Origin: Pezizomycotina sp. ARF18
Lineage: Eukaryota > Ascomycota
Assembly (NCBI GenBank): GCA_002224055.1
Contig: AZLU01000039.1
Coordinates: forward strand, 62,001-126,000
DNA length: 64,000 nucleotides
Reading direction: 5' to 3'
Positions 1 through 64,000 of the stretch are shown in pieces. Position numbers and translations under genes: made by a program. Within the stretch, counting starts at the first letter, position 1. Each line of letters starts with the position of its first letter. The notes beneath the pieces were generated by a model. It searched no databases, was not told the DNA's origin, and was given only the letters and a program-made list of their open reading frames with translations.

Positions 1-1228
1 TCGATATTCGGTTCGTTGCTGAGCGTATGGCCATGCCCGCAGAAAGTGACGGCAGCTGTTGGCAAACTTGATCGACTCCGGAACTATTATCTCTCTACCC
101 TTCTTTAGCCGAAAGCCCGCCGGTGAAGGCCTTAGGCTTAGTTTCGACCTTATGATTAGCCTTGCTGCGGTAGAGAGGGTTGTCTTGCATGAAGGAGGGC
201 TACTTCTCCTCGGCTATAAGGCAGCGCTCGTTCCAGTAAGGCGAATCCATCGTGGCTGCATACAATGGCATGTTATTATCCAAGATTCCCTGGTTTCTCG
301 TGACGTAGCGGACAACATCGACCGCCTCCTAGAACCAGACATTGAACAACTGAAAGGCGAAGCTTACCTCGGCTGGTGTGAGGATGTATCCGTTGCCTTG
401 GGGCTGGATGGCAAGAATCCGATTGCCAAACTGTCAAAGGGCCTCTCAGAGCTTGGTCGGTTTGGAACCTGACACAGGTTTCAGCAAGCCTAGGTATTAC
501 GACACCGCGCCAGTGAATGCAGGCGGATCTATACAGGCACAGTGGGCGAAAAGCAGCATCAAACCATGTTTTACAGTTTCCGGGGCTTTCTTAGAGCGTT
601 TTGACAACTCTTGGCATTCTCACAGTATCGTTTACGACGAGAATCGAAAATCGCCTGGGTAGTGCTTCGGTTTTACCTTATACTCTACATGATCAGATGC
701 TACTCGTACGCAACGACTACCAAGCCAAGAATTGCGTTTCAATACTAATCGCGAAGAAGGACAACACAAGGCCAGAACAAGCATCGTCACTGAAGCAACG
801 CGGTGGAATAAAGAATATAGCCGTAGTATCGGGCTGTCACTCGAAATACCATTCGGGAATATTCATCTTGCCATCGAAGAGGCAGACAGGGAGTGTAGCA
901 CCGTACCGTAGCGAAGAATCTTGTGGGAATAGAGCTACTCGATATCGTTTCTCAAAAATCCGGCACCAAACCCAAGGTTATCAAGATGAACTCTGGCATA
1001 GAATGCTGCCATAAGTTGCCGCGGCAATGCGATATACTTGCATGCTCCGTGAAAGATCTCGAAGAAATGATGGGTACTGAGTTTGAGCGAGAAAAGGAGA
1101 CCGTCATGGACTCAAAGGACTGGAGTTGGACAAGGGTCACGGATTTTTTTAAGCCTTGCACAGCAGCTGGCGCTGCCCAGGGAATGTTGGAAATCAAGGA
1201 TGCAGGCTATCAAACGGAAGTGGTCTAA
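1..1228 (+). CDS. Family B large uncharacterised fungal protein, 3' part (copy 1)
   Basis: Three to four consecutive plus-strand frames together read like one protein that starts left of the window. In order they show a CW motif near base 45, a hydrophobic Gly block (VERVVLHEGGLLLLGYKAAL), a CIQWHVI motif, a WCEDVSVALGL segment, SIVYDENRKS followed by a W-V-V hydrophobic stretch (about 620-700), and a C-terminal block with CDILACSVKDLEEMM and a W-S-W...FFKPC ending, stop at 1228. The same order recurs in the gene at 43716-46759, so the two are paralogues. From memory this is a Pezizomycotina family of large proteins with the GG-hydrophobic/QWH signature and no assigned function. Small indels shift the frame several times, so it is either an error-ridden assembly of a live gene or a decayed copy. 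No catalytic motif seen. Confidence 0.6.
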
Positions 1229-3938
1229 GAGCGATTTTAACCTGAAATGGATAGGGGCAAAGATAAACCGACATCCTGATAACCAGCTCTCCGTCATTCC
1301 AGAAATGGGCGTATGTTTGGGAATAAAAATAAGGGGATGGCAATCCCTCCACTCTCGCTTCTCAATTATTGCTTTCTATAGCGTTTGAGAATCTTCTATT
1401 ATGACCGTTGCTACTATCGTGGTTGCCTTTTTACTACTACTGCTGCTACTACTCCTGCTGTTATCGCTGCTATTGCCGTTGATGCTTGTGAAATTGTATA
1501 TTATTGATATTTGATAATGCTCTTTAGTAGTCGTTTACGCCGTTGTTGCTACCGTTGATGCCGTTAATACCGCTGATACTGTCGATGTTTAACTCACGCG
1601 TTGGCTCTGCAATTTAATGCTATTACTGTAATTTAAGGCTGCTGTACTTGGTACCCTCAATATGAGTATACAAACATGAATCTGTCGCTACTAGTATATT
1701 AACCACCTAAAAACTTGATAATACTAGTGACGATGCTATCGCAGTCGATCTTGGATTATCTTGGGGAGGGGACGGCAATTTGGTTCAAATCTTTGATCCT
1801 CTAAGTTTTAAATTCTTCGTTACATAACAATATCGCTCCCTATGTAGAATAGTATGGAAATAATATTTGTTATAGGTAGATATAGCTATTTCTCCTTCTT
1901 TCTCCTCCTCTCCACTCTCTGAGCTTAAGGCGAAGAAAAAAAAGGGGGGTATGGCCTCCTCAGAACTCTCAAATCGGAGAGAACAATGCAATTCCTAAGA
2001 TTAGTAAAGACGCTCGCGCCTCCAACGGTCCCTGCTATGCGCACCTAATTAGAGGATTCCAATTTACTAACCAGTCTGCCTCGTAATATAGACCAGGCTC
2101 GTTCCTCAAATCGTCAAATACTAAATCAGCTAATGAGGCAACAATGAGAGCGCTGTTAGGGCCTCAAACTCGCCCGATCCGATTTGGCTGGTTGGCGAAG
2201 GAGAATCGCGAGACTATATAATAAAGTCGTTAATTTGATCCATGATGTGTTCCACTTTAGCGGCCAGCAATTTTAACAGATGAAAATCGCCCAAGCAAAT
2301 TGAAGATACGTACCGGTATAACAAGCGTCCACAACGTCGACGGCCCAGATGGCGATGAAAATTTTCAAGATATGACGAGAAAAAAAAGTCACTAATATTA
2401 ACGATAGATGAACCTCCCCGAGTGCGAAAATTCAACTCAATGACCGAAAGATATAATAATGACTCAATAAAACAACCAATCACGACAAAAATATTTTATC
2501 GATATTCGTGATCAATAGCTATATTCCTATAAGCGTATCACCAGGAAAAGCAAGCTTTGCGCATTGTCGTATACCTATCTTACCTGAAAGATCATGCAGA
2601 TGCGACATACATATCCGGTTTGCGTCGTTATGCATTCTGCCTCTAACTCGCGTGCGGCAGCTCGCCTTTCAAACTGCAAGTTTGAGGTCTTTATATACAA
2701 GCCATCCGTCTAAACCACCCACTAGCAGCTCACTCAGGCTTTCAAAAAAATTTTTACCAATACCTCTTCCTATCCCAGGAAAAGGATTCTCTGGCCTTCG
2801 TAGCACCGATGTTCACCTTGGCATGTGGATTGATCACCGGTCTCTGATAATAGCCGAAAACGAACGCGAACAAACTACGAATTCACGGCATATAAGCAAC
2901 GGTAACGCAAAGTGCAACCTCATATATTATTTTGTAGAAGAACTGGAAGGCTGTTTACCTATCCATCTCAACTGGCCATCCAGCCTTAAAGATTTAACAT
3001 CAAGATGTGTGTATACGCGCATGGGCCTAAATTTCCCCCATTTGTATATGACATGATTTCCAATTCGGGGCTTTGGGGTCTAAGTAAAAAGCTGCCCCGT
3101 TGCGTTGGAGGCTTTTTCGTAAACGGTTGGAGTGTGTTTTTTTAAATGGTATATTTCCAATAGTCTATATAAATATACCGATAGCGACGATATCACGAAA
3201 CAACCGCAAAAAAAAAAAAAAAAAGAAGAAAGAAAGAAAGAATTGAATCTACAAGAGTTGGGATTCCCACTTTGTCACAACAGTAGTACTAATCAACGAT
3301 ACGAGGCTTGTTTAGGCAGAGCGGACGGGATGCCAAATTTTCCTCGTTCTGTGCTCGTAGATGTCTGGTGCACCTGCGAAGCCGGTATATATGCTGTGGT
3401 TGAGGTTTTGGCAAGGGTGAAAATTTTTTTCCCTTTTTTTTTTTTTTTTTTTTTGGTTTTGAACTAGGAGCGATATTGGGCGCATTAACTAACCGAAGAG
3501 GTTTCTGGAGAGCTCTAACCGGGGAAGCCTAGCTTCTTCGCCAAATAGCGTTTATAAGATATCGACGATGGAGAGAGTGCAATTGATGTTCGCGGCTGCT
3601 AACACTCTATAAATCGTATGCTTCCAGAGCTAGTCTATGATGGTGTCTAAATACACCTTTCATATGGAGGGGGGAAAACAGTTGGACCGGAACTATTCTC
3701 CTCCTTCACGCCACTGTTCACGAAATCACCCTGGATGTGTCCTACCAATTGGCCGGGCACTCTCCGACAAAAGCCGGAGATTTCTCTTTGTAATTGCTTT
3801 TGCTAAAATGAGTGGAAAAAGATGTGATATTATCCATATAACACCGTATGCAAAATTGAATTTCCCCCGCGTCCCCCTCCTTCCGTCGCTAAAAAAAAAA
3901 ATATCTCCCGTAACAGATATGAAAAGTTCTACCATTCA
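1229..3938. other. Intergenic DNA; imperfect trinucleotide tract and one orphan reading frame
   Basis: About 1400-1590 is an imperfect CTG/CTA/GTT-type trinucleotide tract. A 182-codon plus-strand reading frame runs 2508-3056; it is not recognisable and is listed separately. Long A and T runs occur near 3210-3230 and 3427-3454. No tRNA or conserved protein was seen. Confidence 0.5.
2508..3056 (+). CDS. Orphan reading frame, possibly spurious
   Basis: Uninterrupted 182-codon frame, notable because most true genes in this window are frame-broken. The product is Ser/Pro/Arg-mixed with no recognised domain, no signal peptide and no clear membrane segment. Nothing in its surroundings supports expression. 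It may be a chance reading frame in a moderately AT-rich spacer, or a lineage-specific gene. Confidence 0.2.
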   Translation: MINSYIPISVSPGKASFAHCRIPILPERSCRCDIHIRFASLCILPLTRVRQLAFQTASLRSLYTSHPSKPPTSSSLRLSKKFLPIPLPIPGKGFSGLRSTDVHLGMWIDHRSLIIAENEREQTTNSRHISNGNAKCNLIYYFVEELEGCLPIHLNWPSSLKDLTSRCVYTRMGLNFPHLYMT

Positions 3939-4721
3939 TCAATAAAGACCATGTCCCCCTACCGCCTCTTCTTCCCCACCTTCCTCACCATACGGAACAT
4001 CATCGATCCCAATCTTCTCATAACCCTCCTCCTCCTCCGTCGTCTCCCCCTCCGTACTAGCAATACTCTCAACGGCACTAATCCTCCCTTTTCCCCTCCC
4101 CGCTCTTTCCCTAACTGTCCCCGCACCGCCGAGATCCGGTCCGTACTCCCCTCCGTGCTCGACGCGCAGCATATCCTCAGCGCCTTCATCGTCCGTAACC
4201 GCGTGCGCGGCGCTAGCCCTACTCGAAGCCCTTTCGTCCATTGATAAACCACCCGTAGACTCCGCCATCCGTATTCCTCCATCATCACCTTCTTCTTCTC
4301 CCTCCTTACTGCCGCCCTCACCCGTATCAGAGAACATAACATCCCTATAATCCTCTCATCAAACCCCCTTCCCCCTATCCCCTCCCTCCCTTCCCCTTCC
4401 CTTCCCTGCCATCTCTTTCCCGCTCCGCTTCGCCTTCATACCCTCGTCGACCTCCCCCCTCTCCTTCGCGATCTCACGTAACCTAGCGGCGTCGGCTTCG
4501 ACTTTGCGTACTTTGTCGAGTTCCGATACGAACCAGTTTATCCCCACCAGAGCCCGGCGCAGATGAGGGAGAGGATGTAGAAGTGGATGGACGACGTGTA
4601 GAAGGCGAGGGCGATTAGGGTTATTTGGAGGAGGAGGAAGGAGGCGTTTGTGGAGGAGGAGGGCGGGGGGTGCGCCGGCGACGAAGATCGATTCGAAGAG
4701 GTCGGAGATGAAGGATGCCAT
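3939..4721 (-). CDS. pkr1: V-type ATPase assembly factor PKR1-like protein
   Basis: Starts MASFISDLFESIF at 4721, matching the conserved N-terminus of fungal Pkr1. Pkr1 is a small ER membrane protein that helps assemble the V0 sector of the vacuolar ATPase. After a frame change the sequence reads TNASFLLLQITLIALAFY, then SSIHFYILSLICAGLWWG and INWFVSELDKV, i.e. two adjacent membrane helices followed by the family's charged tail. The tail continues in another frame as a Ser/Glu/Gly-rich acidic region ending near EEEEGYEKIG, stop at 3939. At least two frame breaks lie in or beside homopolymers; the one before GINWF needs a single extra C in the plus-strand run at 4542-4545. Divergent from SmD1 with a 1.1 kb spacer. 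The N-terminal call is good; assigning the acidic tail to the same gene is inference. Confidence 0.78.
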
Positions 4722-5568
4722 TTGTTTTGCTTATTTGGGGTGAAGAAGGTGGGGTGTGATTGTTGTTGTAGGATGGGCGTGCTTGGATGATGTTGTACGG
4801 GTGTTGTATGCTGTGCGAGGTGGGGGGGTGATAGTTTATCGTGGGGAGTTCTCTGAGGTTTTTTCGTATGACGGCCGTAATGCGGGAGAATCTGAAAAAA
4901 ACCGGGTTAGCAATCGCTCTGTGAGAATGAAAAGAGTAGCAAAGAGCAAGCCGTACTGTACTAGCAATGAGTATCGTCAGATTCGTAAGCTAGAGGAAAG
5001 CTTGGAGAAAAGCTCGTCTCGTGAAAAAAAAAAAAAAGCTTGGTTGTATTCTGCTATTTGTTCTCGGAAGCAGAAGGCGGGGAAAATCGGGAAACATGTA
5101 ACCAATGCCGAGGGAATTACTCTATCGCGACGAAAGCTGAACAAGCTTGGAGAACGTGATATCGTGAGGAGACGGAGGAGGCCTTTATATAGCGACGAGG
5201 GCTGTGAACTAGGATGGTGATGATGGCGATGTTGGTGAGTTGTCCTTTGCAGGAAAGAAGACACGGTTGAAGTGGGTGGTGGAGTAGTGGAGTCGTGGTG
5301 GGGGTGGGGGGTGTTTGTTTGATGTCCAGAAGCCCTCCGCAAAGGTTGCTTTCTAGGAGCTTTGCTTCTCCTTTTGACAAGCAAAGCAGGAAGCAAAGCA
5401 GCTGAAAAGGGTTTGCTTTTTGTTCGGGAGAGCTTGCGGGGAAAGAAACACTGGAGCAGTTTCTTGGCAGATAAAAGCTCCGATAGAGAGCTTCTCCCGC
5501 GTTAAAGCCACAGCAACTTATGACTCAGCAATTTCTACCGTTAAGGCCACACTTACGCCACAACCTTT

Positions 5569-5571
<3 letters not shown>

Positions 5572-5603
<32 letters not shown>
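5572..5603. promoter_or_regulatory. Poly(dA:dT) tract (T32) upstream of SmD1
   Basis: Uninterrupted run of 32 T, the longest homopolymer in the window, about 250 bases before the SmD1 start. Long poly(dA:dT) tracts exclude nucleosomes in fungal promoters, so a promoter role is plausible, but this is inference. Exact length may be unreliable. Confidence 0.4.
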
Positions 5604-5853
5604 CTTTCTTCAAACACGAACGCCAGCCAACAACCAAAACCTCCAAACTTTTTTGACCATCAGCATCACCGCGCGAACAAAGTCAAACAAACAACAACAA
5701 CACAACCGCCTCGTCCCTTTTCTCTTATTCGCGCGACGAAGGACGGAAGAACACTACATACACTACATTCTCCTCTATACATCCGATAAAAAAACGCGAA
5801 TCGAGTTAATTAATTTAGTAAAAAAAGAAAGAATCGCAAAAAGGCCCGCCAAA

Positions 5854-6379
5854 ATGAAGTTGGTCAGGTAACGTCGACCGATATCCTCAAAAGCTCTTCC
5901 TCCCTCCCTCCCCTTTTCCTCCCCTCCACGTCCCGTACTATCCTCCCCAGCTACCCCTCTCCCTCCACCTACTGACGAACCTCGCCCTCATCCTCTGTGC
6001 TCGTCTGCGACTGCATTAGGTTCCTAATGAAATGCGCCAACGAAACCGTAACCGTCGAGCTCAAAAACGGCACCATAGTCCACGGCACCATAACCACCGT
6101 CACTCCGACCATGAACACCTCCCTCCGCACCGTCCGCATGACCGTCAAGAACCGCGACCCCATATCGCTCGACACGATCAACATCAGGGTAGCACGATCC
6201 GCTACGTTATTTTGCCGGACAGCTTGCCGCTGGACTCGCTGCTGGTCGACGACACGGTTAAGGCGAAGAATAAGGCGAGGAAGGAAGGTGATAAGGATAA
6301 GGGCGGTAGGGGGGTGGTGGTGGTGGTGGGAGGGAGGGGGATGGGAGAGGTGGGGGTAGGGACGGGGGAGGGGTGGTGA
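5854..6379 (+). CDS. smd1: Small nuclear ribonucleoprotein Sm D1
   Basis: Core spliceosomal Sm protein; part of the heptameric ring on U1, U2, U4 and U5 snRNA. Exon 1 (5854-5867) encodes MKLVR up to a GTAACG donor; the intron runs 5868-6019 and exon 2 opens with FLMK, reproducing the invariant MKLVRFLMK start. Sm1 follows ([19 protein letters not shown]), then [20 protein letters not shown]. The Sm2 block reads [21 protein letters not shown] but lies one frame over: INIR and STIRY join only if the GGG at 6187-6189 were GGGG. The 3' end is G-rich; one extra G near 6310 would give an RG/GG-rich tail like the family's arginine-glycine tail. Size fits the family (about 120-170 residues). A one-base break in an essential single-copy gene points to sequence error. 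Confidence 0.92.
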
Positions 6380-6850
6380 TAGGAGGGGGAGGGGGAGGGG
6401 GTTTTAGAGCGCTCTTCTTCGGGGGATCGGTGATGGGGATGTTAAGATTGGTTGGGGAATATCTACCGGTTATATCAAAATAAAAATGCGGAAGGCTAAG
6501 AAAGGATGATGGAATAATACGGAGAGATTTCTATCCTCGTGCCTTTAATATAGGCAAGCTTCCTTTTTCTTACCCAAAAACTACAAACAAACTTGTACTT
6601 CTACTTTCTACGAACATGCAACGTTTTTACTATTATTGATATTCTTACTTCCTTCACATATTTTCTGGTAGTTCCGGGATAAACTGGTGCCGGTGTCCTT
6701 TTTTTTTTTTTTTTTTTTCAAAAAATTCAAAAAAAAATCCTTCCACATATGAATATCCAGTAGAAACTTTTTCTCTTTTCGCGGAAAAGCGTAATTGTAC
6801 AATTCTACGAGTACATGACCTTAACCATCCAACAGTAAATGTCCGCCATG
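6380..6850. other. Convergent 3' spacer between SmD1 and KEL3
   Basis: AT-rich spacer holding the 3' flanks of two convergent genes, with a long T run near 6700-6718. No gene seen. Confidence 0.5.
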
Positions 6851-9072
6851 CTACTTCCTCAAGCAACTCTCTTTACCGCCTCCTCCCGCCCCGCTCTGCG
6901 CCTGCCCTTCCTCCCCCGTCATCATAACCACACCACCCCCCTCTCCAACACCCAACTCCTCCAACTCCTCCTCCCTAGCCCTAACTTCCTCCCTCGCCTC
7001 CCACCACCTGCTCTCCGCCTTCTCGAACGCCGCCGTGCGCACCTCCTTAACGCTCATATTGACCGCGCCCCCATCCTCTGCGACCAGCGCCTGAAACACG
7101 GCCGAAGTACGTAACCCGAACTCCCTTAGACTTTCAAACGGGTGCGGCATCGGTAGCGTCGACACCGGTTCCGCGTCTGGTTCTGTAATAGGTGTTTCTG
7201 GCTCCGTTACCGTTGGAGATAGTGGTGTCGTAGCAGTGTCGGCTTTTTGTTTCCGTTTCGACGGCGTGAATTTCTTCTCTTCGATTTCCTCTTCTCCGCT
7301 TTCATCGCTATCGTCTTCATCATCCTCGTCTTCGTCTTCGTCGTCTTCGTCCTCGCTTTCTTCAAGCTCACCGGCAACGACGGGATCGCGCTTGAAGATC
7401 GTAGTGCAACCGTCGAGCTTTTCCAGGTTTACTTTGTACATCTCGTCGAACGTAATCTCGACGTCCCCCTTCTCCGCCGTTCCGCCGTACATATACAGCA
7501 CATCACTCTGCACCGCCAGCGACGTATTAAACCTCGCGGCCGGTAACGTCAGACTGACCTCCTCCATCTTCGCCACCTCCACTTTTCTAGCTTCCTCCTT
7601 CTCCTTCTCAATCTGTTCTAACGTCTCCTTCGCCTCCCATCTTTTTCTAGCAGCGCGAGGTTTTTCAATAATTCTAACTCGTCCGCTTTCGCTCTATCCC
7701 TTTTACTCATCGCGGGCGCGGTGGCGGTATTACCCCCTTGCGGGGTTTACGCAGCTTGACTTCGTAGAAGCGGTTAGGGACGATTCCCCACACGTGCATG
7801 GTGTCGAAGAATTGGGAGTCGAGCTTTTCCTCGGAGGTTTCCTCGTCGAATACGCCGCCGTACATCACGCCGCGGCCGCGGTGGTGCGCCATCGTCACGC
7901 CGACGCGGGTAGGGGTGGGGATGTTACCGGCTTTTTTTCGGCGCTCCCAGCGGGCGAGTGGTACGTCTTTGCCTCCGCTTCCTCCTTTGGTAGTTTTACC
8001 CTCCTTCTTCGCACTACCTTCCTTGGCCGCGGTAGCAGTAGTCTCCGGTTGTCCGATCTTCAACAACCAAGTATCAACATGTACCATCGGAACATCCTTG
8101 ACTCTACTCCCCCTCCTCCTCCCTTCTTTTTACTCTGATTATCCTTCGCCGTAGTTTTAACTCTACTATACCCGCCAATATCACAGCGCCAGCCTCATGC
8201 GGCAAAAAAGAAAAACTAGAGCGGGACGGCGGGTATGGTATATGCGATGCGGTGGGAAGGGGGATGTTATGCCACGTGTGGGAGGATACGTCGAAGAGGT
8301 ATAGGTCGTTTAGGTATTTCGTCGTTGTTGGGGATGTCGCTTGGAAGCCGCCGAAGAGGAGGATGTAGTTCTTGTGGTAGGTCATGCGGTGGCCGCTGCG
8401 GCCTCTGGGTGGGTTAGCAACAAAAACAACAATCTATCTACTTTCAAAACCCCTCCCCCGAACAGAAAGGGGTTTTTTTTTTTTTGAAGAGGGATAGAGA
8501 GATTCTCACCACTAGGACTCCCCCTGACGTCAATTCTCTCCCACTCCGCTTCTCCGTATCAAGCCTCCAAAAATCCGCGTAGTGGTAAAAAACCCCTTGC
8601 TTCGGACTGCTGAACTCCCCCCCGAACAGCCAGAGCTCACCTTTTCCCTGTCCGCCACACGTAATAGCCGCGCCGCTCCGCGGCATCGGACTATTCCCGC
8701 TCGTTATCTCCCTCCACTCGTTTCTCTCCGTATGGTATACATACAGATCATTGTAGAACTTTACCGTCGGTGGATTACCACTGTACAACTCGCCGCCGTA
8801 CAAAACAGCTCCTTTGGATTGGAGGGGTTGGCGACGAGGAGGGCGTTTGAGCGCGGCGGTGGTGGGTGGGGGAAGGGGGGGATTCGTGGACGGCCATGTG
8901 GAGGGCTTGCTTGGCGGCGTACTCTTCGAGGATGGCGTCGATGTCTTGGTCGTCGGAGTCGGAGTCGGCGGTGGTGTCTTTTTTGGCGGTTTTCTTTGCG
9001 GATTTTTTGGAGGCCTTTTTCGGCTTTTGCGGCCTTGAGAGCTGCTTTGGATTTTTTGTCCTTTTTGGCCAT
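6851..9072 (-). CDS. kel3: Kelch-repeat protein KEL3-like with C-terminal DUF4110 region
   Basis: ATG at 9072 opens MAKKDKKSKAALKAAKAEKG, the Lys/Ala-rich start of the fungal KEL3/KLHDC4-type family. Kelch blades follow: LFCTAAS (shifted from LLFGGE), FYNDLYVYHTERNEWREI, LWLFGGEFSSPKQGVFYHYA, then after an intron (8509-8405, GTGAGA donor) HRMTYHKNYILLFGGFQ, YLNDLYLFDVSSHTWH, RWERRKKAGNIPTPTRVG, YGGVFDEETSEEKLDSQFF, and SDVLYMYGGTAEKGD. Next comes a long acidic stretch (about 7300-7400, E/D runs) and a C-terminal MPHPFESLREF...SRWWEAREEV block typical of DUF4110, stop at 6851. Four or five frame shifts interrupt it. Kelch repeats form a beta-propeller for protein binding; the precise role of this fungal family is unsettled. 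Length about 700 residues fits. Confidence 0.9.
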
Positions 9073-11607
9073 GGTTGGTGATGTTGAAAGTTGGTAGTGA
9101 TGAGGGTCTGGTGGTTTTAGTGTGAAAAAGTTGGAGATTGACAATTTGGAGGAGCTTTTTATTTGTGTGGGGTGAAAGAGCTTTGAGCTTGGAAAAAAAA
9201 AAAAAAAAAAAAAAAGAGTATTAACCTAAAGTGGAATATGCACGTGTTGCACTACCTTATCAAAGATGAGATTCAAAGTCGGCCGTCATGGCTCAATTCT
9301 CGAATCTCGATACGACGTCACCAAATCCGACGCGACGCACGCTGAAAGCGCTCAGAGGTAGTATTCTATGGTACACCATATATAATACTAGATAATCATC
9401 CTTTTCTTTCTCGAGCCGGCCCCTGACCATCCTGCCCAAGGGTACCGAGTATTTACAGACCATTGTGTTTTCCGTTCAACACTTTTTCCGACGATATTTT
9501 CTTTAACTGTAAGGTAGTAGGGAATTAAACGTTGGCAGTTAGATCGCGCAAAGTACGCTTCGCCAGATGAGCCAGGCCAAAGCGCTTGCGTGGCTCCGTG
9601 TTTCGGGATGTGAAGCGATAAAGTAGTTACCTCTGTATTCATTACTATTCAAATACCCGCAAAGGAAACCTCGATCATATCAGCCAAAACCTGAATGAAG
9701 CTATCGTCCTCATATTATTATCGATGCATTAGTAAAGGTACAGATACAACCTTCAAGGCTCTGGGGAAGTATAGAAAGGGGAAAATTGAAACCAGACGAA
9801 GCATGCTTAGAGTCAAAACAGTACGCGTGGAATTAAGAGAATGATCCTTCCACCATTCCCCGCCGAAATATAAATAAAAAAAGGCGCAATAATAAAATAA
9901 AAATAGCCCTTTAAAATCCAGCCCACCCTATATACCACTTTCTCACTCCACCTAACGGTTCAATTGACCAATCCACCAGATGTCGTACGCTGTAACTGAA
10001 CAATCAGTGGAAAACCCCGGACCAATATACAACGACACTACCATATACCAAACTCATATTTTTTTAAAAAAAGTTAGCTGGGTCTTTCTCTAGCTTATAA
10101 TATTAATAGCCAGACACCTTGAGCTCGCAGCATCAGACGGTTCTATACACAGCTTCTAATAGTCATTCAAATTCTTTCTTATTTTTCACGCTTTGGCAAT
10201 CTAGGCGGTGAAGGAGCGGAAAAAATAGTACCTGATCGGTTTGCGCTTTATAGCTTTATGGCGAAGCTTACTATGTCGCGTAGTGTAGTTGGATATCTTA
10301 GAAGTTAAGAGGGTATTGGGGGTGGGATCTGGAAATTTGTAAACTTTTGTAATATGGTGTTCGTAAGAAAGAGACCCATTTTGGAAATTATGTATATGTC
10401 TTAGATATAGTATTATTATTGTCGTTACAGACAACCCCCGTCTCTTATAGTCCCGTTAGCCGCTCCTACTACTTATTTTATTATTTAGTAGATTAGCGGA
10501 GCCGAGCAAATGAGACTAATCTCTTCCCCCCTTCTCTAACCTAAGGGACGCCTGTATTGCGCGATCAGGATTCCTTGACTTGGTTTATATTTTAAGTACC
10601 CAACGCGCTAAACAGTAGAACACGCGTCCGCGTTATACAGGCTTATTACCGCTCTTCGGCAATAGCAAAAACTTATATTAATACATACTTATTTATGTGA
10701 AGAGTAGATTCAATTTTTTATAAAGAAGGGGAATAGAAGGGGAAACTGAGGCAGGGGTAATTATAGTCGTATGCGAGGCAGATTATTGACGTTGAAACAC
10801 TATGAATGTAAGTGTTTTTAGAAATTCGAATGTTATTATCAATATTTAGTAGAAGGGGGGGAGAATAACGGCAGACCTAGTTAAGTATATATTATAAACT
10901 GCCTCGTGTCGTTCGGAAAAAAAAAAAAAAAAGCGGTTCTCCGAAGGATCTAAATTTGATAATACAAGATCTATAATTCTGGATAAAAACAAAAAGAAAA
11001 CCCTCGAGGCTGGCTCAAATTCTCGGTATTGCCACCTTCCGAGCTTGAGACCAGGGTATCGCGGCGGGTGATTTTCAGGCTCTTACCATACCATTACCGT
11101 CTTTTTCCCGCGGGCGCTTATGTCACCGCGTTAAACAATGTTCGCACTCGGAGAATAAAAGCCCCAGCGCTTACTCATGGGGCGTCGGCGAATCGCGAAA
11201 GGGAAAAGACGCAATACAATGCCTGAGTGGTGCTTTTTTTGGCCCGCTATGGTTCTCAATAATCCTCTTTAATATTAGGGAAAACATGGAAAAAAAAATT
11301 GGAATAAAACACTGGTTGACGATGATTTTGATCACCATGAAAAACCTGTAGGCTGCTGCTAAGCTAAGATTACGCAAGTTGCTTTAATGTAGAGGCTCTG
11401 CCAGAAGCTATATAGGACGTCGTCAACTGCCATTCCCGCCTTCGGTAAATCAACAAGCAAATTTGAAATCTGCGGCAGTTCCTCTCAACGACTTCCAGAG
11501 GTTCCAAACTCCCTTAATTCTATCCAATTTCCGTATCTTTTTCTGTCCGTGATATCAAATCGCATCCATGCTCAAAAGCTCTTGGAAACATTCCTACTAG
11601 TCGTCAT
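9073..11607. other. AT-rich gene-poor spacer
   Basis: Contains A runs near 9193-9215 and 10918-10932. A short GC-richer patch near 10440-10640 contains an imperfect inverted repeat around a TA-rich loop (about 10452-10506), possibly an old element remnant, but no coding similarity was recognised. No tRNA found. Confidence 0.45.
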
Positions 11608-12074
11608 GTCCTACCGAGTATTTCGCGTCGAAACCAAGCTGGGAGACCTGGTCGACCCCGACATACCCCGTCCCGCCTACCACCAAGCCCTCTTCGTCGA
11701 AACCCAAAAGCGACGGATCCGGCTACACCAACCACGTCACAGGCGTCGTAACCTCGAGCGCCGGAATGACATACGAAACGAAACCTTCCGAGGATCCCTC
11801 GCAGTCCGAAACCTTCCACGAGAATACCACTCGGAACCGTCGCCGCGGCTGATTACCCAATAAATTCGACGACGCGTTGAAGTGGTGTCCTCTTCAACAT
11901 AAGCAGAATGAGTATAATCCAAAACAAATAATACCGAGCAGTTCAAGTCAGTGGGTGGGGTTATTAGTTTTATGGGGAGGGGGAGGCGGGACCGCAGATG
12001 TATAGGTGCAAGCAGTGGACTTTGAACACTGCTATACGGCGTTAAGGGATTCGAACGTTCTTCAGACTATTTAG
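11608..12074 (+). CDS. Small fungal hypothetical protein (conserved Pezizomycotina family)
   Basis: Starts MSYRVFRVETKLGD at 11608. Adjacent frames continue YHQALFVET, SDGSGYTNHVTGVV, GMTYETKPSEDPSQSETFHE, GTVAAADYP, KFDDALKWCPPQHKQNEYNP, then MYRCKQWTLNTAIRR and LRDSNVLQT, stop TAG at 12072-12074. This order (YRVETKLG, QA(L/V)FVET, HVTG, GMTYE, a lone Cys-Pro-Pro region, then RC..WT near the C-terminus) matches a small conserved family of Pezizomycotina proteins of about 150 residues that I remember only as hypothetical. Function unknown; probably soluble, with no signal peptide or membrane segment. At least three small indels break the frame, one shortening an A run near 11867. Same strand as nothing nearby. 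Confidence 0.65.
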
Positions 12075-12406
12075 TAGCTTCACGACCTGGACAAAATCTT
12101 GAAATAAGATCCTCATTTGATCCCTTTTCCAATCTTCTAGGGAATGGGGGTTTCCTCTTGTTTTCTTTTTACCCATCCACTGATTTAGTTTTATACGCTC
12201 TTGTAGGTATCTCATATACAAGTACAGAGTGGTGCGAGAGTATATTAATAATAATACCACTGGCTTTACTAACAAGTTAATATATAAGCACTCAGTACTC
12301 TCTGTTTTGAAACATTTGATTGTAGGCGACGTATATTTCTAATTAACGCTGCAAACGCGCGTAGGCGACTTCATCTGAACCCATATCCTCTCTCTATCCC
12401 GTATAT

Positions 12407-13302
12407 TCATAGCCAAAGGTCTCTGTATAATATTTGCACCATTGCCGCCTCGGGCGCCCACGCGTCGACAATCCTTGAGACCTTGCTCGGCCAGTCATCC
12501 TCCCAAGAGAACCCGAAAAAAGAGGCAACGTACTCCCAGTATACCGGGTACCAACCCGGCGCCTTCCAGTCGACAACATACACCTCATAGCCCTTGCCGC
12601 TGACCGCCGGGACCTCCCTAACGAGAATATTCTTTCGTTGCAAGTCAGAGTGCGTAAACACAGATTTCCGGTCTGTCTTCGCGAGGTGCTGCAGAAATGG
12701 TCGCGGTAGAATTCAGCTCGGACCGCTGGGAGGCGTTATCCTTGTCCTTGGCACTCTCCACCGACTTTGCTGTTGGTCTAGAAATTAGGTCCGTTCGCTT
12801 TTAAAAGGTCCGCCGGATACGTGAGGTGGATATTCCGGCCACCACCATAGATGGTAAGGCACGTTCCCCTCGAAAATATCCCAAATATCCGGCGATGGTA
12901 TCGCGCGGAGCTTGTCAAATAAAACGCGGAGCTTGGCAATACGACCCTCTTATCCTCTTCGGCGAGTTTTGGCCAGAGGGAGTCCGGCGGTACACCGGGA
13001 AGGTGCTCCATCACATTATATAACATCCCGTCGTCCTCCTGCCACATTGCATACAGCTTGGGGGCCGGCATCAGTGGATCTACCTCCTCCAGGAACAAAA
13101 GGTTGTCTCCTTCCAGCTGGTTATAAGGTCTTGTGGAATATTTCACCTCGTAATTATAATCCCTAACAATCACAATCTTCTGCCGGCCCATTCCGTATCG
13201 CCCTTCAGAACATGATCTGATGCGAGAATCTGTTCCCGTATGAATAGGTGCAGGAACCTCCTGTGAATCTCGGAAGTAAGGGAGCACTGCTGGTGTTTTC
13301 AT
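12407..13302 (-). CDS. APH/choline-kinase-like phosphotransferase family protein
   Basis: Kinase-like fold of the aminoglycoside phosphotransferase (APH, PKL/ChoK) superfamily, expanded in filamentous fungi and mostly of unknown substrate. The N-lobe shows KIVIVRDYNYEVKYSTRP and LEGDNLLFLEEVDP, then the hinge KLYAMWQEDDGMLYNVMEHL and GVPPDSLWPKLAEEDKR. One frame shift later come RVLFDKLRAIPSPDIWDIF and VPYHLWWWPEYPP, and after a second shift the catalytic loop FTHSDLQRKNILV (H-x-D-x4-N) and metal motif VVDWKAPGWYPVYWEY. Stop at 12407. I chose M at 13302 (MKTPAVLPYF) because homology begins there; the frame is open to an ATG at 13443, but the extra 47 residues look AT-rich and non-conserved. 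Both catalytic motifs are intact, so activity is plausible if the shifts are artefacts. Confidence 0.85.
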
Positions 13303-14001
13303 GAGAGCCGGCAATAACCTTTTTTTCTTCTTCTCAAAATCGTTTACGTTTGGCCTTGTATTTTCGTTTGAATAGCTATAGTATTTCATTAATATTATCA
13401 TCAGGAGAAGATACTGTATTTGCGTTTTAGGTGAAGCAAACATATTTCACGGTTTTTTTTACCCCGCAGAACATGGGGTACAGATCTTAGGCTATATCCC
13501 CCTGAATTATAATTATTCCACAAATGAAACATTTACCAAGAATGGCCCAAGCAAAACGAAAGAGCAACATTATATATATAGAAAAAAAATTGCGAAATCA
13601 TTATGGCTTTTACTTTTGCTAGTAATGCGGCACGTTAAAGTATTATGCATATACAGCAATAAGGAGACGCGTATGTGATTGATCTATGTATGGCAGAGGG
13701 AAACATGACCCTGTATGTATCAAGTCTTACAGTAGCTTACAGGGAAACATTTAGATTTATTATTCATATAGATGAAGGCTAAAAAAAGAAATAAATATAA
13801 ACGCTAATAATACGACGCTACGTATGAAGTACAAGCACATATATTCAAAAGAAATGCGTAAACGAAAATAGTATATCATGATATAGATCTATAGAGGCCT
13901 TGCACAAGCAAAAAGCCTAAGCTCCTAAAAAAAATAATCGTTTTCCAAATACCCTAGTCTCGACCAAACCCTCCGAAGGGTAAATCATCATCACAACATC
14001 C
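13303..14001. other. AT-rich spacer
   Basis: Low-GC DNA between two minus-strand genes with short A runs. No coding, RNA or repeat feature recognised. Confidence 0.5.
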
Positions 14002-15668
14002 TCAATTCAAGTGAGGGAATACACTCGACCAATCAACGGTATCGTACGCGTTTGCCGGTAGCGACCTGAGCTCAAGCAAGTCTGAAAGAAAAATGTACGA
14101 TCTAGCAGCGCAGTAAAGAAAACACCCGATGTAGAGCGCCACTATCGATTTCAGCGGAGCGGCGAGCTGTGGGTCTTTCGGCCGTGAATTATTCCGTAAA
14201 CCTTCCGCGACTCTGTGCAGCTTTTTATAAAGCCAAGAATTTTTCCACTTCGATGGGGTGCCATTGGACCCCCGCGCTCCACCTGTATTCGACTTATTTG
14301 AATTTTCTGCGACGCGATCTCGTAGCTTGGGGTATAGCTCGAAAGCGAGGTCGTTGACCGCAGCGAAAGCGAAGACGTCCGATATGACCGTAATGCATGC
14401 CGCTCGCCATAGGTAACGTTCCATGTAAGTTGGGAAGACGTAATTCCAGCTGAAGAAAAAAATGCGGCGTATAGCCGAGATGACCATAAACCCCAGTACA
14501 TGCCCCGCGGCAGGAAAAGGAAATTTGTATTTTCCCACCGGTCTACTGGTAACTCCTCCGGCGCGAAGTTGATCTTGGCGCGTCGGAGTATGTGCATACA
14601 GTGCGTCCAATAGATTGAGCACTGCCATTCTTTCCTGCTGATGAAATACAGGGGCGTTTGGTAGTATAGCTTCTTGTCGAGGATTTCGCTGACGATCTCT
14701 TCCACGCGGTTCTTACGGGCACCTGGGTCTATAATATTATAGGTATCCTTAATAGCGGTGAAATAGAGGTCTTTCGTCGCTTCGGGCGATTTTTTCATTT
14801 CCTCCATGGCCGCGAGCACAATTTCGAGTAAGGGTCCGTGAATGTATCTGTTCAGAAGTCTGAACGTCTGCCGGCTTATAAATCCAGAAACCGATGGTCG
14901 TGCCTGAACACACGATAAACGCGCCGGCGGTTAATTCGAGACACGTTATCGTAAGGCCCGTCACCGCACGGCCGATAATATCTACTACGAAATAAACAAC
15001 CTGGCAGACTGTGATGATCCTCAGCAATCCATCCACCTTATTCCTATCCTCGATGCCCTTTGAATCTAGTGCGGGTAACTCGACAAATCCGTTCTTGATC
15101 AGGAATAGCAGCTGCTTCGCGTCGACAGGAAGGGTTTGTAGCCGGGAGTGTGTAGCATGTATCCCCCATATCGGCGAAGAAGGCGTTCTGCATCTTCCAC
15201 TGTTTATCCTTTTCTGCCGATATGACCACCTTGGCATCGCGAAAGTCCCTAACTGAGTTTCGGGCCGAGATCCACTGGCCGGCTGCGGTTAGGACGAGGC
15301 CTTCCGGACAGGCGAAGCAGAGAATAGTTAACCATGTCCGCCGGTGGAATATATGCCGGATACCATCCTTCGGAGATGGGACGTTCATGCAAAGGATCGA
15401 CCACGAGCACAGAAACATCGTAAAGCACAGTTCCAGAGGATGTCGATCGTGCCCCTGCCGTTGGGAGATGAAGTCCAGCCTTGGCGTTTGATCGGTGAAG
15501 TCGCATTTTGAGGCGCGGAGATGGAGGAAGAATTGGAGTTGTTTTGGTGACTGTTGGGAAGGGTGTTGTTAAAGGGAGCTGGTAGGCAAGAACAGGAGCG
15601 CTAAAATCAACGCATAAAATGTATATTATGGCCACAAAGAACGTAAACACCGGAGTAGGATACTCCAT
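14002..15668 (-). CDS. Fungal multi-pass membrane protein, function unknown
   Basis: ATG at 15668 opens MEYPTPVFTFFVAIIYILCV, a good signal peptide or first helix. Later frames give FLCSWSILCMNVPS, LTILCFACPEGLVLTAAGQW, ISARNSVRDFRDAKV, KQWKMQNAFFADMGD, then paired helices (VYFVVDIIGRAVTGLTITCL, AGAFIVCSGTTIGFWIYKPA). The C-terminal part has AAGHVLGFMVISAIR, FPTYMERYLWRAACITVIS, FAFAAVNDLAFELY, a last helix LKSIVALYIGCFLYCAARSY and the ending TVDWSSVFPHLN. The combination of an E..AAGQW segment, an AFFADMGG-like block, an FP..E..LWR motif and a terminal V-D-W-S..P-H is typical of a large Pezizomycotina family of plasma-membrane or endomembrane proteins without assigned activity. Four frame shifts are visible. 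The start is chosen for the hydrophobic leader; the frame is open further upstream. Confidence 0.75.
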
Positions 15669-17164
15669 ACTGTGGATACAGGGCCAGGCACTGTGGTTGC
15701 GGTCATACAAAGGGCAGAAAGAAAATATAACTACGAGTATATCCCCGCTATACACTTTCTTTTATTAGAAAAAAAAAAAAAGAAGGGGGAAGATGTATAT
15801 AAGGGAATCTCCCATGGTCATTCACAAGGCTGGGTGTTCACCGTATTGGAATCGCTTATTATTACCTGACAGATACGTGAACAGCATGGTAAATCGGTCA
15901 GGTTTCGTGGTGCACGTAGCCGCGAATACCTCGAGCGTATTCTGAGTACCCGCCCTCCCAGAGATGCGTCGAGCCGGGGAAACATACAATCTGTTTATTC
16001 GCCAGTTCATGGGATACAGTCTCAAAAGGGAAGGTGTTTGAAACAAGACCGTTATTTCCTGAGGATTAAGGAGCGCTGAGCGCTTGTAGGGGATGTTCCT
16101 ACACGTATACAGCTACATACAAAAATACACCTCTAAGTTTGGAGACAACGACTAAAGTGGAGATTTACCTGCAATATGCAAGCCTTTTCATCGATTCATC
16201 GATTAATTTTAGATATTGCCAATACCCGCGACTCAGGTGTGATGAAGGGGGTTACATTTCTGCACATCCCTTTTTCTTCCGCAACCTCCGGGGAACCTTG
16301 GAGATGTTTACTTTAGGCGCTTCTGAGATCAATATTTGGCCCAAAACAACCGCAATTTTAGCACAAACCTTACGTTCAATCTCGATTCTCCCGAAATGTT
16401 CAAGATTCACTTTTTGGAATGAGAGTATTTGTAACAAATTTTGCTTAGAAAAAAATAGAATCAATTTCATGAAGCTATTCATACTCTTCTATTCTCCTAA
16501 GTATCTTGGAAGGCTTCAGATACGCCCTAAAGTTTTTGTTAAGCAAGCGGAATATTTTTAGCGTGCTAAATGTGAAGAGTTTTTTTGACAGTTATACTAA
16601 AAACGGTCCGTCCCGGGGGTTTAGCTGGGTTTCACATGTTTACGGTGGGCGCTAAATCCTGGAGCGGCCAACGAGATTGGTCAATTCGCTCAAACCTGCC
16701 TATTTTGTTCATCCCCTCTGAAGGTTTCGCTGAAAACATATTACGAGGGCGTTATCCTACAACAAGCATCTGGGAAGTTTGAGGAAAGAGATTCCGTAAT
16801 AACACTAGGAAAGATTTCGACCTGCACCGTTGTATTGGTACGGCGTCATTCTACTTATTTCGACGAGAAGGCTGTATCAGAATATGATTTGGGGAGCATC
16901 GCGATGTTAGCACCAGTGCTTATTGAACAAGTATTGTTCACATAGGTGGAAGGAGCCAAGAAATTGGCTAAGAACCGTGCTAACTCGACCATAGCCTGTG
17001 GGTGCTTACTTTGTAGTAGGTGCTTCTCCTCCAGGTTTATACGGTAGTATATGTTGCCTTAATATGCAAACACCTGGAATGTAACGGGTATTGCAAGTAA
17101 ATTGTTGCCATTCAAGTCCCTAGAATAACATGAATTAAAGACGGCGTTTCAAACCATTTCTATA
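15669..17164. other. Spacer without recognised genes
   Basis: Includes two mid-sized reading frames (minus 16046-15822, plus 16139-16561) that show no recognisable motif and have AT-rich, Phe/Ile/Lys-rich composition, so I do not call them. Confidence 0.4.
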
Positions 17165-17602
17165 CCACCCCGAACACGGTATAATAGAAAACTTTCGACA
17201 AAAGTTGGGAGATTGTGAAGACCCCGAGTTTTACAAAAATTAAAAATATGAGAGAGTTTATTATAAACTATAAGATTTATGTAAAAAAAAATACGTCGGA
17301 GCTAAAATAGCGTTGTTATACGGTGTAAAATGTTTATATTAATTAACGATTTTGTGTTTTAAAAATAATTTTATAATCTAACTTAATAAATAAATATAAT
17401 TTTTAAGGTAATCATACTTACCACCGAGCCTTTATAGAATATTGATGTATCTAGCTACAACACATTTTTATAATACTTAATTTTATTTTATTTAGATCTC
17501 TATTTTTTTATCTTTATTTATATATAATTATTTTAAAAAAATGGATAATTTTTGATATTGTTATGGTGTCGTGAAAATTTCTATTATACCGTGTCGGGAT
17601 GG
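17165..17602. mobile_element. TIR element 1: 438-bp AT-rich non-coding (MITE-like) element with TA target duplication
   Basis: Terminal inverted repeats of about 26 bases: left 17165-17190, starting CCACCCCGAACACGG; right end, read on the minus strand from 17602, starting CCATCCCGACACGG; both continue into TATAATAGAAA. One mismatch and one single-base gap were seen. The dinucleotide TA flanks both ends (17163-17164 and 17603-17604), as expected for Tc1/mariner-type insertion. The interior is strikingly AT-rich with no reading frame, so it is either a non-autonomous MITE or a transposon eroded by C-to-T mutation (RIP). Superfamily assignment rests only on the TA duplication. Confidence 0.75.
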
Positions 17603-17858
17603 TACTGTTCTACTATTTGCTACTATTAACAAAACGCAAAGTCGAGACATGATCATCTAGTTTGTATTCTAAGTGAAATAACAACATTAATATCTAAGAG
17701 AGGGGAAAAAAGAGATTTCGCTCATTAAAAAGGCTTATTGAAATCGGCCAATTATAAAGCTTGTATTGCAAGTTACCTAGTGACAAGAAACACATCCAGA
17801 TTCTTCGCTAGACGAGCGCACGCCCAATGACTAAGTGAATCCAGGTAGTCTCCTACCG

Positions 17859-18547
17859 TTACGCATCCTGGTCTCTCCTTATTATCCTGCAAAGGCCGTC
17901 ACGTAGCGTAGTGCTGAACAGATTGATATTCTGGCGTGGACCTTCCGGGAAATGCAAACGGAAGTAGAGTACCAGGCTATCTTCCTGTTGTCCCCTTGGA
18001 TGAAACATACTGTCAAATTCGTGCAACTGATAGTCTAGACCACGAGGTAGCCGCACCGTCACTCCTTTTATAGAAGCGCGGCGGCCTCCGATGCTTTTAG
18101 ATCCTTGATGTTTCTGCTGTTGGGTATTTAGAACGCTGTCCAATGACTCACGCCTCGCTATGGCCACCTCGCGCGTCCGAGTCCTCCCGCATTTCAAGCA
18201 CGGCTTGCCCTGGATAGAAACATCCACACGGTGCTCGATTTCTTGGAGAAACACGTGCAGCTGTGGTGGTTGCTGGCGTTTCGAAGCCTCCCAAGGCAGA
18301 TACTGAACCCTGAGATTGCCAACATGGGCACCGTCTACTTTCACCTCGTATAGTATCGGTTCTGGATCGAATAGCATTTCCATGGGTTCGCTGTAGTAGT
18401 ATAGATCGAGGGCGTTGAATGCTCCGTGAGTAGAGAGTATACCATACCAACGGCAGCAAACCAGTTTTAGGCCCGCCAGTAGTAGAAGGGTATATTGGCG
18501 AGGATTTGAGCGTGAAGTTCGACGGGAAGATCTATCAATTTTGCCAT
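17859..18547 (-). CDS. F-box domain protein (putative)
   Basis: ATG at 18547 reads MAKLIDLPVELHAQILANIP, the classic F-box opening (LP.EL...IL..I). After one frame shift it continues LKLVCCRWYGILSTHGAF, the second half of an F-box (L..VC..WY), then ALDLYYYSEPMEMLFDPEPI and a C-terminal region of mixed composition including one CLKCGR motif, ending RIIRRDQDA, stop at 17859. About 225 residues. F-box proteins bind Skp1 and bring substrates to SCF ubiquitin ligases; the substrate region here is not a recognised repeat. The gene is easy to miss because the shift, inside a GGCGGGCC stretch near 18480, splits the F-box. It lies 1 kb downstream of the HET-TPR gene, same strand. Confidence 0.62.
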
Positions 18548-19508
18548 TGTGTTGGAAGACGGTACACTTTATGCAAATTTTGGGAAGTTAAGACAAGGCT
18601 ATAAGGCGATGGAGCTGGTTGCGCGATTGCCATTTTACATCCTCCATTTTGGAACGAATGATTTGAAAAGAAGTTAATTACTGTTTCTCTAATATTTGCA
18701 GACGTAGGAATATTACGCTATCTCGTTGTTCCATATGCCTTCATAGCATATCAGGAAAACATGTAAAGTATATCAATAATAAATTATCTCGAGCTGATCA
18801 CACTACATCGTCGGTATTCGCTCGCTGTAAGTTTAAGACGCATGCACAGGTCCGTATTGCATAATTTTACCGCTTCGTTCTCCAGAATGATAAGACACTG
18901 TCACGGTCAGGTACACCTGTATAGATATAGAGAAGTGTGTTGTTACCTATTGACTTAAGTGATAGACCCGATATAATCCTCCGAGATCGGATCCTGCTAG
19001 ATAGAGTCGAAGGTCGATATGGTAGTCTGATAGGAGGGCCCGACGAACATGGCGCAATTTTTGCTTTTCAGCATTTCAGTAGTTCAAATGGATACTTTTT
19101 ACTCTCTTGTGTTCCATTTTTTCCTTCTTCTGTTAACGATTTCTTTGTTAACTTGGGACAAAGAGCTCAGCACGGAACTATCGTGATGTAAAGCAAAAAG
19201 CAATATGCATATGCACGTTTACTGCATGTACCATGTACCTTTGCGCGCTACCGCAGGCACTCTGTACCTATCTTTCGGGATTATAGATTATTTTAGTTCA
19301 TTTCGTTAATATCATGATCATTTTTCGCTGTATGCTCGGTAATTTAGGCGATTATCACAAACACTACAGGATTCGAAATTATAGTAATAATATAATCGAT
19401 GTATGATTTTCGCAAAGAACAAAAAGCCAACACTAATACGCAACTTTTACATCAACATAACTCTATCATCGTGTTGCCAGAATGTAATATACGCGCTCTT
19501 TGCCCTTA
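18548..19508. other. Spacer between F-box and HET-TPR genes
   Basis: AT-rich. A 84-codon plus frame at 18937-19191 has no recognisable motif and is not called. No RNA gene seen. Confidence 0.45.
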
Positions 19509-22500
19509 TCACCAGGACTTCCTACTCATTTTCATGATGACCTTGGCAGCTTCACGGCCATAAAGAGCCTCGTACTGCTTCTGGAGCTTTGAGTCCAACC
19601 TAGTAGCCTCGTCGTTCCTTCCGAGCTGCCGGTAGAGACGGCCGAGCGAATCCATAGCGTCTAGCGTGGCAGAATCGTTGAGCTGTTCATAGCCTTTATA
19701 CGCATCCTCCACGAGCGGCACGGCTTCCTCCCAGTGTCTCAGCTGTATGAAGACGTGACTTAGGCTTGCTTTCGCGTCGAGGTATTTCTTTTGCCCTCTG
19801 GCGTTGAAGTTGCGGCTGCGACGCCACTACCTACAGCATCAACTAGCGTGCTTCTCGCATCGTCTAAGTTTCCTTGTTTATGCAAGAGTCGCCCTTGATT
19901 CACCATGATACCACACCTGATCGATTCAGAGTCTTGGATCGGCGAACGCGGTCGCAGGTTTCAGTGAGCTCGTCGAGCATAGATTCCGCTTCGCCAAATC
20001 GCCGTTGTTCGATCAACACATTCGATAGCCTGAGCATGGCCCGGAGTGTAGACGGACTATCCTCGCCGAAAACTCCCGAGCCGATAGAGATAGCACTCTT
20101 GTACGTTCTCTTGGATTCCTCGAGTTTTCCTTCTGACAGTAAAACTTCCCAAAATTCATCGCCACGGCAAACGTTATCTCACGGTATTCGGGCGTCTCTA
20201 TACTGTTAAGCCCGATGTAAGCCTCCTGAAGCATTTCTCAGCGAGCGGCCACTGCCATTTCGCCTTGTATACCTTCCCGAGCTCATAAGCCGCCTTAAGA
20301 AGGCGCGGGGTGTCGGTTTCGGGAGACTTCTTGTAGCCCTTGTACGCTCTACGCCAGTGCTGCTCGGCCAGATCCAGCATGTTAAGCTTCCGGTAGAGTA
20401 AACCCAAGTGACCGGACGCCTGCAGCGTTAAGGTGTTGTACGCGCCAAGCAGGTCATCATAACCCTCCAATACTCTGACATATAACACGACGGCTTCATC
20501 AAAGCTCCCTTTCGTCTCGCAGAGACGAGCGAGGCTTTCGGCGCATTCGAGCGTATCTGTGTTCTTTGGTCCTGCGGATTTCTCAAAACCCGCGAGGGCG
20601 GTACGATAGTTCCTCTCGGCGTCAGCGACGGCGCGTTGATCCTCTTGGAATTGGGCAAGGGCCATGACCGCGTAGCAATAGTACAAGTGATTGGGTGAGT
20701 ACGCCTTGTTCAGTTCGAGCCTGCCAACAGCCTGCCGCAGGCTTTCCTCGGCTTGATCCGTCGCGCTCTGTAAAGCATACGCGCGGCCTAGGAACCGGTA
20801 TATATTGGCAGTAACCTTGTGGTTTCTCCGAAGCGCTCCTTGTTTTCTTCAAACCCGCTGATAGCTTCGATGAACATCCCTTCGGCCTGGCCTGGAAATC
20901 CAGAGACCATAAGGCAACTCCCAAGCTCGACCAGATTTGTGAGACTCAAAGGATGCGTTGGTGATAGTTTTGTCGAAAATCCGCTTACGACGTGGCGGAA
21001 CATCGTCGTAGCGTCTTCGGTTTTGCCATCTTGTTGCAGCATCTTCGCGAGCCAGCTCAAGCAACAGATAACTATGACGTGCTCCGTGCCGCCGCGGCTG
21101 GCCATTTTCATGTAATCGGCGCTATATATCTTCCTGAATCCTCTCAGAGCATCCCTGACCAACTCCTCGCAATCGGCTTTTTGTTTTGCGCGCCATAGTT
21201 TAGCCCCATGTTGATGGCTGTGAGGAGGGTCATTGGGTGGTCGTCTCCCAGATCATTGCTAAATCTTCGCGCGGCGAGCTTGTAAACAGCTTCACGGCGG
21301 TCCAAGTCGCCCTCGCGGTGCTTGTAATCTTCTTGTAGCTTATCTTTCGGGACTATAGAGAATGCTTCTACGAATTCCGGCATGTCTCTGGCTCTTCCGA
21401 GACCCCTAAGGGCGCGAACATACGTCTGGTTCGCATGGTAAAGATCACCTTGGTCTGCATAGAGAAGGGATAGACTGGCGATCGCATTGAACTCTAACCT
21501 TTCCAGCCTTCCCATACGCTGCTCGGGAGTCTTCTCTTTCTCCTTCTCCTTTTCGGCCTCTTTGTCCTTTTCTGACTTCCCTTTAGCTTTAGCGTTAGGT
21601 GCTATACTTACGACGGAACCTTTCCGCTGGCGTTGCTGCGGGGCCTCATTCTTAGCCTCCTTCTGCTTCTTTTGATCTTCTTTCGCGTCCGCCTTTTCCT
21701 TCTTGATGTTGGACTTCTCCTTGCAGAATTTCAGCACGTCCTGGTACAATTTCATGGCTTCATCCGCTTTTCCCAATCCTACGCAGATGTTCGCTAGCTC
21801 CTGCTTCGCCTCCGCGATCCTCGTTCCAGGCTTGCGACCAGCATGGTATATTGCGTAACGGTACATCTTTCTAGCGTCGGTGAGCTTTCCGCTGTCGCGG
21901 TAGACGTCTGCGAGCATCTTCGTGAGCTCGCCGTGTTTCTTTTCTCCCAGGGTCTCCCTGATGTTCTTTTTCATCTGAGGGGACAGATCTACTCCACACT
22001 TGACAGGTAGCGCACCGCGTCTTCGTTTCTAGCTTTGAGCGCGTACAAAAACGTGTCTGAATCTCCATTCGATAATTTTGAGAGTTTCAGGTTGAGTTCG
22101 TCCTGATCGACGTTTGCTAAACCGTAGTATACTAATTCCGACTCGTTTTTAGGACGCTGGTACGGCTGAACGTCGTCGCGGGAGTCCCACCAAGGTTTTG
22201 GTGGTTCCTTTTTATCGTCCGAGACGAGATCGACTTGTCCACCGTTCATTGTATTGTCATTGGTGGTTTGGTTCTCGTCCTCCGCATCGGAATTCTCGTC
22301 ACTGTCAGACTCGTTACAGGAACTTTCCGAGGTGGTCGTACTATTGTCATCGTCCTCGATGGGTGTGTCCTCCATGATTTTCTGCGCCTCCTGCACGCTG
22401 ATCGGGTGTTTTCCCTCGTCGTTCCCGATGCGTATGAGCTCCCACGTTTCCCACGAGCAGTCGTCCTCCTCTTCCTTCTCATTAGCCGCGGGGCGGACGT

Positions 22501-25410
22501 GCACCGCTCCAACGTAGCGGCACTCGAGGCACTCCCCGGTCGCCCCGACCGTCTGCACCAGCAGCGCTTTGTCGGACGCTTCCATATCTTCCTCGTACTC
22601 CATCAGCAGGAGCACGCAACTCTTCAGGTCGAGCAGCGCGGACTTTACCTTGACGTCCGTCGAAAGGTCGTCGCCGTACGTTTTTATCCGAGAGAGATCG
22701 CGCGACGTGAGCGGGCGCCAATCCCACCACCCCTCGACCGCCCCTGAGAGGCTGACGTCAAGGAACTCGTAGTCGTCGTCCGGCCGAACTGCTTCGACGA
22801 TCTGGCTTTCCATGTCCTGCCCCAGCTCGATCGGCATGTCCTCTAGCGAAGTAGCGCACCAGGAGAATGGCCCGAATCGCGCAGCGTTGGCTTACCGTGC
22901 ATCAGGCATGAGTAAGGAATAGCACCGAAGAAACGTAGAATGTCCTTCGTGATCTCGCCTTCGAAGCGGTTATAGTTAAGGTCACGGATGCCCGCTAGCA
23001 GACCGGCGATTTCAGCGCGGTCTTTAGCTTTCGTGGTGAAACGAGGGCGGAGAACCGTAAGCAGATCGGGGACATTCGAAACACGCTGGCGCAGGCGGCG
23101 TATAAGCGACGACGCCAGCCAGTGCGCGCGGGAACAGGTACTCGGATCATGCGCCAAGATATCCCTATCAAGGTCCTTAATCAGCGGCGTATCCTCGTCC
23201 GGGCCCTTGTACAATACCACGACGCGCTCGGACATGGCCAGCTCGAGCGCCGTCCAGCCCCTAGTAAACCACGCGGAGAGCACTATGGCGAGGCAGGGGC
23301 TCCCGTCGTTCTTCCACTCGAAGTTTAAAAGGTAGCTGTCGTGCACGACGGTGTACTTGGCGTCTTTATAGCTCGCGTTCATCCTGTTCAGGGCCTTGCT
23401 GCGGGCGTTAGGTTCTATAGGAATCGATAGGGAATCCCACCACATGCCCTTGCAGCCTAATCTGTCTGCGATGCTTGAGAAGTAACCGAAGAGGCAGCGG
23501 TTTACTGTTCCGGGGTTTTTAAGGCCAATACCCGTGCCGTCCGCCCAGACGTGCGAGATGGCGATGTAGGGTTCGTTGTCTCGGCACAGGCGCATTTCGA
23601 CGGTAGACCATGCCGTTCCACGCCCGAGTTCGAGCGCCGTCTCGAGAATCTCAACGGGGAATATCTTCTCTTGTCCGCAGACTCGCCTACCTCTTCCAGG
23701 CTCGACGCACTTATGCAGCTGCTCGATCTTTGTCGTGTTGAGGAAAGTGTAATTGCACTTGCTAGGCGTACAAGCGTCGTGACCTTCATGCCGGAAAGAA
23801 GCGGCGGAATTACCCATCGTAGCGACAATGTCTGGGATGTCGCCGTCCTTACGGTCGCTGAGGAGAATGAGGCACCACAGGCGGTTCTTGCATATGTGCA
23901 GGCTTTCCAGCTTCTTCAGCGCCTTGTATATGGGTGCATAGCGGTCTCCTGTGGGATCAGTCTCTGGTCCCAGCGGCCAAATTCGGCCGCTCCCGTTCCG
24001 GCGACCGTCTGGACGTTCATCATCCAATATATCAGATTAAGTACTCCGGCAACGTCCATCTTGTCTTTCGAGGCAGAGTTATCCGACGACTCCGACTCGG
24101 CTCGTCGAGGGTGGATTTAATCGGTATGGTATGCTTGGCCAGCGCCGCCTTCAGTACGGCCGCAAGGTATTCGACCGCGCGCGCGATGTGCGTGTGTGCC
24201 ACGCTAAGCTTCTGCTCTTTAGTCATGGCAGCCTGACAGCTCATCGCTACGATTGCCCACCGCCTGAAGGGACCCAGCCGCATGTGGGAGCGTTCCCTTC
24301 CATCTCGGCCCTCTTCGCGCTGCAGGATTTGTTCCCGCAATCGCGGACGCGAGAAGTGATGCAGACGTTGCCGACTTGCGTCAGGAATCCCATCTCGTCG
24401 GGAAGCCGAGGCCTTGCTCGGACATCCACATGTCGGGACGGATCTTCGCGTTCGGGCAACCTTTTTCGGTTCCGGAGGTGGGAACGGTGAGCTCGTCCGA
24501 TGCGTTGAGTAGGTAGAATGGTTCCGTTGGTCCTTCGTCTTCGTCCTCGTCGGCCTCCTCGGCTTCGTTGTCACCTTCGTGTTTGGTAACCTCGTCATCT
24601 TCGTCTTCTTGGGCCTTTCCTCCCTTTTTCTGAAAATTTGGAACTTCGCGGCTGTTATTTTTTGATTCGGGATCTTCTACCTCCTCTTCTTCCTCGCCCT
24701 CGCTCTCAGTCTCCTCTTTCTTCTTCTTCCCAAACTTCGAAAAGGCTCCTTTCATAGACGAAAACGCCTTCTTCACTTGTTTCGTCGGCTTCGAATCGTC
24801 ATTGGCCACTTCCATCTTCTTATTGAACGTCTTGAAAGCATTATTTGAAACATCCTTAACCATCGAAAAGGCACGCTTTGCTTGCTTCATCTTCGAATTA
24901 TGGTCGTCGCTTTCTTCTCTCACTTCAACTTCTTCCTCGACTTCTTCCTCTTCGGTTTCAGTTTCATATATCTTTTTATCCCTTTTGTTTTTCGAAGAGG
25001 CTTCACGCTGAACCTCGGGCTCAGGTTCGGGCTCAGGTTCTTCGACTTCTACTTTGGGTTCTTCCTCCTCTACTTCACTCAACTCTATCTGGCTACCGTC
25101 GCCGGATATGGTACTCGCGTAGTCGTCCGAGTCGGACCAATCCGACGGCTCCTCGCCATTGAGAATCTCTTCCAGGATCTCATGGTAGGCGTACGCTTCG
25201 ATAATGTCCTTAACGCTCGGCACGTTGATAGCAGTGGTGGTCTATATAAATTGCGAGAGCGAAGGATGGTAACACATTTAGTCATCTTTCGATGTAACTA
25301 TGAGGGAAATGTATAGAGTTTCTTACACTGACTAAATCAATCTCGCTCTTGCTGACGCCGTCTTCGAGCTTTAAGCGGGAAGTCGAGGAGATGAGCGCTG
25401 AGATGTCCAT
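19509..25410 (-). CDS. HET-domain protein with C-terminal TPR array (incompatibility/STAND-related)
   Basis: Exon 1 (25410-25327) starts MDISALISSTSRLKLEDG; intron 25326-25242; exon 2 opens TTTAINVPSVKDIIEAYAYH. An N-terminal region of about 240 residues is strongly charged (E/D runs with FSKFGKKKKEE patches, likely disordered). A Cys-rich patch follows (about 24250-24400, CITSRVRDCGNKSC), then AAMTKEQKLSVAHTHIARAV. The HET domain lies at about 23570-23215: PYIAISHVWADGTG, CKGMWWDSLSIPIEPNAR, SYKDAKYTVVHDSYL and WFTRGWTALELAMSERVVVL. A linker with WDWRPLTSRDL comes next, then at least eight kinesin-light-chain-type TPRs (21974-19509; e.g. ALRGLGRARDMPEF, AEQHWRRAYKGYKK, LGRLYRQLGRNDEATRL). 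HET domains trigger cell death in fungal non-self recognition; TPRs are sensor or scaffold repeats. No NACHT/NB-ARC P-loop was seen. Four or more frame shifts. Confidence 0.9.
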
Positions 25411-27644
25411 GGATTTTGGTTCTAACGGCGCCGTCCTCCGTAGAGTATTTGTTGAGATATCGATTGCTGTAAGCAGCCTTATATCAATAAAATCGGGCGG
25501 TTAAATTACACCAAAGCTTCACTCATATATCTATGTCAATGTATGCTCAAGCTCCCGCGCGTTATCTATTATTTATTTCTGATAGTCAACGCTACATCAA
25601 GGCCGTAGCTGCGGGTACCTACCTAAATACAAGCGGTGTTTAGCGGCAACCGCGGTATGTTCAATGGACGGTAAAGGACCGAATCCAGCAACCTAGTAGC
25701 TCGATTCAAAACGTAAATAACAAACCGTACGTAAGGAAAAAGACAAAATTTCCAATCAATCTCGGAAAAAGGAAAGATTCAGCTAAAGAGGCAAAAATCT
25801 TCACAGCTACTCGATGGCAAAAGTCGGAGTATTTATACCCTTTGCCCTCCAAAAGTCTCACTACTAGGTTATAAGAACTTGAGGCTCTAGCTAGCCTAGC
25901 GCCTAGTCATAACGCTAGGTAGAGTAGTGGGCAGAACATATTATTTTTTTTTAAAAAAAAAAAAGATGGGGGGGGGGGATCGCACACAAGCTAGGTATAC
26001 GCGGTAGCTCCATCGGAGCAGGCGACATGCAGGATAAGCTCTCCACGAAAGAAGGATTCTGAGGCTCAAGGTGGAGATTTCCGACCGTTGCGGAGGACTG
26101 ATGCTTCAGATGTCTATTTATATCTGTTCGAGATGAGGCTGAACCTCAATTGTGCTGGAGGGGCCCGGTAATCGGTGAAAGAGGTATATTCGGTGAGAAG
26201 GTACACTCGGGTAAGCAACTATACTCAAAACCCTTTCAATTCCTCTATGTTAATTTTGTACATACAGAAAAATTTAAGATGTAAGAAGGCTTCCTGTTAT
26301 AACAAGTGAGTAACCTAGCTTGGAGTCACTGGATTTCTCTACAAGCAACGCACGATTGGTAATTTTATACGAACCTGCAGATAATTCAATAATGCAGTAG
26401 CTATAGCTCCAGCTTGGCGGCATTTGAACCGTTTATGAGGCTCTAGGTGGATGAGACTCGCAATATTTACCTTTCCCTTGCATATTAAATGGTTAGGTGC
26501 TTAGGCTCTTGACTTGGGCTTGTTCTTGGCTGATACGCTTTTGCATAAGGTTTTTCTTGACGAATTCAGTGGCGCGGTAACCGGCAATAAACGGCTAGTC
26601 CGTAGTCAGCCTCAACCTCTTTTTCCCTGGCATCGACGGTGTCAAAACGAGGCGACAACTAATTTTGTTGTGCTGGAGTAAATAAAACAGGGGAGTAACT
26701 CAGGGTAGTAGATTATGAATGTGTTCGTGATATACCTAAGTATGTGTAGAAAAAAAAAAAAAAAAAAAAAGGAAAAAAGGAAAAAAAGGAAAAAAATGCG
26801 GGGGTTTCCTACGCAGTGTTCGATAGCGTATACAGTCGCCAACTAGTAATCTGAGAGCATCTTATCCTGTATAACAGTGTCTACCTACCTGAATACAATC
26901 ATACCTTTGATATACGACAATTAGCTGCTGTCATACACATGTACAATGTCGAGGCCTTGCGCAGGAAAAAGTTTGGTACCATTTACTTTAGGGGAAGAAT
27001 ACATCTGGGTATTCCGATAAAGCATTAGAAACGTTACCTCTGTGCTTTCCTGCAGTATACGGGCTTGATTCCCGTGCCTATTTTTCTTTCCCATTTTCCC
27101 ACCCGGGTTTCTACCAGTTGCGGGAACCGAAAGTCACAATGCATCGTACATGACCTTCTTGCCCTGATGATTCAAATGGAGTTATATGAGAAAACATTTA
27201 TACCGATCTTGAAAATTTCACCCAATTTCATCACGCTAACTACAATATACGAACTTCTATTCAATCATCATCGTTATTTTTATTAGATTACAGTACAATT
27301 TCTGAAGACGAGTAAAAGTTTCCGGATAGCTCTATATATCCGTCTTTTCTCATCTTGACTAAAAGAGGAACATGTTTGCCATGCTCCTGAAACTACTTAC
27401 TGGTAGCGTTCTTCCCGGAAGAGTAGCAATACTCTCTCTGGACCACTCCCGCTGGCGCTCCACTGGTCTTCCGTACTCATTTATTAGTAGTATTATCTCC
27501 CCAATATAATTGCCTCCCATCGTCTCTCGAAATATCGATATACACAATGGACCCCATTCTCCAAAATAAAACTGCCCTTCCAAAAAGACAAACTCACTTC
27601 TCCTTCCAAAATTCTCTTACAACTCCACATTACCGTCTCCACGC
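25411..27644. other. AT-rich spacer with homopolymers
   Basis: Holds a short palindromic CTAGG-rich segment near 25885-25925, an A run followed by a G run (about 25945-25978), and an A run at about 26750-26770. No coding or RNA gene recognised. Confidence 0.45.
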
Positions 27645-29259
27645 TCAATCACACCCGCACCGCGCGCAATCCCTTTCCCTCTCCCGTTCGATCTCCTCCT
27701 CCTCCCTATCAATCTCCGCCTGCGTCCTCTTCAAGCAAGGTATATACCGTATTCTTCGGCAAATACCCACATTCGCCCTCTCCCTCTCGTGCACGCTCTC
27801 GTGGTACAGCGCCTCGTCCGGAATATCCCTCGTGAAGCCCAAATTCGGCGGCCAGTGTCTCGGCACCCACTTCCCAAACTCCAGCTCCAACCGCGTGAAA
27901 ATCGGACTGATCTCAATCAACCACCAACTCAGCGTCGCCATCTTGCCCCAACCGCCGCCGAATTTCAGCGCGTCATGGACGGTCGCGACGCCATCGAGTG
28001 CCTATTTTTCCGCCAGAGACCGCGTACGGCGTGCATGTCCAGTTTAACCGGTCGGTCGATTGCGGTCCGACGTCTTTATCTTCGATCGCGATTACTTCTT
28101 TTAGCATCCAACCCAAGGTAATGTCGGAGATTAAAGGCCTGCCTTCTTCGATGGACCAGCCGCCGCCTATGTCAGCGTGGTTTCCGGGAAACCATACTTC
28201 TTTAACATCCTGCTTCTTGAAATCGACCCCCTGGCTCTGCGCGTACAAATACGGTTTAAACTTCGCCCGTCTTTCGTCGATCGCGACCGCATGTCTAACG
28301 TGATCTGCAGCCGGCGGCGCATCCTCCGGAAATGTCTTCCGGAACATCGGCATCTCAAACCTACCCACGCTATTAACGGTGTCGTATAATCCCAAAAGGT
28401 AAACGCGGACGCCGTGTCTGCAGAACGTGTTCTTGAAGTGCTGCATGTGCTTGTGGATTGTTTTAGCGGTCTTAGTCCGGAGGTTTTTTATGCGCTCGAA
28501 TTTGGCGAAGGATTTGTAGGCGAAGGGATCAGTTCTTCGTTTCCGCGGTTTAGGAGGCCGACGTTTTGGACCATTTGGGCGAGGAAGCGCGCGGTGTAGG
28601 CGCCCCGGGAGAAGCCGAAGATGTAGATTTTGTCGCCTGGGGAGTAGTAGCGCATTATGAAACCTGAAAATGGGTTCGTTAGCGCCGACTTCTCATAATC
28701 TTGACATCTTTGGTTTCTCTCTCTCTGTTTTTTTTTTTTTTTTTTTTTTCTTTTTTCCCAACCAGAACGACTGGTAGGGGAAATGTATACATACTGTAAC
28801 CCGCAATAACGTGGTGATCGAAACTCGTCCCGACGGCTTCGTCTATGCTCTTCCTGACGTAGTGCTTCACCCGCGCCCAAGGGCCGGGCGCGAAATCGTG
28901 CTGGCCGGAAATGTACGTCCCTATTCCCGGTTGGTAGTACATGTACTGCTGCGGGTCGTGCTTGTCCAGCATTTGGTATATCTTGACTGTAAAACAGACG
29001 AAATATTTCTATTAGTTTCCGACTTTCCGTCTCATAACCCTCACCTGTTCTCCCTTCCTTCTTGTTCTAGGCACAATTTCCATACGAAGAGCCCTTTTCA
29101 ACAACAATATATATATATATATATATATCTCAAGGAAGAATACTCACCGATATTCGTATCATCCTCCCCACCATGGAATTTATTCCCCGTCCCATCAAAG
29201 CACAGCACCAGCCGCTTAATCTTCACTTCGATCTCACGTACTTGACCAGCGTACGGCAT
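27645..29259 (-). CDS. DUF2235 alpha/beta-hydrolase family protein
   Basis: ATG 29259: [12 protein letters not shown] then [17 protein letters not shown], the DUF2235 opening. Exon 1 29259-29148, intron to 28987 (contains a TA dinucleotide repeat); exon 2 28986-28795, intron 28794-28664 (contains a long T run); exon 3 from 28663. Exon 3 carries [20 protein letters not shown] with the nucleophile elbow G-F-S-R-G, then [32 protein letters not shown] and later [37 protein letters not shown]. Stop taken at 27645. The family includes bacterial type VI secretion phospholipases (Tle1); fungal members are uncharacterised. Ser, the DTV Asp and the NHADIGGG His are all present, so the triad looks intact. 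The frame break after GNEELIP is repaired in thought by one extra G in the plus-strand GGG at 28525-28527. Confidence 0.93.
29107..29128. repeat. TA dinucleotide microsatellite in DUF2235 intron 1
   Basis: About eleven tandem TA units inside the first intron of the DUF2235 gene; AT-rich intronic microsatellite of no obvious function. Confidence 0.8.
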
Positions 29260-32200
29260 CGGATCCAGCTCTAAATCGAACGAATCTGCCGACAGCGGCG
29301 AGCGGCCGGGACTACTCTTCCTCGTCCCATTCTTGCTCCCATTCCCACTCGTTTTACAGCTGCATTTTTCGTTGTTATTGCTGTCGGGGACAGTTTGTAT
29401 ATTCGCTAGGACGGGGCGGTGTTCTAATTCTTCTTCTTTTCTGATAATATTGTGTCTTCTTCGAGGATGGGGTGTGTCATTGCTGTTGTTGGACGTATTT
29501 GTCGCGTGGGATATGTGTGTCTCGGAGCGGTATGCGAATGTTGTTTTGTCTTAGAATTACCGGTGCTAACGCTCGTTTGCCGGCCTTCCGGAGAAGTCTA
29601 TATCTACGGGATTTAGTCGATATATAGAGATATACAACAGCGAAGAAAAGATTACGGTGAGAGACAAAAAAGTCGGACAACTGGCTATAAGAAAGAATAT
29701 ATAGCTGAAAGATGAATTGTGTACAAGTATCAATTCAAGGATATTCGGGGAATTTATAGCTGAAGCACGAAAAACTCCAATTGGTGTGGGTGCGAAAATA
29801 AAGGCCCCCCAAATCTAGTGCTGTACTACAGCAAGGAAAGAATAAAAACAAAATAAACGGGTATTGTGTAATTTTATTTTCCTATTCTCATCTCAAAAGG
29901 TGGTACGGGCTGACCCGCTAGTACGTTTTACGAGCGTAGACGAGGGGGGAGATTTTGCTAGCCAATGGTTCCTTTATATCTGACCAATAGGCAAAAGCAA
30001 CGAGACAATTTAGAAAAGATAGGCTTGCGAATGAGGCTGGCTAGGCTTTGCTGGGCTGGCCAAAGCTTTCTTTTGTTTTCGTTTTGCGCAATAATACTTG
30101 ACGGCGGCAAGTACGGGTAGGGTAGTATTCGCATGAAATCCAGAGACAAAAATCACGAATCAGCGGGAGAGGAGAAGAAAAAGCTTTATATTTTTCAAAT
30201 TGGAAATCAAAAAGTCGGGTTTGATTTGGTGTGGGTCCACACCAAGCCTTCCGTCGTCAATAGTCGTAGTTTGTATTTTCGAATCAGGAAATATACAGGA
30301 TCGTATGCAGTTGGTATATGCAGTTGGTGAGAGAAAACACTGAGAAGGTTTATATGTACTGTACGTAAAAATTTTGTGCAAATCTGTGCAACGCAAAATT
30401 GGCGACTGGAATGTCTCTCCAAGAAGGGTTCAAATGGCAGGGGCAGGGGCAGGGGCAGGGATATCCAGGATTTACATCAAAGGCAAGAAGAAGGAAAAAA
30501 GTATCCAACAATGTTGAAGAGCGGAACAATAAGGGAAAAAGCGGCTGTGATGTCTGCCTGCCTGCCTCCTCACTTTAATAGGTGCATTGGTCTCTTTCTG
30601 GTAGTTTGAAGAAGAGGGTGTGGTTGTCAAAAAAGGATCCAGCGGCATCGATTCGAGGCAGCGGTCAAGGCTCAAGCTAGAGAACTAGATGGCGATTCGT
30701 TGATCTTCTCCAAAATTCCCTACTTTTGTTATTATTCACTAATCAATAATACTAGTAATATCAAAATCGACCTCTTTAGGGGGGGTTAATTCGACATTCC
30801 AACTTGCCCTATTGGGGTACTTAACCCACTAAACCACCCCCCTCGCTTGCCAGGTTGCCAGGATCCTTTCAGCTTGTTTAGAGCCAATACGGAACTTTTA
30901 TTTCTACTCCGCTTGATAGGTGCGAAAAGAGATTTGTTAGAGGAATATCTACCCTGGACAGGCTTTGAGTTTTTTGACACATGAAGAATCAAAAGATTTT
31001 CCCGGTCACCGACTTCCATTATGGAGTACTTCCAGCGGTAAGAAGGCCCGGTTATGGAGTTGATATCGATTATAGTATTCGTGTCAAGTATTATTCAAAA
31101 AATATTACTGTCTAGTCGTCATCTGAACTTTATTATAAGCATCTAGATCTTTTTTTTTTTTCTTTTTCCGTGAATAAAAACAATCTCTCGCTTCCTTCGG
31201 CACGGGAGATATTTCCCGTCGCATGTCTTTATATAGCTCGGAAAGGTATAGTTCGGTTAACGAATCCTAGCACGCACCCTTTTTTTTTTTTTTTTTTTTT
31301 TTCTTCGTCCTCGGAGGTTTTCTTGGTTGCTTGGAAATTGGAGATCGAAGCCGATCGCTATAATCGAGCGATTTTTATAACCCGTTCTCTTCCCCGGTTT
31401 TAATAGGAAGAAATCCTTAAATGCTCGGGTGCTGTTCATCTGTCAACATCCATGTTTTTTTTACCCACGCGTGGGTTTTGAGCTACAAATCACAATCGTA
31501 CCCCTCGTGGAGATGCAATTGGGGAAACTATTAACTTGTTTAATGACGACAATGTAGGACCCTGAATTACGACTTTTATTCTCCCCACGAGCTCCCCTCC
31601 AAGGGCGCTTAAGAAATAACTTCCGGTTGCCCCGCCTGCAAAGATCAAAAAGGCTCGCCCGTGTAACGTAACCTTCTCGTCTTTTCTGTCACACTGCATG
31701 TTGAAGGTGCTTACTTTGAGAAGTATCCGTATGCGCAGGCAACGATTAATAGATGTTATAGGTTTCTCACCTGTACCGCCTATTTTTTGAGATGGTGCTT
31801 AGGTACAAATATTTGAACATAAAAGGGTGTAGAAAGAAAAACAAAAGCAAAGAAAAGCTAGAAAAAAAAAAGCTCAATGCAGTAAACTTTGAAGTAACCC
31901 ATCGATTGTGCGAGAAAGATTATGGCTGACACTCTTTGGAGATATATACATTAGTTGTACTATTACTACTACTATTATTATGATGAAATGAAGCACATGC
32001 ACAGTTTTTGCGAAGAAAGATCGAAACATCGGTCTGACATAACTGAAACAAAAAAAGGGCTCAAGGCCTAGGTCCTCAGTCTCCACAAAACTTCAAAAAA
32101 TGCGGGGAAATAATACGAAGTAACATAACGAGTGATTAAAAATTTCCCGCTATGGAATATTGCGAGAAACTCTCTTCTTCCAGATGGAAATTTATCAAGG

Positions 32201-33887
32201 ATCAAGGGCCCAATATTATTCGCCTCGATATTTGATTTAAAGCGAAAGGGCCGCTCTTTTTTTTTTTGGTATCCTGAACAGTAAATGCGAAGAACCGTTT
32301 CGAAATGAAAGGCCGGCTTTTGGTGATATAGAGAGACGAGGCGATTGAATTGGGAAACCAATCGATAATTATGAAAGGGTATCAGAGCTTCCGATGGTAA
32401 TGTTTTCGGTTATCTTACTTGGCGGCTTTGGACTGAAGATGTGAGAGGTGAAAAAACCAACAGCAGATCCGAAAGGATGCAAGTCTTGAAGAAAGGTGAA
32501 AAGAGCGAAGCAGATTCCTTCAGGAGAAGCTGGCATGATACGGAAAAGATGCCTAGAGCAAAACACTAAGTGTACTTTGCAGGTGTATACGAACCTTGCA
32601 AATCACATATCAACAAAAAATGGTTTATATTGCGCATGAAACATAAAACATAAATAGCAGGCACCTCTGTTTTGAAAGCCAAAGAAAATCACTGGTTAAT
32701 ATGATAACGCGTTATGATAATAGCAGGAAGAATAGTAGAGTTCTTTAATAAAGGCTCAAGCCCTCAAGTTTTCGTAAGATGCGACAACATCGCGGTGATA
32801 TATGTTAGCAGCTATTAAAGGTGATCAAGTTCTTCACGGCTTGTACGCGACCAATACCCGCATTTTCCCTTCCTTAGTTGAACTACTCAATATTGTCATC
32901 CTCGTGGTAAATTTGAATATAGATTTTGAGTTAGTAACTTGAACAACTATTAAGTATTGTTTAGTAAAGCTTTTAATGTTCCTGTTGATGCTGCCTTCGT
33001 ATTATGGGTATACCAGACTTGCCGGTTCTAAACCAGATATCAAGTCTAATAGTAGTCTCTGTTAAAATAATACTTCATAAGCTTAAATATGTAATAAAAA
33101 ATATCGGCCAAGCTGCCAAAATCAAAAAGGTATTTCTCTTAAACTGTGTATAAATCTGAAATGATCAGATCAGTGTTTGTCGTTCGGCCATATTCGGACA
33201 ATAATAATGTTGTTTCTAATCTTTACACCTGAACAAAGTAACATTGGCTGTTTTTTTTTTTTATCTCCTTGGAATCTTTTTTATCTATCACGGGAATCGT
33301 TATGATGTATTCTCTGAAAGCTCACCTACTAGTTCGTTAGTCGTTCTTTCTATTTTCCCTGAGTGTTCTATAGATCTACTTTAGACCGAAAAAAAAAAAA
33401 AAAAAATAGGGCCAATAGTTTACAGACTTAATTTACCTCCCCATCTCTCCCTCCCCATTTCTTCAATAACGTCCTGCCGCCGAATATATTTACGATATGT
33501 ATAGTTAGGTGCAGATACTGTATATAATATACAATTACTTTAATACACAGTTTAAAAAAAAATGATGAAAGATTAGGATACGCTATCCTATTAGAAATAA
33601 AATGTTTGGGGCATATAAAGTCCTCCGTTTTGGAGGAGTATTTTTTTTTTTAGATACCTCGAATGGTCTCTCTCTCTCCCTAGTCTCTTCATTTATCAAT
33701 AAATTCATAAAACCGCCCCGCCGCCCTCTACTTTCGCGGCGTCCCCCACCTTCTCCTCGGCACCCGCGACATTTTCCTCATCATCTACATTCCTTAGCCC
33801 TGAATCCCTAACCTTCTCCTCACCATCTACTAGTTTCTCCTCCTTATCCACTCCACCCTCCCCTCCACCGCCACACTCCCATCCCCT
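29260..33887. other. 4.6 kb AT-rich gene desert
   Basis: No conserved protein, tRNA or rRNA seen. Contents: four tandem GGGGCA-like hexamers at about 30440-30460; T runs at 31149-31160 and 31280-31302, an A run at 33390-33406; and a diverged copy of a short repeat that also occurs at 43.3 kb (see 32731-32835). Confidence 0.45.
32731..32835 (+). repeat. Short peptide-encoding repeat, family A copy 1 (pseudogene fragment)
   Basis: Reads AGRIVEFFNKGSSPQVFVRC then DNIAVIYVSSY before a stop. It aligns with the copy at 43287-43398 (AGRIVKFFIEGLKPKVLARC, SDIAGICMAVV). About half the residues match and DNA matches are in blocks, so this is a diverged copy of one ancestral coding segment. I do not recognise the parent gene. 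Confidence 0.5.
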
Positions 33888-34788
33888 TCACCATCTTAAC
33901 CTCACAAACCCCTCTTTCTCCCCCTCGGTAATAAACCCAGCGTACGTCTCCCCGCATACAGTGCCCTCAAATTCCTATACTCCAACCTCCTCAGCACCCC
34001 CTTTATTACCCTCCTCCCTCCACCGCTGCCACTGCCTCAGCATCAGCAAAACGTTAAGCGGTCCGTGAACGACCGGCGCCGGGTGCCGCTCTACGTCACG
34101 ACAGTAGTCCGGATTATAGTGTATCTGGTGCGCGTTGAACGTCACCGCGGAAAATCTGAAGAGCGTTGGTACGTCGTGCTTGTAGAACTCTTTATGTATT
34201 GCGTCTTTACCTAATTCTTCGAATTCCCCGATACTAGTTTCGGCGGGGAAGGGTGGTATAGGAGTTGATGTATCTACGGCAGGTAGATACACCCAATTCC
34301 TTTCCTCCTCCACCGCAACGTTCTCCGGATCCGCTCCGCGCCAGTACCTCTTCCCAACCTTCAACAGCAACATATCCTCCCCTCCCTCCTCGTCTAACTT
34401 CGGCGCTTAACAACTTCGTCCACTCCCTACAACCTTACCACACGCAGGAACTTCTTAGTATTATTCCACCTCATAGTACCCCCCGCCCACATCCTCCGCG
34501 GGAATTTGGTCGTGAGCGGTGCTTCCATGCGGAACTCGTCGAACGCGCCGTCGGGGCGGAGTTCATGTTGGGGAGCGAAGGGGAGGAAGTACGCGAGGTG
34601 GCAGGCGGGGGGTATTTTTGCGGGTTGCTTGTACTTGGGAGGTTGGCGGTAGCTGGAGACGCCGAGGACGGCGTTTAGGCGGTGGAGGGTTTCGGCGTCG
34701 ACCATTTGGGCTGTTGTGCGGTGGAGGGAGTGGGTGTGAGGAAGGAGGCGATGTGGGCGGAGAGGGAGGAGGTGGTGGTGGCGGCCAT
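33888..34788 (-). CDS. Hotdog-fold itaconyl/mesaconyl-CoA hydratase-like (HTD2 family) dehydratase
   Basis: ATG at 34788 (MAATTTSSLSAHIASFLT). After a shift: MVDAETLHRLNAVLG, HLAYFLPFAPQHELRPDGAF, TKFPRRMWAGGTMRW; then after another shift KLDEEGGEDMLLLKVGKRYW, EERNWVYLPAV, the hallmark FRFSAVTFNAHQIHYNPDYC and PAPVVHGPLNVLLML. A last shift gives LEYRNLRALYAGETYAGFIT and stop at 33888. Architecture (N-terminal FAS1-like half with RRMWAGG, C-terminal hotdog with FNxHxIH) is that of HTD2/mesaconyl-C4-CoA hydratase. Family members either dehydrate 3-hydroxyacyl thioesters in mitochondrial fatty acid synthesis or hydrate C5-dicarboxylic CoA esters. The neighbouring CitE-like lyase favours the latter. 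The break before AGETY needs one extra C in the CCCC at 33950-33953. Confidence 0.82.
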
Positions 34789-34930
34789 GGCTTTGGGCCT
34801 TTACTGGAGGCGTCGATCGGGGAGGGGCTGTTGATGTGAAGGATTTGGAGTGTTTATGGCGGCAGAGGATCGAGGATCTGAGTTTGACGTTTGTCGGTCG
34901 GCAACTGCCATATCCTTTTTTCTAATTTGT

Positions 34931-35105
34931 TATTTTATTTTTATTTTTATTTTTATTTTCATTTTCATTTTTATTTTATTTTATTTTTATTTTATTTTTA
35001 TTTTTATTTTTTTTTATTTTTATTTTATTTTTATTTTTATTTTTATTTTATTTTTATTTTTATTTTTATTATTTTATATATTTTTATTTATTTTATATAT
35101 TTTTT
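34931..35105. repeat. TTTTTA/TTTTA microsatellite-like tract
   Basis: About 175 bases built almost wholly of TTTTTA and TTTTA units with occasional C. It sits in the divergent promoter spacer between the hydratase-like gene (-) and the SDR gene (+), so it may influence nucleosome placement there; that role is inference. Confidence 0.9.
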
Positions 35106-35457
35106 AGGCCGCGGCGAATGCTGAATGGAGGGGAGGGGTTCTAGAAGCCCCACCATGCCGAAAAATAGCGGGGCACATTTATTGGCAATTTAATACCCGA
35201 AAAACACTAGAAGTATAGTACAGATACTTAGTATATATATTGAACATCACCAGTCCCTTCTTCAATTCCAACCTAATTGACTTCAATTGCCATCAGTCTC
35301 GAGTTTCAAAGAAAAACTTCTTCAATACTCAAGCAGGTATTGCTTTTGAAGACAGCCGTTATCGTTTTCATTCGAGCTGGTAGCTATCTAATTGATCCCT
35401 CGGAAGCTATCCAAACAGCCACCGAAATAAACTCCTTTCATAAATCTCGAAAGAGCA

Positions 35458-36300
35458 ATGTCGAACGCCACCACGCAACCCCGTCTCGCCGGAAAAATCT
35501 GCCTCGTAACAGGTATCTGTCTCCTCGATATCCCCTTCTCTTACGATCAGAAATGTTCTTACTGATAATTTCCCTCTCAACAGGCGCGGCATCCGGCTTC
35601 GGCGCCGCCATATCCCGCCTCTCGCTTCTCACGGCGCGACGGTAATCCTCACGGACCTCAACGAGGAACTCGGCAAATCCGTAACCTCCTCAATACCCAA
35701 CGCACACTTCTCTCCATGGACGTCTCCACCCCGCTCTTCCTGGGACTCCGCTGCATCTTATATCAGCTCCCACTTTAACGGCAAAATCGACGTCCTGGTA
35801 AATAACGCCGGCACATCCTACCGCACAAAGCCCAACCTCGAAACTTCCGAAGAGGAATTCGATAAAGTCGTCGCCGTCAACCTTAAGAGTATATATTTAT
35901 CCTCGCAGACGATAATTCCTTAATGATAAACAGGGAAACGGTGGTGTGTAGTTAACATCGCGAGTATCGGAGCATCGAGGCCGCGTCCGGGTTTGATATG
36001 GTATACGCTACAAAGGCGGCAGTTGTTAATGCGTCGAAGGGTTAGCAGGGGAGTATGGAAGTAAGCAAGTTAGGGTTAATGCTGTTTTGTCCGTTGCTCA
36101 GTGGGACGGGTTTGTTTTCGACGTTCGTGGGGGTGGAGGATACGCCGGAGAATAGGGAGAAGTTTCTGTTTAATGTACCGCTGAAGAGGTTGGCGGAGCC
36201 GGAGGATATAGCGAATGCGTGCTTGTATTATGCGTCTGATGAGAGTAGTTTCGTGACGGGGACGAGTCTTGAGGTCGATGGGGGGAGAGGCATTGCGTGA
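35458..36300 (+). CDS. Short-chain dehydrogenase/reductase (SDR, classical)
   Basis: Exon 1 35458-35512 (MSNATTQPRLAGKICLVTG), intron 35513-35583, exon 2 from 35584. The cofactor motif spans the intron: TG-AASGFG (TGxxxGxG). In order follow HGATVILTDLNEELGK (one frame over), KIDVLVNNAGTSYR (NNAG), NIASIGAS with the catalytic Ser, a WY..ATKAAVVN region with catalytic Tyr/Lys (frame-shifted), NVPLKRLAEPEDIANACLYY and the typical C-terminus FVTGTSLEVDGGRG. An acidic Asp at the end of beta-2 (LTD) suggests NAD(H) preference. Substrate unknown. It lies between a hydratase-like and a CitE-like gene, so a dicarboxylate or hydroxy-acid CoA-linked role is possible but unproven. A second intron with GT near 35888 is likely. 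Four or more frame breaks. Confidence 0.92.
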
Positions 36301-36741
36301 AGAGATTGGGAAGGAAGGTCGGGGAACGTGGCTTTTGAAAGCATATAGAGATTCTAGAAAGATAGATAGACGTGGATGTAATAGATAAACCATGATATAT
36401 TTCAGGCATAGTATAATGGTTCCTTGCCAACTGAGACGTGCCGTCTTGTAAGTTTCGTAGGGACAGATACGAGCGTGCAAAAGTGAGAGCGTGCTTTTCA
36501 CCGGAGCGACAGTTTTTCCGCCCGCCGGGAAAATAATTCTATCGTCCGGGTTAAAACCCTCCCCACCTACAAAGAACACAAACCTTCGACCGTTTCACCT
36601 TTCCAATGCTCAATTCCTTCTCACTACCACGATCACGAACAACTTACACCGTCACAAGACCCTTCAGCCTCCCCAATTCCTCCTCCGCTACCAGTAACCC
36701 ATGACGTAAACCGTTGTCTCGCTTTCCCAACCATTTCCACG

Positions 36742-38850
36742 ATGTCGCTCTCACTCCGAAGCTGCCGCGGCCGCTTGTACCTCGTCAGACACCGTCACAC
36801 CCGCCGCACTTTCGCATCCAGGTCCTCCAAACGGGACAGCAGAAAGGAACCCGATGTTACCGAGGAGGAAGAACCCAGAACCCTCAGTAGGCTCCCGGAG
36901 AGCCAATTCGAAGGCTTAAAGGAAAAGCAATCTTCCGCTCTTCTCCTTCCTTTCCATCCATCACGAAGTTACCACCGGCGCAGGATAGGAGGAAGAGAAC
37001 CTGAGTTACCAGTTCAAGCGGCTTCTGCGTTCGCAAGACGTTAAAGAGGGCGCAAAGGGAAAGCGGGGCGGATTTTCGTTTCTTCCTACCCTTCCGTCTC
37101 GCGGCAGGTGTTAGTGGGGAAGGATAAGCGGGATAACGAGCATAAGGTCGAGCGGCTGCTGCGGTCTTTTTTTTACGGTATGTTCTTTGGGATACGAGTG
37201 GTGTATAACACTTTCGCTTCAGTTCCTTTCTCTTTCTTTTTTTTTCTTTTTTTTTTTTTTTTTTTTATAAAGGAAATAGCTATACCAAGATCGCTAACAT
37301 ACTCTCTTGCTTCCCCCAAGTCCCCGGTTCCAACATGAAATTCCTCTCCAAATGCCACTCCCACAACGCTGACCTCGTCGTCCTCGACCTAGAAACGGCG
37401 TCGAACCGTCCCAAAAGCACACCGCGCGCACGATACTCGCGCAGTACCTCCGCGAGCTCAGCTCCGCCATCGCAGACAAAACAATCCGCCGCAGTAGCAT
37501 CGCTCTCCGCGTCAACGCTCCAAACACAGAAGATCTCCGAAAAGATATCCTGCGCGTTCTAACGTCGTCCGGTGGTACCTTAATTTCTACAGTTGTGATG
37601 CCGAAGGTCACGAGTCAAAGGGACATTCCGAGTTTTATTAGCGTATTGCAGGAGCACGGGAAGACGAGGGGACACTATTATAATAGGTGGCTGAGGGAGT
37701 ATTTGAGGATTATACCGCTGATAGAGTCGCCGAAGGCGCTGCTGAATTTTGAGAAGATCGTTTGCTGCGGCGGCGAAGATGCCTATGAAGGTTGATAAGG
37801 GGTTGACGATGATGATTCTTTTGCGGCGAGGAGATGCCTGCTGCTGTTGTAAGTTTTTTCCCTTCTTTGGCTTTTTACTTTCTCTCTCTCCCTCTCTTTT
37901 ATTTTTCTTTTCCCTTCCCTCTTCCTTCTAGTTTGGTAGGGATGACGAATATTTTGGGATCGAGGAATATGGATGTTTTGCTAACAATGGTGTTGCCTCT
38001 CTCTTTTTTTTCTTTTTGTGTGTTCCTTGTAGTTCGCCGCCGAAGATTTCAGGGCCGCCGGGGTATGCCGTACGTCGAGGGTAACGCGAACTTACATTAC
38101 GCCAGGAGCCAGTTCGTCTTGATGTGCAAGGCGTTCGACATTGAGCCTTTGGATATGGTACAAAACTACCCGATTTTTTTCTTTTCCTACTAAATACTTG
38201 ATTGAGGGGAGGTGGATATTGATAAATTGTGTGGATAGGTCTGCCTCGACTTCCGCGAAAAAGATCAGAAGACATTAAAGGCCGAGTGCAAAGAAGCATA
38301 CGAAATGGGGTTTACAGGAAAGGTACAATACCACCTTCCCCCCCCCCCCCATTCGTTTACTCTTTTCTTTTCTTTTCCTTTTTTTTTCAATAACGTTAAC
38401 GCAATATTACAGCAAGTAATCCACCCCACCCAAATCCCCACCGTAAACTCCCTCTTCGCCCCACTGCCTCCCAAATATCCTTCGCCCAGAAAGTATGGGC
38501 CGCCAAGAAAACATCCAAGGGAAACCGGCGCGGGAGCCGTCGAAGTCGACGGGAAAATGATAGACGAGCCGATGTGGAAGTACGCCAAGCGTACGCTGGA
38601 GAAAGCCTTCCAGGCCGGGTTGATTAAGGAGGCGCCGAGGGAGAAGAGTAAGAGTAAAGAGAGGAAGGAGGTGAGGGTGAAGAGTGATGATCTGGAGAGG
38701 GTGACGAGCGCTATATTGGAGAGGCAGAGGGAGACGTTTAAGAGTAGTTTGAGGAGGGAGAGGGTCGTACGGGCGATGCTGGAGGAGGAGGAGGAGAGGA
38801 AGAAAGGTGAGGAAGGGGAGGGAGGGGAGATAGGGAGGTTAGAGAGATAA
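36742..38850 (+). CDS. CitE/CLYBL-like (HpcH/HpaI family) acyl-CoA lyase, probable citramalyl-CoA lyase
   Basis: MSLSLRSCRGRLYLVRHRHT... is Arg/Ser-rich without acids for about 25 residues, resembling a mitochondrial presequence. NEHKVERLLRSFFY joins across intron 37178-37320 to VPGSNMKFLSKC; then ADLVVLDLE and (one frame over) GVEPSQKHTAR, the metal-binding LED/LEN segment. Later blocks: IALRVNAPN, VVMPKV, IPLIESPKALLNFEKI, FAAEDFRAAGG, ARSQFVLMCKAFDIEPLDM, intron 38158-38238, CLDFREKD, EAYEMGFTGK, intron 38323-38412, QVIHPTQIPTVNSLFAP and GAVEVDGKMIDEPM. These are the diagnostic motifs of CitE-like lyases, which cleave citramalyl- or malyl-CoA to acetyl-CoA plus pyruvate or glyoxylate. A Lys/Arg/Glu tail follows, stop at 38850; a repeat-encoded acidic extension may continue (next entry). 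Intron structure near 37848-38035 unresolved. Confidence 0.88.
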
Positions 38851-38869
38851 TAGAAGATATAGATGATGA

Positions 38870-39187
38870 AGAGGGTATCGAGGATTTGGAAGATTTGGAG
38901 ATATAGAGGATATGGAGGATTTAGAGGATATTGAGGAGTTGGAGGATATAGAGGATTTGGAGGAGTTGGAGGGTATAGAGGATTTAGAGGATACTGAAGA
39001 TATAGAAGAGAGGGAGGAAAGTGAGGATTTAGAGGATATAGATGATATACACGATGTAGAAGGTAAAGAGGATATAGATGACAAGGAGGACAAGGAGGAC
39101 AAGGAGGACAAGGAGGATAAGGAGGATAAGGAGGACAAGGAGGATAAGGAGGATAAGGAGGACAAGGAAGATAGGCAGGAAAAGGGA
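38870..39187 (+). repeat. Minisatellite encoding acidic Glu/Asp/Leu and Asp-Lys-Glu repeats
   Basis: Two tandem families. About 38876-39060 has degenerate 9- and 18-base units like GATATAGAGGATTTGGAG (ED-I/L repeats); 39078-39170 has near-perfect 9-base GACAAGGAG or GATAAGGAG units (DKE repeats, roughly ten). A plus frame through 38912-39220 stays open and encodes an extremely acidic peptide. It could be a frame-shifted C-terminal tail of the CitE-like protein (the preceding frame already ends in EEEEERKKGEEGEGGE) or a coincidental minisatellite in its 3' flank. Confidence 0.75.
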
Positions 39188-39220
39188 GAAAGAGAGGAGA
39201 GGGAGAAGAAGGAGAAGTGA

Positions 39221-40104
39221 TAGAGAGTAGTGTATTTGTAAATGTTAACTATTTCCAGTCGTATGCTCGGAAGTAATATAATTCAAGTTTTTCATAGTCC
39301 CGTGGAAACTAAATAAATGGACGATTTAAAAAAGGAGCTCTGGCATTTAATAAGAGCATCGAAAAACTTGCGAGGTATTACTTAAGACAGCTTGGATACC
39401 TGCTACGGCAAGGATTTGGTGACCAGTACCTTCCATATATTTTAGCATCCGCCGGGTTATTTAGCTTGACCCGAACTTGGATTCCGTTTTGTTTTATCTT
39501 ATGACTTCAATTCCAAATAATCGTCGAGATCTCTGGGAAATCATGAGGCCCGTACGCAATTTGATAGAGCCTAAGAATTTATCAGCATCGAATTGACGAT
39601 TGTTTCTGTGCGTTTTTCATCATCATTTCTATTGTGAAATATATTAAAAGTGTAGGATATAAGTATACTAGAAATTTAGAATGTCTTAATATTACTTTTG
39701 CATTGGTACAAGCCGTATAACTTCTCCAATGCAGGCATTTGTGCCTATTTATAAAGCTCAAGGCTACTTGGGACTAAGAAAATAAAAGAGTGAAATCCAG
39801 GGTCACTTATTTAATTTCGTACTTGTAACTCAAGACGCGTACGGAACGTTCTCCGCCGTCGCATCGGAAATAATTATTAGCACATAACTTCATGTTTTAC
39901 GCCGCGTGAGCTGACGGACGAGAGTTAAATGTTCAACAAGTTTTAGGAGTCTTAGTACAGATGGATTCATATTGCTCCTTGAATATTTCAAACGCAAGAG
40001 AGACGGATATCATTCTACGATTTGTTCCGTGCTAGTAACTAGAAGTATAAGTCGGATGAACTAAACGCATCCGTAGTGCGCTCAATAAGCTATTCCAAAT
40101 TGAT
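39221..40104. other. Convergent spacer
   Basis: Lies between the plus-strand lyase and minus-strand beta-lactamase-like gene. AT-rich; nothing recognised. Confidence 0.5.
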
Positions 40105-41369
40105 TCACACGACCAGCTCCTTATACACCTCCTTCTCAATCTCGACGATGAAATCCACAATAGGCCCTTCCGCAGTCGGCAGCAGCTGAGTGGAGCTGTT
40201 CACCGCAATGCCGCTCTTCCTGTCAACCCACACATGAGGTTCGGCCATACCACCCCAGTTCAGCGAACCGGCCTTCCTCCTCCCAGGGTAGTCTGACATA
40301 TTGATCAAACCGCTGAGACCGTAGTTGACCTTCATACCAGTTCCTGCAATACCAGGCTGCATGAGTGTACCCATAGGGCTGTCCGCGGTCTCTTGGAGCA
40401 TCTTGAGATCGTCGCCTTCGAGTTGCGGCCTGAACATCTCGTCCACGGTCTCCTTCTTGAGGATGCGGGTGCCGTTGATCCCTCGCCGTTGCGGAGAACC
40501 ATTCCGAGAATTTTGGAGTAGTCGTCCGGTGTGCTGAACAGTCCGTGACCACCGTATTCGCCTGTAGCTAGGTCGGAGGCCGAGTATCGATGTCCGCGAG
40601 TCCTCCGGGGACTTGTTCGTCATATCCATCAGCTTCTCTTTATAATTCTCGACGTATTTTTTCCGGGCTGAAAGTCGTGCTCGTCATCCCGAGCGGTTTA
40701 CAGAGGGCTTCCTGGAGGTAGGTTTCCAGGTCCTTCTTCCTGAGGCGGGAGACGAGGAAGCCAGCCCAATCTATGCCAGTGCCGTAGGCCCAGCCGTGGC
40801 CCGGTTCGAAGACAAGTGGAGCGGAGGGAAGTCTTCCGGTTTATATCCGAAGAAGCTCATGTCGGAGCTCAAGCCGTTCGCCTTGCGCCACTTGGCGGCG
40901 GCCGGTTCATGGCAGGGTACGTCAGGCCCGAGGTGTGTGTGAGTAAATGCCGGAGCGTGATCTTGTTGTCGGCGTGTTCTTTAATAACGTTGCCTTCGGC
41001 ATCTACCACGGGGAGCCCCTTGAGCTCAGGGAGGACGTCATCGACGGGGTCGTCGAGCTTCAGAGACCGTCCTCGACGAGTTTCATCGCCAGGACGGTGG
41101 TTATGAGCTTGCCTTCGGAGGCGATCCACATGAGGGTTTGAGGGTGGACTGGTTCGGTGCGGTGAAGGCCTATGGTGCCCTCGGACTTTTCGTAAAGGCG
41201 GTTGCCTATAGTGTAATGTTAGACATGTTGTAGCACATATTATATATGGAGTTGTGCTTACCGTTCTTGTCAGTAACGGTGAGAACAATGCCGGGGGTAA
41301 TCATCTTTGGGCCGGCGGTCGTTATCTCCTGGAGCCTAGCGCGAGAGCGTCCATCTTAAGGCTAGTCAT
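40105..41369 (-). CDS. Class C beta-lactamase-fold serine hydrolase/transesterase
   Basis: ATG 41369 (MTSLKMDAL); after a shift RLQEITTAGPKMITPGIVLT, intron 41261-41206, then NRLYEKSEGTIGLHRTEP. The nucleophile motif S-x-x-K reads LMWIASEGKLITT; next KLDDPVDDVLPELKGLP, ITLRHLLTHTSGLTYP (the LL.HTSG block), later GGHGLFSTPDDYSKIL, GTRILKKETVDEMFRPQL, YGLSGLINM, GSLNWGGMAEPHVWVDRKSG and a C-terminal EIEKEVYKELVV, stop at 40105. The fold covers class C beta-lactamases, fungal LovD-type acyltransferases and EstB esterases. The GMAEPHVW block matches fungal members, which lack the bacterial KTG triad, so esterase or acyltransferase action is likelier than antibiotic hydrolysis. No signal peptide. 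Three or more frame shifts. Confidence 0.92.
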
Positions 41370-43268
41370 GATTGATATATAGGGTTGAATAGAAGGAAAA
41401 TGTGAAGTTTACGGAAGGCTTAGAAAGATAGCTGTAGTGGATAGGATGCAAAGAATTGCTGAAGTTTGAACTGGTGATGATGAAGGAAGGAGAACAGAGG
41501 AAGAGGAGGAATCGAGGGGGTTTATATAAACGTTTTTTGCATGTCCCGTTTAATAATATGCGGGATACTAGATATTATAACTGTTAGCAAATAAAACTAT
41601 AAATTTATAAATGACACCGTGCACATTGGCAGCGGCAATTGCTGTATCCGTAGCTTACAATTTTCTTTTTTCGGGCGAGAGCGATCTACGCAAACCGGAA
41701 GGATCGTTACAATTAGTAAAGAACATTCGCCATGGTGGTTTAAAGCGATTCCGTGCCGTATTTGTCGCATTCGGTTCGTCTGAGCGGGGGTAATGCGGCT
41801 TTAAACCTCGGCTGTAGCGAAAACGCCTATATTGCCTGCTGAAATATCGGCAGCTTCGAGGCAACCCGCCTCTAACGGATCGGATATACGATGATCCAGG
41901 CGGGATTCGGTGAGTAAGCGGAAGGTCCGTCCTCCGGGGCTCTCGGATCCGAATTAGCGGGCGACGTGTCCTGGTCGCTATAAATATTGTTCATGCCACG
42001 GTAGAAAAAGGAGGAGTTGAAATGAAATGTCTCGTTATTTTGCTCAGCGATCCCTAATGAGTGAGACTACACGGGCGGGATATGTGTTAAGAATGGTTAT
42101 ATTCCGGTCGGAGTAGTAGCATCAGAGATATTGCAACGTAAGCAGGATCCATAGGAAACGGGCCCCGGGCAGCTCTTGTTCACTCATTGCCCATAAGATC
42201 CTCCCAGAATCTCTAAATATAAGTTTCGTTATGTTCAAGTTTCTTTGGGGACACTGAAGCAGCATCTGAATAGTCCAGTTTTTAATTTTTGTTTCGATTC
42301 CTTAGCTGATGATCGCGGTGTGTCGTTCGCGGTTTGCTGCAGCTTGCGACAGCCGAGAAAGTTGGAAATGTGGATCCCGCTGTCTTACAGGGCTGTACCA
42401 CCTCAATTTGCCAATGATTCCAAGGGAGGGGTGTCGTGAAATTAGCCGCGGGTTAGCTGATGCTGATACATGTATATACAGCAGGACGGTATAACGCTTT
42501 ATTCATCGTCTGAACTTAGTATTTTAATTAAGAACGGAGGTAATTAAGTTTCTTCAATGTTGTATAAAGGATAGAGATAACTATTTTCCGCATAGAGTGG
42601 AGTCTACGGTTGTGTAGTCCGGAGCTCCAGTCTACACGAAAAATTTGCAAGAGTGAGAATGATACTCGGACGATAGATAGCTCATAGTAACTCGTCGTTC
42701 TTACATTCCTACGAAGGAAAGAGTTAGCTACTGAATGTCCCTCATGGAAATACCAAAATCACAAGCCATGCTACGGTCGTGGTTATTAGATGAGAGAAGT
42801 TTATACCCATTAATTTATCCCTAACTAAGCATAATTTTGCCATGAGATTGCGAAACATCGTTCTGAAGTTGACAGTCTGATCATGATCAAGTTAACCTCT
42901 TATTCGTGAGATATTGAGACGAAATAATTATTCCTAAGAACCAGATAAGTTAACTAGTAACTAATGCCCTAATGGTTTACTCTTATCGTAATTCCCTAAT
43001 AACAATATTATCTCTTCAGATTAATGGAAAAATCTACTTGCGTTGTCATTGATCTGTTGAGACAGAACCTTCGTCGGTTATAATAAGACCTGCTTTATCC
43101 AGATCAGTCCAAAAATGAACCATGATATCAATAGCCGTTAATGATATCCTCTTCTTGACCCTCCTGTGCTGCAGACACGATATATTCTATGTATGTGCAA
43201 TTAACAAATTATATATGGTAGTAATTATAGGCACGTCTACCTTTAAATACATAAGAATATAGCCAGCT
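41370..43268. other. Gene-poor spacer
   Basis: Several plus frames of about 60 codons (41611-41793, 42245-42494) show no recognisable motif. No RNA gene or element identified. Confidence 0.45.
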
Positions 43269-43484
43269 GTGACTGCTATAATACTAATAGCAGGAAGAAT
43301 AGTGAAGTTCTTTATAGAGGGCTTAAAACCTAAGGTTTTGGCCAGATGCAGCGACATCGCGGGTATTTGCATGGCGGTTGTCAAGGAGAACAAGCTTTAT
43401 ACGCCAACATATATATTCCTTGTTCACTTTGAAAATACAAGGTGGGGCCGGGGCGAATTTTTTTTTTTTTACGTTGCACTATGA
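43269..43484 (+). repeat. Short peptide-encoding repeat, family A copy 2 (gene fragment)
   Basis: Plus frame reading TAIILIAGRIVKFFIEGLKP, KVLARCSDIAGICMAVVKEN, KLYTPTYIF. The segment is related to 32731-32835. This copy is the better preserved. It lies 230-450 bases upstream of family B copy 2, and might be a remnant of its 5' end or of another gene; I do not recognise the family. Confidence 0.5.
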
Positions 43485-43715
43485 AATACTAGGAGGGTCT
43501 TCAAGTCAGCTGCTCCTGTGGATACATTACTAAGTAGTTGAAGCCCTTGGTATTCAGATTTCAACTTCATTATATTATAAAACTTCGTCGGCTAACCTTT
43601 CTTACAACAAGGTGCTCGTAGTTTGCAAAAAATAGCCAAGTTACTAAGTAGCTCCACCATAGCTTCGGAAACGGATTATATCAAGAGGTCTCCAAGCAAT
43701 CTATCAGAACCAAAC

Positions 43716-46700
43716 ATGGCACGATTCGCCTCGTCGCTATGCGTCTGTAGTAGCCCAGGCGTCTGCAGTTGCGCCGGCGATCCCAACCTCAATAAATCCA
43801 TAAGAAATAACGACCCCGGCTTACGTAGCAAATCGATTTCTATCTCTCGATCTGAGAACGGGACACTGTTGACACACACCAGCAGCTTAGCGTCGGGAGC
43901 TGCAAATCTGGGGGAAATGCAAATAGAAATCTAGGCGCATATCCATCAGCGGTCCTAGGGTTAATCAGCATGGACGAGATTTTACTACCGCTTCCGATCG
44001 ATAAGTATGAGGTATCTATGGGCACAATAATGGTAGAATTCGAGACGAAAACTCAATATAATAAAAACCTCGAACGACCAATATATTTCCCGTTACGGTC
44101 GGAACTTAAAAAACGAGAAGTTATTTCACGATATTTATCTGCGTAGGGACGGAGAAGAACCACATAAAAATGTATCAAGAGAAATCTCCAAAAGTACTCT
44201 TTACATCTCTTAGACCCGAACTGCTTAATATATTTTTCTTTTTCGCCATCAGAGAACTCCTGCTTCACGAAACTCCAAACAAATTTAAAGCGCTTTATAT
44301 CCGGCGCGACAAGGAAAGACGCCATAGCCAAGACGCGGCTAAGAAAGGACGGAAGGCTGGATTGGAGATTTCCCAGAATGAAGAGAAAAGCTAGGACAAG
44401 CAAGTTTCGCCAATACTTGCCGAGACATAGACAGAAGATAGAATACAAATATATTAAATATCAACGCTTACACCGTTAGATTTACAAGGATGAGCTCGGG
44501 CAGGAAATGTGAGAGCTCAAAAGCTGATGAGAATATGAAATAGACCCACATAAAAGCCCTTCAATGGAAAATCTGCAGCCGGATAGCCAAAAGGCTGGCA
44601 CTGACTTAGACAGTCCGGCGCACATCTCAACTCCATATTCCGCGCTTTGGGATATACCCGCCATCATGAGAGAGTGTCATGATATGCTCGGCCTGGCTTT
44701 GGAGTAGGAGAGATACTTGTCATCTGCGTCATCGATATCTCGGTAGATCGATACGAAGCTATGACTTTTAGAGATTACATGCGCCATAGCTTCAAGCGTA
44801 CCCTCTCTGATTTGGTAAACTGCAACTCTTTTTCTGGAATTGAAGCAACCCAGACAATCTCGGAGACAGAAATTGACCACCTCGGAGATTTGGAAACAAA
44901 ACTGGTCGACTTCATCGTCAAAATTTTTGAAACCTTGGAGTCCACGGCTATAAATTTCAGACCGATCTTCACCTGTTGTTAAGACTAGAGGCGTCGCAAC
45001 CACCAGGGAAATTCTATTCAGGGTTTTCACCTTGAATGAGCTACATGAAGCAGCTTTTCTAGCTCTATGGCGTGATGCTATTGCGGCGCTGTCTCCATCT
45101 GGAAACGGAATTCAGCTTGTCAAACCCGCTTCAAATACCCACGCTGGGTATCCAGCTTTACAACCGACAAAAGATCCGTTACCACTAGATCCTATCGCTC
45201 TCCCATGTCCTACGTTCACTCCCCTAACCGTCAGTGATACGAGAAAAGATAAATATTGCTGGGCATCGATGTTTGAAGCTGCCAAAATCATCTCGAATCC
45301 CGCTTTCGTGCGCAAAGAACTACCGATATACCCCGCCGGCTTAAAGACTGACTTCAAAACGCCGTGCGAGATCTCCGCCGTGAAAAGAGTTGTCCGTTAT
45401 AAGGGTGGGATAATACTTCTTGGGTTCGAAACAGCGCTTATACCGGTCAAAGGTAGCGACGCCACAGATCGCGTGGGCACGTTTCAGCGTTGGCATTTCA
45501 TATGTACACCTAATAAACAGGTTACTTGTGCAACTGCGGACGTATTCAGGGATTTCAGTCTCAATTTGAAGATGCTTGAAGACGTACCGGGCATCGCAAT
45601 TGTCAGTTTTAGCGCAATGCTGTCATGCTCTCGGCTTAACTCAATAAGTAAACTGGCGGGATGGAGCAGATTAAACCCGGTAGAATCACACCAATACACC
45701 GTCAATCATTCTCTGGACATCGTGATGCAGCTGCGCGCGCCGGTGATCTTTAGTGTTGGAGGGAACTATGGCCAAACGATGGCTAATTTGCCGGCAAGAG
45801 TTGCATTCACGCGCAAAGAACCCATACGCAGATTCTTAACCAGGCCTCTAGGAAATTTTCATTCTGTATGAAGATGAAAATAAACAATCGTGGCTTGTCC
45901 GTGACATATACTCGCTTCTTAATGGTGTCCAACTCTACCTCAAGATCAACGAATACGTGCTTGACAAGAAACCTTCATATAGTATCACTACAGAATGTTG
46001 CCAGCTGCCTATCCCAAGACCAGTGGCATCAAATCCTCAAAGCGCACTCATCCCAAATGATAGCCATTCAAAAGCAAATGGAGAACTTTCGATTACGACG
46101 CATGATATAATTGAGGACATCTGGTTTAGCATAATCGAGGGAGAAGAGATATACAGAAATCCCGCTTCACAAGAGCTCCTACACTCTGGTATAAGCTCAA
46201 GAGGCGTTGAGCTCTACGATCTCGCCGGAGGAACGGAATTACGGCTGAAGAAAGTGCCAATCCGAGGTTCTATGCACGCTTGGACTCACCTGGCGTCTTT
46301 TATACCCGTGATATTTTGCTACGGGATAGGTGACTGATACGACCGAGATCGCCATCAGAGAGGGACGTCTGTGGGGGTAAAGGACCGCATCCGAGAGGCG
46401 TTCTTACTTGTCTGACAGAGGATCCGCAGGAAGCCTGCAAAATCTCAGACCAGCATTTGGATCCGTTCGAAAATACCTGGAAATTCTGGGGCTGCTTTGA
46501 GTGGAATTTTCATGAAAACCCTTTTGGCCCGTGTTCCCACGTTGACGCGGAGGAACCGCGCTGGACCTGCTGGAGTAGCGAAAGATTTCAGGACATCAGC
46601 AAGACTTCTGGTGCCGCCGGTGTGGTAACATCTACCGCGAAAAAGCTAGACAATATCACGATGATACGAGCAGATGGGAATCCAGCGACTCAAGTGTTAC

Positions 46701-46759
46701 CTAAAACGGTGATTATACCACCTACCAGTGCTGTTCGTTTTGAAGCACAAGGTAGATGA
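43716..46759 (+). CDS. Family B large uncharacterised fungal protein (copy 2, near full length)
   Basis: Paralogue of the gene at 1-1228. Ordered blocks over several frames: a Cys/Ser-rich start (CVCSSPGVCSCAG), LGLISMDEILLPLPIDKYE then GTIMVEFETKTQ (44000-44060), LWDIPAIMRECHDMLGLALE, an intervening less clear stretch, YCWASMFEAAKII, EISAVKRVVRYKGGIILLGF, RWHFICTP, ILYEDENKQSWLVRDIYSLL (cf. IVYDENRKS in copy 1), VELYDLAGGTELRLKKVPI, AWTHLASFIPVIFCYGIGD, GKGPHPRGVLTCLTEDPQEA and NTWKFWGCFEWNFHENPFGP, stop at 46759. This is the order I remember for a Pezizomycotina-wide family of about 900-1000 residues; its function is unknown. The hydrophobic blocks are too short or amphipathic to call membrane helices firmly. 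The start is uncertain; 43716 is the first ATG of the upstream frame. Many frame breaks; may be a pseudogene. Confidence 0.62.
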
Positions 46760-47043
46760 GAATGCTATGTTTGGTTATTGGATGGATATTGCCTTTAGGA
46801 CGTAAATAAATCAACCTGAGAGTTTCTTCAGCGCATCTGACCCAAGTGACTATAGACCCTGCTATTTTCTTTACCCCATCGTTTGTTATATAAGCACAAG
46901 CCTGCTTTATGAGCTGAAAGCCTGCTATGTAAGCCGAGAAGAGCTATAAAAATGCATTTTAGTCTTAGATTATCTCAGTCTTGGAGGCATTATAATGACT
47001 AGTCTTTCAGCTAACAACTAACGCGACGTCATCATGTATACTT

Positions 47044-47505
47044 TCACCCACCATTGTACAGTAGAATGTAGTCAAAATTTTAATGTGTTATAACAACATC
47101 AAAATTATATAAAACTCAATACTATTATGATGAATTTATAGTAAATTAATATATTTTGTATACATCTATAAGTTAAACTAGATCAAAGGCATCTGTATAA
47201 TAAAAAGGTAAATAATAATGTATAAATATTCGCGATATTTTATGTACAAAATATAAAAATTTAATTATTTTAGTTAACCTTCGCTTATATTATTTTATAT
47301 AACGAAAATTAAATTAAACATTATTTTATACGCATTCTAGTTAATTTTTAAAAGCTTATCTTATTATAAAATAATATTAAGCTTTTGTAAAAAGAGATAT
47401 ATCACGTCTCTTCAATCTAATATACTTAAGTATTTATTTTTTAATTTGCTCAATTTTGAGATGGTTAGAAGGTATCAAAAAATTCCACTTTACAATGGCG
47501 GGTGA
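47044..47505. mobile_element. TIR element 2: about 460-bp AT-rich non-coding element
   Basis: Imperfect terminal inverted repeats: left 47044 onward TCACCCACCATTGTACAGT, right end read on the minus strand from 47505 TCACCCGCCATTGTAAAGT, both followed by a purine and GAAT. The interior is extremely AT-rich and without reading frames, like TIR element 1, but the terminal sequences differ so it is a separate family. Flanking TA is present on the right only; the target duplication is unresolved. Confidence 0.7.
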
Positions 47506-50030
47506 TAGCACCTTTGCAAGTTCCTATAAATCCTGAATGACATAAAAGCCGAGGAAATTATTAATAACACTAGAAATCAAGGTCCGTCAAATATCGAGTA
47601 AAAGATGTAAAAGAATTGTCTCATTTAATCTGAGAACGGAATATAGGTGCACAATTCACAATTGAACATGGGAAAGGAGACGAGCTGATTGACTTCACCT
47701 TGCAGATATCCCTTTCCAAGCCTTCGCTTGACAGGGTGGATTTCTATTGAACCACTTTTCGGTTATGTATGTGACTCCTCTTCTAGCGCCAGAAATACAC
47801 GAACTGGCGTTCGGCAAGTGTAACCTCATTATCAGCCTTGGAGCCCTCCGAAGGCCTAATAGAACGCTATTATAGATGACGTTTCTAAAACACTCATACT
47901 GTGAACTAGGCTCGAATGTCTTCCCAATACATGCTCACTTTTATCATAGAAGTGACTTGCGAATACTGCAACCGAAGACAAATGCTATGAGCCTTGGGTT
48001 ATTTCGCGGTTTATGTGACCTTTTGTTTCTTTGTTAATCCAAACGTAGTCGCTTCAATAGAGCAATACAATGAAACAAAAGATTATCAGGAGCCTCATTT
48101 CAAGCCTTAGGCGAAATCGTCGAAGCCCGGATATTGAAAATGCCATTGATTCTTCCCCATATGCCTTAGAGAGCCCAAATATACAGAGTAGCATTGCACC
48201 AGAATATACAAGTTTTCTATTTATAAATTTCTTAGTATAAATTCCGAAGTATTTTTTGTTTTTTGAACTAGAGCTGTTGTTTAATAGCCTGAGAGCCTAC
48301 GTAATAGCTGTCGGTTGGAAGGATTGCTTGTTCGGGGGTTCCGACTATAAACGAAGCAACTCAATTAATCGCAATGTTCGCAACACCCTCCCATCTTTAC
48401 ACCTCTAGTCCCTTGTGAGAATTAACATCAGTAACATCGAAATGCAACACTACGACATGGACCCTTTGCTATCCGCTGGCCTCTAGGGTTTATATCTGCG
48501 GAAAATAGCGAAGGAACTCCCGAACCTGGGCTCACGATGATTTTGCTTACCCTAGCAATTCCTCGCGAGGATATGAAGTAGAAGCTTCAGTTAAAAGACA
48601 AAAAAAAAAAAAATCTCAAACAACCCTTGTGTCCGTTCCTAGTAAGCCTTGGCGGACCTACCCGAGTTACCCGAGATTCTGCTCAATGATTTTCTTCAAT
48701 TTTCTTCTTTTGTTATCTCCTAGAAGAAATTGAGAAAGAATAGCAGAAGAGGTAGTTAGAGGTAGTTAACTGCACGTAAAAGTCTCAGGTATCTCAGGTA
48801 CCGCCCACCGTTGCTATTTTATCTGTCGCACTGTGAATCAGAAAAATGATCCGCAGCTGCAGGTACAGAGAGAGTATCGATAAGGAGCAAGTAACGTGGC
48901 CGCGTGGTGTTCCGCCTTTTGTTCAACGCGAGGGCTATTCACGGCTGTTGTGATGGACGTTGGGATGAAAATTTCAGCTCAATTCCATGAAACAAACTCT
49001 TCAGCGCCGCCGACGTATTCTTCAACTCAGACATCGCTCGGCCCGGTCGGGACAAGATGCTCAAGGTGGAATTGACACTTGTCCATCACTAGATACAGCA
49101 CCACCCATGAACCCCCGAACGGAGCATCGCCCTTCACCGCCGGGATAGAGCTAAGGATTGCCCAGCGGACCAAAGGAAAATTCAAGAAAGGAGAATGAAT
49201 GAATCAATAACTATTATAACTCCCTCAGAAAACAAGCAGCTGCCTTGAAGTTCATCTCTGAGCGCTAAGATCTGTGAATACTAAATAGCCTCCGAGATTT
49301 TTATTTGCTTCTTTTTTTTTTATGTTTTTATTTTGGTTCCGCCTTTATCGATTTGATTTCCTGGTTTATTGTGTGCATAGCTAGTGTTAATTTTGTACCG
49401 TACGGGAAATTTACGTGACCTTCCGGAAATGCAACCACACAAACGTTTTAAATCACTTGCCGAAGGGCCCTTTATGCATCACCATTTCATCATTTAGCTT
49501 AAGAAGGAATACCTTTATAAGAATGGTATTCTAGCATATTATAGTAGCCTTGTCCTAGTTCAAAATCCTGGGTGCTTATTACAAGGAACGAAGGAAAAAG
49601 CAATCCATGATACATTTTAATGTTATAGTCTAGGATATGTATATTTCCACCTATTCCGTCGTTTTATCTGAAATAAAGCAGCGCCGACCACATGAATTTT
49701 TAGTATGGGATGTATATTGTTGCTAATAACATCTCTCCGGAGCTTTAAACCTACTAATATCGTTCCTAGCGCAACTAATAAGAGCTGCTTGGTTTGTATC
49801 GCAAATGATAGTGCTGTGATATTATACGAAAAAAGCGTGAACAAGGGGAACTAAAGAGTGATGCTAGGATACCTTGAAGAAGCAATGCTGTAAAATCACT
49901 CTAGATATATATTGTAACTACATCCATATTCCCTCAAGCTTCTAGCTTTTTTCATTTTCTCTATTCAATTTTGTAACAAATACGTATTTGTTCTAAACGA
50001 GGGAAGTGTTTCGTTTCTAGAAGCGCAAAC
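47506..50030. other. Spacer with one coding-like patch
   Basis: Mostly AT-rich. About 48950-49200 is GC-richer and codon-like: a plus frame reading MDVGMKISAQFHETNSSAPP then TYSSTQTSLGPVGTRC, followed in another frame by HLSITRYSTTHEPPNGASPF and AGIELRIAQRTKGKFKKGE with a stop. This may be a decayed or undersampled gene; family not recognised. Confidence 0.4.
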
Positions 50031-51974
50031 ATGCCTGACAAATCGACCTCGACCTCCCGTCCCTCCCAGGACACGCAATATCACCCGCTCCCCGTCCGCC
50101 CCTACCCGTCGCCCATCCCTTCGGCGGAGCGTGACCCGTGCCAGCATTAAGCGGCTCTCGGGTCATTTCCTTGACGACCATTCCTTCTATTATGACGATG
50201 ACCAGACTTCTGGTTCGGCACCTCCGAGGATGAGTTAGAGCTAAATGACCTCGTCGGGCGAATTCGGGCCTGAGTATAGCCACCGTCCACGAGCACCACG
50301 AAGGCGATGGAAACTTCGACGATGTGTACTTGGACTATGACAATGAGTTACAGCTCAAAGAAACGTTCGGCGATGTGGACATCGAGAAGATTAGCATGGA
50401 ATTGGCGAAGACTAGGACCAAAGATCCTAATCTTGTGAGTAATGGAGTTTTCAATTAAAAAGATTAACTATATAAGAAGGATCAGATAGACTAACAAACC
50501 GGCGTATTAGGTAACGTGGAAAGAAAACGATCCTGAAAATCCCAAGAACTGGTCTAAGAAGCAAAAATGGGCCGCCACGCTGATCCTATCCTCCTTCGCC
50601 TTCGTTACACCTATCTCTTCCTCTATGATCGCTCCCGCTGTTCCCGTAATTTCGCGAGACTTCGGTATAACGTCGACGATTGAAGCACAGTTAACGCTTT
50701 CTATTTTCGTGCTCGCCTTCGCCGTCGGACCGCTGATACTCGGCCCTATGAGCGAAATTTACGGACGTGTTCCCGTGCTGCAGCTGAGCAATATGTTCTA
50801 CCTGATCTTCAACATCGCGTGCGTGTTTCCCAGAGCAAGGAGCAGATGATCGCGTTTAGGTTCTTGCTGGTTTGGCGGTAGTGCACCACTCGCTGTAAGC
50901 TATTTTCGCTAACTCTGATTATTTTGACTTGAATAATTATCTTGGCTAACGCGATTCTCATAGCTCGGCGGTGGTGTTCTTTCCGACTGCTGGCATGCCT
51001 CTGAACGCGGTAAATCCATCGCGATCTACTCCCTTGGCCCTCTTCTCGGTCCAGCCATCGGCCCGATCGTCGGCGCTCTCGTCTCCCAGCACGCGACGTG
51101 GCGGTGGGTGTTTTATGGAACCTCCGTAATCGACGCGATCGTTCAAATCTCTGGTGCCATCTTCATTCGTGAGACCCACGAACCCACTCTCCTCCGCAGG
51201 CGATGCGCCGCCCTCAAGAAATCCACAAACAACGATAAACTATATACCGCCTTCGACACTAATGAAACACCAGTCCAAAAGGTCAAGACTGGTCTGGTCC
51301 GTCCGTTCATCATGTTGTTCACGCAACCGATCATCCAAGTCATCGGGTTATACATGTGCTTCCTCTACGGATGATGTACCTCATCATCTCCACCTTCCCG
51401 ACCGTCTGGACTCACGTCTACCAGGAATCCGTATCCGTCGGCGGATTAAACTACATCTCCCTCGGCCTCGGTTTCTTCCTGGGGACGCAGATATGCGCTC
51501 CCCTAAACGACCTTGTGTACCGTAAACTCACGAAGCGTAACTCGAACCACGGCATTCCCGAATTCCGCGTTCCGTTAATGTTACCCGCGTCATTCCTCGT
51601 CCCCATCGGCTTGGTCATCTATGGCTGGTGCGTACAGTTCAGGACGCACTGGATATGGCCGAACGTCGGAGCTACGATTTTCGCTGCCGGTGTTATCGTG
51701 GGCTTCCAGAGCTTGCAGACTTATACAGTTGATGCGTATCCGAGGTATGCGGCGAGCGCTATCGGTGCCGCGACGGTGCTTAGAAGTTTGGCGGGTTTCG
51801 GTTCCCACTGTGGCGCCGTATCTGTTTAGGAGTAAGCTGGAATATGGTTGGGGTACTACCGTGCTCGTCGGCGTTGCGGTACTTGTAGGATGGCCGGCTC
51901 CGCTGTTATTGTGGTACTTTGGCGCCAAACTGAGGGGGAGAGCACCTTCGCTGCCGGATAAGAGGCAAAGCTGA
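50031..51974 (+). CDS. MFS multidrug/DHA1-type transporter
   Basis: Exon 1 50031-50434 (MPDKSTSTSRPSQDTQYHPL, charged cytosolic N-terminus), intron 50435-50510, exon 2 50511-50894, intron 50895-50963, exon 3 50964-51974. Diagnostic blocks: NDPENPKNWSKKQKWAATLI (fungal DHA1 signature), TM1-2 FVTPISSSMIAPAVPV and LTLSIFVLAFAVGPLILGPM, the loop SEIYGRVPVLQ, SIAIYSLGPLLGPAIGPIVG (antiporter motif C), TWRWVFYGTSVIDAIVQ, PFIMLFTQPIIQVIGLYMCF, LNYISLGLGFFLGTQICAPL, VGATIFAAGVIVGFQSLQTY, VDAYPRYAASAIGAATVLRS and a last helix with GWPAPLLLWYFGAKLRG. Proton antiporters of this group export drugs, polyamines and secondary metabolites. Breaks occur in exon 2 (near 50864-50875, short G runs), at LYG/LMYL (51372) and after LAGFG. 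Possible exporter for the enzymes downstream; inference only. Confidence 0.95.
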
Positions 51975-52896
51975 AGCGATCACCGCAGCATACCTTTCGT
52001 TTCCCTATACAACAGGCTTTCATTCTATTTAATTTCTTTTGTTCTTTTTGGTTTTATAAATATGTTTTGAGAAAAACTCTGCATACTTTCTTTTTAGCAT
52101 CTTGTCTTGTAGGAAGCATATTTGGGTTTTGTAAGTGGGGTTCTAAATTCAAAATGTAAATAAAAAAAGAGCATAAAAGTTTTGTTATTTCAGTCTATAT
52201 ATTCAAGAAGAGCTAGAGAATAGATCATCGGCGGGATATATTTAAACACCTAAGAGATACCTCAATTTCAGAAACGTCTGATAAACTAGAATAAATCCTT
52301 ACGTACGTGAGACATCTAGACTTATCGTATCCGTTGAGATGCTTTCATTCTATTAGATTTTTAGTTCCCTGGATCGTTTAGAAGGCTACTGTACAGTAGT
52401 CTATGGGATAAAATAAATGCTGCTTCTTACAATAATAGCATGGAACGCGTGGACTAGGACCACGCATGCTAAAAAGCTCAAAATAACCGTACGCTATAAC
52501 TATTACTAGCAACTAGCCATTTGCCCCGTATATATCAAGTAAAGTATTCTCACTTTAAAAATCTCATCTAATATTTAAATCAGATCAGAAAGACATCGTA
52601 CGATAGACTATGACGGCTATAAGTGGAAGTACTGAAATTGTATGGAGTATTCTTGATGTAAAAAGCCTTAGATGTCAGTAAACAGGCGCAAAAAGGCCTG
52701 AAAGTTATGTTCCTGTCTTATAATTCTCTCGGTTATAACCTAAGAACTAAAGTTAATAAGTGGTGGACACAAATGCCATAGAATCGGTTGACCACAAGAA
52801 CTCAACCGCTGAATGAATCTGTCTAATGGCAGGATATCGTCTATATAAAAGCTATTATGTCATTGGAATGAGGTACGTTGCCGCACGAAAAAATTC
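51975..52896. other. AT-rich spacer
   Basis: Nothing coding seen. A local inverted repeat around 52438-52470 (GCATG..CGTGG / CCACGCATGC) could form a hairpin but matches no known RNA. Confidence 0.45.
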
Positions 52897-54806
52897 ATGC
52901 AGAATATGCTGAACGCGTATTTCAAGACCGATCAAGTCCTAGATCTCACCTCCCGCCGTTGTAATAGACACGTTCCTGCTGCGAATCCAAGAGGGACCTG
53001 GAGCACGACCCCGCGTATCAGTTCATGCAATATTACGACATGCGATCTTTGGATATCCTACTAAGGTCAATGGCACCCCCGGTAAAGAGGAATATGGGTA
53101 CGGTTCCGCGATTGTTAGGACGCCGCGAAAAGAGACCGACCTGAAAGAATCCAAAGATTTAGCAACCTTTTTCTATAACAATCCGGGATACGTCTGGTTC
53201 CTGGCAGAAGCCATTGGCTACGACCAACACAAATGGATAGCACTCGCGGCGCTCGTATCCAACGAATTTAAAAACAGATCTAGAGTGTATAGGGCGATCA
53301 ACGAAGAGAAAGTGCCCAGTAGAAAGCCAATTTTGCTACCCAAACACAAGCCCGAATCATCCGAGATGACGCAGGCGCAAAGGTACATGAGGAATCTAAT
53401 CTCAAATCTGAAGGGATGGTCAGAAGGGCGGGGTTTATGCACACCACGTCGCAGAAAACAGACTAGATCCCGCTGGGGAGGTCAATGCTGTCGTATCCGA
53501 GTGGCGTTAAAGACGTACAAAGCGAGCACGACGAATTAATAAAGGACTTTGCGAAACACACCGGGCGCGACTACACGAAGTCGAGATAGAGTACGCACGC
53601 CATGGATGAGGAAGTGGCAAAGAAAAAGGCTGGCGGACAAGTTAGGATCGACAACGACGAGGAATTAACTAGAAATTTGAAGCCTAAAGAAGATGAATTT
53701 TACCCGGACGTCCTGAAGGATCGCGAACTTGAAAGTGTCCTTCGCGATCTAGAAAAGGAAAGAGAGCAAGAAGAACGCGGCTCTGTCTTTTCCCCTAGTG
53801 AAGACGATATGATCAAGACGCTCCCGGATGATGAGACGTTGAATTTAGACTTCCACAATCCCGACTGAAAACGGTCCGATAAGAAGGGAATGCAGGATAC
53901 CGTGAAGGACACGATCGTCAGCCCAAGGATAATGGAGCAGTTGAACAAGAACAGAGCTCTCTACACGGAATTCGGGAGGCTGAGGAATACCGAAATTCCA
54001 AGGCGATACTTACGAGTAATCCGAACGAGAACTTCAAGCTGACTACTGAAGGCGCCGGCACTATATTGCAGTCGCCAACACGGATTTCGTCTCCAAGTCC
54101 TCGTTCGCGCACGGCTCGGTTCACCGAAGAATCAGTTCACCAAGCCATCTGGCCAGCCGTCGGGAAAGTTACCGAGGATGACAGAGAAAGGTTTGAAAAC
54201 TGACGAACAGCACATCCAATTCGTTCCTGGAGGGCCACGCCTAAACACAAACATTTTAAAATTCTCATTCAAGAGCAAGATCAGCACGAGCATGACAACG
54301 AGGAGGTCGCGAATAGAGCTGGTCCGCTTCCGAAAGAGAAAGCCGAAAGGCTAGAATCCATCCCAGCCTCTGCAGGGCAGAAGTCATCCGGAGTGAGCGT
54401 TAAAGACCGGATGTTAACGCCCTTTTTGGTATCTCTTCACCAGGGAGCGCCCAGCTTTCCTCAAAGTTGATACGTCAAAGCAAGGGACAAGCCAACCGGA
54501 TAGGAGCAGCATAACTACGAATTTGATGAGATGTTCAGAGATAACTCGGAAAGATAACCGAAAAATCTAATACTGCCAGGTTCCTGTGAGCATGGGAAAT
54601 AAGCTCGGATCGGGACAGAAGCCTCACACAACGCCGCCCTCATGGCGGTTGGGGAACAAATCCGGCAGATGGTTCCGGAAAACAATAACGAAGGACCCCG
54701 CGATCAGGAGGTGCAAAGTAACTCGGAGACTAAAGTTGATTCAGCCGTCCGCGACAGGAAATAACGGGCGAGTTGCTAGCCAACCAAGCAAATTTAAGTT
54801 GCAATG
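52897..54806 (+). CDS. Unrecognised charged protein with a conserved-looking N-terminal module
   Basis: ATG 52897: MQNMLNAYFKTDQVLDLT, then in the next frame AVVIDTFLLRIQEGPGARPR, VSVHAILRHAIFGYPTKVNG, KEEYGYGSAIV, DLATFFYNNPGYVWFLAEAI and GYDQHKWIALAALVSNEFKN. This 150-residue part is uninterrupted and has balanced, globular composition. Downstream segments in alternating frames are highly charged and probably disordered (EEVAKKKAGGQVRIDNDEEL, ESVLRDLEKEREQEERGSVF, LKTDEQ-like, QEQDQHEHDNEEVANRAGPL), ending near 54806. Possible coiled coil around the Glu/Arg-rich part. I recognise no family and no motif; no signal peptide or membrane segment. Span end is uncertain because at least five frames are involved. 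The gene could be two genes. Confidence 0.45.
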
Positions 54807-55009
54807 ATTATCGTATAGATGGACGCTAGTGTGGATAAAATATGTTATAATCTTGGTCTTACATTTCGTAAGATTGTTTAGAAGAGATTACGTTCGAAAT
54901 ATACTTAGAGCAATTGATATAAACCTTATTATGAGTAATTATTTTCAATATATTGCCTGTGAAACTGACTAGTTAGGATTTTCATAATCTCGTCGTCCTT
55001 CTGTGCATA

Positions 55010-56104
55010 TTAGCAGTACGAGCTTCGTTCACCGAGTTTTGCGGCATTCTTGCCTTCCTCCGAAGCCACAAGCGTCACAAGGCCTGCTAACGCTGCCGCT
55101 CCACATGGCCGCATTAATCCCTTCCCTACCAAGCTCCTGCACCGCTTCATGCGCTTGCCGGTCACTAACCGTAACACTTACGCTCACAGCCTCCTTCAAC
55201 AGCGGCCAAGCGATCGTAGACACCGTGCCGCAATTCATCCCCGCCATAATCGTATCAGTCGTCTCCACTGTCACCATCTCGCCGGCACGCAAACTAGCAT
55301 TCAAGCAAGGCGCCGCAGTTGGTTCCACCGTTATCACAGCAGTACCTTACACCGACCCTCCCGCTTGTAATGTGCCACGACAGCATGCGCCAAGCTCCCA
55401 ACGCCGACGGGGCAGACGGCGGCGTCGATGCCCGCCCCGTCGGGCAGTTGCGCTTCGACTTCCTCGAATAGGTGGAATACCCCTGCGATACCCACGCCGG
55501 TACTTCCGTGTATTCGCGGAACGCGTTGTCCTGTATATGTATACCCCCGGCTGCAGCTGCCGCATCTACCGCGGCGTCGTAGTCGCCGTTTACCACGACG
55601 ACACATACGTCCGTATCCGTCGTGTTTTCTGATTTTATACGCTGCTGCGTTGCAGCGTCCATGACTAAGGGCACGTATATTTCGCATATCTGCACGGATA
55701 GTAACGCCGCCATCCTCGCCATGGCGCGACCAAAGTTACCGTCTGTTGCCGCAGTGAGTTTTATCTTTTTCGACTCCGAGCGTTGCCGTACAGCGGCTTT
55801 TAATTGCTCTAATGTCGTCGAGTTATGGGGCAACTCAAGCTCGCGGCATAGGGCTCGGAAGACGGCATAGCTTGCGCCGAGTATTTTAAAAGCAGGAAGA
55901 CCGAAGCGGACGTTCGCATTTTACGAAGACGTTCTTGAGACCGAGCTCCCTCGTTAGAGACGGTGATAGAGCGACGAGTGGTGTCGGTGCATAGGATGGC
56001 AACTGTGAATGAAGCTTTGCGGCCTCAGTCGACGAAGACGAGGATAAGGACGTCGAAAGGCGACAAGACGCCGCCGAGTGATTTGTGTAAATTGACATGG
56101 TCAT
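55010..56104 (-). CDS. PLP-dependent diaminopropionate ammonia-lyase-like enzyme
   Basis: Fold-type II PLP enzyme (tryptophan synthase beta superfamily). ATG 56104 (second Met at 56098): MTMSIYTNHSAAS, then AKLHSQLPSYAPTPLVAL and LGLKNVFVKCE. One frame over: RFGLPAFKILGASYAVFRAL with the Schiff-base Lys in AFKILGAS. Then AATDGNFGRAMARMAALLSV, VVVNGDYDAAVDAAAAAGGI, HIQDNAFREYTEVPAWVSQG, VCPVGVGSLAHAVVAHYKRE, the DTIMAGMNCGTVSTIAWPLL signature, and after a shift CGAAALAGLVTLVASEEG (PLP-phosphate/C3 region) with stop at 55010. Order and motifs match diaminopropionate ammonia-lyase, which converts 2,3-diaminopropionate to pyruvate and ammonia; fungal homologues may act on other amino acids such as D/L-Ser or Thr. 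Active-site lysine present. Same strand as the fusion enzyme 980 bases upstream. Confidence 0.9.
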
Positions 56105-57083
56105 GCCTGCACGGAAGATAGCTGTTTTTGATTGTAGGAGAGGAGTTCAGTGATCTCCGATAGATCGAGGTGTTTAAGTTTAAGCTTCGAAAACCCGCCT
56201 ATAGCGGTCGCGGAGGTGATGCGGGCTACCTATAGACTTGGCACGCAAACGGCTAGCGGCGATGACTTCGCGATGCAAGTAGAAGATCAAGTATAACATT
56301 CATCCTAGGTGTTCCGTATTGTCCAATTATCTAGTCCCTTGGTGTATCGATTCACGTAGTAAACTATAGCATTGATACATCCCCCTATTTCGGGACGGAT
56401 TTCTAAAGCACCCCTTTTCACCTACTTAGGTTTCGTTTTGACTTTAGCTGCATTAATTCTCGTTGCATTGAGGTTTCTATTCATAGATGCAATTATATAT
56501 CTATTCTAAGTCTGTCGATGGTTTGAATTGCAATTTTTAAGTGCAAAATCTTATATTATATTTAATGTCACTGTAAAGCGCAAGCTTATCATTCGCGAGC
56601 GCGATAAAACCTCGACTAAATAAACAACCTACAGTATCGTCACGAGTTTCCGGTATACTAGGGATTCACGCCGCGTTAACTCAATCAGACGAAATGAAAC
56701 ATTGAAATTGAGTATAATGAAGTTGTTACATTATTTTATAGAAACTAAGAAAATCCCCAAGGTATTTTGTAGTAAGGTATTTATCTATAGGTCAGAATCA
56801 AGAAAGATATCATGACATTATTACAAAAGAAAAGTATGAAAAGAAACAGAAAACATGCCAAAAATGCTGTATAACATCAGAAGAAAGACGAGAATATCAC
56901 AATCTATATGTTTTACACCATTGTCTTAAAAACCCGAGATGCTTCAAACAAAATCAAAAACTTTTAGTGTTTCCCCCAAAATGCAGTGTGATGCATTACC
57001 AGATGCCAGTTGTTGTGGACGACCTTGCGCTATTATTATTATTATTGAATAAAAAGAAGACAGAGCGCGTTTAAGGGAAAGGC
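56105..57083. other. AT-rich spacer between the PLP enzyme and fusion enzyme genes
   Basis: No coding or RNA feature recognised; a short TTA/ATT repeat near 57030-57048 belongs to the 3' flank of the fusion gene. Confidence 0.5.
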
Positions 57084-59271
57084 TCAGCGCACCACCTGAC
57101 CTGCGGAGGTGCCTTTCCGGATCCGAACCTGGGACCGGGCGTGCAGCCACCTCGCGTTATCAATAACAACGAGCGTTCCATCCTTCAAGTAATCCGGGCG
57201 GAAAACGCCAACAAGATCCTTCCTCTTCTCGAGAACTTCATCGAGTTCGTCAAGTGCAGCAGCGGCGCGGGGCGTACGGGGTTCCATAATATCCCTCCTG
57301 AACCTCATCTTAATAACACCCTCGGGAGTCTCCTCCAGCAGCGCGCCGACGGCGTAATCTTCACCCTTGTAGAACTCGTGCGGGACTTCGATGTCGAACT
57401 CCGGAGCCTTAAGCGCCTCGATGGTAGACTGCGAGAGATTCGCGACGAGTTCGTCGATGTTGAGAACGCTCAGGTGGCCACCGCCGAAGCGGTCCGCGTG
57501 GACGACATGCAGAGCGAAGAAGCGGGGCGGGTTAGGATCGAACGAGCAGTCCGTGTGCCAGGGGAATACGTTCATAGTCTCGGACCTCGCGAGGGGTTTT
57601 CGGCAGTGGACTTGACGCCGTGACGGGTTTTACGTCCCAGAGCCAGCCGCGGGTGAGCGAGTGGTCGACGGGGAGGCCGTGTCCGTGCATAGCGTGCAAT
57701 CCGTCGCGGACGAGGTGGACGAGGTAGTCAGACTCAGGATCGGCGAAGTCGACGTCGACGATTGCGAGGCCGGTGGAGTGTAAGTCGTCGACGATGCGCT
57801 GGACGTGAGCGGGGTCAGAAGCGTCGGAGAGGGAAGTAGCCTGGATGCGGTTCGGTGGGTAAGGCGGGTGGGATTGCCGCGGGCGAAAATCTCAGCGCCG
57901 GCGGCGTCGGTGACGGGTGCCATCCACGTGCTCCCGTGGAGAGAGCGCAGAGGTCGGAGGCGGAGGTTCGCATGGTCCGTAGCCGCAGAAGGAACCGTTG
58001 ACGGAGAAGTACGTGCCGACGAGCGGCCAGGAGACGTTGCGGGGACCGCCGAGCTTTGTGGGGGCGAGGATCATCTCGTAGAGGCGCTGGTGCACGCGGC
58101 GCTGGAGGACGTGCGGCTGGCCGGAAGTGAGGAGTCGGTCCATTCTTCCTCGGAGACGTCGGCGCCGAAATGATACCCTCGCCTTTACCGCGGCCGGCGG
58201 GCTTGAACAGCCACTCGTGGCGGTCAGAGGCGGCCTTACGGTAGGCGTCAGTTCCTGAAGGCAGGATTCGGCGATACCCCTGCGGAGGCGGCGGCCTGGA
58301 GGTCCGTGAGGACACCGCGGTAGATCAAGTTATCGATCTCCTGGGTGATGATGGCGAGCATACGCTTGTCGTGGGCGAAGAAGATGGTGCGGAGGTCATT
58401 GAAGTGTGCGCGGACGGCGAGCTGCTTGATCATCTCGACGTCGAGCTTCATCATCTCATCCTGGTGGAGCTCGAGGACGAGCTGGTGGATTCCTCGCAGG
58501 TAGTAGTGTCGATGACTCTGTACCGGTCTTGGACTCAGCCGAAGCGACGAGCTCGAGTTCTTCGGGGGCGATGAAGCGGACTCCAGCGCCGGCCTTGAAG
58601 AGCGCAAGATCGTAACCGTGCTCGCGGCCCTTGACGACGTAGACCTTCTTGTCCTTGTTGAACGGCTTAGCGAAGGCAGCAGCGAAGTTAACGGCGGCAG
58701 ATACATTTGCTGCGAAGCCTTGCCGGACTGTGCGTAACCCTCGCGGAGGTAGTCCTGCAGGATATCGCAGAGGAGGCCACCGTGGAACGGGAACCTAGCG
58801 TTGATCTCGCAGATTTAGCAACAGTGCCCTTCTCATCGCCGTCGATCAAGAAATCCGGTCTCCAGCTTCCGGTCCTGTTGTAGTAATCAGGAAGCTGCTC
58901 CTGTAGCCAAACGAGGACCTGCTGGATCTTAGGATCGACGGGAATGCGCTCGTAGAACTTGGACTCCTCGTCGTCCACCACCTGGTAATAATGTCAGCGA
59001 CGGCGGCGTGAAGGCCATTGCTCAGCTGCTGAGTGTCCTTGATGAACTGAGGAGAGATGAAGATCGGGTTAGGGTTGGCCTGGAGGTAAGTGTACTCCGT
59101 CGCGGACTTGTACTTGGTATCATTCTTGGTATCGGTGATGTCGATGCGGGACGGGAAGTGGTGGAAGTGCTCGAGTGAGTCCATCGACTCTAGCGAACCG
59201 GACGCCGAGTAAGGCGAGACGGTCTGGTACATGTTCTCGTCAATGCGACGTTCGACGAATAGCGAAGGCAT
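57084..59271 (-). CDS. Fusion enzyme: ATP-grasp-like N-terminal part and TauD/TfdA Fe(II)/2OG dioxygenase C-terminal part
   Basis: ATG 59271: MPSLFVERRIDENMYQTVSP, then SPQFIKDTQQLSNGLHAAVA, FYERIPVDPKIQQVLVWLQE, NRTGSWRPDFLIDGDEKGTV, ICEINARFPFHGGLLCD (acid/Asn metal-like motif), FNDLRTIFFAHDKRMLAI, HEWLFKPAGRGKGEGI (Lys/Gly-rich nucleotide-binding-like loop) and KLGGPRNVSWPLVGTYFSVN; these resemble an ATP-grasp ligase layout. The C-terminal part has VDFADPESDYLVHLVRDGLH, then NVFPWHTDCSFDPNPPRFFA with the iron ligands H-x-D, HVVHADRFGGGHLSVL, IKMRFRRDIMEPRT and LVVIDNARWLHARSQV with the distal His and 2OG-binding Arg. The stop at 57084 follows a shift; one extra C at 57123-57124 would instead give DPERHLRR, so the true end may lie slightly downstream. 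I remember Pezizomycotina proteins with this whole layout; substrate unknown. At least six frame breaks. Confidence 0.85.
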
Positions 59272-62200
59272 TGTTGGAGATGTATGTGTGTATAAGTCTG
59301 AGGGTATATGGTGAATGTAAAGATAGACGTGACGACCTCTTATATAAGATGAAGACGTCTCAGTTGAAGAGAGAAACTAGGATTCGCGTATAGTTCGTGA
59401 ACGTGATAGGATATGTAATTCGAACTGCTGGCGCTTGATATCACGATTGGATAGAGCTGAAGCTAAAATAGTATTAAGTAGGTTGCGATATTGCGATCAA
59501 GGGTACGGGGATTGTTTTGCGATAGAGGTGGGTAAGATAGTGAGCTAATGAAGAAGTTGAAGATGAGTATTGAGGATGATGAGGATGGCGATGACGATAA
59601 CGAGAATGGCTAGTCGAGAGGAAGACGGCTGTCTATTTGTATTAGACGAGGAGGGAATTGATGCTAGTGCAGTAACATCCATTAATGCAGTATCCCTAGA
59701 ATATCACCGCTTAACGTCGAGAAATACCAAGCACGTTTCGTTAAAGTGAAAGGATTTTTCAAAAAAGAAAATACTGAAGAAAATTCACGCTAAACATTTC
59801 GGTCAATTAAAATCTACGTATTGGGGACCGAAAACTTTCTCCCCTTCCGTCTTACTCTTGTACTGTACCGATATCCTGGAAAAAATGAAGTTAAAATGTT
59901 GTGCACTCTAGCAATTTTGAAGAAGAAACTATAGCAAGGATACAACGTACTTGAGCGGTGGTTTGTGGTAAGTGAATGTACCCAGTATAATAAAACATCC
60001 ATAGCAGAAAATGCTATCCTTCGGTGCTTGGCATCTTCTCGACCTCCTGCCCATTTCAGCAATGTTATTTCAAAACAGTCTCGATCTTAATCAAGTACCT
60101 GTTAATATTTGAATGGTATGATTATAGTAAAAACTCCAGTGGTATATGCCAATTAGTACGTTCCGGCGGAGGGTGTTTTATGGCGGGAGCATTCCTCGAG
60201 GGAATGCCGTAATTGGGAGCGAAAGGTTAAGCAGTCCCGCAGAGTTGGGTGTCCTACGTCCACAAGTGTGCTACTGTAGCATGATGAAGAGCTAGGCAGC
60301 ACGGAGTATGCTTTGATGGGCGGGATTGTTCAAAAAGTATGAAACAATTAAAGAGAAGGGGGAAAAAAAGGAATTTTTTTTGCAATCAGTCCAGACTGAT
60401 TATCCATAAATCTTAGCCTTGGTTCGCATATGCAAGCCAGGAACGGGGTGGGTGTATTGGCATTGGTATGAAGAACGACGTTGTGAAAAAAGAAAAGAAA
60501 GAAAGTCGAAGAGAAAAAAGAAAAAAAGAAAAGAAAAAAAAACGTGGATCTGCCGAGTGCTACGCTAATAACGTTAGCTTTAAATCAACATGATTGAATG
60601 AACCAGTGGGATCTATGTGATGCTGCAATGTAAGGTAAATTACATTGCTTCATTAGGATTGGGGGGGGGTTTGTTAAGGGGTGATATGCGCGCGGTGGTG
60701 TGTGGTGTGTATCTGGCCCCACGGACCCACGGTGCTTCCGCTGCTTCCCGTGTTTTCGCTTCGGGAACTTTCTAATACCTCCGGCAAGAAAGTATAAGTC
60801 CTGATGGAGTATTAACAAAGTGAAAAATTCTCTCTCGAAAAACACTCCCATGGATGTATGTATGGTGTGAGACGGCGAGAGTCGTAAGCATCCCTAGAGG
60901 TATCCAATTGCGTACCCCGGTCGCGTAAAAATTTATTTCCCTCCCTTTCCACTCTATTGGATAGGTCCTGAAGGTATTGTCCAGGAGCGCAGCCTTACGC
61001 TCCACTTCCGGGAGTGCTTTGCAGAATGACGGTTGTGGCTTTATTGGTACCATCCTTCGTAAAAAGAGGGCATTGTATGCAAGCGAGATGAGGAAAAAAA
61101 AAAAAAAAGTTCAACCTTTATACTTAGAGTACGTACTCTCTCTCAGCTCGGGTTCCTCGTCTGCGCTCGATGAGGTTGCATGTGAGAAATAAGGATACCC
61201 TTGACCTATCCCGAGAAATAAGCAAATAATACTTGCTAAAATGCGCCACTATTAGCTTAAGATCCAAGCTTTTTTTGGGATGTATCTGCAGGGACTTAAC
61301 GAGCGCGAGAAACTACAAAGGAAAAAGAAAAGAAGGGGAAAGTGAGAGAGATGATGAAATGATTGAGAAGGGTGCTAGAAGAGTAAAGGGTCATGGATCC
61401 AAAATAGGTCCGCGGGGAGGACATCCAAATTTAGAAACATTTCAGCGTTGTGTTACCACGCAGAGACAACAGATATACTTTTTGTTTCTGATGGATGCTG
61501 ATAAGTCCCCTGCTGGCTAAAAACAAAACTTACAAGCAAAAAGCATTACTACGCAGTAGGAGAAGACAGATCGATTGAGCAACACTAGGAAGGCTAGAAA
61601 TGTACTCACAGCGACTTAAAGAAATGGTAATGGATATTCCTGTGTCATCCTCAGGGTAGAGTCGCCGAAAACCACTCGATGTAAATATCTTCGGCATGGA
61701 AATGGAAAGGCCAAGCTAAATTAAGCGGGGTCGACGCCTCGATAGCAGGAAGGAAGAAAGTGAAAATCCCTTATCAATCGATATAGGTATCAATCGGTTA
61801 GAGAATCTCGGGAGCCTCCAGAATCACGCCCCTTTCAAGCAATTGAAGAACTCTTCGTGTTTACCCTGAACGGGTTGACGAAGACGAGGAACGTGCCGCT
61901 TAGTGTTCCGGTATTAACCGCGGAAGCGCCACAATTCATTCTGGATATCGCCGCATGTGCATCCTAGATTTAGGACTATATATTCGCTTTTATTCAACCG
62001 AGACATTCAAAGGGCTGCAGAAACATCTTTTTGTTAGCAGGGAAACGCAAAATAAACTATACTTTCTTGATGTTTCAAAACACGCAATAAGAAAGAAGAA
62101 AAGGGGGCATGGTTATTAGGTCTGAGGGTTTAAAGACAAAAGGAGAATTCCGAATGCGAGCCTCCAACGGCGAGGACCAAAGCTTCAAGAGCGTGTCTCT

Positions 62201-64000
62201 TTTCAGCCCCTGACGTTATACGTAGGCCAAGCTTCCTCGCTCGCTTTGAACACCCGAAAGGGGAATTCTTCCAGAAGGAAAATGGCTACTTTAAAAGTCG
62301 AACCAGGAGCTGGTCTGAGTTCCTGGATTCCTTTCCCATCCTTGCTATCTTCTTTCTTTTTTCTTTTTCTCTCTGGGAAGAAAATATTTGTCTTGCGCAG
62401 ATAATGAGTATTTTTCTTTTGGCGAAGGATATTCTAAAAAGTTTCCGCAGCTCCTCGATCAACGACACTTGGTCGATCAAAAGCCGTTTGAAGACTAAGC
62501 CATCCGAGACAGCGTATGGTCTCGGATATTGTCGACTGGGCAATCCCTAAATCGAAAAGAAAGGCGAGTTCCCAGCTTCTGAAGAGAAAAAAGGAAGCTG
62601 TAGTTAAAGAAAAGTTTTTCTTTTTTTTTTTTTTTCGTCAAAGTACCACACTGAAATTGAGGTAATGGGAAGATCGTTGAACGGGTGTCCACTGGGCGGT
62701 TCGCGGAACATTGAGAAAGGGTGTTCGTGTGTTTGCTCGTATTGATGATATTGAGATGATAGGATGATTATCTACCTTCGTTCCATTTCTCTTCCAGCTT
62801 CCCGATCTCTCAAGCTCTGTAGAGATAAGATTAAACCGCAACTTGAGTGCTCAGCTCCTCCTAGAGGGTTTTCCTCGAGGAACCGTCCCGAACGCCAAAC
62901 AATAGGAGTCTGATTGACATGTCTCGAAAGAATCTTCCCTGCTAAACCTGCGACAGCGGTTAACGACGGTCGAATGCCCGTAAGCAAATTTTTCTTCTTG
63001 ATATCCTCACTTATTTTTTTTTTTTTTATTTTTTATATAAATGCTTTCCTTGTTTTCTATCTTGAATACCATTCAAACTTCGGAATGAAATGACTGACAG
63101 GCGGAACGTAGTACAAAGGTTTCTGCCACGTTTCATTATCGCAAATCCTCCAGAATATTCCTGGATTGTGAATGGTGAAACCCTTGAACGGAGTAACCGC
63201 GGTACCAAAGGGCATTGAGGCACGAAGCATATCCGTGATCCCGGTTCTTGGACCATGATTGCGAAGCCACGATAGAAGTTTCTGTAAAATTGCGGTAATA
63301 TCGCACTTTGTAGTTGTATTCCTTTTAGCTTTGGTGAGACTTGTTCAACTTTTTTTTTTTTTTTTTTTTTCTTGAATCGTCGACCGTGGAAAAACCCGTT
63401 CCGGAAGCATTTGTGAGGAAGTGTCTGGTCCCGAGTCTGTTCACTTGGTAGCACTCGGTGATATATCAGCAGACAACTACCGAGCAAGCTGAAATAAAGT
63501 GTCGTGACAGGCGACGGACGTAGCACTTATCTTTCGGCTTGTCTCGGTCGGATGAATGAGAAGCTTTTCGGAAGCTGTTGACAGCTACCAAGACGGCGTA
63601 TAGATACTCCTTGGGAACTATACTTCTGACTTGAATTTCAACGAGTCTTGGAAATGCTCAGCATTTTCTCGGCGAGGTAGTTCCTATACCTGACATCATA
63701 GATATCTTCGAAATAAATCCATGCAGCGCAGCCCTATGCCGTGTAAGGCTCGTTGAGATAATTGAAAAATTTTCTCTGCTTGACAGCGCTGATATGATAG
63801 GTCTGTCCTTATCGTCCAATGTTGGAATGTCAAGATCATATGCAGAATCTTCCATGTTCCTCGGAGTATTCTTTACTAATACGGCCGTTCTCCGTGGCGC
63901 GTTGTAGCACCAACTAACAGCCAAGCCTCGTCCCGTTCATGCGAATCAAACGGTCGGCTGTCGGGTCAACGTGAATGCAGCCTGCGGTTTCAAAAGAATT
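59272..64000. other. 4.7 kb region without a recognised gene
   Basis: Several short frames on both strands (e.g. minus 61053-60772, minus 63526-63026, minus 63924-63658) lack conserved motifs. A-rich purine tracts lie at about 60480-60540 and 61086-61103, and T runs at 62620-62635, 63013-63027 and 63351-63370. A 7-bp-stem hairpin (GCATTCC/GGAATGC) sits at 60189-60207. Window edge prevents judging any gene entering from the right. Confidence 0.4.

Follow-up and report, generated by a model that had tools for sequence, protein, structure and literature searches.

A putative itaconate/C5-CoA hydratase and a CitE/CLYBL-type lyase lie side by side in Pezizomycotina sp. ARF18

The closest described systems include the itaconate genes of Aspergillus and the bacterial ict-ich-ccl (rip) operon. 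In the accessible text of PMC6320622, the A. niger genes ictA, ichA and cclA (An07g00760, An07g09220 and An01g08610) are stated not to be clustered, so the statement of a first-pass annotation that in Aspergillus a CoA-transferase lies next to these steps does not hold for A. niger. The A. terreus counterparts (ATEG_06299, ATEG_03709 and ATEG_03186) have gene numbers far apart in the same text, where knock-outs of ictA and ichA abolish the itaconate conversion of A. niger and HTD2 is tabled with ichA. We read HTD2 and ichA as one hotdog family. The end product in A. niger was reported to be citramalate, an uninduced cclA being one explanation of the authors (PMC6862759, available part), and an itaconyl-CoA hydratase was reported with additional mesaconyl-C4-CoA hydratase activity (PMC12290011, available part).

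We analysed a window of 64,000 nucleotides (contig AZLU01000039.1, positions 62,001 to 126,000), in which a hydratase (minus strand), a short-chain dehydrogenase (SDR, plus strand) and a CitE-like lyase (plus strand) follow one another, the SDR in the middle. Judged from sequence, it is plausible that a putative itaconate/C5-CoA hydratase and its lyase are neighbours in the window, both of known enzyme kinds; the locus is no new kind of system. Families, positions and copy numbers are given as detected:

About 33880-34911, minus strand: hydratase of the FAS1-like/MaoC hotdog type (PDB match, three-frame reading, profile of bacterial relatives; ends approximate).
33978-34406, minus strand: C-terminal open piece of the hydratase, which contains the conserved core LFRFSAVTFNAHQIHYNPDY...VVHGPL.
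34430-34921, minus strand: N-terminal open piece of the hydratase, IPPACHLAYFLP...PRRMWAGG (alignment and profile of bacterial relatives).
34925-35096, no strand: TTTTAT-type tandem tract between hydratase and SDR.
35458-36300, plus strand: SDR (PF00106, E 1e-14), with a GT-AG intron of 71 bases at about 35513-35583 (by eye).
36742-38850, plus strand: CitE/CLYBL-type lyase (PF03328, CLYBL PDB match), with a presequence-like start and several introns (by eye).
38840-39214, plus strand: GAGGATA/GACAAGGAG minisatellite directly 3' of the lyase stop, which reads open as an acidic EDKEDK repeat.

About 1.8 kb separates the start of the hydratase from that of the lyase, which agrees with the earlier remark that they lie within 3 kb with an SDR between them. 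ARF18 resembles Aspergillus in having detected genes of the same three enzyme classes, a presequence-like lyase start and an additional hydratase-family copy. The arrangement differs: the A. niger genes are unclustered (PMC6320622, accessible text), whereas in ARF18 hydratase and lyase are neighbours and the candidate CoA-transferase maps to a different contig. The window hydratase is homologous to 8khg and the lyase belongs to the HpcH/HpaI family, as in the bacterial operon, but the two genes are on opposite strands, no CoA-transferase was detected on their contig, and the lyase is nearer to CLYBL than to other acyl-CoA/citrate lyase entries of the PDB. Given the single lyase locus and the pair of hydratase-family loci that were detected in 46.36 Mb, genes placed at random would come within 3 kb of each other with P of about 2.6e-4, the real weight of which is much smaller because the pair was chosen post hoc among many possible stories.

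The explanation we prefer, with evenly balanced confidence, is that the pair represents two enzymes of mitochondrial C5-dicarboxyl-CoA breakdown, the SDR between them having no known part. CoA would be added by a SUGCT-like family III transferase from another contig or by succinyl-CoA synthetase, the hydratase would form (S)-citramalyl-CoA from itaconyl-CoA by way of mesaconyl-C4-CoA, and this product would be cleaved to acetyl-CoA and pyruvate by the CLYBL/CclA-type lyase. We infer that the hydratase is IchA rather than the HTD2 paralogue, and likewise its substrate, its compartment and any shared regulation.

The hydratase gene is spread over several frames, with its start ATG at 34911 or 34788. 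Its C-terminal piece matches itaconyl-CoA hydratase in the PDB (8khg/8huc, E 1.1e-11), and a profile of 80 bacterial relatives gives 99.1 bits to this piece and 42.0 bits to the N-terminal one. Neither piece had a family in Pfam (E 0.1) or NCBIfam (E 1), and a PDB search with the N-terminal piece found nothing up to E 10, so the hydratase call is based on the C-terminal PDB match and the bacterial relatives; the class would be itaconyl-/mesaconyl-C4-CoA hydratase or HTD2. In the genome, the N-terminal piece matched only itself. A whole-genome search with PF13452 up to E 1 returned nothing and missed even the window copy, which indicates that the model is too weak for such broken pieces. The PF01575 search hit C120 alone, a different MaoC gene, which was set aside.

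For the lyase, one piece matches PF03328 (E 9.8e-9), and no other match to the HpcH/HpaI family was detected in the genome. In the PDB, CLYBL (5vxc) is the sole match of one piece up to E 1 and the best of 12 matches of another, while the middle piece had no match. We take 5vxc to be CLYBL, a human protein; its molecule name in the PDB is citrate lyase subunit beta-like protein, mitochondrial. The lyase has an HpcH/HpaI domain, and its closest relative of known structure is CLYBL; both enzyme classes named in the first-pass annotation, hydratase (minus) and CitE/CLYBL-type lyase (plus), are borne out by PDB or Pfam matches. The N-terminus MSLSLRSCRGRLYLVRHRHTRRTF looks by eye like a mitochondrial presequence, and we agree with the earlier description on this point. 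The NCBIfam RipC cut-off (375 bits) was not reached, with 26.3 and 26.4 bits for the lyase pieces, a weak test in which separate pieces meet a bacterial model.

The bacterial relatives tell more about the neighbourhood of such hydratases. An HpcH-like ORF occurs in 16 of the 80 loci (up to 4 kb examined on each side), which we count for C5-CoA breakdown. By the C-terminal piece, the best relative is L012 (85.5 bits) and the third is L014 (75.1 bits), and both hydratases directly adjoin a lyase and family III CoA-transferases; for the second-best, L013, no lyase was detected within up to 4 kb on each side. For the N-terminal piece the best match is L030, and neither L012 nor L014 is hit at E 1e-3. 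We presume the L012 and L014 groups to be of the Meh/Mcl type, whose hydratase and lyase carry out the citramalyl-CoA chemistry proposed for the window pair. The L012 lyase is of the Mcl type (283 bits to 5ugr against 111.8 to CLYBL), whereas the window lyase is of the CLYBL type. A profile of 15 lyase-linked hydratases (the 16 HpcH-linked loci minus the weakest, L057, which was moved to the 65 others) scores the window copy much as the profile of the 65 others does (127.3 vs 136.8 bits), and a profile of the four lyase-linked L012-like hydratases, built from only four sequences, gives it 99.9 bits against 136.8 for the 65 others. The VYLP motif, shared with L012, L014, L026 and L032, was dropped as a marker of lyase linkage, with four loci having and four lacking a detected lyase.

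These neighbours also suit an alternative that we regard as unlikely, in which the pair acts on another CoA ester, such as mesaconyl-C4-CoA/citramalyl-CoA of other origin or a malyl-CoA-type ester, and not on itaconate: L012 adjoins a malyl-CoA-lyase-type gene, and L014 a 2-methylfumaryl-CoA isomerase-like gene. The mesaconyl-C4-CoA activity reported for itaconyl-CoA hydratase (PMC12290011, available part) points the same way, whereas the loss of itaconate conversion in the A. niger knock-outs (PMC6320622, accessible text) speaks for itaconate. Besides, the PrpD family was detected at a single locus in the genome, which is consistent with the alternative and gives no sign that the fungus produces itaconate. 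The chemistry of this alternative is in part that of C5-dicarboxyl-CoA breakdown.

A genome search found a second hydratase-family copy at C393:14399-14551, which retains the core motif and is likewise a match to 8khg (E 1.2e-9), so the possibility raised earlier, that the window gene is HTD2 as the only copy in the genome, does not hold. Two copies parallel ichA and HTD2, both present in the A. niger gene table (PMC6320622, accessible text); they also leave room for a serious though less probable alternative with the roles exchanged: the window gene would encode HTD2 (mitochondrial 3-hydroxyacyl-ACP dehydratase) and the C393 gene IchA, and the lyase would be a neighbour by coincidence. One of two paralogues is expected to be HTD2, and both are about equally distant from the bacterial enzymes: each matches 34 of the 49 conserved columns covered in both, and in a tree built with the 80 bacterial relatives they join each other on long branches (support 0.919), so the phylogeny is silent on which is IchA. 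Thus, of the proposed profile and tree comparison of IchA with HTD2, the 8khg match of the window copy stood, while the paralogue matches as well and the tree does not separate the two. Against the HTD2 alternative, the window copy adjoins the only detected pathway lyase, and the bacterial CoA hydratase profile scores it somewhat higher (about 141 vs 104 bits, hand-summed over pieces and biased by the position of the frame breaks). Our literature search for Htd2 in mitochondrial fatty acid synthesis with a hotdog fold found nothing, as did one on itaconate degradation through itaconyl-CoA across fungal genomes, and the A. niger paper was the only one found to join HTD2 to itaconyl-CoA hydratase. 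Among the PDB and bacterial matches of the hydratase searches, no HTD2 reference sequence came up.

In a bolder form of the HTD2 alternative, the SDR would be the matching 3-oxoacyl-ACP reductase, and the SDR piece has 10 PDB matches, 4 of them named 3-oxoacyl- or 3-ketoacyl-ACP reductase. However, the N-terminus MSNATTQPRLAGK has no presequence-like stretch by eye, the best PDB match is TsaC (8sy8, E 1.1e-10), and the best NCBIfam model is not FabG but PRK07231 (NF005559), at 67.8 bits far below its cut-off of 215. As for the itaconate pathway, no sign of SDR membership was found, and the SDR piece had no match in the 80 bacterial loci at E 1e-4. We consider it quite improbable that the last two itaconate/C5-dicarboxylate steps became linked in this lineage with the divergent SDR participating, as a small catabolic cluster lacking in A. 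niger; possible substrates of the SDR would then include citramalate and lactones like 2-hydroxyparaconate.

All three genes are split across frames, several shifts having no room for an intron. Similar frame changes occur in 7 of the 8 chaperonin genes of the genome, for which reason assembly error is likely the main source of the breaks. By eye, the SDR changes frame about 8 times over about 0.8 kb, compared with 5 times over about 1.45 kb for a chaperonin gene (Poisson P of about 0.007 against the point estimate; two-count P 0.05). This excess, together with the breakage of all three genes, would fit decaying remnants with true mutations, but the broken chaperonin genes are hardly all dead and the core motifs of the hydratase and the lyase are preserved between the breaks; we find decay very improbable.

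CoA-transferases, proposed earlier as a search across the rest of the genome, were detected only outside the contig of the pair: PF02515 matched on C49 and C90, PF01144 on C171 and C90, and, for the acetyl-CoA hydrolase type (PF13336/PF02550), C177 only. The PF02515 gene on C49 is a SUGCT-like transferase; 9br7, which we take to be SUGCT, carries the PDB molecule name succinate--hydroxymethylglutarate CoA-transferase.

Taken together, C5-CoA breakdown is favoured because the sole HpcH/HpaI lyase is CLYBL-best, the hydratase matches 8khg, L012 and L014 have the neighbours described and C49 has a SUGCT-like gene; the two hydratase copies mirror ichA and HTD2, with the window copy scoring higher against the 80 relatives. 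Counted against it are the pairing of the two copies, L013 without a lyase, the N-terminal match to L030, the lower four-sequence profile, an adjacency not known from A. niger in the available source text, the missed RipC cut-off, the unmatched middle lyase piece, the Mcl-type lyase of L012, the SDR without bacterial match and the single PrpD-family locus.

In conclusion, the pair may permit the breakdown of itaconate-like acids. Given the citramalate end product of A. niger (PMC6862759, available part), linkage of the lyase would point to complete breakdown. If the hydratase is IchA, the locus would add an example of the pathway beyond the A. niger and A. terreus of the cited papers, and its position would give a clue for telling IchA from HTD2 in other genomes.

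In the genome under study (46,361,250 bases in 408 contigs, the window being C39:62001-126000), which its introns and gene content mark as probably that of a filamentous fungus, three genes lie around 33.9-38.9 kb of the window:

33880..34911, (-), hotdog hydratase
35458..36300, (+), SDR
36742..38850, (+), CitE/CLYBL-type lyase

The arrangement noticed in the first-pass annotation is real. The hydratase matches PDB 8khg, the SDR piece PF00106 (Pfam E 1e-14) and the lyase piece PF03328 (Pfam E 9.8e-9). A TTTTAT tract of about 170 bases (34925-35096) lies within the divergent spacer between the hydratase and the SDR. The core piece of the hydratase matches 8khg and 8huc (E 1.1e-11, residues 58-128), whose deposited names are itaconyl-CoA hydratase and MaoC_dehydrat_N domain-containing protein. 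It is plausible, at about an even chance, that the pair consists of an itaconate-type hydratase and a citramalyl-CoA-type lyase.

Among solved structures, CLYBL (5vxc) is the best match of two lyase pieces: it is the sole PDB match of the first up to E 1 (E 0.0027), and for the second (1e-5) it ranks above Mcl (5ugr, 7.3e-4), 8khl, 9nzb and 3qll. The middle piece, containing the stretch HYARSQFVLMCKAFDIEPLDMV, finds nothing in the PDB up to E 10. RipC is the top NCBIfam family for both matching pieces (26.3 and 26.4 bits, cut-off 375). The window lyase is the sole PF03328 match detected in the genome; this search caught just one stretch of it, so it may have overlooked other members of the family.

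No single open frame spans any of the three genes. Whether such breaks are local or general was judged from chaperonin genes: the genome has 33 PF00118 matches, which we sorted into 8 genes. Seven of them (on contigs C54, C24, C20, C53, C99 and C139) carry at least one frame change, 13 in total, with less than 40 bases between pieces and no room for introns; the eighth (C70) has two distant PF00118 matches only. Leaving out the less sure changes, those between matches that are nested or overlap strongly (C139, and one of two each on C99 and C20), 6 of 8 genes are still broken. Since these very likely essential genes are also broken, the unpolished assembly is taken as the main cause, and with so many apparent indels, claims of gene decay from this genome need care. 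By eye, 5 changes were counted over about 1.45 kb of the C54 chaperonin gene, against about 8 over about 0.8 kb of the SDR, which is only suggestive of an excess in the SDR (Poisson P 0.007 against the point estimate; P 0.05 when the two counts are compared). Directly after the lyase stop lies a minisatellite of 9/18/27-base units (38840-39214) with one open frame encoding an acidic EDKEDK repeat, which, in an assembly with so many indels, could be a C-terminal tail of the lyase.

Searching the genome with the C-terminal piece of the hydratase (33978..34406) revealed one further copy at C393:14399-14551 (50% identity over 50 residues; 8khg, E 1.2e-9), on a contig that also carries a GARS gene (PF01071). 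In a tree of 180 columns with 80 bacterial relatives, the best 80 of at least 591 confirmed (at least 594 matched), the window and C393 copies pair as sisters (0.919), with branch lengths of 1.6 and 1.4. Each agrees with the consensus at 34 of the 49 conserved columns that both copies cover. Their median identities to the 80 are alike in two blocks (0.41/0.40 and 0.53/0.53), and in a third the window copy is higher (0.35 vs 0.24). A profile built from the 80 gives summed scores of about 141 bits for the window pieces and about 104 for those of C393, but the frame breaks are placed differently in the two. These data lean only slightly to the window copy as the putative CoA-type enzyme. The main rival is that the window hydratase is the mitochondrial dehydratase HTD2, adjoining the lyase by chance, which we consider a serious possibility of somewhat less than even probability. 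In PMC6320622, ichA and an HTD2 gene of A. niger appear in one table. The naive chance of the hydratase-lyase linkage is about 2.6e-4, but the pair was picked after the window had been read. PMC12290011 describes additional homologues of hydratase and lyase in C. necator, one of each, mutually unlinked and thought to serve other pathways, a warning that family alone is insufficient for naming function.

Among the same best 80 of at least 591 relatives, 16 loci contain an HpcH-like ORF (E <=1e-5; the weakest is a 183-residue ORF at 2.2e-6 in L057), with up to 4 kb examined on each side of the hydratase and many contigs shorter. Ranked by the C-terminal piece, the nearest loci are L012 (85.5 bits), L013 (75.5) and L014 (75.1). 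In L012, two family III CoA-transferases precede the hydratase and a lyase lies directly 3', best matched in PDB by malyl-CoA/beta-methylmalyl-CoA lyase (283 bits; CLYBL 111.8). In L014, one family III CoA-transferase comes before and a lyase after, followed by a whole-length match to 2-methylfumaryl-CoA isomerase (621.7 bits, below the cut-off of 725). No lyase was seen within the stretch examined around the L013 hydratase. The L014 set presumably corresponds to the mesaconyl-C4-CoA hydratase and Mcl steps of the 3-hydroxypropionate bi-cycle, in which citramalyl-CoA is likewise formed by hydration and then cleaved. According to PMC12290011, itaconyl-CoA hydratase has mesaconyl-C4-CoA hydratase activity as well. 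The N-terminal piece (34430..34921) matches L030 best (48.1 bits) and neither L012 nor L014 at E 1e-3, and the window copy scores 99.9 bits against a profile of L012, L014, L026 and L032 vs 136.8 against the other 65; both speak against any special closeness to those loci. In the 80 loci the SDR piece finds nothing at 1e-4 and five matches at 0.01 or better.

It had also been noted that no CoA-transferase is visible in the window, and genome searches for family III, PF01144 and PF13336/PF02550 agree, with none on C39. The family III search detected two genes, one on C49 and another, racemase-like by eye, on C90. One C49 piece is nearest in PDB to succinate-hydroxymethylglutarate CoA-transferase (9br7, E 1.2e-9); in NCBIfam, succinate-glutarate CoA-transferase is best for two of three pieces and formyl-CoA transferase for the third, all far below cut-off. 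Family I (PF01144) occurs on C171 and C90, and C177 carries the acetyl-CoA hydrolase type (PF13336/PF02550). The only PrpD-family locus detected lies on C16. In some bacteria the CoA-transferase gene is absent from the cluster, as PMC12290011 states.

Other features of the window are as follows, and the piece 40108-40683, neighbouring the beta-lactamase-family piece, has no Pfam match:

3246-3362, (-), a single 5S rRNA gene; Rfam gives no other match at gathering score in the window
28491-29066, (-), Tle1-like phospholipase catalytic domain (PF09994, E 2.5e-20)
40105-41300, (-), beta-lactamase-family protein beyond the lyase (PF00144, E 1.6e-9, piece 40872-41300)
55297-57629, (-), PALP-type enzyme piece (34.9 bits, marginally below the cut-off of 35) near a TauD-type dioxygenase piece (E 4.1e-11)

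In A. niger, the passages concerned of PMC6320622 state that ictA, ichA and cclA are unclustered, all three with predicted mitochondrial targeting sequences, and those of PMC6862759 report citramalate as end product with cclA lacking induction. The hydratase lies by the lyase here, an order unreported for A. niger in those passages. The enzymes and the pathway are already known, and at most this gene order is unreported for that species.
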